64,000 nt of DNA from the NCBI GenBank assembly GCA_949293595.1, contig CASFDW010000004.1, positions 117,209 to 181,208 of the forward strand, in the 5' to 3' direction. The position numbers were made by a program, and so were the translations under genes. The notes under the pieces are model-generated. The model ran no database searches. It saw only the letters and a list, made by a program, of their open reading frames with translations, and was not told the DNA's origin. Source of the stretch: an uncultured Spirochaetales bacterium (GTDB lineage Bacteria; Spirochaetota; Spirochaetia; Sphaerochaetales; Sphaerochaetaceae). Positions 1 to 64,000 of this stretch are shown piece by piece (within the stretch, counting starts at the first letter, position 1; every line of letters begins with the position of its first letter).

Positions 1-123
1 TTTTATCGTTCGATAATCGAAGACCGTCCGTTCATCTGTGATTGCTCCACTGGTCTGGCTGCGGTCAGGATTGTGAACGCGATACAGCATTCGAAAGGGA
101 AATTCATCAAATTGGGAGAATGA
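1..123 (+). CDS. C-terminal 40 residues of a Gfo/Idh/MocA-family oxidoreductase (5' end outside window)
   Basis: The reading frame is open from base 1 to a TGA at 121-123. The encoded tail has the shape of the end of Gfo/Idh/MocA sugar dehydrogenases: an aromatic-Arg-Ser start, the stretch DCSTGLAAVRIVNAIQHS (family pattern: G..al.vv.ai..S) and a final GKFIKLGE. These enzymes oxidise or reduce sugar-like or cyclitol hydroxyls with NAD(P). The stop lies 3 bases before the ATG of the next gene, so it is probably cotranscribed with the flavoenzyme cluster and may act on the same compound. The assignment rests on a short C-terminus only. Confidence 0.62.
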   Translation, partial: FYRSIIEDRPFICDCSTGLAAVRIVNAIQHSKGKFIKLGE

Positions 124-126
124 GAT

Positions 127-1491
127 ATGTCGGGACATGAGAAATTCTGTTTTAAGAGCAGCGATGATCTGCTGCGGAAGATAAGCGACCTTGGTGTCGG
201 GATTCCTTTCAGTGGGGATACCTCGATACTTTCCTCGCCATTGTTGATAAATGGAAAAAAATGCCAGAACCGTTTTGCAATCCTTCCCATGGAAGGATGC
301 GACAGCAACTTGGACGGATCTCCGTCGGATCTGGTTCGAAGAAGGTATGCAAGGTTTTTTGAAGGAGGTGCGTCCCTTGTCTGGTGGGAGGCCAATGCCG
401 TGGTACCTGAAGGAAGGGCGAACGAACATCAGATGATGATCACCGATGACAATGCGGAAAGCTTTGCATCCCTTCTTTCGGATGTCGGGCAGAAGGCGTT
501 GGAGAAAAACGGTTACAAGCCGGTTTCCATACTGCAGCTCACACATTCCGGAAGATATTCCCGTCCGAAGGGACATGCTGCCGCCCCCATTGTACCGCAG
601 CATGATCCGATTCTGGATCCTCGTGTCGGACTTAAAGGGGATGAGGAGGTCGTCAGCGACGAATATCTCGAATCCCTGGTCGAAAGATATGTCCACTCGG
701 CCTTGTTGGCCAAGCAGGCGGGGTTCGATGGAGTGGATGTCAAGGCCTGCCACAGATATCTGCTTTCAGAGCTTCTGGCAAGCCACACAAGGAGTGGAAG
801 GTATGGTGGGAGCTTTGAGAACAGGACACGTCTGATTCTCGATATCATCCGCGCGATAAGAAAGGAGGTGGGATCCGACTTCATCGTCGCCTGCAGGTTC
901 AACGTGTTCGATGCCCATCCGTATCCATACGGGTTCGGTGAGGATGTGAATGATTTTTGGAAGTTCGATCCTTCAGAACCGATGGCTTTCGTGAAGGCCG
1001 TTGTCGCGGAAGGGGTTTCCCTTTTGTCGAATTCCGCAGGAAACCCATATTACATCTATCCGCAGGTGACAAGACCGTTCGATACTTCCTCGATGGGGAT
1101 CCCTACTCCGGACGAGCATCCGCTTGAGAGCATCGCACGTCTTTTCTCGTTCACCGAGAAGGTGCAGCAGGCCGCAGGTGACATCCCGGTCATTGGCAAT
1201 GGATACACATGGCTCAGACAGTTCATTCCACAGGTCGCCGCCGCAAATATCACCCTTTCCCGCTGTTCGATGGTCGGACTTGGAAGGGAGGCGATCGCTT
1301 ATCCCGATTGCGTGAGGGACATACTTGTCTCCGGAGGAATGGATTCGAGAAAATGCTGCATAACCTGTTCCAAGTGTACCCAGATAATGCGGGATCATGG
1401 CATGACAGGATGTGTCGTCAGGGATGCCGATGTTTATGCGCCGTTGTATAGACAGGCAAGAAAGGAAGCGGAGGAACGCGAGAATGGCTAA
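127..1491 (+). CDS. NADH:flavin oxidoreductase, old-yellow-enzyme family, with C-terminal four-Cys iron-sulfur motif
   Basis: 454 aa. Residues about 35-400 form the FMN-binding TIM barrel of the old-yellow-enzyme family: an N-terminal LLINGKKCQNRFAILPMEG stretch, then the segment ending in RYGGSFENRTR near residues 227-237. Beyond the barrel are Cys411, Cys414, Cys417 and Cys429 (CxxCxxC-x11-C), close to the 4Fe-4S ligand set of the 2,4-dienoyl-CoA reductase branch. The chain stops there, so the usual C-terminal FAD/NAD domain of that branch is absent. The expected reaction is reduction of an activated C=C bond, substrate unknown. The ATG at 127 follows a GGGAG at about 116. The gene overlaps the next one by 8 bp, so the dehydrogenase and flavoprotein downstream are likely partners. 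Confidence 0.85.
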   Translation: MSGHEKFCFKSSDDLLRKISDLGVGIPFSGDTSILSSPLLINGKKCQNRFAILPMEGCDSNLDGSPSDLVRRRYARFFEGGASLVWWEANAVVPEGRANEHQMMITDDNAESFASLLSDVGQKALEKNGYKPVSILQLTHSGRYSRPKGHAAAPIVPQHDPILDPRVGLKGDEEVVSDEYLESLVERYVHSALLAKQAGFDGVDVKACHRYLLSELLASHTRSGRYGGSFENRTRLILDIIRAIRKEVGSDFIVACRFNVFDAHPYPYGFGEDVNDFWKFDPSEPMAFVKAVVAEGVSLLSNSAGNPYYIYPQVTRPFDTSSMGIPTPDEHPLESIARLFSFTEKVQQAAGDIPVIGNGYTWLRQFIPQVAAANITLSRCSMVGLGREAIAYPDCVRDILVSGGMDSRKCCITCSKCTQIMRDHGMTGCVVRDADVYAPLYRQARKEAEERENG

Positions 1492-2251
1492 GATTGCTAT
1501 AGTTACGGGAGGAACACGCGGCATAGGGCTTGCGATTTCAAAACGTCTTGCTTCCGACGGCTATCAGGTTGTCGCCGTCGGACGGAAAAGCCTGTCGGAT
1601 GTATTGCCTGTCCTGAAGGAGATTTCCAAGGAACCGGTCGGAACACGCTATATCCAGGCCGATGTCTCTTCATCCGACGATAGGAAACGTATCGTTTCTG
1701 AAACCGTTGAGGCCTTCGGACGCATAGACCTCCTTGTCAACAATGCCGGGGTTGCTCCGAAAAACAGGGCCGACATCCTTCAGATGGAAGAGGAAAGCTG
1801 GGATTATGTCATCGACACGAATACGAAATCGAACATGTTCCTCACCCAGGAGGTTGCGAAGGTGATGATAGGCCAGCCTGTCCTGTATAGGAAAAGAGGG
1901 ACCATCATCAATATTTCATCATGCTCCGCAGAGGTCTCGTCCACGAACAGGGCCGAGTACTGCGTATCTAAAGCAGGCATATCGATGCTCACGACGCTTT
2001 ATGCAGATGCTTTGAGCAAATATGGGATATATGTCCACGAGGTACGTCCAGGCGTGATAAAGACCGATATGACGAGTACGGTGGTGGGAAAATACGACAG
2101 CCTGATAGAATCAGGAGTGTTTCCGATTGCACGGTGGGGATATGGTGAGGATGTGGCCAACGCCGTTGCCATATTCGCCTCTGACGAATTGTTGTATACG
2201 ACCGGAAATCATATCGATGTGGATGGTGGTTTCCACATACGGAGGCTCTGA
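1484..2251 (+). CDS. short-chain dehydrogenase/reductase (FabG-like)
   Basis: 255 aa from the ATG at 1484, preceded by GGAGG at 1471-1475. An upstream in-frame start would lie deep inside the previous gene. Classical SDR landmarks are all present: cofactor motif TGGTRGIG (8-15), NNAG (86-89), catalytic Ser at about 145-146, and Tyr159-xxx-Lys163. The protein should interconvert a hydroxyl and a ketone with NAD(P)(H). It overlaps the old-yellow-enzyme gene by 8 bp and shares TGATG with the flavoprotein gene, so the three are translationally coupled. A role in fatty-acid synthesis is unlikely given that context; a ketone intermediate handled by the neighbouring reductases is more plausible (inference). 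Confidence 0.88.
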   Translation: MAKIAIVTGGTRGIGLAISKRLASDGYQVVAVGRKSLSDVLPVLKEISKEPVGTRYIQADVSSSDDRKRIVSETVEAFGRIDLLVNNAGVAPKNRADILQMEEESWDYVIDTNTKSNMFLTQEVAKVMIGQPVLYRKRGTIINISSCSAEVSSTNRAEYCVSKAGISMLTTLYADALSKYGIYVHEVRPGVIKTDMTSTVVGKYDSLIESGVFPIARWGYGEDVANAVAIFASDELLYTTGNHIDVDGGFHIRRL

Positions 2252-4140
2252 TGGTCGAGAAGACATACAAGACCGTCGTCGTCGGATCGGGGGCTGCCGG
2301 TCTCAATGCCGCCGACTGCCTGTACGATTTCGGGGAAAGGGATTTCGTCCTCATCACCGAAAGCCTTTTCTACGGAACAAGCCGCAACACGGGATCTGAC
2401 AAACAGACATACTACAAGCTGTCGCTTTCCGGATCGGATCAGGACAGCGTCGGGAAAATGGCTCTGGATTATTTCAACGGCGGTGCCGTCGACGGTGAGC
2501 ATGCCCTTGTCGAAGCGGCTCTTTCCGCACAGGGCTTTTTGAAACTTGCTTCCCTCGGGGTACCTTTCCCGAAGAACAGGTATGGGGAGTATGTAGGGTA
2601 CAAGACCGATCACGACCCTTGCAGAAGGGCCACGAGCGCAGGACCCTATACCTCAAAATACATGAGCGAGGCGCTTTTGGACTCGGTGCGAAGAAAGCAT
2701 GTCGAAATACTGGAGGATCTGATGCTGGTTAGGATACTCACATGCGGCGACGAGCTTTCGGCCCTCCTGTTCATTGAGCGCAGCACCGGGGAACCCGTGC
2801 TCGTCCATGCCTCATATCTCATCCTTGCTACCGGAGGTCCTGCAGGAATATATCGGATGAGCGTTTACCCCGAAAGCCAGTTCGGGGCTTCGGGTGTCGC
2901 CTTTGAGGCCGGATGCAGGGGGAAGAATCTGACCGAGTGGCAGTACGGGCTCGGCTCCGTCAGGCCGAGATGGAATGTATCCGGTTCATATATGCAGGTC
3001 CTGCCGAGATTTGTTTCTGTCGACAAAGAAGGTGAGCATGACTTTCTTTCAGAATTTCCTCTTGACCGGCTGGAGATGCTCAGAAGGATTTTTCTGAAAG
3101 GATATCAATGGCCATTCGACGTTCGCAAGATCGAAAACGGCTCATCATTGATAGATGTGCTGTGTTATCTGGAACTGGAGAAGGGAAGGAAGGTCTATCT
3201 TGATTTCATGCATAATCCTGATCTTGGGCCAATCCCATGGTGCGACCTCGATCAGGAGGTTGGTGACTATTTGAGAACATCTGGATCGATGCAGGACACA
3301 CCGGTTGAAAGGCTCGAGCATCTGAACATGCCTGCATACAGTTTCTACAAGGAAAAAGGAATCGATCTTGAGAAGGAGATGCTTGAGATATCCCTATGTG
3401 CCCAGCATAACAACGGCGGCATTTCCATCGATCTGTGGTGGAGGACGGATGTAAAGGGAATGTTCGTCGTCGGTGAGGCCGCAGGCTCGCATGGAATATA
3501 CCGCCCGGGAGGAAGCGCACTGAATGCATCCCAGGCCGGATCCTACCGTGCCGCCGAATTCATTTCCCGTTCAAAGACGGTCCCGGCATCGAAGCCCTTC
3601 GCCAAAAGCAGGCTTGACGAGATTTTGTCCATCATCAGTGCTGCTGTGGGGAATGACGGTATCGACGCGGAAAAGGAATACCTGAGGATGAAGGACGTCA
3701 TGAGCCTGGCCGCCTCCTGCATAAGGGATGTTCCGGGGATGGAAAAGGCTTTGGACGAGGTTGTGAAATGCCTTGCCGCCTTCTCCTCTTACAGGGTCGG
3801 ACACAGGAACAGGATATGGATGCTTTTCGAGTTCCGGAATGCGCTTGTGACACAGAAGGTTTATCTTTCCGCCATGATCGATTATGCAAAAAGGGTTGGG
3901 AAAAGCAGGGGAGGAGCACTATATTCCCGTAAGGATGGCGCTGTGCATCCTGCCCACCTCGATGACAGGTTCCGTTACAATCTTGAAGACGACCCGTTGG
4001 AAAGCATGGTCCAGGAGGCATGGCTGGATCCCGGGGAAAACGTGCGGATAAGCTATCGGAGACCGCACCCGATCCCCTGTGACGACAATTTCTTTGAGAA
4101 TGTCTGGACACGTTACCGCAAGGATGGATGCGTGTATTGA
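2251..4140 (+). CDS. FAD-dependent oxidoreductase of the fumarate-reductase/succinate-dehydrogenase flavoprotein family
   Basis: 629 aa. The N-terminal dinucleotide fold has Gly12-x-Gly14-x-x-Gly17. A block GEAAGSHGIYRPGGSALN in the last third matches the FAD-contacting GE.AG.HG..R.GG..LN block of FrdA/NadB-type proteins. A helical C-terminal region of about 150 residues follows, as in that family. No signal peptide and no heme or FMN domain is seen, so this is a cytoplasmic flavoprotein, unlike secreted fumarate or urocanate reductases. Its ATG overlaps the preceding TGA. With the adjacent C=C reductase and SDR it suggests a short reductive or dehydroxylating pathway. The substrate cannot be read from sequence. 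Plain succinate/fumarate chemistry is unlikely because no partner iron-sulfur or anchor subunits accompany it. Confidence 0.82.
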   Translation: MVEKTYKTVVVGSGAAGLNAADCLYDFGERDFVLITESLFYGTSRNTGSDKQTYYKLSLSGSDQDSVGKMALDYFNGGAVDGEHALVEAALSAQGFLKLASLGVPFPKNRYGEYVGYKTDHDPCRRATSAGPYTSKYMSEALLDSVRRKHVEILEDLMLVRILTCGDELSALLFIERSTGEPVLVHASYLILATGGPAGIYRMSVYPESQFGASGVAFEAGCRGKNLTEWQYGLGSVRPRWNVSGSYMQVLPRFVSVDKEGEHDFLSEFPLDRLEMLRRIFLKGYQWPFDVRKIENGSSLIDVLCYLELEKGRKVYLDFMHNPDLGPIPWCDLDQEVGDYLRTSGSMQDTPVERLEHLNMPAYSFYKEKGIDLEKEMLEISLCAQHNNGGISIDLWWRTDVKGMFVVGEAAGSHGIYRPGGSALNASQAGSYRAAEFISRSKTVPASKPFAKSRLDEILSIISAAVGNDGIDAEKEYLRMKDVMSLAASCIRDVPGMEKALDEVVKCLAAFSSYRVGHRNRIWMLFEFRNALVTQKVYLSAMIDYAKRVGKSRGGALYSRKDGAVHPAHLDDRFRYNLEDDPLESMVQEAWLDPGENVRISYRRPHPIPCDDNFFENVWTRYRKDGCVY

Positions 4141-4163
4141 CCTTGCGATCGTTTTTCTTCTTC

Positions 4164-4195
4164 GTGCCGGAGGTCTGATGCCCTCCGGCACTTTT
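4164..4195 (+). terminator. intrinsic terminator after the flavoenzyme cluster
   Basis: Perfect 10-bp inverted repeat GTGCCGGAGG / CCTCCGGCAC (4164-4173 and 4182-4191) with an 8-nt loop, followed by TTTT. It lies 24 bp after the flavoprotein stop and closes the first transcription unit. Confidence 0.85.
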
Positions 4196-4230
4196 GCATC
4201 AATATGTCCTGTATGCATATACTGTTATAT

Positions 4231-4260
4231 TTGGTATTGCTTAATTGCTTTTCCTATAAC
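4231..4260 (+). promoter_or_regulatory. predicted sigma70 promoter for the small membrane/lipoprotein gene
   Basis: TTGGTA (4231-4236), an 18-bp spacer and TATAAC (4255-4260) in an AT-rich stretch after the terminator. It predicts a leader of about 60 nt before the ATG at 4327. Confidence 0.5.
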
Positions 4261-4326
4261 CAATAAATTGATTGTAAACCGAATATGCGCATGCCGGTTC
4301 ACTGCTTTTTGCGAAAGGAGTTTTTC

Positions 4327-4782
4327 ATGAATGACTCTTCATTGGAAACGCCGGACGGCAGGAATGGGCTGTCCGAGCTGCAGGAAATTGGAAGGAGATT
4401 GGAAAAGAATATGGAAAGAAACCGACGATTGATCATTATCGACCTGATGTTTTCCATCCTGCTTGCCGCTGTGCTTGTGATTTCAAGCTGCAGCATGGGG
4501 CTTGAGGGTCTGTTTGATGATGGAGGACAATACTCAGACAAGGATCTGGAGGGACTGACTTTTGAAAGCACCGACGCGTGTCTTGGATTTGTCTCCCTGG
4601 CATTCGGCAAAGACGGGACGGTATTTGTTTCCGAAGGAGGCAGGGCCCCTGCCGTCAAAGCGGCATACAGCGAAGGGAAGATGACATACAAAGGCGTCGA
4701 ATATACGTTGGAGCTATGGCTTTTCTATGACTATATGGAGGTCTTCGCTCCCGATGGAACAAGTGCAGTGTTCCATCTCTGA
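4327..4782 (+). CDS. small membrane-anchored or lipoprotein-like hypothetical protein
   Basis: 151 aa, family not recognised. The ATG at 4327 has a well-placed AAAGGAG at 4314-4320. One hydrophobic segment at about residues 36-55 is preceded by ERNRR and ends in LVISSCS, which could be a relaxed spirochaetal lipobox. If so, the in-frame ATG at 4411 would give a normal lipoprotein signal peptide and a mature part of about 95 residues. That start has a GAAGGAGA only at 13-14 nt spacing. The C-terminal part is a small acidic, beta-rich domain, probably outside the membrane. It stands alone between a terminator and the patatin gene. Confidence 0.6.
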   Translation: MNDSSLETPDGRNGLSELQEIGRRLEKNMERNRRLIIIDLMFSILLAAVLVISSCSMGLEGLFDDGGQYSDKDLEGLTFESTDACLGFVSLAFGKDGTVFVSEGGRAPAVKAAYSEGKMTYKGVEYTLELWLFYDYMEVFAPDGTSAVFHL

Positions 4783-4864
4783 CCACCAAGCCATGCTGTT
4801 TTCCTCCGTTTTTTCTTGAAAAAAAAATATTGTGGAGGTAAAAGAAAAAAAAGGACTGGTGGTT

Positions 4865-5704
4865 TTGAAGACAGGGATTACGGATTCTGGCGGTGGCTTC
4901 AGGGATATCTACGGGGTCGGGGTGCTTGATTATTGCCTCGACCATGGCATTTCCTTCGACCTCTGCCTGGCTGTTTCCGCAGGAGGGGCCAACATGGCTT
5001 CCTTCATAGCCGGTCAAAGGGGACGTAACCTGAAATTCTATACGGAGTACGGAAAGAGGAAGGAGTACATAAGCCTGAAGAACTTTATCAAGACAGGCTC
5101 CTACATAAATCTTGACTATGCCTACGGTTATCTGTCCAATGACGGCGGGGAGTACCCTCTGGACTACGATGCCTTTGAAAGAAATCCTGCCGATTTGATA
5201 GTCGTCGCGGAGGAGGCTGCAAGCGGTAGGACAAGGTATTTCCGAAAGGCGGATGTGCACAGGAACGACTACGGGATCTTCATGGCCACCGCGGCCCTTC
5301 CAGGGATAAACCGCCCGTATGTGAGGGACGGCATCGAGTACTTTGATGGAGCGCTTGCGGATCCTGTGCCGATTGACAAGGCGCTCGAGGAGGGGTGCGA
5401 CCGCATCGTCGTCCTGCTCAGCTATCCGTTGGCGAAGGAGAGAAGGGGAGGAAAGGACAGGGCGATGGCGAAGGTCATCGAGAAAAGATATCCGGCTGCG
5501 GCCGGCAATCTCAGGCTGAAGGCGGAACGGTACAACGAAGGCGTGAGAAAGGCTCTGGCTCTCGAGAAGGAGGGCCGGGCGCTCATTCTGGCTCCGGAGG
5601 ATACCGACGGTGTGCGCACGATGAGCCGTGGCACCAAGACGTTGCTGAAGCTTTACGAGAGAGGTTACAAGGACGGTTGCAAGCTTCTTGCCTGGTTCAG
5701 ATGA
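4865..5704 (+). CDS. patatin-like phospholipase family protein
   Basis: 279 aa if begun at the TTG at 4865. Bacterial patatins of this type normally start with MKTG before the glycine loop, and AAGGA at 4851-4855 is correctly spaced for it. A GTG at 4859 is the alternative. An earlier GTG at 4832 would put a GGAGG inside the gene. The oxyanion-hole loop GGGFR is at residues 9-13, the nucleophile Ser38 sits in AVSAG, and the catalytic Asp161-Gly162 follows in YFDGA. The first glycine of the usual GxSxG elbow is Ala here, but the Ser/Asp dyad is intact. It is a predicted cytoplasmic lipid acyl hydrolase. Its end overlaps the convergent MATE gene by 8 bp. Confidence 0.82.
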   Translation: MKTGITDSGGGFRDIYGVGVLDYCLDHGISFDLCLAVSAGGANMASFIAGQRGRNLKFYTEYGKRKEYISLKNFIKTGSYINLDYAYGYLSNDGGEYPLDYDAFERNPADLIVVAEEAASGRTRYFRKADVHRNDYGIFMATAALPGINRPYVRDGIEYFDGALADPVPIDKALEEGCDRIVVLLSYPLAKERRGGKDRAMAKVIEKRYPAAAGNLRLKAERYNEGVRKALALEKEGRALILAPEDTDGVRTMSRGTKTLLKLYERGYKDGCKLLAWFR

Positions 5705-7037
5705 CCTTCTTTGCCTTCCATCTGCCGCTTTTATACCGGATCATGTAGAGCGTGCCTCTGAAAATCCAGTCCGCATACATCGAATACCATACTCCGTCGA
5801 CACCGAATCCGAAGAATTTGATGAGTATGAAGGAAAGCATGACGCGGAATATCCACATCGAGGAGATCGACGTGAAGAGGATGAACTTGACATCCCCCAC
5901 CGCCTTCAGTGTGTTTGGAAGGGTGAATGCGAACGACCAAAGCAACGTGCATGATATCAGGCACAGCCTGCAGATCGGGATCGCGGTCTCTATGCTGCCG
6001 GCCTCAAGGCCGTACAGTGCTATGAACGACGGGGTTGCGATGTATAGGGGGACGCTCAGGATGAACGTCGAGAGGATGTTGAGTAATACGAGCAGCCTCG
6101 TGTAGTAGGAGATGTCGCGGAAGTTGTTGTTCCCCCTGCATTGGCCGATGATCGTGATGAGTGCCAGGTTTATTCCGTTTCCTGCTATGTTCGCATATGC
6201 GTTGTAGTTGTTTGTGACCGCATTTATGGCGATTGCGCTCGTTCCGAGGCTTGCTATCAGCGACTGCACCATGATCTTGCCGAACTGGAACGTGGCCCCC
6301 TCTATGCCTGATGGAAGAGCTATCCTCAGTATCTTTTTTGCCAGCATGGACGAAAACGGGGTTCCGAGCATGCCGGATGTGGACAGCTCCTCTGTCTTCT
6401 TCCTCATCAGGAAGTACATCGCGAAGAATCCTGCGATCCTCGATGCGAGCGATGCGATGCCCGCACCCTGCGGCCCCATGCCGAATATGTAGATCAGAAC
6501 GGCGTTGCCGCATATGTTTATCGCGTTCATCAAAAACGCCACGGCCATGGTCCTGGCGCTGTTGCCCTCGCTTCTGGAGGTTGCGGTGAGACAGGAAAAA
6601 AGAGCAAGAAACGGATATGATATGATCACCGGGACAAAGTACTGGTCCGTGTACGTCCTCACCTCCGGGGTGATCGACCCGAACACCTTTCCGATCATCC
6701 CACGTCTGAGGGGAAGAAGGAACAGTGAAAGCAGCATGGAGATCGCGAATGTGATGTAGAGAAGGTTCGCGGCGCTCTTCCTGGCCATGTCCTTGTCACC
6801 TTTTCCGAGGTATTGTGATATCACGACCGCCCCTCCTGTCGCGAATGCGCTGAACACCTGTATGAAAAGGAGTGACACCGTGTCGACAAGCGATACGGCC
6901 GACACGGCGGCTTCCCCGCAGCTTGCGACCATGATCGTGTCGGCCATCCCGATGGTCATGTTCAGCAGTGATTCCATTACAAGGGGTATGATAAGCTTTC
7001 TCAAATCACGTCCTGTGAACTGGTGTTTTTTTTCCAT
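5697..7037 (-). CDS. MATE family efflux transporter
   Basis: 446 aa with about twelve hydrophobic segments in two homologous halves, typical of MATE (NorM/DinF) exporters. The first half contains LVMESLLNMTIGMADTIMV, the canonical MATE opening with the helix-1 and helix-2 pattern. It should expel cationic drugs or metabolites in exchange for Na+ or H+ across the inner membrane. The ATG at 7037 (minus strand) follows AAGGAAGGAG at good spacing. The gene is monocistronic, divergent from the metallo-hydrolase and convergent with the patatin. Substrate unknown. Confidence 0.92.
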   Translation of the reverse strand: MEKKHQFTGRDLRKLIIPLVMESLLNMTIGMADTIMVASCGEAAVSAVSLVDTVSLLFIQVFSAFATGGAVVISQYLGKGDKDMARKSAANLLYITFAISMLLSLFLLPLRRGMIGKVFGSITPEVRTYTDQYFVPVIISYPFLALFSCLTATSRSEGNSARTMAVAFLMNAINICGNAVLIYIFGMGPQGAGIASLASRIAGFFAMYFLMRKKTEELSTSGMLGTPFSSMLAKKILRIALPSGIEGATFQFGKIMVQSLIASLGTSAIAINAVTNNYNAYANIAGNGINLALITIIGQCRGNNNFRDISYYTRLLVLLNILSTFILSVPLYIATPSFIALYGLEAGSIETAIPICRLCLISCTLLWSFAFTLPNTLKAVGDVKFILFTSISSMWIFRVMLSFILIKFFGFGVDGVWYSMYADWIFRGTLYMIRYKSGRWKAKKVI

Positions 7038-7104
7038 GCTCCTTCCTTATCGCGCAATCTAATACTTTTACCGATGCTTTACAATAACTTTTTCAAATTG
7101 TTTT

Positions 7105-7134
7105 TTGCGCCACGGCCCTTCCTGGTTGTATAAT
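7105..7134 (+). promoter_or_regulatory. predicted sigma70 promoter for the metallo-hydrolase
   Basis: TTGCGC (7105-7110), 18-bp spacer and a consensus TATAAT (7129-7134), followed by a leader of about 18 nt carrying GGAGG at 7149-7153 just before the ATG at 7159. Confidence 0.65.
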
Positions 7135-7158
7135 CCTGATTATCAAGCGGAGGTTGCC

Positions 7159-7866
7159 ATGCAGGAGTTCAAAACAGGGATAACACGTTTCAGCGGCAAT
7201 ATCTACGCAATCGACCAGGAGATGGTGAGGGCGTATGTGGTGGTCGGAGAAGAAAAGGCCTTGTGTTTCGATTTCGGCGTCGCCCCCGTGGATTTCAAGT
7301 CGCTGCTCGGACGGATAACCCGTCTGCCCGTGGTTTTTGTCCTCAGCCATGCCGACAGGGACCATGTCGCGAACATCGGTTGTGCGGAAAAAGTATTTGT
7401 GGACGAAATGGAACTTCCATATCTGAATGATCTTCCCGGCTCCAAATTGGTTCCGGCAAAAGAGGGGATGGTGTTCGACCTCGGGGGCTTGAGCCTCGAG
7501 GTTGTGTCCACGCCTGGGCATACTCCGGGGTCGATATCGCTTCTGTGGAGGGATGGGAGGATCCTTTTTTCCGGGGATACGGTGTCATACGGGCCGGTAT
7601 ACATGTTCGGACCTTCAAGAAATCTCGACCAATACATCGAATCGCTTGAAAAGCTTCTGAAAATGGCTGAAAAAGGTGTGTTTTCCGACATATATCCATC
7701 ACACAACCTCTCTCCGATAAAAACGGGGGCGATAAAGGAGCTCATCACCGTGTCTGAGGAAGTAAGGGACGGCTCTGCAATCGGAATGCCTCCCGGAAGG
7801 GATTTCCCCGGATTCGACGGTGTAAGACTGTTCAGCTACGGCAAATGTGGGATTTTTTTCAAATGA
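7159..7866 (+). CDS. MBL-fold metallo-hydrolase
   Basis: 235 aa from the ATG at 7159, chosen because GGAGG lies 5 nt upstream. Metallo-beta-lactamase-fold ligands are visible in order: HADRDH (64-69, with His64, Asp66, Asp68 and His69), His121 in PGHTPGS, Asp140 in SGD, and His182 in YPSHN. This is the dinuclear-metal set of glyoxalase-II-like and related hydrolases. Substrate unknown. It is probably cytoplasmic because no signal peptide is seen. It has its own consensus promoter and ends 39 bp before the convergent HNH gene, so it is likely a single-gene unit. Confidence 0.88.
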   Translation: MQEFKTGITRFSGNIYAIDQEMVRAYVVVGEEKALCFDFGVAPVDFKSLLGRITRLPVVFVLSHADRDHVANIGCAEKVFVDEMELPYLNDLPGSKLVPAKEGMVFDLGGLSLEVVSTPGHTPGSISLLWRDGRILFSGDTVSYGPVYMFGPSRNLDQYIESLEKLLKMAEKGVFSDIYPSHNLSPIKTGAIKELITVSEEVRDGSAIGMPPGRDFPGFDGVRLFSYGKCGIFFK

Positions 7867-7905
7867 TGGAAGGGCGGCCGGCAGTGATATTCATGGCTAT
7901 GGCTT

Positions 7906-8799
7906 TCAATACAATATGATGGAATGTTTCTTTGTGAGCCGGAGTTCTTTTCCAAGAAGCTCGTCACAACACCATATCCTGCCGGCTTTGTCCGTCAGCC
8001 TGTATTCCCCGGAATGGAATTTCCTGTGGCATGTCGGACAAAGGCACAGCATGTTTGATTTCAAATCCGGCCCGCCCTTGCTCAGTGGTTGTATGTGGTG
8101 TATGTCGGCGCTCATGTAGCTCCAGCTTGTTTTTCTTGGCAAGGAGACGTTCCAGCCTGTCCTCAACACCACTTCCCCGCATATCTGGCATCTGAAATCA
8201 TACAGGCTTTTCAATGTTTCCTTGATTGTCGTGCTGCTGTAAAACACCTCTTTATCCTTCAGATACAGCTTGCCGATACCATGAACATCTTCCAGACAGA
8301 GAAGTTTGTTATTGATCTCATCATCCAGACTCTCTTTTGCGACAAGGCTGTTTCTGATCCAGTTCTGCTCTCTGATTGAGCTTTCAGGATAGTTTTGCCT
8401 TATTTCTCTCAATGTGCAGTTTTTCTCAATTCCATTTTCCATGTCCGTTTTTTTTGCATGTTCCAAATAATAATAGAAAACAACACAGTAATCGGGATTC
8501 CGACACAATGGTTGGAAAAAGGAGATTATTTCATCCAGGGACCAGTCTTGGAAAAAACCTTGGTGCTTCCGTGTCAATCCCAAATAACGATATATGCCGA
8601 AGGATTGATACCCATTCGAGGATTTGTCCGAGGGCATTCCCAATAGCGAGACATCCATATCCCTTGTGCTTGTTCCACCGTGTAGCCAGCAATAAACCAC
8701 GGCCGCCCTTTGGTCTTCCGAATAATAATTGAACTCTCTGGGTCTTGTCTTATTGAAGTCTAGGGGAGGAAATGTTTCCAGCGGCGAATGATGTTTCAT
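7906..8799 (-). CDS. HNH endonuclease domain protein
   Basis: 297 aa. The C-terminal part carries a zinc-stabilised HNH nuclease: Cys204-xx-Cys207, His234-His235, Asn249, Cys254-xx-Cys257-His258 and His262. The first 190 residues are not recognised; they are aromatic-rich and could bind DNA. Base composition is clearly lower in G+C than the flanking genes, as in acquired defence or mobile nucleases. No methyltransferase, restriction specificity subunit or intron/intein signature is adjacent. It lies 48 bp downstream of the Nudix gene and may be cotranscribed with it. Restriction or phage-defence activity is possible but unproven. Confidence 0.8.
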   Translation of the reverse strand: MKHHSPLETFPPLDFNKTRPREFNYYSEDQRAAVVYCWLHGGTSTRDMDVSLLGMPSDKSSNGYQSFGIYRYLGLTRKHQGFFQDWSLDEIISFFQPLCRNPDYCVVFYYYLEHAKKTDMENGIEKNCTLREIRQNYPESSIREQNWIRNSLVAKESLDDEINNKLLCLEDVHGIGKLYLKDKEVFYSSTTIKETLKSLYDFRCQICGEVVLRTGWNVSLPRKTSWSYMSADIHHIQPLSKGGPDLKSNMLCLCPTCHRKFHSGEYRLTDKAGRIWCCDELLGKELRLTKKHSIILY

Positions 8800-8847
8800 G
8801 AAACAATTATAAACATAAACAAGAATTTCCGCAGCAGAAACAGAATC

Positions 8848-9246
8848 TCAAAGCATTTTTGAAATGTTGCGCTTGATTTCCTCAACAACCAACATGTCCG
8901 CAGGAAGCCATTTGACCGAATCTATTTCCTCCATCGACAGCCATCTGGCATCATCATGTTCCTTGAGCGTCAGCTTTCCTTCAATGACAGTTGCGGTGTA
9001 GCAGTCCATGACCAGATGGAAGTCAGGATATTGGTATTCTATTGTGGCAAGGAAAGAATCGATTTTTATCCCTGCATCCAGTTCTTCTCGGATTTCTCTG
9101 ATCAAGGCTTCTTCCCCGGTCTCTCCTGCCTCTCTTTTTCCTCCGGGGAATTCCCACATGCCTTTTAATTCCCCGCATCCCCTGCGGGTGGCATAGACCC
9201 TGCCGTCGTCATGGATGATGGCTGCACTCACACGTATGGTTTTCAT
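8848..9246 (-). CDS. Nudix hydrolase, MutT-like (8-oxo-dGTP-type diphosphatase)
   Basis: 132 aa. The Nudix box is complete: Gly36-x5-Glu42-x7-Arg50-Glu51-Ile-x-Glu54-Glu55, inside a MutT-like frame (VSAAIIHDDGRVYATRR at the N-terminus, WEFPGGK before the box). It should hydrolyse oxidised or non-canonical nucleoside triphosphates and so limit mutation. The ATG has no Shine-Dalgarno sequence. Instead a -10 hexamer TATAGT (9260-9255, minus strand) ends 8 nt before it, so the mRNA may be leaderless. The HNH nuclease gene follows on the same strand. Confidence 0.9.
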   Translation of the reverse strand: MKTIRVSAAIIHDDGRVYATRRGCGELKGMWEFPGGKREAGETGEEALIREIREELDAGIKIDSFLATIEYQYPDFHLVMDCYTATVIEGKLTLKEHDDARWLSMEEIDSVKWLPADMLVVEEIKRNISKML

Positions 9247-9286
9247 CAGATACGACTATACCAAAAAAAAGAGTTGTTGTGTTTGT

Positions 9287-9592
9287 TCAACAATCCGTTT
9301 CACGGTTTTCTCTTTTATCCAGAATGCCTTTCATGTTGAAAATGTATTCTCTCATGTCCGCCACATCCTTTTTCAACTCATAAAATGCAATCAAAAAGAA
9401 ACCGCCTGTGCACATTACCAGCGTGAATAAAATCAAGAATACATAGAAAACCATGTTGATTATGACTATTTCCATGGAATCAAAATAATAGTATATTCCG
9501 ACGCCAACCATATACATATTGAAAAAAACTGCAGCAAGGATTGCAATAAGTAACATTAACACGATTTCAATTATTCCAATGAGCTTGAGCAT
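9287..9592 (-). CDS. small membrane protein of unknown function
   Basis: 101 aa with two strongly hydrophobic stretches (about residues 4-35 and 42-70) joined by a short aromatic loop, then a charged, probably coiled-coil tail of about 30 residues containing KKDVADMREYIFNMKG. A good ribosome site, GGGAGG, precedes the ATG on the minus strand. I recognise no family. It belongs to a low-GC islet with the Nudix and HNH genes. Confidence 0.6.
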   Translation of the reverse strand: MLKLIGIIEIVLMLLIAILAAVFFNMYMVGVGIYYYFDSMEIVIINMVFYVFLILFTLVMCTGGFFLIAFYELKKDVADMREYIFNMKGILDKRENRETDC

Positions 9593-9724
9593 TCCTTAAA
9601 CCTCCCGTAATAATGATATCAGCCCCAACGGAAGAGAATGCAAGCATAATTGTTTTTTACTTTGTTCAATAACTAAGGCAATGATGATATATTATGGATG
9701 GACAGAAGGTCTTGGAGATGATGG

Positions 9725-10921
9725 ATGGTTATAGGTGAATTCAACGAATCATATCCTCCTCTCATGGACGGGGTCGGTCAGGTTGTGGAGCATTACACCC
9801 ATGATCTTGATGCGATGGGACATGAGGCTTATGCCGTTGTGGCCGGGGATGCGGATGCTCCGCGTTATGATGAAAGCGTAGGGGAGAAGAACACAATCCG
9901 GACAAGAATGTATGCACTTCCGGTTGTGAAGCCATATGGTATCGTGCATGTGTCCAGGAAGGTAAGAAAGGAAGTCGGAAAAATCCCATTCGACATCGTA
10001 CATGCCCATTCGCCCTTTTACATGGGCTCTTTTGCGGAAAAAATCGCAAGGAAAAGGAACATACCGCTTGTCTCAACGTTCCACAGTCAGTTCAAGGACG
10101 ACATACGCGGAGCGGTTCATAGCAGGCTGATCGCCAACATCGCGGTGAAGTTCCTCATGCGTCATTACAGGAAGGCCGACGAAGTCTGGGCTCCCAGCCT
10201 GGGAAGTGCCCGGGTGTTACGCGAATATGGTTACAAGGGCGAGGTTTTTGTTGTCGAAAACGCCTGTGACATGCCTCTTTTGGACGAGAAGGAGAAGCGG
10301 ATGCTCGCAGATGAAGGCCTTTCCCTCATTGGAGCAGGGGATGGGAATATCCCTATTCTTCTGTATGTCGGACAGCTTAAGGTTGAAAAGAACATCATGT
10401 TGATCTTGAAATCGTTGAAGGTGTTGAGGGATTCCGGTTTCCATTTCCTCATGGTGTTCGTCGGAAGCGGTCCCGATAGGGGACATATGGATTCATATGT
10501 GGAAAGACACGGCTTGTCCGATTGTGTGAGGTTTGTAGGAAAGATAACCGACAGGGAGGTTCTTAAAAGCTATTATGCTGCGGCGTCACTTTTTCTTTTT
10601 CCGTCGTTTTATGATACATTCGGAATAGTGAAGGTTGAAGCTGCGGCATTTTCGGTACCTGTCGTATTTGTCTCAGGCAGTTGCATTTCGGAAGGGATTG
10701 CGGATGGGGTTAACGGTTTTGTTGCGGAAAACGATCCTGAGGCATATGCAGGGAAGATCATTTCCGCATTGGCCGACGAGGAATTGTTGGAAAAAGTCGG
10801 CCTTGGTGCCAGAAATACCCTTTACAGGACTTGGGACATGGTTGCAACCGAAGTTGAGGCGAGATACAAGGCGTTAGTTGAGAAAAGCAAGTTAAAAAAA
10901 GGAGAGCTGTGCAATGGATGA
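9725..10921 (+). CDS. glycosyltransferase family 4 (GT-B fold)
   Basis: 398 aa. The N-terminus has the acceptor-site signature of GT4 enzymes (GEFNESYPPLMDGVGQ), followed by DIVHAHSPF and STFHSQF. The C-terminal Rossmann half contains LLYVGQLKVEKNI and the nucleotide-sugar block FPSFYDTFGIVKVEAAAFSVPVV. It should transfer a hexose from a nucleotide sugar to a glycolipid or polysaccharide acceptor at the inner face of the membrane. The ATG at 9725 has GGAG 7 nt upstream. It overlaps the hydrolase gene downstream by 8 bp. Donor and acceptor cannot be told. Confidence 0.88.
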   Translation: MVIGEFNESYPPLMDGVGQVVEHYTHDLDAMGHEAYAVVAGDADAPRYDESVGEKNTIRTRMYALPVVKPYGIVHVSRKVRKEVGKIPFDIVHAHSPFYMGSFAEKIARKRNIPLVSTFHSQFKDDIRGAVHSRLIANIAVKFLMRHYRKADEVWAPSLGSARVLREYGYKGEVFVVENACDMPLLDEKEKRMLADEGLSLIGAGDGNIPILLYVGQLKVEKNIMLILKSLKVLRDSGFHFLMVFVGSGPDRGHMDSYVERHGLSDCVRFVGKITDREVLKSYYAAASLFLFPSFYDTFGIVKVEAAAFSVPVVFVSGSCISEGIADGVNGFVAENDPEAYAGKIISALADEELLEKVGLGARNTLYRTWDMVATEVEARYKALVEKSKLKKGELCNG

Positions 10922-11444
10922 TCGCATTTTAGTTGTCGTGGACATGCAGAACGACTTCATCACTGGTCCGTTGTCTTCCCCCGAGGCTCCGGGTATATTG
11001 GACAATGTGGTAAGGAAGGTGGAGAATTTTGATGGCAGGGTTGTATTCACCATGGATACCCATGACGGGTCTTATTCCGATACACAGGAAGGCCGGCTTC
11101 TTCCTGTCGGCCATTGCATTAAGGGCAGTGATGGCTGGCGGCTGGTCCAGCCTCTGGCTGATATAGCGGGAAGGAAGGGTGCTGTCATTTTTGAGAAGGG
11201 TACATTCGCCTCCGTTTCCCTTGCCGAATATCTTGCGGAAAGGAATCGTGTCTCACCGGTTTCATCTGTCACCCTGGTAGGGGTATGCACCGACATCTGC
11301 GTCGTAAGCAATGCATTGCTTATCAAAGCGTTCCTGCCGGAGGTCGAGGTACGCGTCGATTCTTCATGTGTCGCGGGTGTGACTAAGGAAAAAAACGACG
11401 CGGCGCTCGAAACCATGAGGAGCTGCCAGATATTTGTCGATTAA
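10914..11444 (+). CDS. nicotinamidase/isochorismatase-family cysteine hydrolase
   Basis: 176 aa. The catalytic triad of the family can be placed: Asp10 in VVVDMQNDF, Lys95 in FEKGTF and Cys129 in GVCTDICV. The metal-site region DTHDGSY and HCIKGSDGW match nicotinamidase-like members. The likely reaction is deamidation of nicotinamide to nicotinate for NAD salvage, but other amide substrates are possible in this family. Translation is coupled to the glycosyltransferase by an 8-bp overlap. The 3' end overlaps the convergent ferredoxin gene by 4 bp. Confidence 0.82.
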   Translation: MDDRILVVVDMQNDFITGPLSSPEAPGILDNVVRKVENFDGRVVFTMDTHDGSYSDTQEGRLLPVGHCIKGSDGWRLVQPLADIAGRKGAVIFEKGTFASVSLAEYLAERNRVSPVSSVTLVGVCTDICVVSNALLIKAFLPEVEVRVDSSCVAGVTKEKNDAALETMRSCQIFVD

Positions 11445-12100
11445 CCGATCAAATGTCCGTCGGTCGAGATTGTGGCTGTTTCCAGTCCTATATCCTTTCC
11501 GCTGAGTGCGATGGCCTTTTGGACCGCAATCACAAGCCCTCCGCAGCATGGAACCTCCATCCTGCAAAGCGTGATGCTCCTTATGTCGTTGTTTTTCAGT
11601 ATCCCGGCAAGTTTGATGCTGTAATCGGTTCCATCCAGTTTCGGGCATCCGATCATCGTTATCCTTCCTTTCATGAAATCCTTGTGGAAATCACCATACG
11701 AGAAGGCTGTGCAGGTTGCGGCGATCAAAAGATCCGATGCATCAAAATAAGAGGCCTTTGGCGGTACGAGCTTGAGCTGGCAGGGCCACTGCATCAGCTC
11801 GGAACCACCTGTTGCGCCATCGGAGGGTCTTGCCGCGGCTTCCTTCCTTTTCAGCATCGCAGCCATTTGCCCGGGGCAGGAGTGTCCGCCTCCGTTGTCG
11901 CCGGCTTCCTCCACCGTTATGAACCTGATCGCACCGGCAGGGCAGGCCGGAAGACAGTCGCCAAGTCCGTCGCAGTAGTCGGGACGGGTAAGCCGGGCCT
12001 TTCCGTCCACCATGCTTATCGCTCCCTCGTGGCAGGCGTCCGCACATAGCGCGCATCCGTTGCAGAGGTTTTCGTCTATTTCTATTATTCTTCTTGCCAT
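11441..12100 (-). CDS. 4Fe-4S ferredoxin-domain protein with C-terminal Cys-rich domain
   Basis: 219 aa. The ATG at 12100 is preceded by AAGGAG; a longer in-frame start exists but lacks a ribosome site. Near the N-terminus is a complete CxxCxxCxxxC cluster motif (CNGCALCADAC). A second motif reads CDGLGDCLPACP, in which one expected Cys is replaced by Leu. The remaining 130 residues hold scattered cysteines (CTAF, IGCPKLDG, CRMEVPCCGG) that could bind another cofactor. It is a predicted cytoplasmic electron-transfer or regulatory redox protein. It is divergent from a Crp/Fnr regulator with about 63 bp between them, so it is a likely target of that regulator (inference). Confidence 0.85.
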   Translation of the reverse strand: MARRIIEIDENLCNGCALCADACHEGAISMVDGKARLTRPDYCDGLGDCLPACPAGAIRFITVEEAGDNGGGHSCPGQMAAMLKRKEAAARPSDGATGGSELMQWPCQLKLVPPKASYFDASDLLIAATCTAFSYGDFHKDFMKGRITMIGCPKLDGTDYSIKLAGILKNNDIRSITLCRMEVPCCGGLVIAVQKAIALSGKDIGLETATISTDGHLIG

Positions 12101-12113
12101 AGTGTTCTCCTTG

Positions 12114-12143
12114 TTGCAAAGGTACATCTTTTTTCAGGATAAT
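12114..12143 (+). promoter_or_regulatory. predicted promoter of the Crp/Fnr regulator gene
   Basis: TTGCAA (12114-12119), 18-bp spacer, GATAAT (12138-12143), followed by GGAGA and the ATG at 12164. The site lies in the short divergent region shared with the ferredoxin gene. Confidence 0.6.
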
Positions 12144-12163
12144 AATGTTGGAGAAACAACAAA

Positions 12164-12847
12164 ATGGACAAATCATATGTTTCCCTCGTTTTTTCCTCGG
12201 CTCTTTTCAAGGGATTGGGAGATGAGGACAGGACCGTGCTTGAAAAGCGGTTTCCATCGATGATCAGGCATTATCCGAAGCGCAGCGTTATTTTTTCTTC
12301 AGGTGAAACCACGCAGAAATTTGCAATGGTACTGGAAGGCGAGGTCGTCATCGAGCATGTCGATGCATTCTCATCTAGACACATATTGGCGCATGTCGGT
12401 CCCGGGGATGTTTTTGCAGAGACCTATGCTTTCCTATCCGACGAGATCATGCCAGTGGATGCGGTAACCCCGGATGGTGCGGATGTCCTTATGCTTGACA
12501 GGACCGGTCTGTTTTCTCCCTGCATGTTTTCCCAGGAGGGCAGGACCGTGCTTTTGGAGAATTTTCTTGAGATGAGCATGAGGAAGAACCTTGTCCTTTC
12601 GAAGAGGATTCTGTATACGACGGGAAAAACCATCAGAAGCAGGCTGATGTGCTATCTGGCGGATGAGATGGTGAGGAACCATGGGCAATCGTTCTCCATC
12701 CCCTTCGACAGGCAGGAGCTTGCCGATTACCTTTCCGTCGACAGGAGTGCTCTTTCAGCAGAGATTTCAAAGCTCCGGAAGGAGGGTGTCCTTATGTGCC
12801 GCAAGAACAGATTTTCAATAATTATGAAAAAAAACACTGCACTTTGA
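12164..12847 (+). CDS. Crp/Fnr family transcriptional regulator
   Basis: 227 aa. Residues about 15-130 form a cyclic-nucleotide-binding-like beta barrel (GETTQKFAMVLEGEVVIEHV, VGPGDVFAETYAFL). Residues about 175-220 form the Crp-type helix-turn-helix (FDRQELADYLSVDRSALSAEISKLRKEGVL). There is no N-terminal Fnr-type Cys cluster, so a bound iron-sulfur sensor is not indicated. The effector is unknown. It is divergent from the ferredoxin gene, an arrangement common for Crp/Fnr proteins that control redox genes. Confidence 0.9.
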   Translation: MDKSYVSLVFSSALFKGLGDEDRTVLEKRFPSMIRHYPKRSVIFSSGETTQKFAMVLEGEVVIEHVDAFSSRHILAHVGPGDVFAETYAFLSDEIMPVDAVTPDGADVLMLDRTGLFSPCMFSQEGRTVLLENFLEMSMRKNLVLSKRILYTTGKTIRSRLMCYLADEMVRNHGQSFSIPFDRQELADYLSVDRSALSAEISKLRKEGVLMCRKNRFSIIMKKNTAL

Positions 12848-12873
12848 CATCTGCTTGAATTATACTGTTGCAC

Positions 12874-13602
12874 ATGGCCCGGAACATATTCGACAACAGC
12901 ACTTTTTTTGCTGAATACATGAAATTGCGTAGTGAAAAAAATTATAACGACCTTTTGGAGCAGCCGGAGATGTCGAAGCTCCTTCCTCCGGTGAAGGGCA
13001 GGTCCGTGCTCGATGCCGGATGCGGGTTCGGAGCCAACTGCCGTGCTTTCGCAGAGATGGGTGCATCACGTGTCGTGGGAATAGATATTTCAAAGAAGAT
13101 GCTTGAAAGGGCGGAACGGGAGAACAGCCTGGATGTGGTCGAATATCAGGAAAGGGACATGGCCGACATATCCGGTGTCTCCGGGCCGTTCGACCTGGTG
13201 TACTCCTCGCTCGCTTTCCACTACGTCAGGGATTTCGACAAGCTTATAGGGGATATCGGCAGACTTCTGGTGCCGCACGGTGTGCTTCTTTTTTCCCAGG
13301 AGCATCCGGTCGTCACGGCAACAATCGACTACCGCGGACATTTCGATGATTTCGGTCATTATGTTTTCGGCGACTATCAGGCGGAGGGCAAGAGATACGG
13401 AACTTGGTTTGTCAAGGATGTCGAAAGCTATCACAGGACCACTGCGACAATCCTTACCACGGTTGCAAAGAACGGTTTCCGTATCACCGATGTCGTCGAG
13501 CCCGTCCCTTCGCCTCTTGCCTTGAGGGAAAGACCTGATTTGGAGAAGGATTTCATACGTCCGACCTTTTTGATAGTCAAGGCTTTTAAGGATACGTATT
13601 AA
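12874..13602 (+). CDS. class I SAM-dependent methyltransferase
   Basis: 242 aa. Motif I VLDAGCGFG is at residues 45-53, followed by the acidic SAM-ribose strand VVGIDIS and a motif near PFDLVYSSLAFHYVRD, typical of small-molecule methyltransferases of the UbiE/BioC type. Substrate unknown. The ATG at 12874 has no Shine-Dalgarno sequence; TATACT (12861-12866) ends exactly 7 nt before it, so a leaderless transcript is likely. A TTG two codons earlier is a poorer start. It lies between the Crp/Fnr gene and the nucleoside importer without clear functional linkage. Confidence 0.88.
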   Translation: MARNIFDNSTFFAEYMKLRSEKNYNDLLEQPEMSKLLPPVKGRSVLDAGCGFGANCRAFAEMGASRVVGIDISKKMLERAERENSLDVVEYQERDMADISGVSGPFDLVYSSLAFHYVRDFDKLIGDIGRLLVPHGVLLFSQEHPVVTATIDYRGHFDDFGHYVFGDYQAEGKRYGTWFVKDVESYHRTTATILTTVAKNGFRITDVVEPVPSPLALRERPDLEKDFIRPTFLIVKAFKDTY

Positions 13603-13656
13603 TCCCATATCTTTTTTTCCACATTCAGCCGATTTCATGTGATAAAATTTACAAAT

Positions 13657-15201
13657 ATGGAAAAGAACGCAATGGCAAACAGATGCGCAATCGAAATGAA
13701 AGGCATTACAAAGCGTTTCGGACAGGTTGTCGCCAACGACGGTATCGACCTCGATATCCGCTATGGCGAGATACTTGCCCTGCTGGGTGAGAACGGAAGC
13801 GGCAAAACGACCTTGATGAACATGCTTTCAGGTATATACCAGCCTGACGGCGGGGAGATATACGAGGATGGAGAGCAGATCTACATCCGTTCCCCGAAGG
13901 ATGCCTACGAGTATGGTATCGGAATGATCCATCAGCACTACAAGCTTGTGGAGGTTTTCACCGCAGCCCAGAACATAATACTCGGTCTGGACGAGGAGAA
14001 GATGGATCTGGCCCAGACAAACGCCAAGGTTGCCGATATCTGTCTCCGCTACGGCTTTGACATAGACCCGTTGAAAAAGGTGTATGACATGTCCGTTTCC
14101 CAGAAGCAGACAGTGGAGATAGTGAAGGTCCTATACAGAGGTGCCAAGATACTTGTCCTGGACGAGCCCACGGCGGTCCTGACCCCCCAGGAGACCAAAA
14201 AGCTTTTCAAGGTGCTCAAGAACATGAAGGATGATGGCAAGGCCATAATCATAATCACCCACAAGCTCCACGAGGTCATGGAGGTCTCCGACAAGGTCGC
14301 CGTATTGAGGAAGGGCAGGTACATCGGCACAGTCAATACGAGCGAGACAAACCCTCAGGCTCTTACAGACATGATGGTCGGTCATGCCGTCACTCTGAAC
14401 ATAGACAGGCCGAAATACGACGATCCGCGCAAGAAGCTCATTGTTGAGAACCTGACCTGTGTGGACAACGAGGGCGTGACGAGGCTCGACCATGTGTCCT
14501 TCAGCGCATACACGGGTGAGATTCTCGGTGTTGCCGGCATCTCGGGATCCGGCCAGAAGGAACTGCTTGAGGCCATCACGGGTCTTTGTCCCGTCAAGGA
14601 GGGCAGTGTGAGGTTCATCGACAACTCGGGAAAGGAGACCGAACTTGTCGGAAAGACACCGATGCAGATAAGACGCACCGGTGTCGGAATGGCGTTTGTT
14701 CCCGAGGACAGGCTCGGTATGGGACTTGTCGGATCGATGGGCATGACCGGAAACATGCTGTTGAGGTCATGGAAGAACGGAAGGGGGGCGCTTTTGAGGA
14801 AGAAGGATCCGGAGGCGCTCGCCAACCGCATATGGGAGGAACTCGAGGTTGTCACGCCTGGTGTTGATTTTCCTGTCCGGAAACTCTCCGGAGGAAACGT
14901 CCAGAAGGTTCTCGTTGGAAGGGAGATATCCAGCGAGCCTGCGGTTCTGATGACGGCATATGCGGTCCGCGGTCTGGATATTAACACCTCCTATACCATC
15001 TACAACCTGCTCACCGAGCAGAAGATGAAGGGGGTCGCCGTCGTATATGTCGGCGAGGACCTGGACGTGCTGATCGAGCTGGCCGACAGGATCCTCGTCC
15101 TATGCGGCGGACGCGTCAGCGGCCTGGTCGATGCAAGGACGACCACGAAGGAGGAGATAGGTCTGATGATGACCCAGTTTGCCCCTAAGGAGGAAGAATG
15201 A
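13657..15201 (+). CDS. ABC transporter ATP-binding protein, BMP/nucleoside-type (two NBDs)
   Basis: 514 aa with two nucleotide-binding domains fused, as in NupA/YufO-type importers. NBD1 has Walker A GENGSGKTT, the signature region MSVSQKQ and Walker B LVLDEPT. NBD2 has GISGSGQKE in place of a normal P-loop lysine motif, signature LSGGNVQK, and a Walker B region VLMTAYAVRGLD that lacks both Asp and Glu, so only NBD1 should hydrolyse ATP. The start at 13657 fits an extended -10 (TGA-TAAAAT, 13640-13648) that ends 8 nt before it. An internal ATG at 13672 with a weak GGAAAAG is the alternative. It overlaps the first permease gene by 4 bp. The four-gene layout with a BMP-family binding protein suggests nucleoside uptake. 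Confidence 0.88.
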   Translation: MEKNAMANRCAIEMKGITKRFGQVVANDGIDLDIRYGEILALLGENGSGKTTLMNMLSGIYQPDGGEIYEDGEQIYIRSPKDAYEYGIGMIHQHYKLVEVFTAAQNIILGLDEEKMDLAQTNAKVADICLRYGFDIDPLKKVYDMSVSQKQTVEIVKVLYRGAKILVLDEPTAVLTPQETKKLFKVLKNMKDDGKAIIIITHKLHEVMEVSDKVAVLRKGRYIGTVNTSETNPQALTDMMVGHAVTLNIDRPKYDDPRKKLIVENLTCVDNEGVTRLDHVSFSAYTGEILGVAGISGSGQKELLEAITGLCPVKEGSVRFIDNSGKETELVGKTPMQIRRTGVGMAFVPEDRLGMGLVGSMGMTGNMLLRSWKNGRGALLRKKDPEALANRIWEELEVVTPGVDFPVRKLSGGNVQKVLVGREISSEPAVLMTAYAVRGLDINTSYTIYNLLTEQKMKGVAVVYVGEDLDVLIELADRILVLCGGRVSGLVDARTTTKEEIGLMMTQFAPKEEE

Positions 15202-16292
15202 AGGCTTCCGAATCCAAGATTCCATTTGTCAGGCTTGCAAAGCGGACCGACATGGGACCGCGCAAGGCCTGGATGATCCGTGTAGGATCGATAGTTTTCG
15301 CCCTGATCCTCGGTTTCATTCCGATGATGCTCACCGGTGTCAATCCGTTCGAGGCCTACGGGGTCATCATACAGGGGTCACTTTCCAGACCCATCTATAT
15401 CAAGCAGACTGTGAAGATCGCCATACCTCTTCTGGGATGTGCCCTTGCCATCGCCCCATGTTTCAAGATGCGTTTCTGGAACATCGGTGCGGAGGGGCAG
15501 ATAACCATGGGTGCCGTGTTCTCCACATATTTCGCCCTTTTCTGGGCAAACAGGATACCCCATGTGCCTCTTTTGATCATCATGTTTTTGGTCGGGGCTG
15601 TCGCCGGCGGGCTCTGGGCCCTCATCCCGGCCTTCTTCAAAGCCAGATGGAACACCAACGAAACACTTTTCACGCTCATGATGAACTACATCGCCATCGG
15701 CATAGTCGCATGGCTTCAGGGAGGCCCGTGGGAAGGCCGCAAGGGCTCCCAGCTGATTCCGATGTTCGGCAGCAACGCCCGTCTTCCGATGGTTTTCGGA
15801 GTTCATTGCGGGTGGATCATCGTGCTCCTCCTGGTTGTCTTCATGTACATCTACATGAACAAGACAAAGCAGGGTTATGAGATTGCGGTGATCGGGGATT
15901 CCGTCAATACCGCCCGCTATGCCGGAATGAATGTCGGAAACATCATAATGCGCACGATGTTCATCTCAGGTGCGATCAGCGGAATTGTTGGATTCATCAC
16001 TGTCGCCGGGGCGAACTACACCCTCTACAGCGGAGTTGCGAACGGGGTGGGGTTCACATCGATCACGGTCGCATGGCTTTCCCAGCTGAATTCCTTCGCG
16101 ATGATAGCTATTTCGATGATTCTCGCCATTCTGGAAAAGGGTGCCAACACGTTGCAGACCAAGCTGCAGGTGCCGACATCGATTGCGGACATAATAACTG
16201 GAATACTGCTGTTCTGCATGCTCAGCAGCGAATTCTTCATCAATTACCGCCTGATATTCCGGGGCAGGGGTGGAAAGGAGGATGGCGTATGA
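15198..16292 (+). CDS. ABC transporter permease, BMP/nucleoside-type (YufP/NupP-like)
   Basis: 364 aa, about ten membrane helices of the branched-chain/ribose/nucleoside permease superfamily, with the conserved loop GYEIAVIGDSVNTARYAGMN between helices. It forms the heteromeric membrane channel with the next gene product. ATGA overlaps join it to both neighbours, so it is cotranscribed and translationally coupled. A substrate is not readable from the permease; nucleosides are inferred from the binding-protein family. Confidence 0.9.
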   Translation: MKASESKIPFVRLAKRTDMGPRKAWMIRVGSIVFALILGFIPMMLTGVNPFEAYGVIIQGSLSRPIYIKQTVKIAIPLLGCALAIAPCFKMRFWNIGAEGQITMGAVFSTYFALFWANRIPHVPLLIIMFLVGAVAGGLWALIPAFFKARWNTNETLFTLMMNYIAIGIVAWLQGGPWEGRKGSQLIPMFGSNARLPMVFGVHCGWIIVLLLVVFMYIYMNKTKQGYEIAVIGDSVNTARYAGMNVGNIIMRTMFISGAISGIVGFITVAGANYTLYSGVANGVGFTSITVAWLSQLNSFAMIAISMILAILEKGANTLQTKLQVPTSIADIITGILLFCMLSSEFFINYRLIFRGRGGKEDGV

Positions 16293-17272
16293 CTACGTTG
16301 ATTGCATTGATAGTTGCCGCGGTCACGTTCGGAACCGTTCTGATGTACGGCACGCTGGGCGAGATCCTCACGGAGAAATCCGGTAACCTCAACCTCGGGG
16401 TGGAGGGGATAATGTACATGGGAGGAGCCTTCGGCCTTGCCGGTGCGTTTTACTATGAAAAGGCCGTCGGGGCGGCAGCAAGCGGTCCCGTCGCGATAAT
16501 GATCGCGCTTGTCTGCGCGTTCGCATCCGGAATGGCCGCCTCGCTGATATACAGCTTCCTTACGATCACGCTGAGGACTAACCAGAACGTCACAGGATTG
16601 GCCCTTGCAATCTTTGGAACCGGTATCGGACAGTTTGTCGGAGAATACATGAGGGTCAGCGAGAAGGGATATGTCGCCCTCAGCAACAATCTCAAGAACG
16701 CCTTCTCCGCAACGGTGTTTCCGGATTTCCTTGTGAACATCCCGGTTGCAGGCAGGATACTGTTTTCCCATACGGTGTTCTTCTATCTTGCTATAATAGT
16801 GGCTGTCGCGATGCACCTGTTCTTGAAAAAGACGAGGTACGGTCTTTATCTGACCGCTGTCGGTGAATCCCCATCGACGTCGGATGCCGCAGGAATAAAC
16901 ATCACCAAATACAAGTATCTTGCCACGACGATAGGCGGAGGGATATCCGCCATCGGAGGCATGGTGTACATCATGACGACCGCAGGCTGCGTATGGAACC
17001 ACGAGGGACTATCCGGCGTGGGCTGGCTTGCCGTTGCTCTGGTCATCTTCTGCATATGGAGGCCGTTGAACGCCATCTGGGGGTCGATAGTCTTCGGTGC
17101 AATGATGATAATGTATCTGCGCCTCTCCCTGCCGTTCGTCCCGACCGAGATCTACAAGATCCTTCCTTACATAGTCACTGTGATAGTCCTCATCATCACC
17201 AGCATCAGGAACAGCAGGGACAAGCAGCCGCCTGCCTCTCTTGGCGTGAATTATTTCAGGGAAGAACGCTGA
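16289..17272 (+). CDS. ABC transporter permease, BMP/nucleoside-type (YufQ-like)
   Basis: 327 aa from the ATG at 16289, which overlaps the stop of the first permease by 4 bp; a longer frame upstream runs inside that gene. The opening TFGTVLMYGTLGEILTEKSGNLNLGVEGIM is characteristic of the second permease of this importer class. The EAA-like loop GLYLTAVGESPSTSDAAGIN sits in mid-protein. It pairs with the 15198-16292 product in the inner membrane. It is followed within 10 bp by a terminator that separates it from the binding-protein gene. Confidence 0.9.
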   Translation: MTTLIALIVAAVTFGTVLMYGTLGEILTEKSGNLNLGVEGIMYMGGAFGLAGAFYYEKAVGAAASGPVAIMIALVCAFASGMAASLIYSFLTITLRTNQNVTGLALAIFGTGIGQFVGEYMRVSEKGYVALSNNLKNAFSATVFPDFLVNIPVAGRILFSHTVFFYLAIIVAVAMHLFLKKTRYGLYLTAVGESPSTSDAAGINITKYKYLATTIGGGISAIGGMVYIMTTAGCVWNHEGLSGVGWLAVALVIFCIWRPLNAIWGSIVFGAMMIMYLRLSLPFVPTEIYKILPYIVTVIVLIITSIRNSRDKQPPASLGVNYFREER

Positions 17273-17279
17273 AAAGGAG

Positions 17280-17308
17280 GGAACCGGTTCCGCCGGTTCC
17301 TTTTTTTT
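17280..17308 (+). terminator. intrinsic terminator between permease and binding-protein genes
   Basis: GGAACCGG (17280-17287), 5-nt loop, CCGGTTCC (17293-17300), then eight T. The binding-protein gene downstream must therefore have its own promoter. Confidence 0.9.
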
Positions 17309-17433
17309 GAAACTGTATTTCATGTTTTTCAAGTAGGGCGGAAAACAAAAATAATCAATTAATTTGCGTTCTGACGTCCGTATTGGGGAAAAAAATACTC
17401 GTACGATCACATTGTCTATGTTAAAATCTGTGT

Positions 17434-17456
17434 GGGGCCGGTTGCGATCCGGTCCC
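17434..17456 (+). promoter_or_regulatory. 5' leader stem-loop in front of the BMP-type binding-protein gene
   Basis: GGGGCCGG (17434-17441) pairs with CCGGTCCC (17449-17456) around a 7-nt loop, with one G-U pair. A -10-like TAAAAT (17422-17427) just upstream would place the transcript start at or next to the first stem base. Such a structure at the extreme 5' end commonly protects mRNA from decay. The ribosome site GGAGAA follows at 17461. No clear -35 is seen, so the promoter part is uncertain. Confidence 0.5.
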
Positions 17457-17470
17457 AAAAGGAGAAACAT

Positions 17471-18700
17471 ATGAAGAAAATACTTTCTGTTCTGATCGTA
17501 CTCGTCTTCGTATCTGCTATCGCTTTTGCTGGCGGAAGCACTGAGAAGGCTGCAGCGCCGGGCGCCGATACCACAAACACTGTCAAGGTCGGTCTGCTCT
17601 GCATAGGCGATGAGAATGACCAGGGTTACACCTACAACTTCATCAGGGGCAGGGACGAGGCGACCGAGCTTCTTGCCGCGGACGGCATCACGGTGGACTG
17701 GGTGACCAAGTTCAATGTAAGGGAAGATTCCTCCTGCGTGGATGCAAATATCGAGGCTGCTGAAGAGGGCTGCCAGATCATCATCAACAACAGCTATGGT
17801 TTCGAGCCGTACATGCTCGAGGTCGTCGACAGCTATCCGGACATCGAGTTCATCAGCTGCACCAACTGCGCCTCCGCGCTTGACGACAGGGCCAACACCC
17901 ATAACGCCTTTGCAGACATATATGAAGGCAGATACGTCGCCGGTGTCGTTGCAGGCATGAAGATGCAGCAGCTGATCGACGAGGGCAAGATCAAGCCCGA
18001 GCAGGCCGTTATCGGCTATGTCGGTGCCTATTCGTTCGCCGAGGTTATCTCAGGATTCACATCGTATTATCTCGGTGCGAAGTCGGTATGCCCGTCGGTC
18101 ACGATGCTCGTTTCGTTTGTTGGTTCATGGTCCGATGCAACCGCTGAATCCGATGCCGCTCTCGCTCTCGCCGACAGGGGATGTGTGATGATCAGCCAGC
18201 ATTCAGACAATACAACCCCGGCAACAGCGGCACAGAGCAAGGGTGTATTCCATACCGGATACAACAACGACATGAGCGGAATCGCTCCCAACGCATCCCT
18301 CATCTCGACCAGGATCGACTGGGGCATCTACTTCTACGAAGCAATCAAGGCATATGTCGAAGGCAGAGAGATACCTCAGGACTGGTGCAAGGGCATGGCC
18401 GACGGTGCGGTCGTCATGACTGCTCTCAACGAAGCCATTGCCGCTCCTGGAACAAAGGAGAAGATGGAAGAAACCATCGCAGCCATATCCTCCGGTGAGA
18501 TAGAGGTGTTCGACACCAGCACGTTCACGGTGGGAGGAGAGCCTCTGACCCACGCATTCGCCCTCGACCTCGATGGCGATTTCACCGCGGAAACGGAGGA
18601 AGCTGTTTACGACGGAGCGTTCCACGAGTCCGAATTCCAGTCCGCCCCGTACTTCACCGCGCAGATCGACGGGATCACATGGCTCAACGCCGCATATTGA
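17471..18700 (+). CDS. BMP-family ABC transporter substrate-binding protein
   Basis: 409 aa from the ATG at 17471, which has GGAGAA upstream. The signal peptide ends at AIAFA before GGSTEK; no lipobox Cys, so a cleaved periplasmic protein rather than a lipoprotein. The body matches the basic-membrane-protein (PnrA/TmpC) family: KVGLLCIGDENDQGYTYNFIRG, then SYPDIEFISC and a long C-terminal lobe. Family members bind nucleosides such as inosine or guanosine, so this is probably a purine-nucleoside receptor for the upstream ATPase and permeases. It stands in its own unit between two terminators, which suits higher expression than the membrane parts. Confidence 0.9.
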   Translation: MKKILSVLIVLVFVSAIAFAGGSTEKAAAPGADTTNTVKVGLLCIGDENDQGYTYNFIRGRDEATELLAADGITVDWVTKFNVREDSSCVDANIEAAEEGCQIIINNSYGFEPYMLEVVDSYPDIEFISCTNCASALDDRANTHNAFADIYEGRYVAGVVAGMKMQQLIDEGKIKPEQAVIGYVGAYSFAEVISGFTSYYLGAKSVCPSVTMLVSFVGSWSDATAESDAALALADRGCVMISQHSDNTTPATAAQSKGVFHTGYNNDMSGIAPNASLISTRIDWGIYFYEAIKAYVEGREIPQDWCKGMADGAVVMTALNEAIAAPGTKEKMEETIAAISSGEIEVFDTSTFTVGGEPLTHAFALDLDGDFTAETEEAVYDGAFHESEFQSAPYFTAQIDGITWLNAAY

Positions 18701-18722
18701 TTTCTGGACCGGATCCGTTTTT

Positions 18723-18755
18723 CACCCTTCCCGTTGCGGGGAAGGGTGTTTTTTT
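18723..18755 (+). terminator. intrinsic terminator after the BMP-type binding-protein gene
   Basis: CACCCTTCCC (18723-18732), 6-nt loop, GGGAAGGGTG (18739-18748), then seven T. This is a perfect 10-bp stem. Confidence 0.93.
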
Positions 18756-18885
18756 ACAAGTTGCCTTTGGAAAATGAAGGTAATCACAAAAATACACATT
18801 TTTCCGGGAATATCGGTTGTATAAATATGCAGTTTAATGTATATATTCTGATAATTACAAAAAGAATGCTTTTTGGAGGTGTAAT

Positions 18886-20055
18886 ATGAAAGCAAGGAAA
18901 CTTTTTGTTTTTGCTTTGGTTGCTCTTTTGGCCGTTGCAGGCGTTTTCGCAGGAGGTGCTTCCGAATCCTCTTCCGATACCTACAAGGTCGGTTTCATCG
19001 GACCTCTCACAGGAGACAATGCAAACTACGGCATCAGGTGTTCCAACGCCGCGAAGCTTGCTGTTTCTGAAATCAATGCAGCCGGCGGTATCAACGGCAA
19101 GATGGTCGAGCTCATAAGCGAGGACAGCGAGGGAACCGTCGACAAGGCTCTCGCAGGATATGAAAAGCTTGCATACATGGACAATGTATGTGCGATAATC
19201 GGACCCGTGTTCACTTCTCCGGCCCTTGCGGTCGCCCAGAGGGCTTGCGAGGACGGAATCGTCATGATCACCCCGAGCGCCACGCACAAGGACATCACCA
19301 ACGTCGGTGAGTATGTTTTCAGAACTGTTCCTTCCGATGCTCTCCAGTCGGAGGTGGCGGCATATTATTTCTATGAGGTCCTCGGATACAGGAACATCGC
19401 CACCCTCTATGCGATGAACGACTACAGCCAGGGGCTTGCAACCGGCTTGAAGGATTACTTCACCGCGCTCGGTGGAAACATCGTTGCCGAGGAGACATGC
19501 ATGGTTGGGGACAAGGATTTCAGGACCCAGCTTACCAAGATCAAGAGTCTCAACCCCGAGGCAATCTACATACCTAACTATACCGTCGAGATGGCCCAGA
19601 TCCTCGAGCAGGCGTCGCAGCTCGGAATCACGACCCCGTTCCTTTCCGGCGACGGATTCTCCGATCCCGAGATCTACAAGCTCGCAGGCGATTTCACCAA
19701 CGGCGTGGTCTACATCGGTCCTGCCCAGGCCGAGGCTTCGACGAAGCTTGCCGATTTCACGGCCGCCTACGGAAAAGCATACAACGGGGATGCTCCCGAT
19801 TCGTTTGCAACCAACAGCTATGATGCCATGTACATCCTTGCCGCTGCCATTGAGAGGGCAGGTGGTGCTGACCGCGAGGCTATAAAGAACGAGGTTGCGG
19901 CGACAAAGGACTTCGAGGGTGCCAACGGTACGATCAATTTCGCGCCTAATGGTGATCTCGTAGCCAGCCAGGGGGTATATGAAGTCATCGACCAGAATCC
20001 TGTTTATGAAGGTTCTTTCCAGGTACAGGACGGTCATATTGTCCAGGTCGGTTGA
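18886..20055 (+). CDS. livJ: branched-chain amino-acid-type ABC transporter substrate-binding protein
   Basis: 389 aa. The signal peptide MKARKLFVFALVALLAVAGV ends before FAGGASE. The mature part is a LivJ/LivK-type periplasmic binding protein: KVGFIGPLTGDNANYG, INAAGGINGKMVELI, IIGPVFTSPALA and VFRTVPSDALQ are family blocks. It is expected to bind Leu/Ile/Val or related amino acids; the exact ligand is uncertain. GGAGG at 18876-18880 precedes the ATG. It is the first gene of livJHMGF, separated from livH by a hairpin that could reduce read-through to the membrane genes. Confidence 0.9.
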   Translation: MKARKLFVFALVALLAVAGVFAGGASESSSDTYKVGFIGPLTGDNANYGIRCSNAAKLAVSEINAAGGINGKMVELISEDSEGTVDKALAGYEKLAYMDNVCAIIGPVFTSPALAVAQRACEDGIVMITPSATHKDITNVGEYVFRTVPSDALQSEVAAYYFYEVLGYRNIATLYAMNDYSQGLATGLKDYFTALGGNIVAEETCMVGDKDFRTQLTKIKSLNPEAIYIPNYTVEMAQILEQASQLGITTPFLSGDGFSDPEIYKLAGDFTNGVVYIGPAQAEASTKLADFTAAYGKAYNGDAPDSFATNSYDAMYILAAAIERAGGADREAIKNEVAATKDFEGANGTINFAPNGDLVASQGVYEVIDQNPVYEGSFQVQDGHIVQVG

Positions 20056-20081
20056 TTAATTTGCCGATTCGGTCGTTTTTG

Positions 20082-20112
20082 AATCTGTCGGAAGTTCCTC
20101 TTCCGGCAGATT
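20082..20112 (+). terminator. hairpin between livJ and livH (partial terminator/attenuator)
   Basis: A 13-bp stem (20082-20094 with 20100-20112, one G-U pair) with a 5-nt loop, followed by TATGTTTT rather than a clean U tract. The weak tail suggests partial termination or 3'-end protection of the livJ message, giving more binding protein than permease. Confidence 0.65.
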
Positions 20113-20160
20113 TATGTTTTAATATGGACTTGATATGAATAAAAATTATCGGAGGCATTT

Positions 20161-21081
20161 GTGGATTCGGTAACGATTTACATGCAGTATATCGTCAATG
20201 GGCTCACACTCGGGGCGATATATTCGCTCATAGCCCTGGGCTATACGATGGTGTACGGCATATTGAAATTCATCAATTTCGCACATGGCGATATCCTTAT
20301 GGTTGGAGCCTTTGTCGGCCTTCTGGTCTTCCAGGCATTGGCCGGATCTGCGGCGTCGCCGATATGGACGCTTGCGGCATTTTTCATCGCAATGGTGGTC
20401 AGCATGATCTTCTGCGCCCTGCTCGGAATGTTCATAGAACGCGTCGCATACAAGCCGCTGAGGAATGCCAGCCGGCTTGCCCCGCTTCTTTCGGCCATCG
20501 GTGTCTCTTTCATCCTTTCAAATGGTGCTGCGTGGATTTTCGGAACCCAGTCGAGGCGTTTTCCATATCCGTTTGAGAACAATCCGATAATCCTCGGAGG
20601 AGTTTCCGTGACTCCGCACCAGATACTTGTGATCGTGGTGTCGGTCGTGATGATGGTCGGACTCACGTTCTTCGTCAACAAGACCAGGATGGGCAAGGCA
20701 ATGAGGGCCACCTCGCTGGACCAACCCACAAGCGAGCTCATGGGTATAAATGTAAACAAGGTCATATCGATGACCTTCGCCATAGGCTCGGCACTTGCCG
20801 CAGTAGGCGGGATCCTCGCCTCGTTCGACTTCCGTGTGTATCCGTCGATGGGTACGATGACCGGGCTCAAGGCGTTTGTCGCCGCGGTCATAGGCGGTAT
20901 CGGAAACATACAGGGGGCGATGATAGGAGGGGTGCTTCTCGGCATCCTGGAATCCGTCGGTGCGCCATTGCTTCATATCCCCAATGCCATGAAGGACACG
21001 ATCGCGTTTGCGATCCTTATCATAATCCTCCTTGTGAAACCGGAAGGAATCCTCGGAAAGAACGAAAGGGAGAAGGTGTGA
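20161..21081 (+). CDS. livH: branched-chain amino-acid ABC transporter permease LivH
   Basis: 306 aa, starting at a GTG that follows GGAGG at 20151-20155. It opens with the LivH hallmark QYIVNGLTLGAIYSLIALGYTMVYGI and FINFAHGD, with about eight helices. The cytoplasmic coupling loop contains KTRMGKAMRATSLDQPTSELMGIN. It forms the inner-membrane channel with LivM. livM starts one base after its stop, so the two are cotranscribed. Confidence 0.94.
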   Translation: MDSVTIYMQYIVNGLTLGAIYSLIALGYTMVYGILKFINFAHGDILMVGAFVGLLVFQALAGSAASPIWTLAAFFIAMVVSMIFCALLGMFIERVAYKPLRNASRLAPLLSAIGVSFILSNGAAWIFGTQSRRFPYPFENNPIILGGVSVTPHQILVIVVSVVMMVGLTFFVNKTRMGKAMRATSLDQPTSELMGINVNKVISMTFAIGSALAAVGGILASFDFRVYPSMGTMTGLKAFVAAVIGGIGNIQGAMIGGVLLGILESVGAPLLHIPNAMKDTIAFAILIIILLVKPEGILGKNEREKV

Positions 21082-21082
21082 T

Positions 21083-22024
21083 ATGTGGAATTTCTTTTTG
21101 CTGATCCTGATTTATTCCGGAATATATGCGATGATGGCCCTCGGACAGAACTGCATCACCGGCTACACCGGCATGCTCAGTCTCTGCCATGCAGGTTTCT
21201 TCTGCATCGGAAGCTATGCCACCGCCATCCTTTGCAAGACGTTCGGCATGAGCTTCTGGGTATCCCTTCCCGTTGCGGCTGTGTGCGCGGGGATCGTCGG
21301 GTTCCTGATCGGGGTGCCGACACTTCGTCTCAAGGGTGATTATCTCTGCATCGCAACCCTCGGGCTGGGGGAGATAATCAGGAACGTCGCAACGAACCTC
21401 AATCCTGTTGGATACCAGTCCGTGCCAAGAGCATCCATCCTCGGTTATCAGTTCTCCTCGAAGGACAAGATCGCCTTCATCGCCCTCGTATGGATATTCG
21501 TCCTTGTCTTCTTCCTCCTTTTCCAGCGCCTTGCGCACAGCAGGCTCGGACGGGCGATGAACGCCATCAGGGAGGATGAGATCGCGGCGCAGAGCAACGG
21601 CATAAACGTCACCAAGTACAAGATCGGGGCATTCACCCTGGGTGCGGCCGTCGGCGGGGTTGCGGGATGCTTCATGACCGCATACACATCCACCGTCAAC
21701 CCCGGGTCATTCACCTTCATGGTCTCCGTAATGGTCCTCTGCATGGTCGTTTTGGGTGGAATGGGCAACGGCGCTGCGGTGATACTCGGTGCAGTAATCA
21801 TACAGTTCATATCGTACTTCCCGCAGCTCACAAGCCTCACCAACGTGATTCCTGCCCAGGCCAAGCAGATAATCTTCGGTCTCATCCTCGTCGTCATGAT
21901 GATCTGGAGACCCCAGGGACTGCTAGGAAGGGACAAGTTCAGATACGGCGGAAAGGGCATCGGCCTTTTCCAGCGCCTGCTTTGCGTCGTATCAAGGCTC
22001 AAGAGGAAAGGAGGTGCGGAATGA
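21083..22024 (+). CDS. livM: branched-chain amino-acid ABC transporter permease LivM
   Basis: 313 aa, about nine helices. LivM blocks present: GLAQ-like ALGQNCITGYTGMLSLCHAGFF near the start and the coupling loop SRLGRAMNAIREDEIAAQSNGIN. It is the second channel subunit with LivH. A TGA-ATATG junction links it to livH and an ATGA overlap to livG. Confidence 0.94.
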   Translation: MWNFFLLILIYSGIYAMMALGQNCITGYTGMLSLCHAGFFCIGSYATAILCKTFGMSFWVSLPVAAVCAGIVGFLIGVPTLRLKGDYLCIATLGLGEIIRNVATNLNPVGYQSVPRASILGYQFSSKDKIAFIALVWIFVLVFFLLFQRLAHSRLGRAMNAIREDEIAAQSNGINVTKYKIGAFTLGAAVGGVAGCFMTAYTSTVNPGSFTFMVSVMVLCMVVLGGMGNGAAVILGAVIIQFISYFPQLTSLTNVIPAQAKQIIFGLILVVMMIWRPQGLLGRDKFRYGGKGIGLFQRLLCVVSRLKRKGGAE

Positions 22025-22806
22025 AGATACTCGAGACCCGGCACCTCAGCCGGATTTTCGGCGGCGTTGTCGCCGTCAATGATGTGGATTTCGAGGTTGA
22101 GAAAGGACTTGTCAACGGTCTCATCGGGCCCAACGGGGCGGGAAAGACCACTCTTTTCAACCAGATAACCGGAATGGACAAGCCCACCTCGGGCAAGGTC
22201 CTTTTCAACGGCAACGACATCACAGGTCTTCCCGCATGGAAGATAAGCCGTCTCGGCATAGCCAGGACGTTCCAGAACATCAGGCTTTACAGGGAGCTGA
22301 CTGTTGTGGAGAACGTGATGATGGGACTCCATTTCAAGGTTGGTGCGGATCCGTTCGGACACAGGTTCGTCCAGGCCATGAAGAGCTATATCCATGCTGG
22401 AAAGGAGAACAGGGAGGTCTATACGAAGGCCATGGAATGGCTCCGGTTTTTCGAGCTCGAGGATGTGGCGCAGGAGTTTGCCCGCAACCTGCCGTACGGC
22501 AAACAGCGCGAGCTGGAGATTGCACGTGCGCTCGCTTCAGGACCGAAACTGCTGTTTCTGGACGAGCCTGCGGCGGGCATGAACCCTGCGGAGACCGAAC
22601 ACCTGATGCAGGTTGTGGACAAGATCAAGGGACTCGGAATCACCGTCGTGTTGATCGAGCATGACATGAAGCTGGTGATGAACATCTGCGACCTTATAAC
22701 GGTTCTCAGCTTCGGACAGAAGATCGCACACGGCACACCGGAGGACATAAAGAAGAACCCGCGGGTCATCGAGGCGTATCTCGGAAGCGAGGAGGAGGAC
22801 GAGTGA
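22021..22806 (+). CDS. livG: branched-chain amino-acid ABC transporter ATP-binding protein LivG
   Basis: 261 aa from the ATG at 22021, which has GGAGG at 22011-22015 region and overlaps livM by 4 bp. Walker A GPNGAGKTT is near residues 38-46 and Walker B LLFLDEPAAGMNP is intact. The signature is LPYGKQRELEIARAL, the LivG variant of LSGGQ. This is the larger of the two Liv ATPases. Confidence 0.94.
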   Translation: MKILETRHLSRIFGGVVAVNDVDFEVEKGLVNGLIGPNGAGKTTLFNQITGMDKPTSGKVLFNGNDITGLPAWKISRLGIARTFQNIRLYRELTVVENVMMGLHFKVGADPFGHRFVQAMKSYIHAGKENREVYTKAMEWLRFFELEDVAQEFARNLPYGKQRELEIARALASGPKLLFLDEPAAGMNPAETEHLMQVVDKIKGLGITVVLIEHDMKLVMNICDLITVLSFGQKIAHGTPEDIKKNPRVIEAYLGSEEEDE

Positions 22807-23561
22807 TGGGCGGAAAAATGCTTGAAATCGATTCGATCAGCGTGAAATACGGCAGCATCGAGGCCCTCCACGGGATTTCGATGAGCGTGGGGGAGGGTGA
22901 CATCGTTTCCCTCATCGGCGCCAACGGGGCAGGCAAGAGCACGTTGCTCAAGGCGATAGTCGGCCAGGTGCCGCTTTCCGGCGGAAGCATAAGGTTCTCC
23001 GGACGGGAGATCTGCAGTGCTGGTAAGCATGCGAAGGGGGGCAGGCACGTTTCAATCCCCACACATGAGATAGCCGCACTCGGCATTGCCCTTGTCCCCG
23101 AAGGTCGCCACGTGTTCGCTGACATGACCATAGAGGAGAACCTTGACATGGGTGCATTCATGGTCGGAGATGTCAACCTCATCGAGAGGAAGAAGGAGGA
23201 GATGTACGACCTTTTCCCTATCCTGGGGGCGAGACGGAAGCAGAAGACGAGAAGTCTGTCGGGTGGTGAGCAGCAGATGATGGCGATAGCCCGTGCCCTC
23301 ATGAGCAGCCCGAAGCTCCTGCTTCTCGACGAACCGGGGCTTGGTCTGGCCCCGCTGATCGTGCAGGATATCTTCCACAAGATCCGCATGATCAACGAGG
23401 AGGAGAACGTGACGGTGTTCCTCGTCGAGCAGAATGCACGAATGGCGTTGAGAAACAGCACCGACGGCTATGTCATGGAGACAGGGAACATCGTTCTTGC
23501 CGACGCTTCGGCGAATCTTCTGCAGAACGAGAAGGTGAAGGCGGCATATCTGGGAGAATAA
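22806..23561 (+). CDS. livF: branched-chain amino-acid ABC transporter ATP-binding protein LivF
   Basis: 251 aa from the ATG at 22806, overlapping the livG stop by one base (an in-frame GTG one codon earlier is less likely). Walker A GANGAGKST, signature SLSGGEQQMMAIARAL and Walker B LLLLDEPGLGLAP are intact. An insertion of about ten residues (SAGKHAKGGRHV) sits before the Q-loop region and is unusual for LivF. It completes the importer; no terminator hairpin follows. Confidence 0.93.
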   Translation: MGGKMLEIDSISVKYGSIEALHGISMSVGEGDIVSLIGANGAGKSTLLKAIVGQVPLSGGSIRFSGREICSAGKHAKGGRHVSIPTHEIAALGIALVPEGRHVFADMTIEENLDMGAFMVGDVNLIERKKEEMYDLFPILGARRKQKTRSLSGGEQQMMAIARALMSSPKLLLLDEPGLGLAPLIVQDIFHKIRMINEEENVTVFLVEQNARMALRNSTDGYVMETGNIVLADASANLLQNEKVKAAYLGE

Positions 23562-23613
23562 AAATACATTTCTCCCGCAAATTGGTCTAGAATGAAATCA
23601 GGAGGTTGTTGAA

Positions 23614-24258
23614 ATGACCGTTGAAAGAAGAATGACACTGAATCCGGTTACGATAGGACCCGACGCAAGCGTAGTCGAGGCTTCCGAGCTCATGAAGAAG
23701 GAGAAGGTGCACCGCCTTCCGGTCCTGGACCGTGACAAGAAGCTCATCGGTGTCATAACCGAGAAGGACATACTGCACGCCACGCCGAGTCCGGCTTCCA
23801 GCCTCTCGATACATGAGATGGCGTATCTTCTGAGCCGGCTGACAGTCAAGAAGCTGATGACCAGGAATCCGGTAACGATCTCCAAGGACGTGCCGGTCGA
23901 GGAAGCCGCGAGGATGATGGTCGACCAGGACCTCTCATGTCTTCCGGTGGTGGAGGACGGAAAGCTTGTCGGAATCGTCTCGAAGAGCGATTTGTTCAAG
24001 ATCCTCATCGAGCTTTTCGGTGCCAGGAACATCGGAACCAGGATAAGCTTCATCGTCGAGGACACTCCCGGTGTGATAGCGAACGTGAGCAAGGTGATAT
24101 CCGATGCCGGGTACGACATCATTGCCTTCGGAACCTTCATGGGAACCGATGCGAGCAACAGGATATGCACCCTCAAGGTCGCCACAGAGGAGAAGGACAG
24201 GGTCCTGGCCCTTTTGAAGCCCCTCGTGAAATCCGTGATCGATATCAGGGTGGCATGA
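23614..24258 (+). CDS. CBS-pair protein with C-terminal ACT domain (AcuB-like)
   Basis: 214 aa. CBS domain 1 spans about 1-60 (MTLNPVTIGPDASVVEASELM), CBS domain 2 about 77-135 (MTRNPVTISKDVPVEEAARMM), and an ACT-like fold about 141-214 (ISFIVEDTPGVIANVSKVISDAGYDI). CBS pairs bind adenine nucleotides and ACT domains bind amino acids, so this is probably a small sensor regulating an unknown partner. Its position directly after the Liv importer would fit amino-acid sensing (inference). The ATG has AGGAGG upstream. A -10-like TAGAAT before the ribosome site suggests its own promoter. Confidence 0.86.
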   Translation: MTVERRMTLNPVTIGPDASVVEASELMKKEKVHRLPVLDRDKKLIGVITEKDILHATPSPASSLSIHEMAYLLSRLTVKKLMTRNPVTISKDVPVEEAARMMVDQDLSCLPVVEDGKLVGIVSKSDLFKILIELFGARNIGTRISFIVEDTPGVIANVSKVISDAGYDIIAFGTFMGTDASNRICTLKVATEEKDRVLALLKPLVKSVIDIRVA

Positions 24259-24299
24259 ACCCCGGTCCAAGATCCGTCCGCTTCCAAGGGACGGCATAT

Positions 24300-24330
24300 A
24301 TCCTCCGGATGTCTTTATCCGGAGGATTTG
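24300..24330 (+). terminator. hairpin after the CBS-ACT gene
   Basis: Perfect 11-bp inverted repeat (24300-24310 with 24317-24327), 6-nt loop, followed by only a short T run (TTTG). Probably a weak intrinsic terminator. Confidence 0.6.
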
Positions 24331-24386
24331 TCCAATACAAGGGCTGTCGTCATGATTGGTCATGTTTTTGACATGCAGGGGGCATC

Positions 24387-25256
24387 ATGCATCTTGCAAA
24401 GGTAAAGGGCATCCTTTCTTCCCAAAACGGGATGAATCTGTACAGGGGATGTGTCCATGGCTGCATATACTGTGATTCAAGAAGCGTCTGCTATCACATG
24501 GACCACGCGTTCGAGGATATCGAGGTAAAGGAGAACGCGATAGCCCTTTTGGATGCCGCCCTGACAAGAAAACGGTCGAAATGCATACTTTCCACAGGGT
24601 CGATGAGCGACCCGTACATTCCCGTTGAAAAAGATGTGGAAAGTGTCAGAAAAGCATTGGAGTTGGCTTATTTGCATGGCTTTGGCTTTACCGTGATCAC
24701 AAAATCAGATCTGATATTGCGTGATATCGATTTATTGTCGGCGATCAACAGGAAAACGAAATGTGTGGTCCAGATGACCCTTACAACGTATGACGAGGCG
24801 CTTTGCAGGAAGATCGAGCCCAACGTCTGCTCCACGAAAAGAAGGTTCGACGTCCTGCTTCGTCTCCGCGACGCAGGGATACCGACAGTCGTATGGCTTT
24901 CTCCGGTACTGCCTTTCATCAACGATACGGAGGAGAACATCAGGGGAATAATGGATTATTGCATCGAAGCCGGGGTCCGGGGTGTCATATGTTTCGGAAT
25001 GGGGCTGACACTCAGGAATGGGAACAGGGAGTATTTCTACAGCAGATTGGAAGAGCTTTTTCCGGGGCTTAAGGAAAAATACATGAGAACCTATGGAGGA
25101 AGTTATCAGGTCGTTAGTCCAGACAACGACAGGCTGATGGGTGTTTTTCACCAAATCTGCTCGGAAAACGGAATCATGCATGACAATCAAAGGATTTTTG
25201 ATTATCTGAGGGCATTTGAAGAAAAAAAAGCGGATATCCAGCTGGAATTGTTCTGA
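24387..25256 (+). CDS. radical SAM protein, spore-photoproduct-lyase-like (SPL) subfamily
   Basis: 289 aa. The cluster motif is Cys22-xxx-Cys26-xx-Cys29 within YRGCVHGCIYCDSR, which marks the Rv2578c/SPL-related radical SAM group. The GSMSDPYIPVE segment is also typical. These proteins are predicted to use SAM and a 4Fe-4S cluster; most members lack a proven substrate, and nucleic-acid repair is one proposal. AGGGGG precedes the ATG. The gene converges with rarA, 5 bp between stops. Confidence 0.88.
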   Translation: MHLAKVKGILSSQNGMNLYRGCVHGCIYCDSRSVCYHMDHAFEDIEVKENAIALLDAALTRKRSKCILSTGSMSDPYIPVEKDVESVRKALELAYLHGFGFTVITKSDLILRDIDLLSAINRKTKCVVQMTLTTYDEALCRKIEPNVCSTKRRFDVLLRLRDAGIPTVVWLSPVLPFINDTEENIRGIMDYCIEAGVRGVICFGMGLTLRNGNREYFYSRLEELFPGLKEKYMRTYGGSYQVVSPDNDRLMGVFHQICSENGIMHDNQRIFDYLRAFEEKKADIQLELF

Positions 25257-25261
25257 TCTGC

Positions 25262-27481
25262 TCAGTTTTTGACAATCTGCCGGACTTTTTCCCAGTCCTT
25301 TTCCGTTGTTCTTCCTGTTTTTCCTGCGGTTTTCTTCTTCTCGCATCGTATGATCAGGGTCGTTGACGAGAATTCAACCTCCTTGTCCGACAGTTCGCTC
25401 AAGAAAAGGTCCCTTATGTCCTTTCCGAGATTTGCCTTGTAACTGTTTTCATACCAGGAGGAAAGCATCTCCCTTTTCAAAATCCTTCTCTCCTTCTCCT
25501 CGAAGCTTTCAATGCTTACGGAGGGGAAAAACATGGCAAGAAGCTCCTTCATATCTTCCGCATCCCAGCTTGTCAGCGGGTTTTTGCCGGAGTATATCTT
25601 CTTCTCCGCCTCAACGAGGTCATCCCTCACAAGCGTTGAGAAATCGCTGAGCCTGGATGAGAGGCGCGGCACGGACTGGAGAAGGTACAGACAGCCGTCG
25701 TCCTCGAGAATGTCGGATATGTCCTTCAGAATCTGCTTTGAGGCAAACGGACGGGAAAGGATGTTGCGTCCGGCCACCGCCCCGAACCTCAGCCCGTCCT
25801 CAAGCTTCTTGAAGCAGCTTTCCGTGTCGCTGACGATCACGAGCGGTTTTGAAAGGTCGTCCAGCTCCCTTGCATAATGGTCGATGATGTCCCTGTGTTC
25901 CTTTTGGGCAACGACCGCCACCGAAAGCCCCTCCGGGTTCCTTTTCATGAGAGGCCAGAGCAGGAGTCCGCTGGAGGCGTTGAGCACCAGGGCGTTCTCA
26001 TGCCTTCTGAGCCTCAGTCCCGAGTACAGCCTGTCGACCTGGGCCTTAAGGTTTGCGCTCCTGACTCCCATCGCACGTTCTATCCACATGTTCCGGCCCC
26101 TGTCGCCGGGGGAGTAGGTGAGGATCTCCTCGGATTCGTCCTCGACAACGGTTTCAAGCTGTATCTGGCGCTTTTCAAGCACTTCGCTTCTTATCTGCTT
26201 TTCATACCCGAGGTCCCCGGGCCGGTAATAGATCTTGCCTTGAAGACCTGTGGGCATGTACTGCTGTCCCACCCAGTGGTCCTTGAAGGAGTGGGGGTAC
26301 AAATAGCCTTCTCCGTGTCCGAATCCCTCCTTGTCCCTGCTGGCATCCTTCAGATGGTTTGGAACCTCGTCGTTCTTCTCCTTCTCCACATCGCTGAGCG
26401 CGTCGAAGAAGGCAAGCGTGGAATTGCTCTTCTTGCAGGTCGAGAGGTATATGGCCGCATGTGCGAGATGGAAACGCCCCTCCGGCAGGCCGATGCGGTC
26501 GAACGCCTCTGCGCACGATGTGACAAATACCAGTGCGAACGGATCGGCCATGCCCACATCCTCGCTTGCGAGTATCATCATCCTCCTGAAGATGAATCTG
26601 GGATCCTCGCCGGCGGCGACCATGCGGGCCAGCCAATAGAGCGCGGCGTCGGGATCTGATCCCCTCAGGGACTTGATGAAGGCGCTTATGACATCGAAAT
26701 GGTAGTCTCCCTCCTTGTCGTACAGCACTGCCTTCTGCTGTATCGATTCCTCCGCTATGTCCTTTGTTATCAGTATCCTTCCACCGTCCTCAGGTGGAAA
26801 GCTGTCCCCCGTGGTCTCCACTGCCAGCTCAAGTGCGTTCAGAAGGCTTCTTGCATCGCCTGCTGATACGGAGACAAGATGCTCCAGGGCTCCGTCCTCG
26901 AATGATACGTCGTATTTCCCGTAGCCCCTTTCCTTATCACGGACAGCCTGCCATGCGATCTTGAACAGGTCGTCGTCCGTGAGCTTCTTGAGCTGGAAAA
27001 CCCTTGAGCGGGAGACAAGTGCCGCGTTTACCTCGAAGTAGGGATTTTCCGTAGTGGCCCCGATCAGTATGACCGTGCCGTTCTCGACCCATGGCAGCAA
27101 CGCATCCTGCTGCCTCTTGTTCCAGCGGTGCACCTCGTCGATGAACAGTATCGTCTTTATTCCGTAGAGGTCTCTCCGCTCCTTTGCCTGGTTTATCTCG
27201 GCCTCCAGCTCCTTCACACCGGCAAGGACTGCGTTGAGAGTCGAGAAATGGCTTTTCGTCGTGTTGGCGATTACCTTGGCCAGCGTGGTCTTCCCGGTTC
27301 CGGGAGGTCCGTAGAAGATGACAGAGGAAAGCTGGTCCATCTGTATCGCACGCCTCAGCAGCCTTCCCTTGCCAAGGATATGCTCCTGTCCTATGTATTC
27401 GCCGAGATTCCTGGGCCGCATCCGTGCGGCAAGCGGCTCGTTCGTCTTCTCCGCCTCGGTGCTGCTGGAAAAAAGATCCAT
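25262..27481 (-). CDS. rarA: RarA (MgsA) replication-associated AAA+ ATPase fused to a C-terminal domain of unknown function
   Basis: 739 aa, about 300 longer than ordinary RarA. Residues 1-430 are a complete RarA: Walker A GPPGTGKTT (58-66), Walker B ILFIDEVH (111-118), sensor ATTENPYF, and the tail block YMPTGLQGKIYYRPGDLGYE. The remaining 300 residues resemble a Rossmann-like, methyltransferase-type fold (NALVLNASSGLLLWPLMK) without a clear SAM motif. The same architecture is catalogued as a RarA/unknown-domain fusion, notably in cyanobacteria. RarA acts at stalled replication forks and in recombination. The gene follows the lipoprotein gene with no gap, using GGAGG overlapping the lipoprotein stop region. 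Confidence 0.9.
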   Translation of the reverse strand: MDLFSSSTEAEKTNEPLAARMRPRNLGEYIGQEHILGKGRLLRRAIQMDQLSSVIFYGPPGTGKTTLAKVIANTTKSHFSTLNAVLAGVKELEAEINQAKERRDLYGIKTILFIDEVHRWNKRQQDALLPWVENGTVILIGATTENPYFEVNAALVSRSRVFQLKKLTDDDLFKIAWQAVRDKERGYGKYDVSFEDGALEHLVSVSAGDARSLLNALELAVETTGDSFPPEDGGRILITKDIAEESIQQKAVLYDKEGDYHFDVISAFIKSLRGSDPDAALYWLARMVAAGEDPRFIFRRMMILASEDVGMADPFALVFVTSCAEAFDRIGLPEGRFHLAHAAIYLSTCKKSNSTLAFFDALSDVEKEKNDEVPNHLKDASRDKEGFGHGEGYLYPHSFKDHWVGQQYMPTGLQGKIYYRPGDLGYEKQIRSEVLEKRQIQLETVVEDESEEILTYSPGDRGRNMWIERAMGVRSANLKAQVDRLYSGLRLRRHENALVLNASSGLLLWPLMKRNPEGLSVAVVAQKEHRDIIDHYARELDDLSKPLVIVSDTESCFKKLEDGLRFGAVAGRNILSRPFASKQILKDISDILEDDGCLYLLQSVPRLSSRLSDFSTLVRDDLVEAEKKIYSGKNPLTSWDAEDMKELLAMFFPSVSIESFEEKERRILKREMLSSWYENSYKANLGKDIRDLFLSELSDKEVEFSSTTLIIRCEKKKTAGKTGRTTEKDWEKVRQIVKN

Positions 27482-28177
27482 TCAAACCTCCTGCCAGAAT
27501 ATGTAGTAGGCTTCGTTGTCGTTCTCGCTCAACGGTCTGTTCTTGAGGTATGTCTCCGCCTCTGCGAGGGCGGAATACATCCTCTCCAGTACAAGGGCCG
27601 AGATCTGAGATGCCCCGACCGGACTGGGGTCGGGGAGCTGCAGAACAAAGCCAAGCTGGTTCAGATTGTCGTAGTTGGCCTTTATTATCCCGCATTCAGT
27701 CGCGAAAGAATTCCATTTTTCGTCCGCCGGACCCATTTCGGATGCGATGTGGCTTGTCAGCATTATCGCCATCTGCGCACGTGTCTTTTCCGCGACATAC
27801 CCCATTATCATCATGTCCCCTACATACGGGAGAAGGTCGCCGGGAAGCGCAATATCCATTTTTCTTAAAGTGTCCAAACCCCATTCGGAGGATTCCTCCG
27901 CGAGCTCCACGAGCTCCTTGAGATATGAATCCAGAAGCACGTCGTAAAGCGGCAGGTAGTCCTCGTACGCTTGCACGCTGACATCAAGAAGGCCGGCCAT
28001 GTCAGATGTGGTGAAATCCCCGTATCCGGAGGCAGTCGAGAAACAGTCGTCAACAAGCACGTCGAACGCCTCCTCGAGTGTTATGTCGGCCGTGACTACA
28101 GGAGGATTGCTCCGATCCGTTGTGGCGCAGCCCGCCAGTATGATGAATGCAAAAGCGGTAGCAAGCAGTTTCTTCAC
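27482..28177 (-). CDS. putative lipoprotein of unknown function
   Basis: 231 aa starting at GTG 28177. The signal peptide VKKLLATAFAFIILAGC ends in a good lipobox (LAGC), so the mature protein is lipid-anchored from its Cys. The mature part is acidic and helical with no family I recognise. A longer in-frame start would add residues before a normal signal sequence. No Shine-Dalgarno is present; TATAGT (28190-28185, minus) ends 7 nt before the GTG and has TTGCCC at 17 bp, which predicts a leaderless mRNA. It forms an operon with rarA, stop and start directly adjoining. Confidence 0.75.
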   Translation of the reverse strand: MKKLLATAFAFIILAGCATTDRSNPPVVTADITLEEAFDVLVDDCFSTASGYGDFTTSDMAGLLDVSVQAYEDYLPLYDVLLDSYLKELVELAEESSEWGLDTLRKMDIALPGDLLPYVGDMMIMGYVAEKTRAQMAIMLTSHIASEMGPADEKWNSFATECGIIKANYDNLNQLGFVLQLPDPSPVGASQISALVLERMYSALAEAETYLKNRPLSENDNEAYYIFWQEV

Positions 28178-28184
28178 ATCACAA

Positions 28185-28213
28185 ACTATACTTTTATTCC
28201 ACACATTGGGCAA
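28185..28213 (-). promoter_or_regulatory. promoter of the lipoprotein-rarA operon (predicted leaderless)
   Basis: Minus strand TTGCCC (28213-28208), 17-bp spacer, TATAGT (28190-28185); the start codon GTG begins 8 nt after the hexamer, where the transcript should start. Confidence 0.7.
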
Positions 28214-28215
28214 GT

Positions 28216-28243
28216 TTGCTTTTATCCTCATTTGTGTTATATT
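28216..28243 (+). promoter_or_regulatory. promoter of the Bax-inhibitor-like gene
   Basis: TTGCTT (28216-28221), 16-bp spacer, TATATT (28238-28243), immediately next to the divergent lipoprotein promoter. AAGGAG (28250-28255) and the ATG at 28267 follow. Confidence 0.6.
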
Positions 28244-28266
28244 TTATGCAAGGAGATTATTATTGG

Positions 28267-28968
28267 ATGAAAGACAAATCGGTTCTTCAAAATGTTCAGC
28301 TCAGGGAGAATTCCCTTTTAACCAGCGTCTACATGTGGCTTGTCGCAGGGTTGGCACTCACGGCATGTGTCTCGTATGCGCTTTCGAAGAGCCCCTCGCT
28401 CATGTCGTTGGTACTTTCCAATCCGTACAGCCTCATAATCGTTGCCATCGCCCAGCTTGCCGTGGTGTTCTTCCTTAGTGCCAGGCTGCAGCAGATGAGG
28501 ACGGGCAGTGCGATTTTCTCATTTGTGCTGTACGCCGTTCTCACAGGAATAACATTCAGCATACTGTTCATAGTATATTCGCCTACTGCGATAACCAAGG
28601 CGTTCTTTTCGGCGGCAGGCGTGTTTGTCGGTGCGAGCGTGTACGGTGCGGTGACCAAGAAGAATGTAAGGAGCTGGGGACGCTATCTCTTCATGGGGCT
28701 ATGGGGCATCATAATCGCATCCCTGATCAACATGTTCTTCTATACCTCCGCCCTCGATCTGATGATCAGCATCGTCGGAGTCCTGCTTTTTACCGGACTC
28801 GCGGTATGGGACACCAACAAGATCTGCGATCTCAACAGGGAGTTCGGAAGCGAGCTTACCAGTGCGGACATGACAAAGCTTGGAATCATGGGAGCTCTGG
28901 AGCTCTATCTCGACTTCATCAATATTTTCCTTTATCTTCTGAGGATATTCGGGCGTGACAACCACTGA
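28267..28968 (+). CDS. Bax inhibitor-1/YccA (UPF0005) family membrane protein
   Basis: 233 aa with seven hydrophobic segments. Family blocks include TSVYMWLVAGLALTACVSY in helix 1, TGITFSILFIVY, TKKNVRSWGRYLFMGLWGI and LFTGLAVWDTNKI, and the C-terminal ALELYLDFINIFLYLLRIFG. Bacterial members (YccA, YbhL, BsYetJ) are inner-membrane proteins linked to FtsH modulation or Ca2+ leak; the role here is unknown. The ATG at 28267 has AAGGAG. An earlier in-frame ATG at 28246 lies within the promoter's expected start region. It overlaps the RluA gene by 14 bp. Confidence 0.9.
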   Translation: MKDKSVLQNVQLRENSLLTSVYMWLVAGLALTACVSYALSKSPSLMSLVLSNPYSLIIVAIAQLAVVFFLSARLQQMRTGSAIFSFVLYAVLTGITFSILFIVYSPTAITKAFFSAAGVFVGASVYGAVTKKNVRSWGRYLFMGLWGIIIASLINMFFYTSALDLMISIVGVLLFTGLAVWDTNKICDLNREFGSELTSADMTKLGIMGALELYLDFINIFLYLLRIFGRDNH

Positions 28969-29602
28969 GCTTGTCCTGGAAGATAAGGATTTTCTGGTTT
29001 TTTACAAGGAAAGCGGACTCGCGACCGTGCCACTCAAGGCAGGTTGCGGGTCTTCTCTTTTGTCCGTTGCCAGCTCGTATTTCCCGGAAACCGGCGAACC
29101 TTTTTCCAAAAACTACTGGGAGGGCGGTGTGCTGCACCGCCTCGACACACTGACAAGCGGGCTTGTCCTGATAGCAAGGAACAGGGGGTTCTACGACCTG
29201 ATGAGAAGGGAACAGGAGTGCGGACGCTTCATCAAGAGGTACCGCGCCGACACGGAGGAGAGGATCCCGATCGAGGGATTTCCTCCGTTCACATCCGTTT
29301 TCGGTGAAAAATCCGTGATCGAGTCGGCCTTCCGTGCCTGGGGACCAGGAAGGAAGGCCGTGCGTCCTCTTGTGGGGGACAGGATCAGGGACGTCGGTCC
29401 GGTATACCGCACAAAGATCGAAAGGATCGAAGGCCGAAGGGTTTACCTCTGTCTCTCCCGCGGATTCAGACATCAGGTGAGGTGCCATCTGGCATGGAGC
29501 GGGCATGTGATAACCGGGGACGGCCTGTACGGGGCATCGCCGGGCACATTCTCCCTGGAGAGCTACAGCATCTCCTTCCTCGGACGAACTGTGGAGATCT
29601 AG
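28955..29602 (+). CDS. RluA-family RNA pseudouridine synthase
   Basis: 215 aa from a GTG inside the end of the previous gene, with GAGG about 10 nt upstream. Catalytic-loop motif HRLDTLTSGLVL holds the Asp nucleophile; DFLVFYKESGLATVP and RHQVRCHLAW are further RluA blocks. It lacks an S4 domain and is short for the family. It isomerises uridine in rRNA or tRNA; the target position is unknown. Its stop codon shares the palindrome CTAG with the convergent purU stop. Confidence 0.87.
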   Translation: MTTTELVLEDKDFLVFYKESGLATVPLKAGCGSSLLSVASSYFPETGEPFSKNYWEGGVLHRLDTLTSGLVLIARNRGFYDLMRREQECGRFIKRYRADTEERIPIEGFPPFTSVFGEKSVIESAFRAWGPGRKAVRPLVGDRIRDVGPVYRTKIERIEGRRVYLCLSRGFRHQVRCHLAWSGHVITGDGLYGASPGTFSLESYSISFLGRTVEI

Positions 29603-30456
29603 ATTTCCGCGTTGAAGACTATCGTCCTGTTGTTGTGGATGATGATCCTGTTTTCAAGGTGGGCCTTGACGGCCTTAGCCAGAACCCTCTTCTCGCAGTC
29701 CTTGCCGACCTCCTTCAAGCCGGCCGGACTCAACTCATGGTTGACCCTTACGACATCCTGCTCGATGATCGGTCCCTGGTCCAGGTCCTCCGAAGCATAA
29801 TGGGCGGTGGCGCCTATCATCTTCACACCCCTCTTGTACGCCCTCAGATACGGATTCGCCCCTTGGAATGCGGGAAGGAACGCATGATGGATGTTGATTA
29901 TCCTTCCGTTCCATTTTTCTATGAAGCTTCCGGAAAGTATCTGCATGTAGCGCGCCAGCACGACGAGGTCTATGTCGAACCGTTCCAGAAGAGCCATGAT
30001 TCTTTCCTCCTGGGCGTTCTTATCATCTCCCACGGGGAAGTAGTAGTAGGGGATGCGGAACTGGTTTGCCACGATCTCGAGGTCGGGATGGTTGGAGATG
30101 ATGAGTGGTATCTCGCAGTCCAGTTCTCCCTCGAGCTTGCGCGCAAGAAGGTCGTACAGGCAATGGCTTGTCTTCGAGACCAGGATCGCGACACGGGCCT
30201 TGTAGTCCGAGAAGTGGCACGACCATCTCATCTCGTGTCCCACTGCGAAATTGCCGAAGTCCTCGGTCAGCTGGGCCCTGGACGAACGCAAATCCGACGC
30301 ATCCAGCTCGATGCGCATGTAGTACATGTTCTCATAGCTGTCCGTATGCTGCTGGCAGTGGAGGATGTTGAATCCCTTTTCATAAAAGAAGTTCACGGTC
30401 GAAGCCAGTATGCCCTTCTTGTCAGTGCACTGTATCAGGAAGACTATCTTATTCAT
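29599..30456 (-). CDS. purU: formyltetrahydrofolate deformylase
   Basis: 285 aa. The N-terminal ACT domain (IVFLIQCTDKKGILASTVNFFYEKG) and formyltransferase-like catalytic domain are in the normal PurU order. Catalytic residues are seen in NIHHAFLPAF (Asn and His) and EDLDQGPIIEQ (Asp). It hydrolyses 10-formyl-THF to formate and THF, balancing one-carbon pools and supplying formate. It lies at the end of xseA-xseB-purU with an 8-bp overlap to xseB. Confidence 0.94.
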   Translation of the reverse strand: MNKIVFLIQCTDKKGILASTVNFFYEKGFNILHCQQHTDSYENMYYMRIELDASDLRSSRAQLTEDFGNFAVGHEMRWSCHFSDYKARVAILVSKTSHCLYDLLARKLEGELDCEIPLIISNHPDLEIVANQFRIPYYYFPVGDDKNAQEERIMALLERFDIDLVVLARYMQILSGSFIEKWNGRIINIHHAFLPAFQGANPYLRAYKRGVKMIGATAHYASEDLDQGPIIEQDVVRVNHELSPAGLKEVGKDCEKRVLAKAVKAHLENRIIIHNNRTIVFNAEI

Positions 30457-30673
30457 CGCCGTCCTCTCCGATCTCTGTAACAGCGAGCTCCCCCTCGTCG
30501 ATGCTTGTCACCTTCTCGATCTTCCTTTCCAGGCTGGCAAGGGTTTTGTTAAGGCTTTTCGTGAGCCTTCCTGCCTCCTCGTAAAGGCTGATGGCCTCCT
30601 CAAGCGGCGTGGCCTCGTCCTTGAGCCTTGCCGTTATCTCTTCCAATCTTTTCAAATCCTCTTCGAATCCCAT
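30449..30673 (-). CDS. xseB: exodeoxyribonuclease VII small subunit
   Basis: 74 aa, the usual length. The core GFEEDLKRLEEITARLKDE and PLEEAISLYEEAGRLTKSLN form the helical hairpin by which XseB multimers bind XseA. The acidic tail is normal. It starts 1 bp after the xseA stop (TGATATG) and overlaps purU. Confidence 0.93.
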   Translation of the reverse strand: MGFEEDLKRLEEITARLKDEATPLEEAISLYEEAGRLTKSLNKTLASLERKIEKVTSIDEGELAVTEIGEDGDE

Positions 30674-30674
30674 A

Positions 30675-32081
30675 TCAAATCTCCTTGGATATCTCCTTTG
30701 TCTCCGCCTTGATCCTGCCGTCCCTCACCCTGATTATGAGCGTTTCCCCGGCCTTCGTGTCCCCGATGTTCCTGACGACCCGTCCGCTTTCATCCGTGGC
30801 TATGGAATACCCCCTGGAAAGGATTGCAAGCGGGTTCAGCGCGTCCGTCTCCGCCACGAGTATCCCAAGCCTCTTCCTGCCGTCATCCAGCATCGCCCGG
30901 GCATGCATCCTGCATTCGAGTCCGTATCTCTGGACCAGGGAACTCGTCCTTTCAACGACAAGCCACATCGACTGTCCGATGCCGACCTGCAGCCTTGCGA
31001 GTTTGTCCCCGTCTTGCTTGACCTTTGTCCTGATCGCTGTCCGAGCCTCCTCCATCAGCCCGTCCATCTGCATGCCTGCACCGTGGATCCGCGCTGCCAT
31101 GATCCTCTCCAGCGTTCCAGCCTCCTTCAATGTGTTCCCGGCAGCCATCAGCTTTCTGAGGATCACGTCCTTGTCGACAGTGACCGCACCGAGCCTCCTT
31201 CTGTTGGTGTTCAATATCCTGAGCACCGCCGCCTCGAGTCCTGTCTCGAGCGCATGCAGCCTTTCCAAATGCCTGTAGGCCCTTTCCGTCGCAAGTTCCG
31301 CGGCGGCAGACGGGGTCGAGGCCCTGACGTCAGCGACGAAATCGGACAGAGGGAAGTCGGAATCATGTCCGACCGCGCTTATGACCGGTATGACGGACCT
31401 GTATACCGCCTCGATCACCTCGGCGCTGGAGTAGGGGGCGAGGTCCTCGCCGCTTCCGCCACCCCTTGCGATTATCAAGACGTCGCATGCCGAGAAGTTG
31501 TTGGCCTGCCTTATACGCGATGCTATCGTCTCCGCGGCCCCGCTGCCCTGCACCATGCACGGGAATATCATTATGTTCGTTCCCGGCGCCCTGCGGCGTG
31601 TGATGTTGAGTATGTCGTGTATGACCGCTCCTGTATCGCTCGTGACGACACCGATGGTCCCGATGGTTTCCGGAAGCTTCCTCTTCCTTTCAGCATCGAA
31701 GTAGCCGAGCCCCTGGTAGTAGGCGCGTCTCTTCTCTATCTCAGCCATCAGGTCTCCGGCCCCTTTCTTCCTCAGCTTGTCGACATTGAAGCTGAGCGAG
31801 CCACCCTTCGCCCAGAACGACAGGCTTCCGGACAAAACGACAACATCCCCGTTCCCCGGTCTGTCGAGATTCCAGTTCCGGCTTGCGAAGCAGGTGCAGT
31901 TGAGCAGGCTTCCCTTCTCGTCCTTTATCGAGAAATACCAATGTCTGGAGGAATTGATTTTGAAGTTGCAGACCTCGCCCTCGACGTTGAGCCCCCAGAA
32001 CATCTCCCCTAGGGAGTCCGAAAGCAGCCTGCATACGTCGCTTACGCTCAGGATCCTGTCTTCAAAAAAAGCGTTGTTCAT
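30675..32081 (-). CDS. xseA: exodeoxyribonuclease VII large subunit
   Basis: 468 aa from ATG 32081. An N-terminal OB-fold binds ssDNA (SVSDVCRLLSDSLGEMFWGLNVEGEV), the catalytic domain carries IGVVTSDTGAVIHDIL and RGGGSGEDL, AVGHDSDFPLSDFVADVRASTPSAAAE is the family fingerprint, and a long coiled coil follows. With XseB it degrades single-stranded DNA from both ends. A consensus TATAAT (32097-32092, minus) ends 10 nt before the ATG, leaving almost no leader. A longer in-frame start at 32207 would cross the ferredoxin terminator and is rejected. Confidence 0.94.
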   Translation of the reverse strand: MNNAFFEDRILSVSDVCRLLSDSLGEMFWGLNVEGEVCNFKINSSRHWYFSIKDEKGSLLNCTCFASRNWNLDRPGNGDVVVLSGSLSFWAKGGSLSFNVDKLRKKGAGDLMAEIEKRRAYYQGLGYFDAERKRKLPETIGTIGVVTSDTGAVIHDILNITRRRAPGTNIMIFPCMVQGSGAAETIASRIRQANNFSACDVLIIARGGGSGEDLAPYSSAEVIEAVYRSVIPVISAVGHDSDFPLSDFVADVRASTPSAAAELATERAYRHLERLHALETGLEAAVLRILNTNRRRLGAVTVDKDVILRKLMAAGNTLKEAGTLERIMAARIHGAGMQMDGLMEEARTAIRTKVKQDGDKLARLQVGIGQSMWLVVERTSSLVQRYGLECRMHARAMLDDGRKRLGILVAETDALNPLAILSRGYSIATDESGRVVRNIGDTKAGETLIIRVRDGRIKAETKEISKEI

Positions 32082-32114
32082 ACTCCAATGGATTATAGCA
32101 GAGAAAAAGGCATG

Positions 32115-32138
32115 AAAAAAGGGCGGAAGACTCCGCCC
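32115..32138 (-). terminator. intrinsic terminator after the ferredoxin gene (minus strand)
   Basis: Minus-strand GGGCGGA / TCCGCCC stem (32138-32132 with 32127-32121), 4-nt loop, followed by a run of six T (32120-32115). Confidence 0.9.
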
Positions 32139-32157
32139 TCCGGTACGTGAAGGGGTT

Positions 32158-32328
32158 TTACTCCTCTTCGATAGCTCCTGTCGGGCAAACGCCTGCGCAT
32201 GTTCCACAGGAAATGCAGGTGTCGGCGTCGATTACATAGTGATCAGCACCTTCGCTGATTGCTCCAACAGGGCATTCGCCCTGGCAAGTTCCACAAGAAA
32301 CACATGAGTCTGTGATTTTGTAAGCCAT
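32158..32328 (-). CDS. 2[4Fe-4S] ferredoxin, clostridial type
   Basis: 56 aa with two canonical motifs: CVSCGTCQGECP and CISCGTCAGVCP, each binding one 4Fe-4S cluster with the distal Cys of the other. This is the standard low-potential electron carrier of anaerobes, here a possible partner for the radical SAM, ribonucleotide-reductase activation and hydrogen or pyruvate enzymes. The ATG at 32328 has AGGAG upstream. It has its own promoter and terminator and so is a compact, probably highly expressed single gene. Confidence 0.95.
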   Translation of the reverse strand: MAYKITDSCVSCGTCQGECPVGAISEGADHYVIDADTCISCGTCAGVCPTGAIEEE

Positions 32329-32364
32329 TTTGATTCTCCTTGGTTTTAGTTCCTTAGTGCTTGA

Positions 32365-32394
32365 ATTATAATATCCACGGTACGATGCGGTCAA
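32365..32394 (-). promoter_or_regulatory. promoter of the ferredoxin gene
   Basis: Minus strand TTGACC (32394-32389), 18-bp spacer, consensus TATAAT (32370-32365), about 30 nt of leader and then AGGAG before the ATG at 32328. It is one of the strongest promoters in the window. Confidence 0.82.
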
Positions 32395-32476
32395 TTGAAA
32401 TGCCTCAAAAACCGGAATTTTTTTGACATCCGGGATTTTTCCGCGACAATCGGGAGCAACGGCCATCCAAGCATTT

Positions 32477-32932
32477 TCACACGAGCGGGTTTCCCTGGCT
32501 GTCGGGTATCCTGCCCATGAATATCATCACTGCCTCCACCAAAACCCAGATTCCCACGCCGAAGACCTCGAGAACGGTGTAGATCGAGGCAAATGACAAC
32601 AATCCCAGGCCGAATGCAGGTCCGAGACCGGCATGGATGTGCGGAGACAGGGCAAAGATGAATATCGATGCGAACGAAGGAATGAAGAGGAACAGCCCTC
32701 CCAACGTCAGCAACAGCTGCACAAGACCCCTTTTCTTGTAGCCAAGATAAAAATTATGTATTCCCAAAAGTCCGAGAAACAGTGCAAGAAGGCCGGCGAC
32801 GACAAGGTTCTTGCCCCCTTGGGCCGTTTTCTTCCTGTTCTCCTCGTAATAGGGATTGTCTGTCTTGCACCCGCAGTTTGGGCAGGTATAGGCCAGATCA
32901 TCGAGTTTGTTCCCACAGTTCTTGCAATACAT
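32477..32932 (-). CDS. zinc-ribbon and TM2-domain membrane protein
   Basis: 151 aa from ATG 32932 (GGAGGAAGG upstream; an in-frame GTG two codons earlier overlaps that site). N-terminal zinc ribbon Cys3-xx-Cys6 and Cys17-xx-Cys20, then a TM2-type pair of helices with the diagnostic LLGIHNFYLGYKKRGLVQLLL, then two more hydrophobic segments. Function unknown. TM2 proteins are small inner-membrane proteins. The upstream region is divergent from topB. Confidence 0.85.
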   Translation of the reverse strand: MYCKNCGNKLDDLAYTCPNCGCKTDNPYYEENRKKTAQGGKNLVVAGLLALFLGLLGIHNFYLGYKKRGLVQLLLTLGGLFLFIPSFASIFIFALSPHIHAGLGPAFGLGLLSFASIYTVLEVFGVGIWVLVEAVMIFMGRIPDSQGNPLV

Positions 32933-32972
32933 GTACACCTTCCTCCATATAGTCTAACAGATTTCTTTTCTA

Positions 32973-33002
32973 TTGTCATTTGCGAAGCTAATCGGCTATA
33001 CT
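32973..33002 (+). promoter_or_regulatory. promoter of topB (predicted leaderless)
   Basis: TTGTCA (32973-32978), 18-bp spacer, TATACT (32997-33002), then exactly 7 nt to the ATG at 33010 with no ribosome site between. Confidence 0.7.
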
Positions 33003-33009
33003 TTCACGC

Positions 33010-35247
33010 ATGAAAAAACTGGTTATCGCCGAAAAACCTTCAGTGGGAAGGGAAATAGCCAAGACCCTTGGATCAAGGATCAGGGAGAACGGCTACATCG
33101 AAGGAAACGAATACGTGGTCACTTGGGCCCTCGGCCATCTCGTCGAGCTTGCGGAGCCCAACCATTACAGTGAAAGATATAAAAGATGGTCCCTTAAGGA
33201 TCTTCCGATGCTGCCCGAGCACCTCGACCAGGAGGTCATCGAGGAATCAAAGGATCAGTTCGCCATAATCGAGGGGCTTTTGAAAAGGCCGGATATCTCG
33301 TCTGTCGTGATAGCAACCGATGCCGGAAGGGAAGGGGAGCTCGTCGCGAGATGGATATTGAAGCTCGCCGGCTACGAGGGCCGGACCGAGCGCCTCTGGA
33401 TAAGCAGCCAGACGGAGAAGGCGATCAGGGAGGGATTCGAAAACCTCAGGGATTCCGGGCTCTATGACAATCTGTACCATGCGGCCGAATGCCGCGCCGC
33501 CGCGGACTGGTATGTCGGCATGAACGTTACACGGGCGCTGACATGCTTTTATGATGCGAAGCTGAGCGCGGGCAGGGTCCAGACCCCGACTTTGGCGCTC
33601 ATGACCGGACGCGAGGACGAGATCGACAGGTTCCTCGGTTCGTTCTACTTCTCCGCCCGCGGGGATTTCGGCCTTTTCAATGCCTCGTATTATCCCGAGG
33701 AGAATTCGATCAGGTTCACGGACGAGGCCCTTGCCGCGGAGTTCGGAACCTGGAAGGACAGGAAGGGGGTTGTGAAAAGCCTCAGGAGCGAGGACAAGGA
33801 GGAGCCTGTGCCGCAGGCCTATGACCTGACCGAGCTTCAGAGGGATGCCAACACCGCTCTAGGTTTCAGCGCCAAGGAAACGCTCGACACACTTCAGCGC
33901 CTGTATGAGATACACAAGATCGTGACATATCCGCGCACCGACAGCCGGTACATCACCAGGGACATCGTTCCCACGCTCAGGGAAAGGATAACCGCGATAA
34001 GGGAGACCGTCTTCTCGTTCCAGTGCGACGAATACCTTTCCAACGGTTTCAGGGAGGACAATCCCAGGTTTGTCAACGACGAGCTTGTTTCCGACCACCA
34101 TGCGATCATACCGACCGAGCAGAAGGTCGACCTTTCCAAGCTCTCGGCGGACGAGGAGAAGCTGTGGCGGTTGATCGCGTTGAGGTTCTTGGAGGTCCTC
34201 GGCGAGAACTACACCTACCGCACGACGACTGCCGAGCTCGATGTGGATGGCAAAATCTTCAAGACCAGGCTGACGATCCCGCTCAGAAAGGGCTACAGGG
34301 GAGTTGCCGAATCCAGTGGTCTCAAGAGCGCCGTGGTCTCCGCCGACGACGGGGAGAACAGCTTCGCGCTCATGCGGATGAAGGAGGGGGACGAGGTCGT
34401 CGTCTCCTCCGTGAAGGTCAGGAAGAGCAGCACCACGCCGCCCGAGAGATACAGCGACGCCACGCTGCTGTCCGCGATGGGGCATGCGGGCCGGTTTGTG
34501 GACGACCAGGAGCTCAAGAGCAATCTAGGAAACGGTCTCGGAACGCCCGCAACCAGGGCCGACATGATCGAGAAGCTGATACAGAACAGGTACATAGAAC
34601 GCGATGGAAAGTATCTTGTCCCCACCGCAAAGGGGCGCGAGGTCGTCAGGCTGGCCCCGGAGGTGCTCCGCTCTCCCGAGCTCACTGGTGTCTGGGAGGG
34701 CCGCCTTGAGAGGATAAGCAGGGGCAAGGAGGATCCCGAACTGTTCATCAAGGATATCAAGCAGATGGCCGCAGCCCTCGTCGGAGAGGTGGAGAGGAGC
34801 ACACTGCGATTTGCCCCCGATTTCAAGGACGGGAAGAAATGTCCGTTCTGCGGTGGGGCCATGATGAGGGCCCAGGATGCCGACGGCTCGGTCCATTTCA
34901 TCTGCCAGAGCCTTTCATGCCAGTACGAGGAGAGGGAGGTGAAGGTCAAGATCGACACTGGTATGGCCAATGTCAGGAAAGTCAATCCGTACACCGCCGA
35001 GGGGAAGGTGAAGGTTGTGATCAAAAAGCCTTCGGTGCATGTGCCGAAGGCGGTGTATGAGACGAAGACGGAGGTTGTCAGGCCATCGAAAAAAAGCTTC
35101 AGGACCCAGGAGAACCGGGTTGCGCGTCCGATGCGCGAGAATGGTTTTTCATCCCGCGGCTCGGATTTCTCGGGAGGTACCATGGCGGATTTCTTCCTTA
35201 AGAGCCAGAAAAAGGCTGAAGAGAGGGACAAAAAGAAGAGACGCTAA
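33010..35247 (+). CDS. topB: DNA topoisomerase III
   Basis: 745 aa. The Toprim domain opens with KLVIAEKPSVGREIAK and carries ATDAGREGE (102-110). The catalytic Tyr307 sits in TYPRTDSRYI. AGRVQTPTLALM is a type IA fingerprint. A C-terminal zinc finger with CPFCGG and a CxxxxxC partner is followed by a basic, low-complexity tail of about 80 residues for DNA contact. It is a type IA enzyme that decatenates replication or recombination intermediates. It has a predicted leaderless start; the end overlaps the convergent hypothetical gene by 4 bp. Confidence 0.94.
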   Translation: MKKLVIAEKPSVGREIAKTLGSRIRENGYIEGNEYVVTWALGHLVELAEPNHYSERYKRWSLKDLPMLPEHLDQEVIEESKDQFAIIEGLLKRPDISSVVIATDAGREGELVARWILKLAGYEGRTERLWISSQTEKAIREGFENLRDSGLYDNLYHAAECRAAADWYVGMNVTRALTCFYDAKLSAGRVQTPTLALMTGREDEIDRFLGSFYFSARGDFGLFNASYYPEENSIRFTDEALAAEFGTWKDRKGVVKSLRSEDKEEPVPQAYDLTELQRDANTALGFSAKETLDTLQRLYEIHKIVTYPRTDSRYITRDIVPTLRERITAIRETVFSFQCDEYLSNGFREDNPRFVNDELVSDHHAIIPTEQKVDLSKLSADEEKLWRLIALRFLEVLGENYTYRTTTAELDVDGKIFKTRLTIPLRKGYRGVAESSGLKSAVVSADDGENSFALMRMKEGDEVVVSSVKVRKSSTTPPERYSDATLLSAMGHAGRFVDDQELKSNLGNGLGTPATRADMIEKLIQNRYIERDGKYLVPTAKGREVVRLAPEVLRSPELTGVWEGRLERISRGKEDPELFIKDIKQMAAALVGEVERSTLRFAPDFKDGKKCPFCGGAMMRAQDADGSVHFICQSLSCQYEEREVKVKIDTGMANVRKVNPYTAEGKVKVVIKKPSVHVPKAVYETKTEVVRPSKKSFRTQENRVARPMRENGFSSRGSDFSGGTMADFFLKSQKKAEERDKKKRR

Positions 35248-35741
35248 TCCTTTTTCACCATGATGAACGGTTTCTCGGGATTCTTCCCGATCATTCTTTT
35301 TGAGAAATATGTGAACCTTTCGTAGAATTCTATCACCGACGCGAGTCCGTCCGCGAAGGACGTGTCCTCCACGCCGGTGCTTTTTTTCCTGCCGTCGAAT
35401 GCGTAAAAACCCGGATCATCCGACCGCTTGTAGCTTTTTCCTGTCAGGTTTTTCAGGCAGTTCTTCAAAAACACCGTTTCATAATGGATCTCCCCAAGCA
35501 GACCCATCCATGCCTTTTGACTGTAGAACACCTGTATTCCGGCCTTCGCATGGACCTTGTTCATCCTGAGGCTTTTGTCTTGGAAGCGAAGGAAGAATTT
35601 CTCAAGATACATCCTTCCATCATCCTGCCCGACTGAAAAACCACAGGTTTTGTCCATCATGCTCCCCTTCGCCCTGTCATGCATCACGACGAAAAAGAAA
35701 TAAGAGCCTTCATAGCCTTCGTAAATAGGGATCCTCGACAT
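35244..35741 (-). CDS. conserved-type hypothetical protein
   Basis: 165 aa; I recognise no domain. The N-terminus EGSYFFFVVMHDRAKGSMMDK reads like a soluble alpha/beta fold, with no signal peptide or membrane segment. AAGGAGAAGAG precedes the ATG. It converges with topB and diverges from dapB. Codon use is similar to neighbours, so I take it as a real gene. Confidence 0.6.
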   Translation of the reverse strand: MSRIPIYEGYEGSYFFFVVMHDRAKGSMMDKTCGFSVGQDDGRMYLEKFFLRFQDKSLRMNKVHAKAGIQVFYSQKAWMGLLGEIHYETVFLKNCLKNLTGKSYKRSDDPGFYAFDGRKKSTGVEDTSFADGLASVIEFYERFTYFSKRMIGKNPEKPFIMVKKD

Positions 35742-35793
35742 CTTCTCTTCTCCTTGACGTGCATAGGATAACCCGCTAAGGTGTACAAATATT

Positions 35794-35847
35794 GTCCATG
35801 TAGATAAAATTTTTTGTTATTATAAAAACATTTTGTTATATATGGAC
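35794..35847. repeat. interrupted inverted repeat upstream of dapB
   Basis: GTCCATGTA (35794-35802) and TATATGGAC (35839-35847) are inverted repeats matching at 8 of 9 positions across 36 AT-rich bases. The right arm overlaps the predicted dapB -35. Two copies of TTTTGTTAT lie between the arms, 20 bp apart. It may be an operator pair; the regulator is unknown. Confidence 0.4.
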
Positions 35848-35871
35848 ATATTTTTTCACATTTGATATATT
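35843..35871 (+). promoter_or_regulatory. promoter of the dap-lysA operon
   Basis: TGGACA (35843-35848), 17-bp spacer, TATATT (35866-35871), then AAGGTGAG before the ATG at 35890. No lysine riboswitch fold fits in the roughly 18-nt leader. Confidence 0.65.
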
Positions 35872-35889
35872 CTAGCAAAGGTGAGACAT

Positions 35890-36639
35890 ATGGATATTGC
35901 TATTGTTGGATATGGAAAGATGGGCAGGATGGTCCGTGCCGCCGCGCTTGATGCCGGGCACAGGATCGCAGCCATCGTGGACCCGCTCGGAGGGGAGGGT
36001 GTTTTCAAGGAAATCGGCGCCCTGGACGGGGTGGGGTTCGACGTCGTCATCGATTTCTCCCATCCTTCGGCTGCCGTAGGAAACATACTCCGTTATGCGG
36101 AGAAGGGGTATCCCGCGGTGATCGGGACCACGGGATGGCTGGACAGGAAGGACGAGATACTGGGCCGCATCGACACCTCGGCGTGCTCAATCATTCATTC
36201 CGGTAATTTCTCCATCGGGGTTGCGATAATGCTGGAGACCGTCTCGCATCTTTCTGAACTGCTGGCAAAGGCCGGAATCTACGATGTCGCAATAGACGAG
36301 GTCCACCACAGGGCGAAGGCCGATTGCCCGTCCGGTACGGCACTGATGATAGCCGACAGGGTGTTATCATCGTTTCCCGGAAAGGAAAAGCTTGTTGTCG
36401 GATGTCCCGAAGGACGCATGGAGCCCGGCGAGCTCCAGATTTCCTGCCGGAGGGTGGGGTCGGTTCCCGGCATCCACAGTCTGGTCGCGGACAGCAGTGT
36501 CGACACCATCACCCTGACGCACAGCGCGAGAAGCAGGGAAGGGTTCGCATTGGGTGCGGTGAAGGCCGCGGAATGGATCGTCGGAAGGAAAGGTTTTTTC
36601 GGAATGGACGACTTTATCAAGGATTTTTTGGGAGAGTGA
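35890..36639 (+). CDS. dapB: 4-hydroxy-tetrahydrodipicolinate reductase
   Basis: 249 aa from ATG 35890 with AAGGTGAG just upstream. Nucleotide-binding GYGKMG (7-12), IGTTGW, HSGNFSIGV and the substrate motif DEVHHRAKADCPSGTA are DapB signatures. It reduces the product of DapA with NAD(P)H in lysine/diaminopimelate synthesis. It is the first gene of the operon; dapA starts 3 bp after its stop. Confidence 0.94.
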   Translation: MDIAIVGYGKMGRMVRAAALDAGHRIAAIVDPLGGEGVFKEIGALDGVGFDVVIDFSHPSAAVGNILRYAEKGYPAVIGTTGWLDRKDEILGRIDTSACSIIHSGNFSIGVAIMLETVSHLSELLAKAGIYDVAIDEVHHRAKADCPSGTALMIADRVLSSFPGKEKLVVGCPEGRMEPGELQISCRRVGSVPGIHSLVADSSVDTITLTHSARSREGFALGAVKAAEWIVGRKGFFGMDDFIKDFLGE

Positions 36640-36642
36640 TTT

Positions 36643-37551
36643 ATGGATAGGAAGTTCAAGGGGGTGTACACGGCCCTCATCACGCCGTTCACAAGCTACA
36701 ACACCGTTGATTATGCGGCGCTCGAGCAGCTTGTGTCCTCACAGATAGAAAACGGGATCGACGGCCTTGTGCCGTGCGGCACCACAGGCGAATCGCCGAC
36801 CCTCAGCCATGAGGAGCACGACAGGGTCATCGCACAGACGATCAAGTTCGCCGCGGGGCGGGTTCCCGTCATCGCCGGGACCGGAAGCAATGCGACCAGC
36901 GAGGCGATCAGGCTGAGCCAGCATGCCCAGGATGCGGGCGTCGATGCGGTCCTTTTGGTCAATCCGTATTACAACAAGCCGACACAGATGGGGCTTTATC
37001 TTCATTTCAAGGCCATAGCGGAGAGCGTGAGCGTCCCCTGCATACTGTACAACATAAAGGGACGGACGGGGGTCAATCTCGAGACCGACACCCTTCTGAG
37101 GCTCCAGGATGAGTGTCCCAACGTCGTTGCGGTCAAGGAGGCGAGCGGAAGCCTTGAGCAGATGAAGGATGTCATAACCAGAAGCAGCGACGGTTTTACC
37201 GTCCTCTCCGGTGACGACAACCTTGCCCTCGATTTGGTCAGGATGGGAGGTTCGGGAGTCATTTCCGTTGCCTCGAACCTCTATCCGAAACAGATGAAGC
37301 AGATGGTGCATGCGGCGCTTGAAGGTGACTACGCGACCGCCGAAAGGCTCAATGCCTGGATGCAGGACTTCTACAAGGCGGAGTTCTGCGAGACGAATCC
37401 GATACCGATCAAGGTCGCGATGGCACATTGCGGATACTGCAAGGAGATATTCCGTCTTCCGCTCTGCACCCTTGAGAGCAATGAGCACAGGAGCAACCTG
37501 CTTTCCCTCGTGGACAGGATGAACGCGGATTTGAAGGAGGGCAGGATCTGA
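36643..37551 (+). CDS. dapA: 4-hydroxy-tetrahydrodipicolinate synthase
   Basis: 302 aa TIM barrel. Schiff-base Lys165 in VVAVKEASGS, Tyr136 in LYNIKGRTG and the GTTGE loop (46-50) match DapA. It condenses pyruvate with aspartate semialdehyde, the first committed step to diaminopimelate and lysine. Its last base is the first base of dapL. Confidence 0.95.
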   Translation: MDRKFKGVYTALITPFTSYNTVDYAALEQLVSSQIENGIDGLVPCGTTGESPTLSHEEHDRVIAQTIKFAAGRVPVIAGTGSNATSEAIRLSQHAQDAGVDAVLLVNPYYNKPTQMGLYLHFKAIAESVSVPCILYNIKGRTGVNLETDTLLRLQDECPNVVAVKEASGSLEQMKDVITRSSDGFTVLSGDDNLALDLVRMGGSGVISVASNLYPKQMKQMVHAALEGDYATAERLNAWMQDFYKAEFCETNPIPIKVAMAHCGYCKEIFRLPLCTLESNEHRSNLLSLVDRMNADLKEGRI

Positions 37552-38777
37552 TGGCTTTCGTAAATGAGAATTTTCTTTCGCTTGCATCCGGATATCTCTT
37601 TCCCGAGATAGCACGCCGCACAAAGGCCTGGCAGGACAAAAATCCCGGGCAGAAGGTCCTCCGCCTCGGAATCGGGAACACCACGGAGGCGATAACGCCG
37701 CATATAGCAAAGGCGATGCATGACAAGATCGACCTGCTTTCCAGACGTGAGACATACACGGGCTACGGGGACGAGCAGGGCGACACCGCACTGCGTACGG
37801 CATTGAGGGATTTCTACAGGAGCGAATACGGTGTGGTGCTCGAGGCTGACGATTTCTTCATCAGCGACGGGGCAAAAAGCGATGCGGCGAACATCCAGGA
37901 GCTCTTTTCCCCGTCGATGGTCGTCGCCGTCCAGGATCCGGCATATCCGGTCTATGTCGATTCCAACGTCGTCGGAGGCAGGAGTACTGGATACAACGGG
38001 ACCAACTACGATGGTTTCGTCTATCTCGAAAGCAACAGCTCCAACGGCTTCATACCGGATGTGCCGCAGGGAAAGGTCGATCTGATCTATCTCTGTTTTC
38101 CCAACAACCCCACCGGTGCTGTGATAACACGGTCCCAGCTGAAGAGGTTCGTGGACTATGCGCTTGAAAACAGGTCCGTGATAATCTATGACGCGGCCTA
38201 TGCCGACTACATCCGCGAGCCGGGATACGTGCGCACGATCTACGAGATAGAGGGAGCCTCACGCTGCGCGATCGAGATAAATTCGTTCAGCAAGAACGCA
38301 GGCTTCACCGGTGTACGGCTCGGCTGGGCCGTCGTCCCCCGCACGGTTGAAAGCGAGAACGGAGGACCGGGCACGATCCACAGGCTATGGAACAGGAGGC
38401 AGTGCACGTTCTTCAACGGGGCCTCCAACATAGCTCAGGCCGGAGGGCTTGCGGCCCTTTCCCCGGAGGGCAGGGCCGAGTGCAGAAAGCTTGTCGACTA
38501 TTATCTCGGCAACGCCGACATCATCAAAAAAGGTCTCGAGTCCATCGGACTCGTATGCTACGGAGGCGTCAACAGCCCGTATATCTGGGCCCGTTGTCCG
38601 CATGGCATGACCAGCTGGGAGTTCTTCGACTACCTGCTCGAGCATGCCCATGTCGTCGTGACCCCCGGATCCGGTTTCGGTCCGGCGGGAGAAGGGTACG
38701 TCCGTGTGTCCTCTTATGGGCACAGGGAGGATGTCGTTGCGGCCGTGGAGTCCATCAAGGAGCATGTGCATGGCTGA
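37551..38777 (+). CDS. dapL: LL-diaminopimelate aminotransferase
   Basis: 408 aa PLP enzyme, fold type I. N-terminal blocks LFPEIARRTKAWQDKNPG and LRLGIGNTTEAITPHIAKAM are diagnostic of DapL, and the PLP Lys lies in NSFSKNAGFTG. It converts tetrahydrodipicolinate directly to LL-diaminopimelate, bypassing DapD, DapC and DapE. This variant is used by plants, chlamydiae and many anaerobes and spirochaetes. TGATG coupling to dapA and an 8-bp overlap with lysA place it in the operon. Confidence 0.94.
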   Translation: MAFVNENFLSLASGYLFPEIARRTKAWQDKNPGQKVLRLGIGNTTEAITPHIAKAMHDKIDLLSRRETYTGYGDEQGDTALRTALRDFYRSEYGVVLEADDFFISDGAKSDAANIQELFSPSMVVAVQDPAYPVYVDSNVVGGRSTGYNGTNYDGFVYLESNSSNGFIPDVPQGKVDLIYLCFPNNPTGAVITRSQLKRFVDYALENRSVIIYDAAYADYIREPGYVRTIYEIEGASRCAIEINSFSKNAGFTGVRLGWAVVPRTVESENGGPGTIHRLWNRRQCTFFNGASNIAQAGGLAALSPEGRAECRKLVDYYLGNADIIKKGLESIGLVCYGGVNSPYIWARCPHGMTSWEFFDYLLEHAHVVVTPGSGFGPAGEGYVRVSSYGHREDVVAAVESIKEHVHG

Positions 38778-40029
38778 AAAAAGACTTCCCGATGTCGATC
38801 TGCTGTCCTTGGCAGGAAAGGTCGGCACACCGTTCAACATCTATGACGGCAGGGCCATCGCCGAAAACGCAAAGGCCCTTTACGACGCATTCTCGTGGGT
38901 CGAAGGCGGGTTCGTGGATTTCTTTGCCGTGAAGGCACTGCCGAACATCAACGTGCTGCGCCTTCTTGCGTCCCTCGGCTTCGGCGCCGATTGCTCGAGC
39001 CTGCCTGAACTGATTCTTGCGAGGCAGGCCGGGATAAGCCCGGATAAAATAGTGTTCACCTCGAACGACACCCCCGACGATGAGTTCAAGGCCGCCTATG
39101 ACATGGGTGCCGTGCTGAATCTCGACGACATCAGCCATATCGACGCCGTGCTTAGGAGCTGCGGGAGTCTTCCCCAAACAATCTGCTTCCGCTACAACCC
39201 CGGTCCCGAAAGAACCGGGAACGCCATAATCGGAAATCCCGTCGAGGCAAAATACGGGCTGACCAAGACCCAGCTCGTGGAGGCATACAGAAGGGCCGCG
39301 GCCCTGGGCGTCAGGACATTCGGTCTTCATACCATGGTTGCATCCAACGAGCTGGATGCCTCCTACATAGTCGAGACGGCGCGCATGGTGTTCTCCCTGG
39401 TCGACATCGTTGCCAGACAGACCGGCGTGAGGATATCCTTCGTCGACCTCGGAGGAGGCGTGGGGATCCCGTACAGGGAAAGCGACGAAGCCGTATCCTT
39501 CCGGTACCTGGGCGATGAGATCCACAGGCTGTACGATTCGATGATCGTGGCAAAGGGATATGGTCCGTTGAAGGTGACATTCGAGATGGGCCGCGCGATA
39601 ACCGGACCCTTCGGCTACCTTGTCTCGACGGTCCGCCACGTTTGCAGGAAGTACAAGGACTACGTTGGGCTGGATGCGTGCATGGCCGATTTGATGCGAC
39701 CCGCCCTCTACGGTGCGTACCATCACATAACGGTGCTCGGTAAGGAGGACCTTCCGTGCGACCATGTCTACGATGTCACCGGTTCCCTTTGCGAGAACAA
39801 CGACAAGTTCGCGATAGACCGCAGGCTTCCCGAGATAGAGGAGGGCGACGTGCTCGTCATACACGACACCGGCGCCCACGGACATTCCATGGGCTTCAAC
39901 TACAATGCGAAGCTCCGCCATGCCGAATATCTCATAGGGCTGGATGGAAAGGTTTGCAGGATACGCAGGGACGAGACCTTCGATGATTATGTGAGGACCA
40001 TGCTTTATGAACCGGAGGAGGTGCTGTGA
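38770..40029 (+). CDS. lysA: diaminopimelate decarboxylase
   Basis: 419 aa from ATG 38770. PLP-binding Lys in DFFAVKALPNINVL, then GFGADCSSLPEL, and the C-terminal half FEMGRAITGPFGYL with DVTGSLCENNDKF match fold-III LysA. It releases CO2 from meso-diaminopimelate to give lysine. An epimerase (DapF) is needed to make the meso form and is not in the window. The GTGA overlap with ybgC joins the thioesterase to this operon. Confidence 0.92.
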   Translation: MAEKRLPDVDLLSLAGKVGTPFNIYDGRAIAENAKALYDAFSWVEGGFVDFFAVKALPNINVLRLLASLGFGADCSSLPELILARQAGISPDKIVFTSNDTPDDEFKAAYDMGAVLNLDDISHIDAVLRSCGSLPQTICFRYNPGPERTGNAIIGNPVEAKYGLTKTQLVEAYRRAAALGVRTFGLHTMVASNELDASYIVETARMVFSLVDIVARQTGVRISFVDLGGGVGIPYRESDEAVSFRYLGDEIHRLYDSMIVAKGYGPLKVTFEMGRAITGPFGYLVSTVRHVCRKYKDYVGLDACMADLMRPALYGAYHHITVLGKEDLPCDHVYDVTGSLCENNDKFAIDRRLPEIEEGDVLVIHDTGAHGHSMGFNYNAKLRHAEYLIGLDGKVCRIRRDETFDDYVRTMLYEPEEVL

Positions 40030-40427
40030 GGGAATTCTTCCATAGGACCAGGGTCTATTTCTCGGACACGGATGCCGGGGGCATCGTCTACCATGCCCGC
40101 TACCTCGACTTCGCCGAGCATGCGAGGACCGAGATGCTCCGGGAGATCCTTCCCGGCCTCCGGCAGTCGGACCTGAAGGATGACGGGGTGATCTTTGTTG
40201 TCAGGAACATATCCATCGATTACCGCAGTCCTGCGCATCTTGACGACCTCCTGACGGTGAGGACCGTCCTTGAGAAGGCCGAGCGGTTCTCGGCCGTGTT
40301 CCGTCAGGATGTCATGGACAAAGACGAGGTGCTCGCATCCCTTCTTGTCCGCGTTGCTTCGGTGAGTGCGGGGGAAAAGAGGCTTGTGCCGATCCCGCAG
40401 CCTGTCCTGGACGCCTTGAAAAGCTGA
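40026..40427 (+). CDS. YbgC-like acyl-CoA thioesterase (hotdog fold)
   Basis: 133 aa beginning at a GTG that overlaps the lysA stop by 4 bp. The active-site strip YFSDTDAGGIVYHARYLDFAEHART, with Asp and Glu, is characteristic of YbgC/FadM 4-hydroxybenzoyl-CoA-type thioesterases. It should hydrolyse short acyl-CoA or acyl-ACP. tol-pal genes, its usual context, are absent here; linkage to lysine genes looks incidental. Confidence 0.88.
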   Translation: MREFFHRTRVYFSDTDAGGIVYHARYLDFAEHARTEMLREILPGLRQSDLKDDGVIFVVRNISIDYRSPAHLDDLLTVRTVLEKAERFSAVFRQDVMDKDEVLASLLVRVASVSAGEKRLVPIPQPVLDALKS

Positions 40428-40432
40428 TACAT

Positions 40433-40466
40433 GCTTCCGCCAGCCATCGGCATGCGGAAGCTTTTA
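40433..40466 (+). terminator. intrinsic terminator of the dap-lysA-ybgC operon
   Basis: GCTTCCGC (40433-40440), 13-nt loop, GCGGAAGC (40454-40461), then TTTTA. It ends 17 bp before the -10 hexamer of nrdG. Confidence 0.82.
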
Positions 40467-40483
40467 TTTTCCGTAAAAACGTC

Positions 40484-40489
40484 TATAAT
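40484..40489 (+). promoter_or_regulatory. -10 hexamer of nrdG (predicted leaderless)
   Basis: A consensus TATAAT (40484-40489) ends 7 nt before the ATG at 40497, and no Shine-Dalgarno sequence is present. No convincing -35 is seen because the expected site falls in the preceding terminator. Confidence 0.62.
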
Positions 40490-40496
40490 CAGACAC

Positions 40497-41189
40497 ATGA
40501 GAATTCATGGAATGCAGAAACTGACGGTTGTGGACTATCCGGGACTCGTTGCCTGCATACTCTTTACAGGAGGATGCAATTTCCGATGTCCCTACTGCCA
40601 CAACGGGGAGCTCGTGCTCCGTCCCGGCGATTTTCCCCCGCTCGACCAGGAGGAGGTACTTTCCTTCCTCGAAAAGAGGAGGGGGGTTCTGGACGGAGTG
40701 GTGGTATCCGGCGGCGAGCCCACGCTTCAGAGGGACCTTCCGGATTTCCTGCGCATCCTGAAGGATCTGGGCTATCTCGTTAAGCTCGATACGAACGGCA
40801 CGAATCCCGACATGCTGGAATCCGTGGTGTCATCCCGTCTTGTCGACTACGTGGCCATGGACATAAAGAACAGCTTCGACCGCTACGGCTCGACCGTCGG
40901 CATCCCCGGATACGACACCGCACCGGTCGAACGGTCCGCGGACTATCTTTTGTCCGGGGTTGTGGAGTATGAATTCCGCACCACGGTCACGCGTGAGACC
41001 CATGATGAAAAAAGTTTTCTCCAATTAGCGTCGAGACTGGCCGGGTGCCGTAATTATTACATTCAAAATTTTATGGCCAATGAAAATACTATTGAAAAAA
41101 TAAATTCTCCCTGCACCCGCGGACAATTGCAAAGTTATATGGGAATACTTAAGAAAACTATGGGAAACGTACAAATTCGAAATGAATGA
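40497..41189 (+). CDS. nrdG: anaerobic ribonucleoside-triphosphate reductase activating protein
   Basis: 230 aa from ATG 40497. The radical SAM cluster is Cys27-xxx-Cys31-xx-Cys34 (GGCNFRCPYCHN), with MDIKNSFDRY and the SGGEPTLQ motif later. It cleaves SAM and installs the glycyl radical on NrdD, whose gene follows. An upstream in-frame ATG at 40431 falls in the terminator and is rejected. The last 160 bases are visibly AT-richer than the rest of the gene. Confidence 0.92.
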   Translation: MRIHGMQKLTVVDYPGLVACILFTGGCNFRCPYCHNGELVLRPGDFPPLDQEEVLSFLEKRRGVLDGVVVSGGEPTLQRDLPDFLRILKDLGYLVKLDTNGTNPDMLESVVSSRLVDYVAMDIKNSFDRYGSTVGIPGYDTAPVERSADYLLSGVVEYEFRTTVTRETHDEKSFLQLASRLAGCRNYYIQNFMANENTIEKINSPCTRGQLQSYMGILKKTMGNVQIRNE

Positions 41190-41191
41190 CT

Positions 41192-41207
41192 ACGCTATAT
41201 ATGGTGT
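41192..41207. promoter_or_regulatory. NrdR box 1 upstream of nrdD
   Basis: ACGCTATATATGGTGT is close to the 16-bp NrdR consensus ACACWATATATWGTGT, differing at two positions. NrdR is the ATP/dATP-sensing repressor of ribonucleotide-reductase genes. It lies 3 bp after the nrdG stop. Confidence 0.82.
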
Positions 41208-41222
41208 AGCATGAAAAATGCT

Positions 41223-41238
41223 CCACTTTATATTGAGT
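41223..41238. promoter_or_regulatory. NrdR box 2 upstream of nrdD
   Basis: CCACTTTATATTGAGT matches the NrdR consensus at 13 of 16 positions. It begins 31 bp after box 1, that is three helical turns, the normal spacing of tandem NrdR boxes. It ends 7 bp before the nrdD -35. Confidence 0.8.
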
Positions 41239-41245
41239 TTTGCTC

Positions 41246-41274
41246 TTGATAAGCTTTCCTTCTCGTGCTACATT
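41246..41274 (+). promoter_or_regulatory. promoter of nrdD
   Basis: TTGATA (41246-41251), 17-bp spacer, TACATT (41269-41274), then GGAGG (41287-41291) before the ATG at 41299. Confidence 0.75.
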
Positions 41275-41298
41275 GGAGAAACGCACGGAGGATAATCA

Positions 41299-43686
41299 AT
41301 GTACCAGGTATTGAAGAGAGACGGCGCAGTTGTGGATTTCAACATTTCCAAGATCGCAACCGCCATCACAAAAGCGTTCAAGGCTTCGGACACCCAGTAT
41401 AACGAGGATGTCATCGATTTCATCGCCTTGAAGGTTACCGCCAATTTCTCAAGGAAGATCAAGGACGGCAAGATAAGCGTGGAGGACATCCAGGATTCAG
41501 TCGAGGAGGTCCTCGGACAGGCCGGCTACGGCGAGGTCGCCAAGACATACATCCTTTACAGGAAGCAGAGGGAGAAGATCAGGAACATGCGTTCCACGAT
41601 CCTCGACTACAAGAACGTGGTCGACAACTATCTCAAGCTCAACGACTGGAGGGTGAAGGAAAACTCCACCGTCACGTATTCCGTCGGAGGGCTCATCCTT
41701 TCCAACAGCGGGGCCATAACGGCCAACTACTGGCTCAGCGAGGTCTACGACCAGGAGATAGCGAACGCCCACCGCAACTGCGACATACATTTGCACGATC
41801 TTTCGATGCTCACCGGCTACTGTGCGGGATGGTCCATCAAGCAGCTCATACAGGAAGGTCTCGGCGGAATCCCCGGAAAGATAACATCCTCGCCGGCAAG
41901 CCATCTTTCCACGCTCTGCAACCAGATGGTCAATTTTCTTGGCATCCTACAGAACGAATGGGCGGGAGCGCAGGCCTTCAGCTCGTTCGACACCTATCTG
42001 GCTCCCTTCGTGAGGGTCGACAACCTTTCATACCGCGAGGTCAAGAAGTGCATCGAGTCCTTCATCTACGGCGTCAACACCCCGTCGAGGTGGGGTACCC
42101 AGGCTCCGTTCTCGAACATCACGCTCGACTGGGTTTGCCCGGCGGACCTCAAGGATGTCCGTGCGATAGTCGGCGGGAAGGAGGTGGATTTCACCTACGG
42201 CGAGTGCCAGAAGGAGATGGATCTCGTCAACAAGGCGTTCATCGAGATCATGATCGAGGGGGACGCGAACGGACGCGGATTCCAGTATCCGATCCCGACA
42301 TATTCGATCACGAAGGATTTCGACTGGTCCGAGACCGAGAACAACAAGCTTCTCTTCGAGATGACCGCCAAGTACGGTACCCCGTATTTCTCCAATTACA
42401 TCAATTCCGACATGAGTCCCAACGATGTCAGGAGCATGTGCTGCCGCCTCCGCCTCGATCTCAGGGAGCTGAGGAAGAAGACCGGCGGATATTTCGGCTC
42501 CGGGGAGAGCACCGGAAGCATCGGAGTTGTCACCATCAACCTTCCGAGGCTCGGATATCTTGCGAAGGACGAGAAGGATTTCTACGAGAGGCTGGATCAT
42601 GTGATGGACATTTCCGCCCGCAGCCTGAAGCGTAAGAGGGAGGTCATCACCAAGCTTCTCGAGGAAGGGCTCTATCCGTACACGAAGAGGTATCTGGGAA
42701 GCTTCAGCAACCATTTCTCCACGATCGGGCTTGTAGGAATGAACGAATGCACGCTCAACGCCAAATGGCTCTCCTGCGACCTCACGGACAAGAAGGCCCA
42801 GGATTTCGCGGTTGATGTGCTCAACCACATGAGGAACAGGCTCTCCGATTACCAGGAGCTCTACGGGGATCTCTACAACCTCGAGGCAACCCCGGCCGAG
42901 AGCACCTCGTACCGCTTCGCAAAGCATGATGTGGAGCAGTTCCCGGACATCATCACCGCCAGCAGCAACGGAGATGCGCCGTACTATACCAATTCCTCGC
43001 ATCTTCCGGTGGGATACACCGACGACATCTTCAGCGCGCTCGACGTGCAGGACCGCCTCCAGACGCTCTATACCTCCGGAACGGTGTTCCATGCCTTCCT
43101 CGGTGAGAAGCTTCCCGACTGGAAGAGCGCGGCCAAGCTGGTGAAGAAGATCGCGGAGAACTATGAGCTGCCGTATTATACGATCAGTCCGACCTACAGC
43201 GTATGCGTGGACCACGGATACATCTCCGGAGAGGTGTACAGGTGTCCGAAGTGCGGAAAGGCCACAGAGGTCTATTCCAGGATCACCGGATACTACCGTC
43301 CCGTGCAGAACTGGAACACCGGCAAGAGCGAGGAGTTCAAGGAGAGGAAGACATACAATATCGGTACCAGCGTGCTCACGCATGAGGGTGTTGTCATCCA
43401 TCATGAGTCGGGCTGCGCCTGCGGCGGCCATGAGCCGGAGACCGCGCACATCCAGGGCAAGGTGATGCTCTTCACCACCAAGACATGCCCCAACTGCAAG
43501 GCCGCCAAGGCCGAGCTTGAGAAGGCCGGGGTATCCTACATCCTGGTTGATGCGGAGGAGAATCCGGAGCTTGCCGTCAAGTATGGCATAATGCAGGCTC
43601 CGACCCTCGTCATCGACAACGGCGTGAAAGCCGAAGTGCTCACAGGGGTCTCCAAGATCAAAGCCTATACAAGCAAGGCTGTTTGA
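41299..43686 (+). CDS. nrdD: class III (anaerobic) ribonucleoside-triphosphate reductase with fused C-terminal redoxin domain
   Basis: 795 aa. An N-terminal ATP cone (YQVLKRDGAVVDFNISKIATAI) is followed by the ten-stranded NrdD barrel. The zinc site includes CPKCG, and the glycyl radical Gly664 lies in YSRITGYYRP. Beyond it is an extra domain of about 75 residues with CPNC (Cys730, Cys733), followed by MQAPTLVIDNG, a glutaredoxin/NrdH/thioredoxin-like fold with cis-Pro. This is about 100 residues longer than ordinary NrdD. It reduces NTPs to dNTPs without oxygen; the fused redoxin probably re-reduces the active-site disulfide instead of formate. It has its own NrdR-controlled promoter and is activated by NrdG. 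Confidence 0.93.
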   Translation: MYQVLKRDGAVVDFNISKIATAITKAFKASDTQYNEDVIDFIALKVTANFSRKIKDGKISVEDIQDSVEEVLGQAGYGEVAKTYILYRKQREKIRNMRSTILDYKNVVDNYLKLNDWRVKENSTVTYSVGGLILSNSGAITANYWLSEVYDQEIANAHRNCDIHLHDLSMLTGYCAGWSIKQLIQEGLGGIPGKITSSPASHLSTLCNQMVNFLGILQNEWAGAQAFSSFDTYLAPFVRVDNLSYREVKKCIESFIYGVNTPSRWGTQAPFSNITLDWVCPADLKDVRAIVGGKEVDFTYGECQKEMDLVNKAFIEIMIEGDANGRGFQYPIPTYSITKDFDWSETENNKLLFEMTAKYGTPYFSNYINSDMSPNDVRSMCCRLRLDLRELRKKTGGYFGSGESTGSIGVVTINLPRLGYLAKDEKDFYERLDHVMDISARSLKRKREVITKLLEEGLYPYTKRYLGSFSNHFSTIGLVGMNECTLNAKWLSCDLTDKKAQDFAVDVLNHMRNRLSDYQELYGDLYNLEATPAESTSYRFAKHDVEQFPDIITASSNGDAPYYTNSSHLPVGYTDDIFSALDVQDRLQTLYTSGTVFHAFLGEKLPDWKSAAKLVKKIAENYELPYYTISPTYSVCVDHGYISGEVYRCPKCGKATEVYSRITGYYRPVQNWNTGKSEEFKERKTYNIGTSVLTHEGVVIHHESGCACGGHEPETAHIQGKVMLFTTKTCPNCKAAKAELEKAGVSYILVDAEENPELAVKYGIMQAPTLVIDNGVKAEVLTGVSKIKAYTSKAV

Positions 43687-43705
43687 AAAACTGTCCGATC
43701 TTTCT

Positions 43706-43731
43706 ACCGCACGGGTTCCGTGCGGTTTTTT
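43706..43731 (+). terminator. intrinsic terminator of nrdD
   Basis: ACCGCACGG (43706-43714), 3-nt loop, CCGTGCGGT (43718-43726), then a run of T to 43731. Confidence 0.92.
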
Positions 43732-43756
43732 ATTTCAAGGATGTCATGATACGAGC

Positions 43757-43785
43757 TTGAACAACGTTTCCTCCGTTCTTAAAAT
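43757..43785 (+). promoter_or_regulatory. promoter of the EamA-ABC operon (predicted leaderless)
   Basis: TTGAAC (43757-43762), 17-bp spacer, TAAAAT (43780-43785), then 8 nt to the ATG at 43794 without a ribosome site. Confidence 0.66.
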
Positions 43786-43793
43786 ATCCGGGT

Positions 43794-44699
43794 ATGAAGT
43801 CCGGATTGTCTGCCGCGTCGCTCGCATTGCTGGCCGCGGCCCTGTATGCGTTGAACACACCTTTGTCGAAGCTTTTGCTTGGGTCTGTGGGGAAATTCAT
43901 GATGGCGTCCCTGCTTTATCTCGGGGCGGGCATCGGCATGGCGGCCCTTCTCGCCTTCGAGCATGGGATCGGAATCAGGGAGGGCAGGGGGTGGCTTTCC
44001 AGGGAGGATCTCCTCTTCACCGTCATGATGGTCCTGCTTGACATCGCGGCGCCCGTCCTGCTGATGTTCGGGATTGCAAGGACCGATGCCTCCAACGTGT
44101 CGCTCCTGAACAATTTCGAGATCGTCGCCACAACGATCGTCGCCATGTTCGCCTTCAAGGAGCCTGTTTCCACCAGGCTGTGGGTTGCCGTCGTTCTGGC
44201 CACAGTCTCGTCCGCAATCCTTGCCTGCTCCGGCAGCGGTACCTTCTCGTTCAACACAGGTTCGCTGTTCGTCCTTGCCGCGACAATCTGCTGGGGCTTC
44301 GAGAACAACTGCACGAGGATGCTCAGTCATAAGAGCTCCAAGGAGATCGTCATGGTCAAGGGCTGTTTCTCGGGTCTGGGAAGCTTCCTGCTCGCCATCC
44401 TTGCAGGCGAAGGGATCCCGGGGGTAAAGACGGTTTTTGCCGTGATGCTTCTGGGCTTCGTATCCTACGGGCTCAGCATAAACCTGTACATAAAGGCGCA
44501 GAGCCGCCTCGGGGCGGCGAAGACAAGCGCCTTCTATTCCATAGCCCCGTTCATAGGCGCTGCCCTGGGCTTGTTGATTCTGGACGAGCATCTGTCGCCA
44601 CGGTTCTGTTTTGCATTGGCTGTGATGGCCGTTGCCACCGTGTTCATGGTCTGGGACACGCTCGCCTCCGGGGATCTTGATTCAGGAGGAAAACGATGA
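43794..44699 (+). CDS. EamA/DMT-family membrane transporter
   Basis: 301 aa, ten hydrophobic segments in two EamA repeats. The repeat 1 start ALLAAALYALNTPLSKLLL and repeat 2 ICWGFENNCTR with LGAAKTSAFYSIAPFIGAALG are typical. It is a metabolite or amino-acid exporter of unknown substrate. A leaderless start is predicted. An ATGA overlap links it to the next gene. Confidence 0.9.
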   Translation: MKSGLSAASLALLAAALYALNTPLSKLLLGSVGKFMMASLLYLGAGIGMAALLAFEHGIGIREGRGWLSREDLLFTVMMVLLDIAAPVLLMFGIARTDASNVSLLNNFEIVATTIVAMFAFKEPVSTRLWVAVVLATVSSAILACSGSGTFSFNTGSLFVLAATICWGFENNCTRMLSHKSSKEIVMVKGCFSGLGSFLLAILAGEGIPGVKTVFAVMLLGFVSYGLSINLYIKAQSRLGAAKTSAFYSIAPFIGAALGLLILDEHLSPRFCFALAVMAVATVFMVWDTLASGDLDSGGKR

Positions 44700-45007
44700 G
44701 GAAGGTAAGGATCACAGTCAGGAAGGTCGTCGTGCACGAGGACCTTGTGAGGCAGTACGAGAATCCCTTGGACCATGCATGTACGATGGAGGAGGGCATG
44801 GTGTTCGTTGCAAACGGCTGGAACATGCCGGACGGCTTCTGTCCGTCGGCCTGGGAGAGCCTTTCTCCGTTCGTCTTCGCGCTATGCCACGGAGCGACGG
44901 ACCTCTTCGAAGGCTGGATGAAGGACAAACGTTCCGCGATGGTCTCCTGCAACGACGGGTTCCGCCCTGTCAGCTTCCTTCTCGAGGCGGAGGCCGATGA
45001 TGCCTGA
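44696..45007 (+). CDS. TIGR04076 family protein
   Basis: 103 aa. The pattern RKVRITVRKVVVHEDL at the start, GWNMPDGFCPSAWESL in mid-protein and SCNDGFRPVSFLLE at the end match the small uncharacterised TIGR04076 family, with conserved cysteines at CTMEEG, FCPSAW, LCHG and SCNDG. Function unknown; the cysteines suggest metal or redox chemistry. It overlaps both neighbours. Confidence 0.8.
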   Translation: MRKVRITVRKVVVHEDLVRQYENPLDHACTMEEGMVFVANGWNMPDGFCPSAWESLSPFVFALCHGATDLFEGWMKDKRSAMVSCNDGFRPVSFLLEAEADDA

Positions 45008-45749
45008 CAACAAGGTCTGCTTCGATGCCCCGCGCCTCAGGGTCGAAAATCTTTCATATTCGTATGTAAGCGGGAAAAAGGCCGTGGAAAACATCTTTCT
45101 TGATATTTCCGGAGGGGAGGTGTTCGGACTGCTTGGGGCGAACGGCGCGGGCAAGACGACCACGATGAAACTTGTCTCCGGCATCCTGGGCCTGCAGGAG
45201 GGGACTGTAATGTCGTGCGGTATCGGGCTGGGGGATGATCCTGTGGGCTACAAGAAGCTGATCGCCTATGTGCCCGACGAACCAGTGTTCTATGATAACA
45301 TGAGCGTCGGGGGACATCTGGATTTCATCTGCAACATTTTCTCGATCGGCATTGAGGAAAGGAAAAGAAACATAGCCATGCTGTCCGGGAAGCTGGGGCT
45401 TTCGGATCTGATGGGAAAAAGGATATCGGTGCTGAGCCGCGGCATGAGGCAGAAGCTTTCACTCCTCACGGCCTTGGTGCATGATCCGGAGCTTCTCATA
45501 CTGGACGAGCCTCTCACCGCGCTGGATCCTCTTTCATCCGATCAGGTGAAGGCTCTCATCCGGTCCTTCGCGGATTCCGGCGGCGCCGTGCTGCTTTCGA
45601 CGCACATGCTCGAGGCCGCGGAACAGCTATGCTCGAGAATCGGAATCATCTCATCAGGAAGGCTTCTTGACGTTGCCTCTGCCGACGAGCTGGCGGAACG
45701 GGGGAGTCTGAAGGAATATTTCCTTTCGGTGGCATATGATGGTGTTTGA
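44997..45749 (+). CDS. ABC transporter ATP-binding protein (exporter type)
   Basis: 250 aa, single NBD. Walker A GANGAGKTT, signature VLSRGMRQKLSLLTAL and Walker B LLILDEPLTALDP are intact; H-loop STHML follows. This is the CcmA/NatA type that pairs with a separate membrane protein, here the next gene, overlapping by 14 bp. Two tandem ATG codons (44997, 45000) are possible starts. Confidence 0.9.
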   Translation: MMPDNKVCFDAPRLRVENLSYSYVSGKKAVENIFLDISGGEVFGLLGANGAGKTTTMKLVSGILGLQEGTVMSCGIGLGDDPVGYKKLIAYVPDEPVFYDNMSVGGHLDFICNIFSIGIEERKRNIAMLSGKLGLSDLMGKRISVLSRGMRQKLSLLTALVHDPELLILDEPLTALDPLSSDQVKALIRSFADSGGAVLLSTHMLEAAEQLCSRIGIISSGRLLDVASADELAERGSLKEYFLSVAYDGV

Positions 45750-47118
45750 GCTCCTAAGGGCGCATTACAGGAACTGCGGCGGTTTTTTCTCCTTTCTCAG
45801 GCCTTCCGGGGACGGATGGCTCTCCAAGACAGCTGGTGTGCTGTTCTCAGTCTACACTCTGGTCCTGCTGTTTTTCGCATTCCTTTCCCTGTTTTCCATC
45901 TCCGTTTTCCCCGAAAGCCTCTTCCTTCCGCTTTACCTTCTGACTGCCGCGCTTGCGGTTTTCTTCACTTCGGCCCCGTTAGCGTACGGCCTTTTCCACA
46001 TGGGGCGGGAAATCTCGATGCTGAAAAGCCTCCCGATAAGGATCGTTGTGCTCTTCTCCTCCAGGCTCTCAGAGATGATGATTGATTCGTTCCTTCCCTC
46101 TGTTGCGGTCTTTCTGCCACTTGTTATGAATACGGGATGGCCTGTAGGCTTTCCCCTCTTTCTTCTCTTTTGGCTTTCAACATCCCTTCTTTCCTCGCTC
46201 TTTGCAATATCAGCAGGTAAAAAGCTCTTTATAGGCGTTGTGTCTTCCGATGCCGTCCTGCTTGCCTCATTCTTTTTGTATATTGCGCTTACAGAACACG
46301 ATGGGCCGGGAGTAGGGGACGTGGACGGGATGTCTTTCGCAACCGTATCGTGCGCGCTTCTTTCTACGGTTCTTTTCCTGCTCTCGTACAATGCGTTCTG
46401 CAATGTGTCAAACGATGTGGAGGGCGGTGGATCGAAGGTATACAGGCCCAGAAGCGCAGGGATGCTCAAGGCTCTATTTCTGCATCAGATCCACGGCCTT
46501 GCCTCGAATGGGGTTCTGCTTTTAAAGGTCGTGGTCGGCATGGTGCTCCCACCTCTGCTGCTTCTTGCCGTAGCAATCATGGGCGGAAAAATGGACGGGA
46601 CGATTGCCGTGTTCGCCCTTTCCCTCGTCTGCTCGCAGTCGTCGCTCTCGTCTACATCCTATTCGCGCGACCATGTGTATTCGGATCTCCTCGCAGCACT
46701 TCCAATCCCGCGGACGGCGGACCTTTTCTCACGCCTGCTCATCCATTTTGCATTCCTTTTGCCGTCATGCGCTGCCGGAACTTTCGTAATCTTAGAATTC
46801 TACGGAAGAGGACCGATTTTTTCGGCTGCGGCTGTTTTTTATCCCTTGGCCCACGGCCTCGCCTCCGCCCTGTTCTCGCTCGGAGCCGATTTCAGGCGTT
46901 CAGAAAGAATGGAAGTACAGGGATGCAGAATGGAAGGCGAGGCCGTAGCTCCGACATTCATCCCGTTCCTTCTTTCCTTGCTGCTCATGTTTTTTTCCAT
47001 TTCAATGTCGACAGCACTCGGCTTCGTGGAAAAACTTTTGCTGCCATCCTGCCTTATCATGGAAACTGTTGCAGACATTCTGATTTCTTTTAAAGTTGTG
47101 GGAATGCTTCGCAACTGA
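45736..47118 (+). CDS. ABC transporter membrane protein (putative permease)
   Basis: 460 aa, about twelve hydrophobic segments and no soluble domain. The sequence is poorly conserved, as usual for ABC-2-like permeases that follow NatA-type ATPases. The 14-bp overlap with the ATPase gene supports the pairing. Start is ATG 45736 or 45739; the ribosome site is weak (translational coupling is likely). Substrate unknown; antibiotic, peptide or lipid export is possible. Confidence 0.75.
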   Translation: MMVFELLRAHYRNCGGFFSFLRPSGDGWLSKTAGVLFSVYTLVLLFFAFLSLFSISVFPESLFLPLYLLTAALAVFFTSAPLAYGLFHMGREISMLKSLPIRIVVLFSSRLSEMMIDSFLPSVAVFLPLVMNTGWPVGFPLFLLFWLSTSLLSSLFAISAGKKLFIGVVSSDAVLLASFFLYIALTEHDGPGVGDVDGMSFATVSCALLSTVLFLLSYNAFCNVSNDVEGGGSKVYRPRSAGMLKALFLHQIHGLASNGVLLLKVVVGMVLPPLLLLAVAIMGGKMDGTIAVFALSLVCSQSSLSSTSYSRDHVYSDLLAALPIPRTADLFSRLLIHFAFLLPSCAAGTFVILEFYGRGPIFSAAAVFYPLAHGLASALFSLGADFRRSERMEVQGCRMEGEAVAPTFIPFLLSLLLMFFSISMSTALGFVEKLLLPSCLIMETVADILISFKVVGMLRN

Positions 47119-47134
47119 TTTTGCTTAACCCGTT

Positions 47135-48109
47135 TCAATTCTTTCTCATCATGTTCTTCCATTCGGCAGGGGCAAGCTTCTCCTGCCTGTTGAAAACTTT
47201 GATGAAATAGTTTGTGTAATTGTATCCGCAGGCGGTTGCAATGTCCTTTATTTTCATGTTTGTCGTCATAAGCAGTCTTTTTGCATGGTCTATGCGCTCT
47301 CTTGTCAGGTACGAAGAGAAATTCTCACCCGTTTCCTTTTTGAAAATCATGCTCAGATACTGGGTGCTGTATCCCAATTCGGCTGAGACTGTATCGAGAC
47401 CAAACATGACGCTGGCAAAGTTTTTCTTTATAAGGCTCTTGATTTTCTCAACGATTGAAAGGTCGTTGTCCTGCACGAACGCCTCCTCGGAGATTCTTTT
47501 CAGAACATCAATCTGTTCTTCTTTTTTACAGTCCGAATTGAATTTCTCCAAAAAGTAGCTTCCTTCTATTGTTGTCCCGTAGGATTCGAAAAGCCTCCGA
47601 TACTCGCCCAGTGAGGACAGGAAACTCCTCTTGTCCTTGTTCGAATAGGAGCATGCCAGCCTCTGGATGACTTCGGAAAGGTTTAAGGCAAGCTTCTCGT
47701 CGTTCATTTTGTACGCATCGGCGAGCTCAAGGCCCATGTATCTGCGCTTTTCCTCTTTTTCCAGCAGTTCCCTGATCTGCGCGTATTTTATCGGTTTCGG
47801 AATGTAATCCACGACCCCAAGCTGCAATGCGGACCTGACAAGCTCGAAATCCGTAAAGCTGGAAAGTATGTATATCCTGAATTTGTCCGAGTAGGATTTT
47901 CTGATCTCCTCGATTGCCTCGAGGCCGGACAGATTCGGCATCTTTATATCGGTTATTATGAGGTCAGGTGTGTCGGAAGCGCATTTCTCGATAAGCTCGT
48001 TCCCATCGCAGACAAATTCGAACGAGACATAAGGTGAGCCGTATTGGTTTATATGATGGGAAAAAATCGTACAGACAAGAGATTCATCATCAGCAATCAA
48101 GATTTTCAT
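47135..48109 (-). CDS. response regulator with AraC-type DNA-binding domain (YesN-like)
   Basis: 324 aa. Receiver domain 1-120 with Asp54 in LIITDIKMPN as phosphate acceptor. A linker of about 100 residues follows, then two helix-turn-helices of the AraC family (225-324: LGYSTQYLSMIFKKETGENFSSYLTRERI and IATACGYNYTNYFIKVFNRQ). It overlaps the histidine-kinase gene by 4 bp. YesN-type regulators usually activate an adjacent sugar ABC importer, here the divergent 50001-54441 genes. Confidence 0.93.
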   Translation of the reverse strand: MKILIADDESLVCTIFSHHINQYGSPYVSFEFVCDGNELIEKCASDTPDLIITDIKMPNLSGLEAIEEIRKSYSDKFRIYILSSFTDFELVRSALQLGVVDYIPKPIKYAQIRELLEKEEKRRYMGLELADAYKMNDEKLALNLSEVIQRLACSYSNKDKRSFLSSLGEYRRLFESYGTTIEGSYFLEKFNSDCKKEEQIDVLKRISEEAFVQDNDLSIVEKIKSLIKKNFASVMFGLDTVSAELGYSTQYLSMIFKKETGENFSSYLTRERIDHAKRLLMTTNMKIKDIATACGYNYTNYFIKVFNRQEKLAPAEWKNMMRKN

Positions 48110-49821
48110 TTCAATGTCCCCATGAATGTGATTATTACGGTGCAGCCTTCCCCGGGGGTGCTGTCTATATTTACGGTGCTTTCGGAATAGAAGAGTTTAA
48201 GGCGTTTTATGCAGTTTGAAATACCTATTGAGGAATAGATGTCTATGGCGTTCTTATCAAAACCTATTCCGTTGTCTTTTATGGAGACTACTGTCAAACC
48301 GTTTTCCTTGGATGCCCTTATTAAGATTTTGCATGGCTTCTTCGATGGTTCCATTCCATGAATTATCGAGTTCTCTACAAACGGTTGGAACAGGAGCTTG
48401 GGGATGCTTATTTGCCCGATGTCGTCCGGAACGTCTATTGTATAGCTCAATCTGTTCTCAAAACGGCTCTTTTGCAGAACAAGATAATCGTTGATGAACT
48501 TTATCTCTTCATCCATCGTCCAGGACAAGTCGGATTTCAGCACGTTCCTGAGCAGATCGGAAAGACACATTATATTTTTTTCAAGCTGTTCGTATCGGCC
48601 TTGATATAACAGACCTATCATAGTGTTGAGTGTATTGAAAAGGAAATGTGGCTGTATCTGTTTGAGCAACGCCTTATATTCGGCTTCCTGCCGGGCTATC
48701 TGGGCAAGATAAGTTCTCTCTATCATTATCTCAAGCTGTTCTGTCATCTCATTAAGGCTGTTTCCCAACTCCTCAAGCTCCCATTGTTGCTTATGCTCAT
48801 AACGGACGGAGAAATCTCCGACCTCCACATGGCTCAAAAGATTCTTCATGCTGGAAATCGGGCCTGTTATCCTGTTTGAGAATCTTCTGTTCAGATAGAT
48901 TGCCGTAAACAGGGCGATAAGGTATAAAACCACTCCGATCGAATAGATCTTGATCGAATTAATGATTATGGCCCTGTTGTCCAAAAGCACATTGAGCGTA
49001 TAGGGGGTTCCTTCTATCTTTTGAGAGAAATGTCTTACCTCGAAGTTGTTTATCTTTGGTATTTTACCATCAACAATTGAAATTAGGTTCTCCATCCTGC
49101 TGTTCGTTGCCTCGTGGAATATGAGATTATCGTCCTCATCTGCAACATATATGGCACTTGGAACGTGGAACTCCTCCAGATGCAGGTATGTGTTCATCAT
49201 TGAAGGGAGGAAATCGAGCTTTATCACCGCATAGGGTTCGGTCGATATGTAATTGCGGATTGTTGTGACAATCGAAGCAACCCTTTCATCCGTTCCTGAA
49301 TCGAAATACTTTGGAACATGAGGAGGAACGAATATTATCTGTCCGTTGTTTTCCATCGCGTCCCGATACCATTCCTCATTTGTCCAATCATAACCTGGCA
49401 AAGGGTCTGCGAATACATAGTTCGAACTGAAATAAATCGTATCCTTCTCAGTCACTATCAATGCGCTGTGGAAATCATTTCCTGTGTATCTTATCGACGA
49501 TATGAGATTTCCCATGAGGATGTCGAATTCGGTTTTGTCGACATATTCAACCGTACCCTTTTTCCTGATATCCTTTATTTTGTTGACGGTTTCGGAAGAA
49601 AAGCTTGGCAGGATGATGATTTGCTTGAGCTGGTTAATGTAGAGCCCGGCCTCTCGTGCCAGACTCTTTATATAACTGTCGGCGATGATATTGATATCCT
49701 TTTTATAATATTCAAGAAGAATTCCAGAACTGAGTATGACGATAAGAAAAAACGGTATCAATGTGCTTAGGAGGAAGTAACGCATCAGACGGCGTGAGAG
49801 ATTGTTCTTTTTCTTTGTCAT
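48106..49821 (-). CDS. sensor histidine kinase, YesM/LytS-type
   Basis: 571 aa. TM1 at 13-36, an extracytoplasmic sensing region of about 250 residues, TM2 at about 289-311, HAMP 312-366, the His_kinase block with His392 in QIQPHFLFNTLNT, and a C-terminal ATPase domain ending with SIKDNGIGFD and PGEGCTVIITF. It should sense an external ligand, probably a carbohydrate, and phosphorylate the 47135-48109 regulator. No Shine-Dalgarno is evident before ATG 49821. Confidence 0.93.
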   Translation of the reverse strand: MTKKKNNLSRRLMRYFLLSTLIPFFLIVILSSGILLEYYKKDINIIADSYIKSLAREAGLYINQLKQIIILPSFSSETVNKIKDIRKKGTVEYVDKTEFDILMGNLISSIRYTGNDFHSALIVTEKDTIYFSSNYVFADPLPGYDWTNEEWYRDAMENNGQIIFVPPHVPKYFDSGTDERVASIVTTIRNYISTEPYAVIKLDFLPSMMNTYLHLEEFHVPSAIYVADEDDNLIFHEATNSRMENLISIVDGKIPKINNFEVRHFSQKIEGTPYTLNVLLDNRAIIINSIKIYSIGVVLYLIALFTAIYLNRRFSNRITGPISSMKNLLSHVEVGDFSVRYEHKQQWELEELGNSLNEMTEQLEIMIERTYLAQIARQEAEYKALLKQIQPHFLFNTLNTMIGLLYQGRYEQLEKNIMCLSDLLRNVLKSDLSWTMDEEIKFINDYLVLQKSRFENRLSYTIDVPDDIGQISIPKLLFQPFVENSIIHGMEPSKKPCKILIRASKENGLTVVSIKDNGIGFDKNAIDIYSSIGISNCIKRLKLFYSESTVNIDSTPGEGCTVIITFMGTLK

Positions 49822-50000
49822 GCTTACAGGCTAGCACAAAGATTTGCAAACTTAAATACGAATAATTTCATGAATTATAATATATTGTTATTTTTCCTCA
49901 AATGGCGATCATGCATATTAAAATCTTTTCATCGATTAATAAATAAGTATCATTTCATTATTTTTTTTCTCCCGTATCCTAAAAAAAAGGAGCGAACGGA
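49822..50000. promoter_or_regulatory. AT-rich divergent control region between the two-component and 2H/sugar-ABC genes
   Basis: 179 bp of very AT-rich DNA separating two divergent operons. It must hold both promoters and probably the binding sites of the AraC-type regulator. I see a TATCCT at 49974-49979 and AAAAAAAAGGAG just before the ATG at 50001, but no repeat clear enough to name as the operator. Confidence 0.45.
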
Positions 50001-50675
50001 ATGAATCTTTCTTTTGGCAGGGCTGTAGGCCGTAAATTCAATCCGGATGGTAGCGTGAGGAGGTTTCCAGGCAATACGTTCATCTGCCTGCTCGACCACG
50101 ATTCGGATGTGTACATGAAGGTGAAGGAGCTGAAGGACGCCGTCGCCTGTTCAAAAGCGGGATCCTGTCTGACACTGTTGCCGGATGAAAGCCTCCATAT
50201 GACTGCAATCGAAGGGGTTTGTGACGAGGTGAGGGAGAAGCAGTACTGGACCGACAGGTTTCCCTTGGACGCACCGTTGTCCGAGATAGATGATTTCTTT
50301 GAGTCACAATGGAGGAAGGCTTCACTCCTGGGTGATGTCAGAATGAGGTTCGATCAGCTCTGGATGGACAGTGGCATAAGCATAGTGCTGTATCCGGCCT
50401 CCTATGAGGATGACAGAAGAATCAGAGATTGGCGCGACGAGGTTTCGGCCCTGACCGGTCTCAGGTTCCCCGGGCATGACAGATATCGTTTCCATATCGG
50501 ACTTGCATATGGGATACGGATGCCGGACACGAAGGAGAAGGAGTCGTTGAAGGAACTGAGGTTCTGGTTTGACAAAAAGTGCAGGCAGGAGGTTTTTGAG
50601 TTCCTTGTACCTAGACCGTCCCTTACGTTCTTTGACGACATGTTCTTTTTCAGCAAGCAACGGATAGCACGATAG
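50001..50675 (+). CDS. DUF1868 / 2H-phosphoesterase-like protein, copy 1
   Basis: 224 aa. The DUF1868 pattern is clear: GRKFNPDGSVRRFPGNTFICL near the start and two H-x-T/S-like sites, His66-Met-Thr68 and His165-Ile-Gly167. In the 2H superfamily both sites normally read HxT or HxS; the Gly at the second site is unusual and may reduce or alter activity. 2H enzymes open 2',3'-cyclic or other cyclic phosphodiesters. The ATG has AAGGAG upstream. It is about 60% similar by eye to the next gene, from which 16 bp separate it, so it is a tandem duplicate. Confidence 0.78.
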   Translation: MNLSFGRAVGRKFNPDGSVRRFPGNTFICLLDHDSDVYMKVKELKDAVACSKAGSCLTLLPDESLHMTAIEGVCDEVREKQYWTDRFPLDAPLSEIDDFFESQWRKASLLGDVRMRFDQLWMDSGISIVLYPASYEDDRRIRDWRDEVSALTGLRFPGHDRYRFHIGLAYGIRMPDTKEKESLKELRFWFDKKCRQEVFEFLVPRPSLTFFDDMFFFSKQRIAR

Positions 50676-50691
50676 AGCTAAGGAGAGATAT

Positions 50692-51375
50692 ATGCTGCAT
50701 TTGAATTTTGGACAGGCGGTAGGGCACAAGTTCAACTCTGACGGAAGTGTCAGGAATTTCCCTGGCAACACAATCATCTGCCTTTTAGACCATTCCACCG
50801 ATGTCTTCCGGAGGGTGAAGGAACAAAAGGATTTCCTGGCCTGTTCGCCGGCAGGGGGCTGCATAACCGTATTGCCCGATGAGAGTCTGCATATGACGGC
50901 GATAGAAGGGGTTTGTGATAAGGTTAGGGAAAGGCCGTACTGGACGGACCGGTTTCCTTTGGATGCGCCATTGTCGGAGATTGACGATTTTCTTGAGGAA
51001 CAATGGAAGAAGATCCCGCCTCTCGGTGTTGTCAGGATGAGGTTCGACCAACTCTGGATGGACAGCGGTATATGCATCGGCCTGTATCCCGACCATTACG
51101 AGGATGACAAGAGGATCAGGGATTGGAGGGATTTCGTATCAAACATCACTGGTTTGAGGTTCCCCGGGCATGACAGGTACCGTTTCCATATCAGTCTTGC
51201 TTATGGGATAAGGATGCCGGATGAGAAGGAAGACGCATTTCTCGAGACTTTGAAAAAGAAATTTGACAGAATGTGCAAAGAGGCTGTATTCACATTCGAG
51301 GTTCCCGAGCCTTCATTGACATTTTTTGACGGCATGTTCTTTTTCAACAAAAACAGGATTCCAAGAAAAAAATAG
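50692..51375 (+). CDS. DUF1868 / 2H-phosphoesterase-like protein, copy 2
   Basis: 227 aa. Same architecture as copy 1: GHKFNSDGSVRNFPGNTIICL, His67-Met-Thr69 and His166-Ile-Ser168. Both catalytic motifs keep Thr/Ser, so this copy is probably the active cyclic-phosphodiester hydrolase. Conserved stretches between copies include LMDERL-like PDESLHMTAIEGVCD and FDQLWMDSGI. A good GGAGA precedes the ATG. It is 16 bp upstream of the sugar-binding-protein gene, which suggests that the imported substrate and the phosphoesterase belong together. Confidence 0.78.
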   Translation: MLHLNFGQAVGHKFNSDGSVRNFPGNTIICLLDHSTDVFRRVKEQKDFLACSPAGGCITVLPDESLHMTAIEGVCDKVRERPYWTDRFPLDAPLSEIDDFLEEQWKKIPPLGVVRMRFDQLWMDSGICIGLYPDHYEDDKRIRDWRDFVSNITGLRFPGHDRYRFHISLAYGIRMPDEKEDAFLETLKKKFDRMCKEAVFTFEVPEPSLTFFDGMFFFNKNRIPRKK

Positions 51376-51391
51376 ATAAAAGGAGAAGGGA

Positions 51392-52648
51392 ATGAAAAAG
51401 ATTTTATCAATTCTGTTCATTGCTGCAGTCTGCACCCTGTGTGTGTTTGCCCAGGGCGGTAATGAGAAAGGTTCTGCGGCAGACGACGGCCTTAAAGGGA
51501 AGATAACTGTTGCATCGAATGCGACTGAACTCCAGTATGAAGCCATGCAGACGCTTGTCGACAAGTTCATGGAGGAGAATCCCGGAGTGGATGTCGAATT
51601 CATCTCGTATTCCAAGGATTATGAGAATCTGATGAAGGCGAAGATGGCAGCCAACGATCTTCCTGATGTTTTTGCAACCCACGGGTGGTCCGTTAAGAGA
51701 TATGCCGAGTATCTTCTTCCTCTGAACGACCTTGATTTTGTCGACAACATCGCACCGGCATCCAAGGATATCCTTTCCACTGAGACTGGGGATGTTCTTA
51801 CCGTTCCGATGAACATAGAGCAGACAGGCATAATCTATAACAAGGACATATTGGAGAAGGCGGGATGGGATTCTGTCCCAAGGACATTCGACGAGTTCCT
51901 CGAATGCTGCGAGGATGTCAAGGCTCTCGGTGTTATCCCTGTGTACATTACAGGTAAGGACACGAGATCGCAGGCCAACCTCATGGATCTCATCGCCCCT
52001 TCCATGCTCATTGCAACAAAGGATGATTTTTCTGAATCCCTTTATGATGGATCGTTCGATTGGTCCAATTGGGAAAGGGTTTCTGGATTCCTTTACGAGC
52101 TTAAGGAAAAAGGGTATCTGAATGTGGACTGTAACACAGCGGATCCGATCTATACTCCTGAAAAGCTTGCTTTTGGCGAGGTGATGTTCGCATTCTCCGG
52201 CATGTCCATCATTACCAATGCGCAGGAAATCAATCCCGATGTGAACCTGTCCATGATGCCGATTCCCGCATATCTCGACACAGACGAGCAGATCCTCATA
52301 GGAGGGGAGAGGGAGAGTTACGGAATCTGGAAGGACAGCCCGAACCTTGAAATTGCAAAGATGTTCATTGAATTCATTGCAAGGCCTGAAAACGTCAAGT
52401 ATTTCTGTGAGACAACTGGAATGCCTTGCGCCTTCACGAATGTCGATGTCGAGGTACCGCTGGCGGAAGATTTTGCAGCATACCAGGATCTTGCAATACT
52501 TCCTTATTTCGATAGGGAATGGCTGCCTTCCGGAATGTGGGCCACAATGCGCAGCATCGGCGGCGGTCTGACATCCAATGAGATTTCCGTAAAAGAGTCT
52601 TGCTCAATCATGGAGAAGAGCTACAACGATCTGAGAGCACAGTTGTAA
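51392..52648 (+). CDS. sugar-type ABC transporter substrate-binding protein
   Basis: 418 aa. Signal peptide MKKILSILFIAAVCTLCVFA then QGGNEKG; Cys residues in the hydrophobic core do not form a lipobox. The mature protein is an extracellular-solute-binding family 1 (MalE/UgpB-type) protein: VDVEFISYSKDYENLMKAKM, LPDVFATHGWS and PMNIEQTGIIYNKDILEKAG are typical. The ligand is unknown; the neighbouring phosphoesterases hint at a phosphorylated or cyclic sugar (inference). A hairpin follows the stop. Confidence 0.88.
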   Translation: MKKILSILFIAAVCTLCVFAQGGNEKGSAADDGLKGKITVASNATELQYEAMQTLVDKFMEENPGVDVEFISYSKDYENLMKAKMAANDLPDVFATHGWSVKRYAEYLLPLNDLDFVDNIAPASKDILSTETGDVLTVPMNIEQTGIIYNKDILEKAGWDSVPRTFDEFLECCEDVKALGVIPVYITGKDTRSQANLMDLIAPSMLIATKDDFSESLYDGSFDWSNWERVSGFLYELKEKGYLNVDCNTADPIYTPEKLAFGEVMFAFSGMSIITNAQEINPDVNLSMMPIPAYLDTDEQILIGGERESYGIWKDSPNLEIAKMFIEFIARPENVKYFCETTGMPCAFTNVDVEVPLAEDFAAYQDLAILPYFDREWLPSGMWATMRSIGGGLTSNEISVKESCSIMEKSYNDLRAQL

Positions 52649-52672
52649 TCCAAGATCACGTCTTTTCGATCA

Positions 52673-52713
52673 GGGGATTGGAAACAATCCCCGTTTTCAT
52701 CAGGGGGAAACGG
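52673..52713 (+). promoter_or_regulatory. alternative RNA hairpins over the permease ribosome site
   Basis: Arm GGGGATTG (52673-52680) pairs perfectly with CAATCCCC (52685-52692) around a GAAA tetraloop. The same CCCC (52689-52692) can instead pair with the ribosome site GGGGG (52703-52707). CCGTTT (52691-52696) can also pair with AAACGG (52708-52713), which reaches the first base of the GTG. The two states are mutually exclusive, so this may control permease translation or transcript read-through. Confidence 0.5.
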
Positions 52714-53615
52714 TGAAAAAGAATTCTATCAAACGGTTTTTGCAGTCGGACCCGAAAGCGCTGTCGCTCATGACGGTTCCCGCATTGCTTTTGTTTTTCA
52801 TGTTTGTTCTCGTTCCCATCATAAGCGGTATAAACATATCGTTCACAAATTGGAACGGGTATTCGCAGAATTATTCCTATGTGGGGGTGAAAAACTATGT
52901 GAATCTGTTTAAGGACGCCTCCGTCCGCATCGCCTTCAGGAATACTCTGATCTATGGGTTCGGTTCCACATTGCTCCAGACCATACTCGGACTTGCTTTT
53001 GCTATGCTCCTTGTGAACCGTTTCCTGCTCCGCGGGGTAACCAGGACGCTGATCTACATGCCAGCCATGGTCGCTCAGCTTATAATAGGTTATATATGGT
53101 ATTTCCTCGTCACCTATGAGAGGGGGGCGATAAACGACATCGTAAAACTGTTCGGACACGCTCCTGTCGATTGGATGAGTAATGGCATGAGGGCTGTCAT
53201 GATCATCATGTTCATCAATGCGATAGAGTATTGCGGTAAGACGATGATCATCTTCATAGCAGGTCTTGAGTCGATACCGGACATGTACAAGGAGGCGGCG
53301 AGCATAGATGGTGCAAATCTTTGGCAGTCGACAATCCACATCACTTTGCCGATGCTGATGCCGGCTTTCACAACAAGCCTTGTTCTCAATGTCATAGGAG
53401 GATTGAAGATGTTTGGCCTGGTTGTGGCCCTTACGAACGGAGGTCCGGGCTACGCCTCACATTCGCTGTCATCGCTTATCAATGAGCTTTATTTCGGCAC
53501 CCAGCAGGCAGGTTTCTCCGCCGCCCTCGGTATGGCAAGTTTCATTTTTATAATGTTTGTCAGCATATTGCTTAGAAAATATCTTGAGAGAAAGGAGATG
53601 CAGTACAATGGCTAA
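52713..53615 (+). CDS. sugar-type ABC transporter permease (MalF/UgpA family)
   Basis: 300 aa from a GTG just after GGGGG. Six helices and the EAA loop EAASIDGANLWQSTIHITLPML identify the MalF/UgpA-type permease. It forms a heterodimer with the next protein. The gene overlaps it by 8 bp. Confidence 0.92.
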   Translation: MKKNSIKRFLQSDPKALSLMTVPALLLFFMFVLVPIISGINISFTNWNGYSQNYSYVGVKNYVNLFKDASVRIAFRNTLIYGFGSTLLQTILGLAFAMLLVNRFLLRGVTRTLIYMPAMVAQLIIGYIWYFLVTYERGAINDIVKLFGHAPVDWMSNGMRAVMIIMFINAIEYCGKTMIIFIAGLESIPDMYKEAASIDGANLWQSTIHITLPMLMPAFTTSLVLNVIGGLKMFGLVVALTNGGPGYASHSLSSLINELYFGTQQAGFSAALGMASFIFIMFVSILLRKYLERKEMQYNG

Positions 53616-54441
53616 GATCAGAAACAATCTCAAAAGCAGGTATAATTGGATCAAGAACCTCGTTGCGGTTTTCATAAGTGCTTTCTATTTTGCTCCGTTC
53701 TACATACTTGTTTCCCTGTCCCTCAAGACAAGATCCGACAGGACGAGTCACTGGATTTTTCCCAAGGAGCCCACGCTGGAGTCATATGCCTATGCGTTCG
53801 AAAACGGAAAAATCGGGCTTGCGATATGTAATACTCTGATTATCACTGTAATCTCCGTCATACTTGTAGTGCTGATCGGGTCCATCGCTTCCTATCCTCT
53901 TGCAAGGCGTAAAACTAAGTTCAATAAAACGGTTCTCTCTCTTATTGTGGGAGTCATGATGGTGCCGCCTCTTTCCGTTTTGGTGCCGATTTATAAGGAG
54001 ATGATTGCATTGAAAGGGGTGAACACATATTGGGGTATAATCGTTTTATCTGTGACATACAATCTGCCTCTTGCAATCTTCATGTTCACGAATTTTATTT
54101 CCGCAATTCCGAGATCACTTGATGAGGCGGCCCTGATAGACGGATGTAGCCAGTTCATGATATTCCCGAGGATAATCCTTCCGAACATGATGCCGGTTGT
54201 TTCCTCGGTTCTGATCCTCACTGGTGTCGGAATATGGAATGATTACAGTTTTCAGCTTTACATATTGCAGAAGCCCTCGCTGAAGACGATAACGTTGGCC
54301 ATGTCGACATTCTTCGGAGAAAGTACAAATATGGCTGCCGCTGCTGCCGCTGCGATAATGGCTGTCCTCCCTGTGATAATACTCTATCTATGTCTGCAGA
54401 AGTATTTCATCAAAGGCTCGATGGACAGTGCCGTGAAATGA
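53608..54441 (+). CDS. sugar-type ABC transporter permease (MalG/UgpE family)
   Basis: 277 aa from ATG 53608, which overlaps the first permease by 8 bp; a longer frame upstream runs inside that gene. Six helices; the coupling loop is DEAALIDGCSQFMIFPRIILPNM. No ATPase gene for this importer lies in the window, so it presumably uses a shared MsmX/UgpC-type ATPase encoded elsewhere. Confidence 0.92.
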   Translation: MAKIRNNLKSRYNWIKNLVAVFISAFYFAPFYILVSLSLKTRSDRTSHWIFPKEPTLESYAYAFENGKIGLAICNTLIITVISVILVVLIGSIASYPLARRKTKFNKTVLSLIVGVMMVPPLSVLVPIYKEMIALKGVNTYWGIIVLSVTYNLPLAIFMFTNFISAIPRSLDEAALIDGCSQFMIFPRIILPNMMPVVSSVLILTGVGIWNDYSFQLYILQKPSLKTITLAMSTFFGESTNMAAAAAAAIMAVLPVIILYLCLQKYFIKGSMDSAVK

Positions 54442-54479
54442 GGATACACTAGAGCGAACCTGTATCCAGGGGTGTTTGC

Positions 54480-55196
54480 ATGTTGGTTTGGATAATTGCT
54501 TCTTTGCTAGCTTTCTTTGTAAAAGGGCTTTGTGGGTTTGCAAACACCCTTGTTTTCACTTCTGTCCTCAGCTTGAGAAACGACAACATATCTATCTCCC
54601 CGGTGGAATTACTGCTCGGATATCCTACGAACTGCATCATCGCATTCAAGGAAAGGAAATCCATACGAATGAGAATCTGCCTGCCGATATCTGTGTTGGT
54701 GGTTATCGGAAGTATTCCGGGTATATTGCTTCTGAAAAATACTGATACGAGGATTGTAAAGGTCATATTCGGCTTCGTCCTTGTCCTTGTAGCCATCGAA
54801 ATGTTTTTTAGGAAAAAAAGTAGGCAAGAAGGCAAGGAGGGCAGGATTCTGTTTTATTTGATTGGCTTTTTGTCTGGAATCCTATGTGGCCTTTATGGTG
54901 TCGGGGCACTTCTTGGCGCATATGTCGCAAGAATCACAGAAGATGCCAGCAGTTTCAGAGCCAACATCTGTGTCGTGTTTCTTGTTGAGAACACATTGCG
55001 CATAGCATTGTACTCTGTTTTCGGAATAATAAATTTTGAAGTACTCAAGCTATCCATCATGCTGGTGCCTTTCATGTTTTTGGGGCTGTTTTCTGGTATT
55101 GCATGTACCCGCAGGCTTGATGACAGGATAGCGGGTAGAGTTGTAGTCATTTTGCTCCTCTTATCCGGTATTTTTCTAATTATGGAAAATGTTTAA
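54480..55196 (+). CDS. TauE/SafE family sulfite-exporter-like membrane protein
   Basis: 238 aa, about eight hydrophobic segments. The start LLAFFVKGLCGFANTLVF and the second-half repeat GFLSGILCGLYGVGALLGAYVARI have the paired G-rich pattern of TauE/SafE (DUF81) proteins. The family moves small organic or inorganic anions such as sulfite or sulfoacetate; the substrate here is unknown. It follows the sugar permeases at 38 bp and may share their transcript. Confidence 0.85.
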   Translation: MLVWIIASLLAFFVKGLCGFANTLVFTSVLSLRNDNISISPVELLLGYPTNCIIAFKERKSIRMRICLPISVLVVIGSIPGILLLKNTDTRIVKVIFGFVLVLVAIEMFFRKKSRQEGKEGRILFYLIGFLSGILCGLYGVGALLGAYVARITEDASSFRANICVVFLVENTLRIALYSVFGIINFEVLKLSIMLVPFMFLGLFSGIACTRRLDDRIAGRVVVILLLLSGIFLIMENV

Positions 55197-55210
55197 TTAT
55201 TATTTCAATT

Positions 55211-56803
55211 TCATGTGATGGATGTGAGTATCTTTGTATATGGCTGGGCGGGATGGGTGAAGATGCGTTCGGTCTCGTCCATCTCGATTATGCGCCCATC
55301 CTGCATTATCGCTATATGATCGGCATTACTGCGCAGGAAACTTAGGTCGTGGCTGATGATGATGAGCGAGAGTCCGTTCTTCCTTTTCTGCTCCATCAGA
55401 AGCTCCATGATCTGGTTTCTCATCATCCCGTCGATCGAGGAGACAGGCTCGTCGGCTATCAGAAGGTCAGGCTTCAATGCCAGCGCCCTGGCAATCGATA
55501 TCCTCTGCCTCTGTCCTCCTGATAGTTCCGTAGGACGTTTGAGCGCCTCACCGTGTGTTATACCGCAAGAGGCAAGGAGATTGAACACGTAGTCCTCCTC
55601 GCATCCTTTTTCCGTGATCCTGTTGTCCTTGACGGCCTCCATGATCTGCTTTGCCGACGGCATCAGGGGATCAAGGCTGGAGTAGGTGTCCTGGAACACC
55701 ATCTGTATCCGCGCTCTGATATCTGCGAATTCCTTTCTACCGCATCTGGTGATGTCCGTACCGTAAAAGAGTATCTCGCCCCTGTCGACCGGAATGAGAC
55801 GCATGATGGCCTTTGCAAGCGTGCTTTTACCACAACCCGATCTGCCTGCGATGGCCAGTACATCGCCTTTTCCAACCGTGAAGGATACATCGTCCAGCAC
55901 CTGTGTCCCGGTCTTCCTTCCTGGAAAAGCGTCCTTGTAGATCTTCTCCAGATGCCTCACGGAAAGTACTGTGCCGCATCCGTCCGGGGAATGGGAGACC
56001 ATGTGGGAAGGTGCGTGCCAAAACAGCAAGCAGGACATATCCTTTTCATCCTCCAGAATACGTCCGCCGTCCATGACGAGGAATTTGTCCGATATCCTTT
56101 TCAGGAGGCAAATGTCGTGGCTGATTATGAATATCGCGCAGCCACGGTCTTTTTTCAGCTTTTCCAACAGTCCTAGGATACCTTCCTGTGTCGGCCCGTC
56201 CAAGGCCGTTGTCGGTTCGTCCGCAATTATCAGCTCCGGGTCTCCCGCGAGGGCAAGCGCGATCGCAACCCGTTGCTTCATTCCGCCTGACAACTCGTGT
56301 GGATACAGTGGAAGGACCTTGTCCGCATCGAGCCCGGCCTCTTCGAGAAGTTTCCTGGACCGCGAGACAAGCTCATTTTTCCCGAGGGGGCCTTCCTTGA
56401 GCCTCACGGCCCTGCATATCTGTGTTTTTATCCTCTGGACGGGGTTGAGACCGGCACCTGGATCCTGGAAGACCATGGAGATGTGGTTTCTTCTTATCAG
56501 GGAAAGGGCCTTTGCGTCCGAAGAGAGCATGTCTGCCTGTTCATCCCCGCTCTTGAAAAGAATCCGTCCAGAGCAATGTGCTCCATCCTTATGATCAAGC
56601 ATTCCCATCAGTGCAAGGGCTGTCACGCTCTTTCCGCACCCGGACCTTCCCGCAAGAGCGGTTATCCTGCCCCTTTCTATGTCGAAGGATATCCCGTTCA
56701 CGACATCATGCGTTCCGTCATTTCCTTTGAAACTGATGAAAAGGTCTTTGACAGAGATGACTGTATCGTTCTTCCGTTCCATCTGTTTTACTTCCTTGCT
56801 CAT
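55211..56803 (-). CDS. fused oligopeptide/nickel-type ABC ATPase (two NBDs, DppD-DppF-like)
   Basis: 530 aa. Two complete ATPases in tandem: Walker A GRSGCGKS in each (residues about 50 and 325), signatures ELSGGMKQRVAIALAL and ELSGGQRQRISIARAL, Walker B LIIADEPTTALD and LLIADEPVSSID. This is a fused DppD/DppF-type unit for peptide, nickel or glutathione uptake. No matching permease or binding protein lies within the window. ATG 56803 has a poor ribosome site; ATG 56782 (AAGGA upstream) may be the real start. Confidence 0.87.
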   Translation of the reverse strand: MSKEVKQMERKNDTVISVKDLFISFKGNDGTHDVVNGISFDIERGRITALAGRSGCGKSVTALALMGMLDHKDGAHCSGRILFKSGDEQADMLSSDAKALSLIRRNHISMVFQDPGAGLNPVQRIKTQICRAVRLKEGPLGKNELVSRSRKLLEEAGLDADKVLPLYPHELSGGMKQRVAIALALAGDPELIIADEPTTALDGPTQEGILGLLEKLKKDRGCAIFIISHDICLLKRISDKFLVMDGGRILEDEKDMSCLLFWHAPSHMVSHSPDGCGTVLSVRHLEKIYKDAFPGRKTGTQVLDDVSFTVGKGDVLAIAGRSGCGKSTLAKAIMRLIPVDRGEILFYGTDITRCGRKEFADIRARIQMVFQDTYSSLDPLMPSAKQIMEAVKDNRITEKGCEEDYVFNLLASCGITHGEALKRPTELSGGQRQRISIARALALKPDLLIADEPVSSIDGMMRNQIMELLMEQKRKNGLSLIIISHDLSFLRSNADHIAIMQDGRIIEMDETERIFTHPAQPYTKILTSIT

Positions 56804-56897
56804 GCGGGATAAGGAATTTTACTGTAAAGGAGGGATATGGGAAAGGGAGGAAAGGATATTTTTTTTCATGGCGGAGCGGAAATTTTGCGTTAGGGCT

Positions 56898-56926
56898 TTG
56901 ACAATAATCCAAATGGTCTGTAATAT
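56898..56926 (+). promoter_or_regulatory. promoter of tRNA-Pro
   Basis: Consensus TTGACA (56898-56903), exact 17-bp spacer, TAATAT (56921-56926). The transcript should start about 5 nt before the mature tRNA. Confidence 0.87.
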
Positions 56927-56937
56927 ACATCATGTTG

Positions 56938-57011
56938 CGGGCAATAGCGCAGGGGTTTAGCGTACAAGTCTGGGGGACTTGGGGTCGGCGGTTCAAATCC
57001 GCCTTGCCCGA
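56938..57011 (+). tRNA. tRNA-Pro, anticodon GGG
   Basis: 74 nt. Acceptor stem CGGGCAA pairs with TTGCCCG, with discriminator A at 57011. D stem GCGC/GCGT, anticodon stem CAAGT/ACTTG around loop CTGGGGG (anticodon GGG), T stem GGCGG/CCGCC around TTCAAAT. It decodes CCC/CCU proline codons. CCA is not encoded. Confidence 0.93.
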
Positions 57012-57060
57012 TTGTTTTTTGTTTTTGTTCTCTTCCTCCCTTGTGGGGTAGAAGTGGTGG

Positions 57061-57086
57061 AAAGGGTGGCTTGGCCGCCCTTTTTT
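57061..57086 (+). terminator. intrinsic terminator after the tRNA unit
   Basis: AAAGGGTGGC pairs with GCCGCCCTTT (one G-U pair, 3-nt loop), followed by further T. It separates the tRNA from the ATPase operon. Confidence 0.85.
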
Positions 57087-57161
57087 GCGTTTTTTTCATG
57101 TTTTCACCGCTGTTGACAAGCGGAATGAAAAAGCGGAAAGTAACGCTGTAAGGAGTCTGAT

Positions 57162-57500
57162 ATGCACAGTGATATCATAGACAATATCCTTGAAGTTGAA
57201 GATGCCGCGGTGAAAATCGTCGAAGATGCCGAGAAGCAGGCCCGCGATATCGTATTCAATGCCCAATCCGAAAAGAAAGATTATATCCAGAAGGAGATCG
57301 AGAAGGTCAGGGCACGCGGAGACGAGGAAATCGATGGTGGGAAGAAGATTCTCGACGAACATCTCAAGGAGTACGAACAGCAACGCCTTGAGATCGAGAA
57401 GAACGCTTCTGTTGCGGACAGCGGTGTGATCGCGCGTTCGGCAGAGCGTGTCGTAAGGAGAATCCTCGAGATTGGAGACCTTTATGGGCAAGGTGAGTGA
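57162..57500 (+). CDS. V/A-type ATPase peripheral-stalk subunit H (G-like)
   Basis: 112 aa, almost entirely helical and charged, with a DIIDNILEVEDAAVKIVEDAEKQARDIV opening that matches subunit H/G stalk proteins. It should form the right-handed coiled coil with subunit E (61221-61835). AAGGAG precedes the ATG. TTGACA at 57113-57118 may belong to the operon promoter, but no well-spaced -10 is clear. It is the first gene of the ATPase operon. Confidence 0.78.
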   Translation: MHSDIIDNILEVEDAAVKIVEDAEKQARDIVFNAQSEKKDYIQKEIEKVRARGDEEIDGGKKILDEHLKEYEQQRLEIEKNASVADSGVIARSAERVVRRILEIGDLYGQGE

Positions 57501-58578
57501 ATATGCATTCATCAATGCAAAACTACGTGCGCGGATAGGGGAGATGCACGAATCGACCCTTCTGGATGCCATGATAAAAGCTCCGTCCCTTGTCGAGGCG
57601 ATCGGTACTCTGAAGGATACCAGGTATGCGGAGCTTGTACGGGTGTATGACCGCACGGGGGATCTCCAGCAGGTGGAGCTGGCACTGTTGGAGGAAGAGA
57701 TCGCCGTCCATCGCGAGATTGCGAATTATCTCAAGGACCGGGAGGTCGGCTTTGTATCCATTCTCCTGGAGAAGGTGGAGATAGACAATCTCAAGAACGC
57801 GGTGAGGCTTTGGTATTCGAATGTCGTCAGGCACCACCAGATAAGCTACAGAAGCAGCTACATCTGCAAACAGAAGATAGTCCATGACATCAATTACAAC
57901 GGGATAATCAATGCCCGTGATTACGAGGGGGTGCTTTCCTCCGTGAAGGATACACCCTATCATGACGTGTTCGCACTTTTCGACCTTGATAGTCTTTCCT
58001 CTTCAGGATTGTTTTCACTCGAGATCGCCTTGGACCATCTGTGGTTCGGACGCCTTTTTTCATCCATCTCGACTTTGAAGGGGGATGACCGGCAGGTCAG
58101 CGAGAACATATATCTGGTCGACGTGGATCTGAAGAACATATTGCTTTTCATAAGGTATTCCTCGTACCACCATCTCGATCCCAAGGATCTTGATGCAGTG
58201 ATGATACCGTACGGATACATCTATCAGGAGGTCGTCAGAAAGAAGATCTTTTCGCTTCCTGACCCGACCGTGGCGCTCGGTGCTGTCGTAAGAAGACGTT
58301 ATTCCGCACTGATGTCCGATCTTGCCGATATCAGGAAGAACGATGACGAGATGACCACGAGGGATGAGAATGCGAACCACATCCTGATGATGGAGGAGTA
58401 TCTCGGCAGGACAAGGAAGAAGGAATTCACAAAGATACTTTCGGGTAAGCCTTTCACGATAGGCATCACCCTTGCATATCTCTTTTTGTATAAGGAGGAG
58501 GACCGCATGATCAGGGCGATTCTGAGTGCCAAATACTATAAGTGGTCCGAATCCAGGATAAGGGAGGGGCTGTTATGA
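57484..58578 (+). CDS. V/A-type ATPase subunit C
   Basis: 364 aa from ATG 57484 with GGAG 6 nt upstream; a TTG four codons earlier is possible. Helical V-ATPase-C (AC39-like) protein: the start GKVSEYAFINAKLRARIG and the later repeat of three bundles fit. It is the socket between the central rotor and the membrane ring. It overlaps subunit H by 17 bp and subunit I by 4 bp. Confidence 0.88.
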   Translation: MGKVSEYAFINAKLRARIGEMHESTLLDAMIKAPSLVEAIGTLKDTRYAELVRVYDRTGDLQQVELALLEEEIAVHREIANYLKDREVGFVSILLEKVEIDNLKNAVRLWYSNVVRHHQISYRSSYICKQKIVHDINYNGIINARDYEGVLSSVKDTPYHDVFALFDLDSLSSSGLFSLEIALDHLWFGRLFSSISTLKGDDRQVSENIYLVDVDLKNILLFIRYSSYHHLDPKDLDAVMIPYGYIYQEVVRKKIFSLPDPTVALGAVVRRRYSALMSDLADIRKNDDEMTTRDENANHILMMEEYLGRTRKKEFTKILSGKPFTIGITLAYLFLYKEEDRMIRAILSAKYYKWSESRIREGLL

Positions 58579-60554
58579 GCATGTTCACGCGCAAGATGCG
58601 CATACTTACCGCAGTCGTGCTGGACGAGGATAAGGACAAGGTTGTGAGGAGCCTCCTTGAGAAGGGGGTCATGGACTTTGTCGGTATCGGGGATCTCGAC
58701 AAGGACAGCATGAGGAAGCTGAGCCGCCACAGTTCTGAGATAAGCGGACAGATGCTTGCCGATTACCGGGTGAGGATAGAGACACTCTACCGGCAGGCGG
58801 ATCTCGAGGTCCCAGGTCTTGCAGGTGCGGATCTGGAGAAGGTTCCCGAACTCGATGTTGACAGGATCCGACGTTTCCTCGACAGGCTGACCTCCTCTCT
58901 CCAAGGCATCAAGGACGGGCAGAAGACCGTCAATCAGCGGCTTTTGAAGAACACCGAGATGCTGAAATACGTCACTGACAACAAAAGGGACTATCTGGAC
59001 CTGCGGGTCGGAACGGTCGGACTCAGGCGTGAGGATTTTGTGAACAGGATGGTTTCCGCCGGTGCGGTCGTACTGGCCGATGCAGATCCTGTCGTGACTC
59101 TTTCGCTGAAAAGGGATTCAAGCAGGACAAACGAGATATTGGACAAGTTCTCATGGGCGGAATCCAGCGATGCGTCCGAACAGAAGAAGGGCTACGAGAG
59201 ATGCCGTGAGGAGCTTGAGAAAAGGATAGCGGATGACAAGGCCGCGCTTGAGAAACTGAGGCTCGAGGTCTCCGACAGGATAAGGGAGAAGAAGGACGAT
59301 CTTGACTCCATGTGGAAGGTCGTCAGGCTCCATGAGCTCTGCGAATCGGTTGAATCCTATTTTTCATACACCAAGAATACGACGCTCTTCTCTGGCTGGA
59401 TACCAGAGGACGACTATCAGACGGTTTATGACTGCATATTCGACTCCACGAAGGGCAAGTGCATAATTGAAAGCAGGAGTGCCGAGACAATGGAGCGTGA
59501 CCAGGTACCTGTTTCAATGACGAGCCCGTCCTTCCTCAAGCCGTTCGAACATATCGTGAACAACTACGGCACCCCGGAGTATGGCTCGATCAATCCGACA
59601 CCGTTCACCGCCGCCGCATACATAATAATGTTCATGCTCATGTTCGCCGATCTCGGACAGGGATTCGTGCTCCTGTTGATCGGACTGCTGGGCAAGTCAT
59701 GGTACAAGGGGCATCCGCTTGCAAAGGACGGCCTGATAAGCAGGTATCTGTGTTCGCTTCTGGTGTACCTTGGCCCGGCAAGCATGGTAGGAGGGATTCT
59801 TTTCGGCTCATGCTTCGGCTTCTCATGGTTTCCTGCCTTATGGTTCAACTACCACAGCGTGGTCAACGGATATGGGGGGGAAGGACTCATACAGGATGTG
59901 TATGATATTCTGGGAATAACCATCAAGTTTGGAATAATCATCATTGCCCTTGGCCTTGTTCTCAATTGGATAAATCTTGTTCGAAAAAAGAGATATTTTG
60001 AACTTGTCTTTGATAAGAACGGTCTTGTCGGCGGAGTTCTCTACGCCGTCGGGGTATGGTTCGGGTTCGGCTTTGTCGCCGGTGGCTATAAGGAATTCCC
60101 TTCGGCTCCGTGGCTTGCTCCCGCAGTGATTGTTCCACTCGTTCTCATTTTCCTGAAGGAGCCACTGCATTTCATCATCCAGAAACGTAAGGGCCATAAG
60201 GAAAGTGTCTCGCAGCTGGTGATCAACACGGTCATGGAATCGCTCATAGAGATCCTTGAGATTTTCTCAGGTTTCCTGGCAAACACGCTTTCGTTCATGC
60301 GTGTGGCCGGACTGGGCATAGCGCATGTGTCGCTCATGACCGCATTCGAGGATATGGCGTCGATGACGGGAAACGCCGCCTTCTATGTCCTGATCATGAT
60401 TCTGGGCAACGTGCTCGTAATAGTGCTTGAGGGGCTTTCCGCCGGAATAAACAGCCTCAGGCTCAACTACTATGAGTTCTTCACGAAGTATTTTACTGGT
60501 CATGGCTTTGCCTACAGCCCCATAGGGCTTTCAGGCAGGGTCAAAGCCAATTGA
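58575..60554 (+). CDS. V/A-type ATPase subunit I (a-subunit)
   Basis: 659 aa from ATG 58575 (ATGA overlap with subunit C). A soluble N-terminal arm of about 330 residues with coiled coils is followed by about seven membrane helices. The NTLSFMRVAGLGIAHVSLM block holds the conserved Arg that works with the rotor glutamate in ion translocation. It is the stator half-channel. Confidence 0.93.
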   Translation: MSMFTRKMRILTAVVLDEDKDKVVRSLLEKGVMDFVGIGDLDKDSMRKLSRHSSEISGQMLADYRVRIETLYRQADLEVPGLAGADLEKVPELDVDRIRRFLDRLTSSLQGIKDGQKTVNQRLLKNTEMLKYVTDNKRDYLDLRVGTVGLRREDFVNRMVSAGAVVLADADPVVTLSLKRDSSRTNEILDKFSWAESSDASEQKKGYERCREELEKRIADDKAALEKLRLEVSDRIREKKDDLDSMWKVVRLHELCESVESYFSYTKNTTLFSGWIPEDDYQTVYDCIFDSTKGKCIIESRSAETMERDQVPVSMTSPSFLKPFEHIVNNYGTPEYGSINPTPFTAAAYIIMFMLMFADLGQGFVLLLIGLLGKSWYKGHPLAKDGLISRYLCSLLVYLGPASMVGGILFGSCFGFSWFPALWFNYHSVVNGYGGEGLIQDVYDILGITIKFGIIIIALGLVLNWINLVRKKRYFELVFDKNGLVGGVLYAVGVWFGFGFVAGGYKEFPSAPWLAPAVIVPLVLIFLKEPLHFIIQKRKGHKESVSQLVINTVMESLIEILEIFSGFLANTLSFMRVAGLGIAHVSLMTAFEDMASMTGNAAFYVLIMILGNVLVIVLEGLSAGINSLRLNYYEFFTKYFTGHGFAYSPIGLSGRVKAN

Positions 60555-60576
60555 ATAAATTTAGGAGGGTCTTTGT

Positions 60577-60921
60577 ATGACCGCATTTGCTTTTAAGAGA
60601 AAAGTATCGCTTTCGTTTTTCTTGACGCTCGTACTCCTTATTGGAACGGCATTCATCTATTCGCCAGTGGTTTACGCTGCTGCCGAAGAGGTGGCCGCCG
60701 GCAACAGCAACGCAGCATGGATCTGCCTTGCAGCCGCACTCGCATTCGGGCTCGGAGCCATCAGCGCCGGTCTTGCAATTTCGAACGTCGGGTCAGCGGC
60801 AATGGGAGCCATTTCGGAAAAGCCCGAGATCGCGAGCAACGCGCTCATCTTCATCGGTCTTGCCGAAGGTCTCGTCGTATTCGGTTTCATCACCGCCCTG
60901 ATGATTCTCGGCAAGGTATGA
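60577..60921 (+). CDS. V/A-type ATPase proteolipid subunit K (rotor)
   Basis: 114 aa. The two rotor helices are residues 46-70 and 88-112, with ion-carrying Glu97 in GLAEGLVVFG. A further hydrophobic segment (11-36) precedes them and ends in VYAAAEE, a signal-peptidase-like site, so the proteolipid may be made with a cleaved leader. The mature size would match an F-type-like 2-helix c subunit instead of the doubled 4-helix form of many V-ATPases. GGAGGG precedes the ATG. Confidence 0.9.
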   Translation: MTAFAFKRKVSLSFFLTLVLLIGTAFIYSPVVYAAAEEVAAGNSNAAWICLAAALAFGLGAISAGLAISNVGSAAMGAISEKPEIASNALIFIGLAEGLVVFGFITALMILGKV

Positions 60922-60924
60922 TTG

Positions 60925-61224
60925 ATGGAGTATTTTGTCATCGCTGATGATGATACCGTGCTCGGGTTCTCCATCGTAGGGGTGATGGGCGAGGTCGCCC
61001 ATACCAGGGAGGAGGCCTCGGCCGCCTGGCAGAAGGCGCTGGAGCACAAGGAGTATGGGGTCATCATCATCACCGAGGATGTTGCGGATCTCATCCGCGG
61101 GACCGTGGACAGGTATCTTTTTTCCGAGACCTTTCCCCTCGTGGTTGAAATCCCGTCCCGTGACGGACACTTCAAGAGGGACTTGAAGGAGCTGGTCAAC
61201 CAGGCCATAGGGGTGTCTATATGA
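60925..61224 (+). CDS. V/A-type ATPase subunit F
   Basis: 99 aa from ATG 60925, 3 bp after the subunit K stop. The compact fold EYFVIADDDTVLGFSIVGV and IIITEDVADLIR fits the central-stalk subunit F, which binds subunit D. ATGA overlaps link it to subunit E. Confidence 0.9.
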   Translation: MEYFVIADDDTVLGFSIVGVMGEVAHTREEASAAWQKALEHKEYGVIIITEDVADLIRGTVDRYLFSETFPLVVEIPSRDGHFKRDLKELVNQAIGVSI

Positions 61225-61835
61225 TTGAAAACGGCAATGCACTCGTATCCGGCATTCTTGATGATGCAAGAAAGAAGGCCGACTCCATCATCGCGGAGGC
61301 GAGGAAGGAGGCTGAAGAGATAGCAAGGGATGCCAAGGAGGAGGCCCGGACCAAGGTGGAGACCGAGGAACGGAACATCAGCCTGAGGCTGACGCAGCTC
61401 CAGCTCAAGGAGGAGAGCGCCAGACGGAGCGTGGACAGGCTTTCCGAGATCCGGAAGCTGGATTCCGCATTCTCCGCCGTCATGGACGAGGTAGGAAAAA
61501 GGATCGACGCCCTTGCATCGGACGGCGGACTCAGGGATTATCTCGTCTCCTGGATAGCCGAGGCCGCAATCGGACTCGACAGGAAGAAGGCGAAGGTCGC
61601 CTTCAGCCAGAAGGCACCTGTCGACCGGCAGATGCTGGATGATGCGCAGGCTCTTGTCAGGAAGATCACAGGTGCGGATGTCTTTTTGAGTTTAGATGAG
61701 AAGAGAGTCGGGGAGATCGGAGTGATCGTCTCCAGCGAAGATTCAAAGGTGTCCTACAACAATCTTCTTTCCACCAGGATAAGAAGGTATGGCAAGGACA
61801 TCAAGAAGATAATACAGGAAGAAAATGCAAGATAG
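61221..61835 (+). CDS. V/A-type ATPase subunit E
   Basis: 204 aa. A long charged N-terminal helix (DDARKKADSIIAEARKEAEE...) and a globular C-terminal half ending in DVFLSLDEKRVGEIGVIVSS are typical. It forms the peripheral stalk with subunit H and contacts A/B. It overlaps subunit A by 11 bp. Confidence 0.9.
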   Translation: MIENGNALVSGILDDARKKADSIIAEARKEAEEIARDAKEEARTKVETEERNISLRLTQLQLKEESARRSVDRLSEIRKLDSAFSAVMDEVGKRIDALASDGGLRDYLVSWIAEAAIGLDRKKAKVAFSQKAPVDRQMLDDAQALVRKITGADVFLSLDEKRVGEIGVIVSSEDSKVSYNNLLSTRIRRYGKDIKKIIQEENAR

Positions 61836-63609
61836 GATAGTAGGCACAGTCAAAAGGGTCAACGGGCCTGTTCTCACCGCAACGGGAATCACGGACGCCA
61901 GGATGATGGAGCTCGTGCATGTCAGCGAGATGCGCATCGTCGGTGAGATTGTCAAGCTCAACGGGAGCGAGGCTACGATCCAGGTATACGAGGATGCCAC
62001 GGGGATAGCCCCCGGGGACAACATCTACGGGTCCGGCATGAGCCTCTCGGTGGAGCTCGGTCCTGGACTTATCGGCAATATTTATGATGGGATACAGCGT
62101 CCGCTTGAGGAAATCAGGACATTGAGCGGTGATTTCATCGCAAGAGGTATCTCCACCAACGCTGTCAGCCATGACAGGTCGTGGCATTTCAAGCCGCTTT
62201 TGAAGGAGGGCGATGAAGTTTCTGCGGGAACCGTCATCGCCACGGTGGAGGAGACGGACAGGGTCGTGCACAAGATCATGGTGCCTCCTTCATACAAGGG
62301 CTCATGGACGCTTGTCTCCATTGCAGGCGAGGGTGAATACACCGTCGACGAGGAGATTGCGATAATCACGGATGAGAAGGGATCTTCGGCAAAGCTCACG
62401 ATGGTGCAGTATTGGCCGATCCGTGTTCCCAGGCCGGTCAAGGAACGTCTGGATCTTTCGGTTCCCCTGATTACCGGACTTCGTGTCATCGACTCGCTCT
62501 TTCCTCTGGCAAAGGGCGGCACGGTCGCGATTCCAGGCGGGTTCGGGACCGGTAAGACAATGACGCAGCACTCGGTCGCGCAGTGGTGCGATGCGGATAT
62601 CATCGTCTATATCGGCTGTGGCGAGAGGGGTAACGAGATGACGGACGTGTTGAGGGAGTTCCCGCATCTTGTCGATCCTCGTACCGGACAGAGCCTCATG
62701 CACCGCACCATATTGATCGCAAACACCTCCAACATGCCGGTTTCGGCCCGCGAGGCCAGCATATACACTGGTATCACGATGGCAGAGTACTACCGTGACA
62801 TGGGATACAACGTCGCAATCATGGCCGACAGCACCTCCCGTTGGGCAGAAGCGCTCAGGGAATTGAGCGGAAGAATGGAGGAGATGCCTGCGGAAGAAGG
62901 CTTTCCCGCATATCTTCCGACCAGGATCGCGCAGTTCTATGAAAGGGCGGGGCACATGAGAAGTCTCAACGGCGAGGATGGATCGGTATCCGTTATCGGG
63001 GCCGTGTCTCCCCCCGGAGGCGATTTCTCGGAGCCTGTCACCCAGCATACAAAAAGATTCGTGCGCTGCTTCTGGGGGCTTGACCGCGCTCTCGCCTCCA
63101 GCCGGCATTATCCTGCGATAAGCTGGCTTGACAGCTACAGCGAATATGTCGACGAGGTGAAGGCCTGGTGGGGAAAGGAATCGAACAATCTTTGGTTCGA
63201 CAACAGGCAGAAGATCATGGAGCTTCTTCAGAAGGAGGTCAGGCTCAATCAGATCGTCAAGCTGGTAGGCCCCGATGCGCTGCCCGACAGTCAGAACTTC
63301 ATCATAGAGGTATGCTCTCTCTTCAAGACGGCGTTCCTCCAGCAGAACGCGTTCGACGAGATCGACAGGTATTGTTCGGTGGGCAAGCAGGTCAAGATGC
63401 TCGAGATCATCCTCCATTATTACGACCTTGGCCAGCAGGCCATTTCGAAAGGTGTCCCGATGGTCAAGATCAGGCGTCTTTCGGTGGTGAGCGAGATTGC
63501 AAGGATGAGATTCAACGTCGCCAACGACGATCTGGCTCAGATCGACAAGCTTTCTTTGAAGCTGGACAGGGCGATGATGCAGTTAGGAAGTCTATATGAT
63601 GAAAACTGA
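61825..63609 (+). CDS. V/A-type ATPase catalytic subunit A
   Basis: 594 aa. P-loop GGFGTGKT (238-245), the preceding IPG and the EYYRDMGYNVAIMADSTSRWAEALRE block define the catalytic A subunit. The A-specific insert of about 90 residues between N-domain and P-loop is present. It hydrolyses or makes ATP, coupled to rotation of K. It overlaps subunit B by 14 bp. Confidence 0.96.
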   Translation: MQDRIVGTVKRVNGPVLTATGITDARMMELVHVSEMRIVGEIVKLNGSEATIQVYEDATGIAPGDNIYGSGMSLSVELGPGLIGNIYDGIQRPLEEIRTLSGDFIARGISTNAVSHDRSWHFKPLLKEGDEVSAGTVIATVEETDRVVHKIMVPPSYKGSWTLVSIAGEGEYTVDEEIAIITDEKGSSAKLTMVQYWPIRVPRPVKERLDLSVPLITGLRVIDSLFPLAKGGTVAIPGGFGTGKTMTQHSVAQWCDADIIVYIGCGERGNEMTDVLREFPHLVDPRTGQSLMHRTILIANTSNMPVSAREASIYTGITMAEYYRDMGYNVAIMADSTSRWAEALRELSGRMEEMPAEEGFPAYLPTRIAQFYERAGHMRSLNGEDGSVSVIGAVSPPGGDFSEPVTQHTKRFVRCFWGLDRALASSRHYPAISWLDSYSEYVDEVKAWWGKESNNLWFDNRQKIMELLQKEVRLNQIVKLVGPDALPDSQNFIIEVCSLFKTAFLQQNAFDEIDRYCSVGKQVKMLEIILHYYDLGQQAISKGVPMVKIRRLSVVSEIARMRFNVANDDLAQIDKLSLKLDRAMMQLGSLYDEN

Positions 63610-64000
63610 AGATACATTGTTGAAACAGGGGGACAGAAGCCTGCTTGCCGGCAGGGAATACCGTGGTGCGAGCAGGATAGACGGACCTCTTGTGTACATG
63701 AGGCATACGCATCCGGTCGGATACGGCGAGCTTGTCGAGGTCAAGGGGCCGGATGGGAACATCAGGAGCGGACAGGTGCTCGATACGTCGGACGAGGCGG
63801 TTTGTGTCCAGGTGTTCGAAGGTACCGACGGACTTTCCCTTCCGCAGACCAGCATGCATTTTCTGGGCGAGCCTCTTACTCTGGGCGTTACCGACAAGAT
63901 GCTCGGCAGGGTAATGAACGGTCTGGGCAAGCCACGGGACGGGGCGAGAAACCCTGCATCCTACGACGAGAGGGATGTCAACGGCGTCCCCATCAATCCC
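63596..64000 (+). CDS. V/A-type ATPase subunit B (3' end outside window)
   Basis: The first 135 residues are readable in one open frame from ATG 63596 (or 63599) to the window end. The segment EYRGASRIDGPLVYMRHTHP, VGYGELVEVKG, and TDKMLGRVMNGLGKPRDG match the N-terminal beta-barrel and start of the nucleotide-binding domain of subunit B. It is the non-catalytic partner of A. Subunit D is expected next, beyond the window. Confidence 0.93.
   Translation, partial: MMKTEDTLLKQGDRSLLAGREYRGASRIDGPLVYMRHTHPVGYGELVEVKGPDGNIRSGQVLDTSDEAVCVQVFEGTDGLSLPQTSMHFLGEPLTLGVTDKMLGRVMNGLGKPRDGARNPASYDERDVNGVPINP

Follow-up and report, generated by a model that had tools for sequence, protein, structure and literature searches.

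A recurrent hairpin between the solute-binding protein and permease genes of a spirochaete sugar importer operon

The importer operon and its intercistronic hairpin

The window analyzed here is the whole 64,000-nucleotide stretch of contig CASFDW010000004.1 (assembly GCA_949293595.1), taken from a 2.08 Mb genome whose nearest named relatives are uncultured Spirochaetales. Positions 51392–54441 of the window hold a sugar-type ABC importer operon, in which the gene of a solute-binding protein (SBP) is followed by two permease genes assigned by Pfam to BPD_transp_1. Its features are the following:

51392–52648, plus strand: SBP gene, SBP_bac_8 / SBP_bac_1 by family match; stop codon TAA at 52646–52648
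52673–52692, plus strand: intercistronic hairpin of 8 bp with a GAAA loop, -14.7 kcal/mol, followed by GTTTTCATC; from folding, and terminator-like in a pattern scan
52693–52698, plus strand: weak U-tract GTTTTC 3' of the hairpin, from the sequence; can also pair with 52706–52711, as 5' arm of a small hairpin
52702–52707, plus strand: ribosome-binding site AGGGGG of the permease 1 gene, from the sequence; AAGGGG in the ortholog L031 and AGGGGG in the ortholog L032
52713–53615, plus strand: ABC permease 1 gene, BPD_transp_1, with a GTG start at 52713–52715; from family match and orthologous N-termini
53608–54441, plus strand: ABC permease 2 gene, BPD_transp_1 by family match, overlapping permease 1

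The gap between the SBP stop and the permease GTG, a start codon backed by the N-termini of the orthologs, measures 64 nt. At the following junction the two permease genes overlap and no hairpin is present. Immediately 5' of the SBP gene, two adjacent paralogs of the 2H-phosphodiesterase family (DUF1868, PF08975) occupy 50001–51375 and adjoin a gene pair for a histidine kinase and an AraC-type response regulator in the opposite orientation (47135–49821). At the other end of the operon, permease 2 is separated from a TauE/SafE gene (54480) by a gap at 54442–54479, which contains GGATACA...TGTATCC right before a possible ribosome site; the hairpins predicted in this gap are weak (-8.2).

The initial annotation described a GAAA-tetraloop hairpin with a perfect 8-bp stem between the SBP stop and the permease GTG, and both its coordinates and its pairing were confirmed. 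The arms GGGGATTG (52673–52680) and CAATCCCC (52685–52692) pair at 8/8 positions around the loop at 52681–52684, and the energy given above was computed in a 112-nt context. On its 3' side, the tail GTTTTCAT carries four U after one G (G-UUUU-C), a weak U-tract that fits a putative weak terminator. A terminator pattern scan flags the hairpin together with this tail, but the region has 5 such sites against 5.0 expected in shuffles. The small extra hairpin GTTTTC/GGAAAC (52693–52698 with 52706–52711), whose loop takes up some of the ribosome site, is compatible with the main hairpin and can form in the window and L031, but not in L032.

The SBP-permease gap as a whole folds better than 200/200 dinucleotide shuffles. 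A hairpin of equal or greater strength nevertheless appeared in 26/200 dinucleotide shuffles of the gap, and a longer, 121-nt stretch is unremarkable (z -0.46). Because of these last two results the hairpin by itself is not striking; what is striking is that relatives and paralogous operons carry a hairpin at the same place.

Recurrence in orthologous, paralogous and distant operons

The orthologous operons are those of the named records L031–L042, with permease identities of 71–97%; among 48 same-genus genomes, including that of the window, 8 had a match with an E-value no higher than 1e-120. A hairpin occupies the SBP-permease gap in 12/12 orthologous operons, including L036, for which the hairpin finder gave just an inner -9.5 hairpin and the whole stem is present in the sequence. 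Among the orthologs the position of the hairpin is kept and its sequence changes, with at least four unrelated versions: the stem GGGGATTG is common to the window, L031 and L032, an GGAGCTGC-like stem occurs in L034, L037, L040 and L042, an GGATGTCTGnACC-like stem in L039 and L041, GGGGCTG in L035 and L036, and still other versions in L033 and L038. When the window and 8 orthologs were inspected one base pair at a time, the stem was fully paired in all nine. The stem starts 24 nt after the SBP stop in the window, L031 and L032 and 7–14 nt after it in the other orthologs, and at least 4 T fall within the next 8 nt in the window and in 8 of the 12 orthologous hairpins.

The shuffle frequency reported above would favor a chance hairpin with no function, but we consider this explanation very improbable, as the hairpin recurs throughout the orthologs and in most of the paralogous gaps described below. 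In the three species whose gap can be aligned (the window and its only alignable close relatives, L031 and L032), variable columns number 0/16 in the stem, compared with 8/25 upstream (p 0.014) and 3/21 downstream (p 0.24). The element is real and probably functional, and it is ordinary.

Paralogous operons of the same genome were collected from 23 permease hits, 20 of which were re-examined along with that of the window; C4:33764 and C4:102578 were left out. Hits were dropped when there was no gene call (C2:227023), when the upstream gene was divergent (four hits), or when visual inspection, with no family search, suggested that the upstream gene does not encode an SBP (L149 and L151). The gene caller was simple and its starts are approximate, and the window permease start (GTG 52713) and the TauE gene were set by hand. 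A hairpin at -13 kcal/mol or better is found in 12/14 SBP-to-permease 1 gaps, or 11/13 without L135, the one operon of the 14 in which Pfam gives no match for the upstream protein and hence no support for SBP identity. Other same-strand gaps reach even -10 or better in just 38/216 cases (Fisher p 2e-7), where gaps under 15 nt were scored as lacking a hairpin without being folded, those above 400 nt were left unfolded (8 of these 216, and 2 of 44 convergent gaps), and the others include at least one SBP-permease junction from a different importer family (20161), which works against the contrast. When gaps of 30–159 nt are compared at -13 or better, the proportions are 12/12 and 20/46, respectively (p 3e-4). 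Both SBP-permease gaps without a hairpin are short (20 and 27 nt), and the gaps from permease 1 to the next gene in the 14 operons are all 14 nt or less. The device is regular, in that all sampled own-genome SBP-permease junctions long enough to accommodate a hairpin contain one, and the hairpin sequences have little in common. The liv-type importer in the same window, which is unrelated to the sugar importer, likewise has a 15-bp hairpin (20080–20114) between its branched-chain-amino-acid-type binding protein gene (Peripla_BP_6, 18886–20055) and its BPD_transp_2 permease gene (20161).

More distant relatives were screened with an SBP profile built from the own-genome upstream proteins. Eight of them lacked a usable upstream ORF (L006, L007, L011, L012, L018, L068, L095 and L104), four failed the profile (L015, L028, L030 and L103), and L087, L096 and L100 were left out. 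At the class level, 17/19 SBP-permease pairs have a hairpin at -14 or better. At -10 or better, hairpins were found in 10/10 pairs of Pelagibacteraceae, 10/12 of Lactobacillales and 5/9 of Bacillales; the hairpin is not universal, with 4/15 pairs in Clostridia and 0/7 in Sphingomonas, and in these two groups it is lacking mostly where the genes nearly touch. The Pelagibacteraceae hairpin, GGGG(C)GAAA(G)CCCC in L085–L098, exhibits compensatory base-pair changes: both sides have changed in 3/11 pairs, 96% of cells are paired, and the covariation score exceeds that of 500/500 shuffles.

The proposed translational switch

The initial annotation had read the hairpin as one state of a translational switch, in which the 3' arm would either stay in the hairpin or pair with the ribosome site of the permease gene, such that opening the hairpin would shut off permease translation. 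The required pairings do exist on paper in the window, where CCCC (52689–52692) can pair with GGGG in 52703–52707, and CCGTTT (52691–52696) can pair with AAACGG (52708–52713) and so reach the start codon. Because blocking the 5' arm of the hairpin lowers the predicted access of the ribosome site from 0.60 to 0.34 in one context, such a switch would be physically possible. However, the alternative pairings are computed at only -7.2 (CCCC/GGGG) and -4.3 kcal/mol (CCGTTT/AAACGG) in the 112-nt context, and the hairpin, which is also made first, is 7.5 kcal/mol more stable than its rival. The main stem is invariant among the window, L031 and L032 and hence uninformative as to compensatory changes, and the CCGTTT/AAACGG pairing is broken in L032, one of these two close relatives, which has CCATTT. 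The two exclusive structures are not both conserved in the relatives.

A motif complementary to a ribosome site occurs in 10/13 orthologous 3' arms, which share descent, but in just 4/11 own-genome paralogs. Convergent gene ends have no ribosome site behind them and hence nothing to mask; there, complementary arms number 13/30 when counted strand-wise (15 hairpins; 6/15 and 7/15 per strand). Exchanged hairpins also mask as well as native ones: over 39 gaps, in a set that excludes L036 and L022, includes the identical L020 and L021 and has some doubtful starts among the relatives, the predicted loss of ribosome-site access on blocking the 5' arm averaged 0.043 for native and 0.034 (sd 0.017) for permuted hairpins, with 6/20 permutations equaling or exceeding native masking, and in the orthologs alone it was 0.086 and 0.059 (sd 0.040). 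Co-evolved masking of the ribosome site was rejected on these grounds, since the motif counts of the own-genome paralogs resemble those of convergent ends and swapped hairpins mask equally. A riboswitch was rejected as well: Rfam at gathering scores yielded one tRNA in the window and no match at the hairpin gap, and there is no conserved second structure.

The initial annotation further named, as one example of what could prevent the hairpin, a ribosome finishing the upstream gene. When halted at a stop codon, a ribosome shields only about a dozen nucleotides on the 3' side. Since the window stem starts 24 nt past the stop, it is probably out of reach and should not be opened by a terminating ribosome, whereas in the other orthologs, with their more closely spaced stems, this might occur. 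Altogether, we judge the switch to be highly unlikely. The broader suggestion that an RNA element sets the ratio of SBP to permease fares better, as there is a probably functional structure at the junction for which a role in this ratio is probable, without the switch.

A dual role can also be envisaged, in which the hairpin would end or protect the SBP mRNA and, once opened or cut, the CCCC of its 3' arm (CUCC in relatives) would mask the permease ribosome site. Permease translation would then report the state of the SBP-permease junction, but we regard this as a distinctly improbable arrangement. Separately, in the own-genome operon L140, the sequence directly after the SBP stop is predicted to bridge a strong hairpin and pair with the ribosome site of the permease gene, for which the predicted access is 0.05; this makes the gap a candidate for translational coupling.

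Probable partial termination or mRNA protection, and known systems

The most convincing explanation, and in our view a very probable one, is that the hairpin is a constitutive intercistronic stem-loop that raises SBP over permease mRNA by partial termination, by 3'-end protection, or by both. This explanation is supported by the hairpins in the orthologs, in the own-genome gaps, in the class-level pairs and in the liv-type importer, and by the compensatory changes in Pelagibacteraceae. After the SBP gene, RNA polymerase would transcribe the hairpin and the weak U-tract behind it, where a part of the transcripts would end through leaky intrinsic termination. SBP mRNA ending at the hairpin, either by termination or once the permease portion has been degraded as far as the hairpin, would be shielded from 3'-5' exonucleases. 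The result would be more SBP mRNA than permease mRNA, fitting the SBP excess that importers require. The position and conservation of the hairpin are observed here, and from similar published cases we infer partial termination and stabilization.

A sub-case of this explanation is a pure mRNA-decay barrier of the malE-malF type, without real termination. It has that precedent in its favor, and several own-genome SBP-permease hairpins have no U-tract, with tails such as TGATCGAT, ATGTGAGG and GAGGTTAC. The T-rich stretches after the window hairpin and most orthologous ones, as in partial terminators, speak against it, and we hold it to be possible but somewhat doubtful. In U content 3' of the hairpin, SBP-permease gaps and convergent gene ends showed no difference (Mann-Whitney p 0.87), so that this measure does not separate termination from protection.

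Stem-loops after SBP genes have been described to cause premature, partial termination, amounting to 20.7–96.1% in reporter operons (Wu 2022, PMC9045158). In the portion of that paper available, these stem-loops have dG values of -38.3 to -10.1 and mostly weak U tails, and stabilization of the SBP mRNA is proposed there as a further effect. In E. coli, a structure between malE and malF protects malE mRNA, and in the ABC operons considered in the accessible text of that source the stabilized gene was invariably the binding protein (PMC5927463). A 3'-end map of Borrelia, as far as its text was available, treats termination in general (PMC10319736), and no account of SBP-permease hairpins in spirochaetes was found in the literature searched. 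Our results add a spirochaete lineage to the range of a stoichiometry device that is already known, and do not introduce a new principle. For annotation, SBP-permease hairpins should not be taken for operon ends or riboswitches.

By analogy, the hairpin belongs with the published stem-loops that follow SBP genes and raise SBP over permease. The elements of Wu 2022 (PMC9045158), in the portion available, are the closest in form: the window hairpin also lies between an SBP gene and a downstream gene, its energy falls within their range of about -10 to -38, and its weak U-rich 3' tract corresponds to their Type II. Theirs are from Clostridium, whereas ours is a spirochaete element with an 8-bp stem and a putative termination function. 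The malE-malF structure (Newbury 1987, described in PMC5927463) is likewise a stable RNA structure at the SBP-permease junction of a sugar importer operon; as described in the accessible text it has no U-tract, whereas the window has one short hairpin followed by four U, and an effect on decay would hold here by analogy. In the selective RNA processing and stabilization (SRPS) operons of Clostridium (PMC8219983, as far as available), 3' stem-loops set stoichiometry, ABC operons included; the window hairpin differs in having no known processing site, and shares with them the 3' stem-loop that may set the stoichiometry of an ABC operon.
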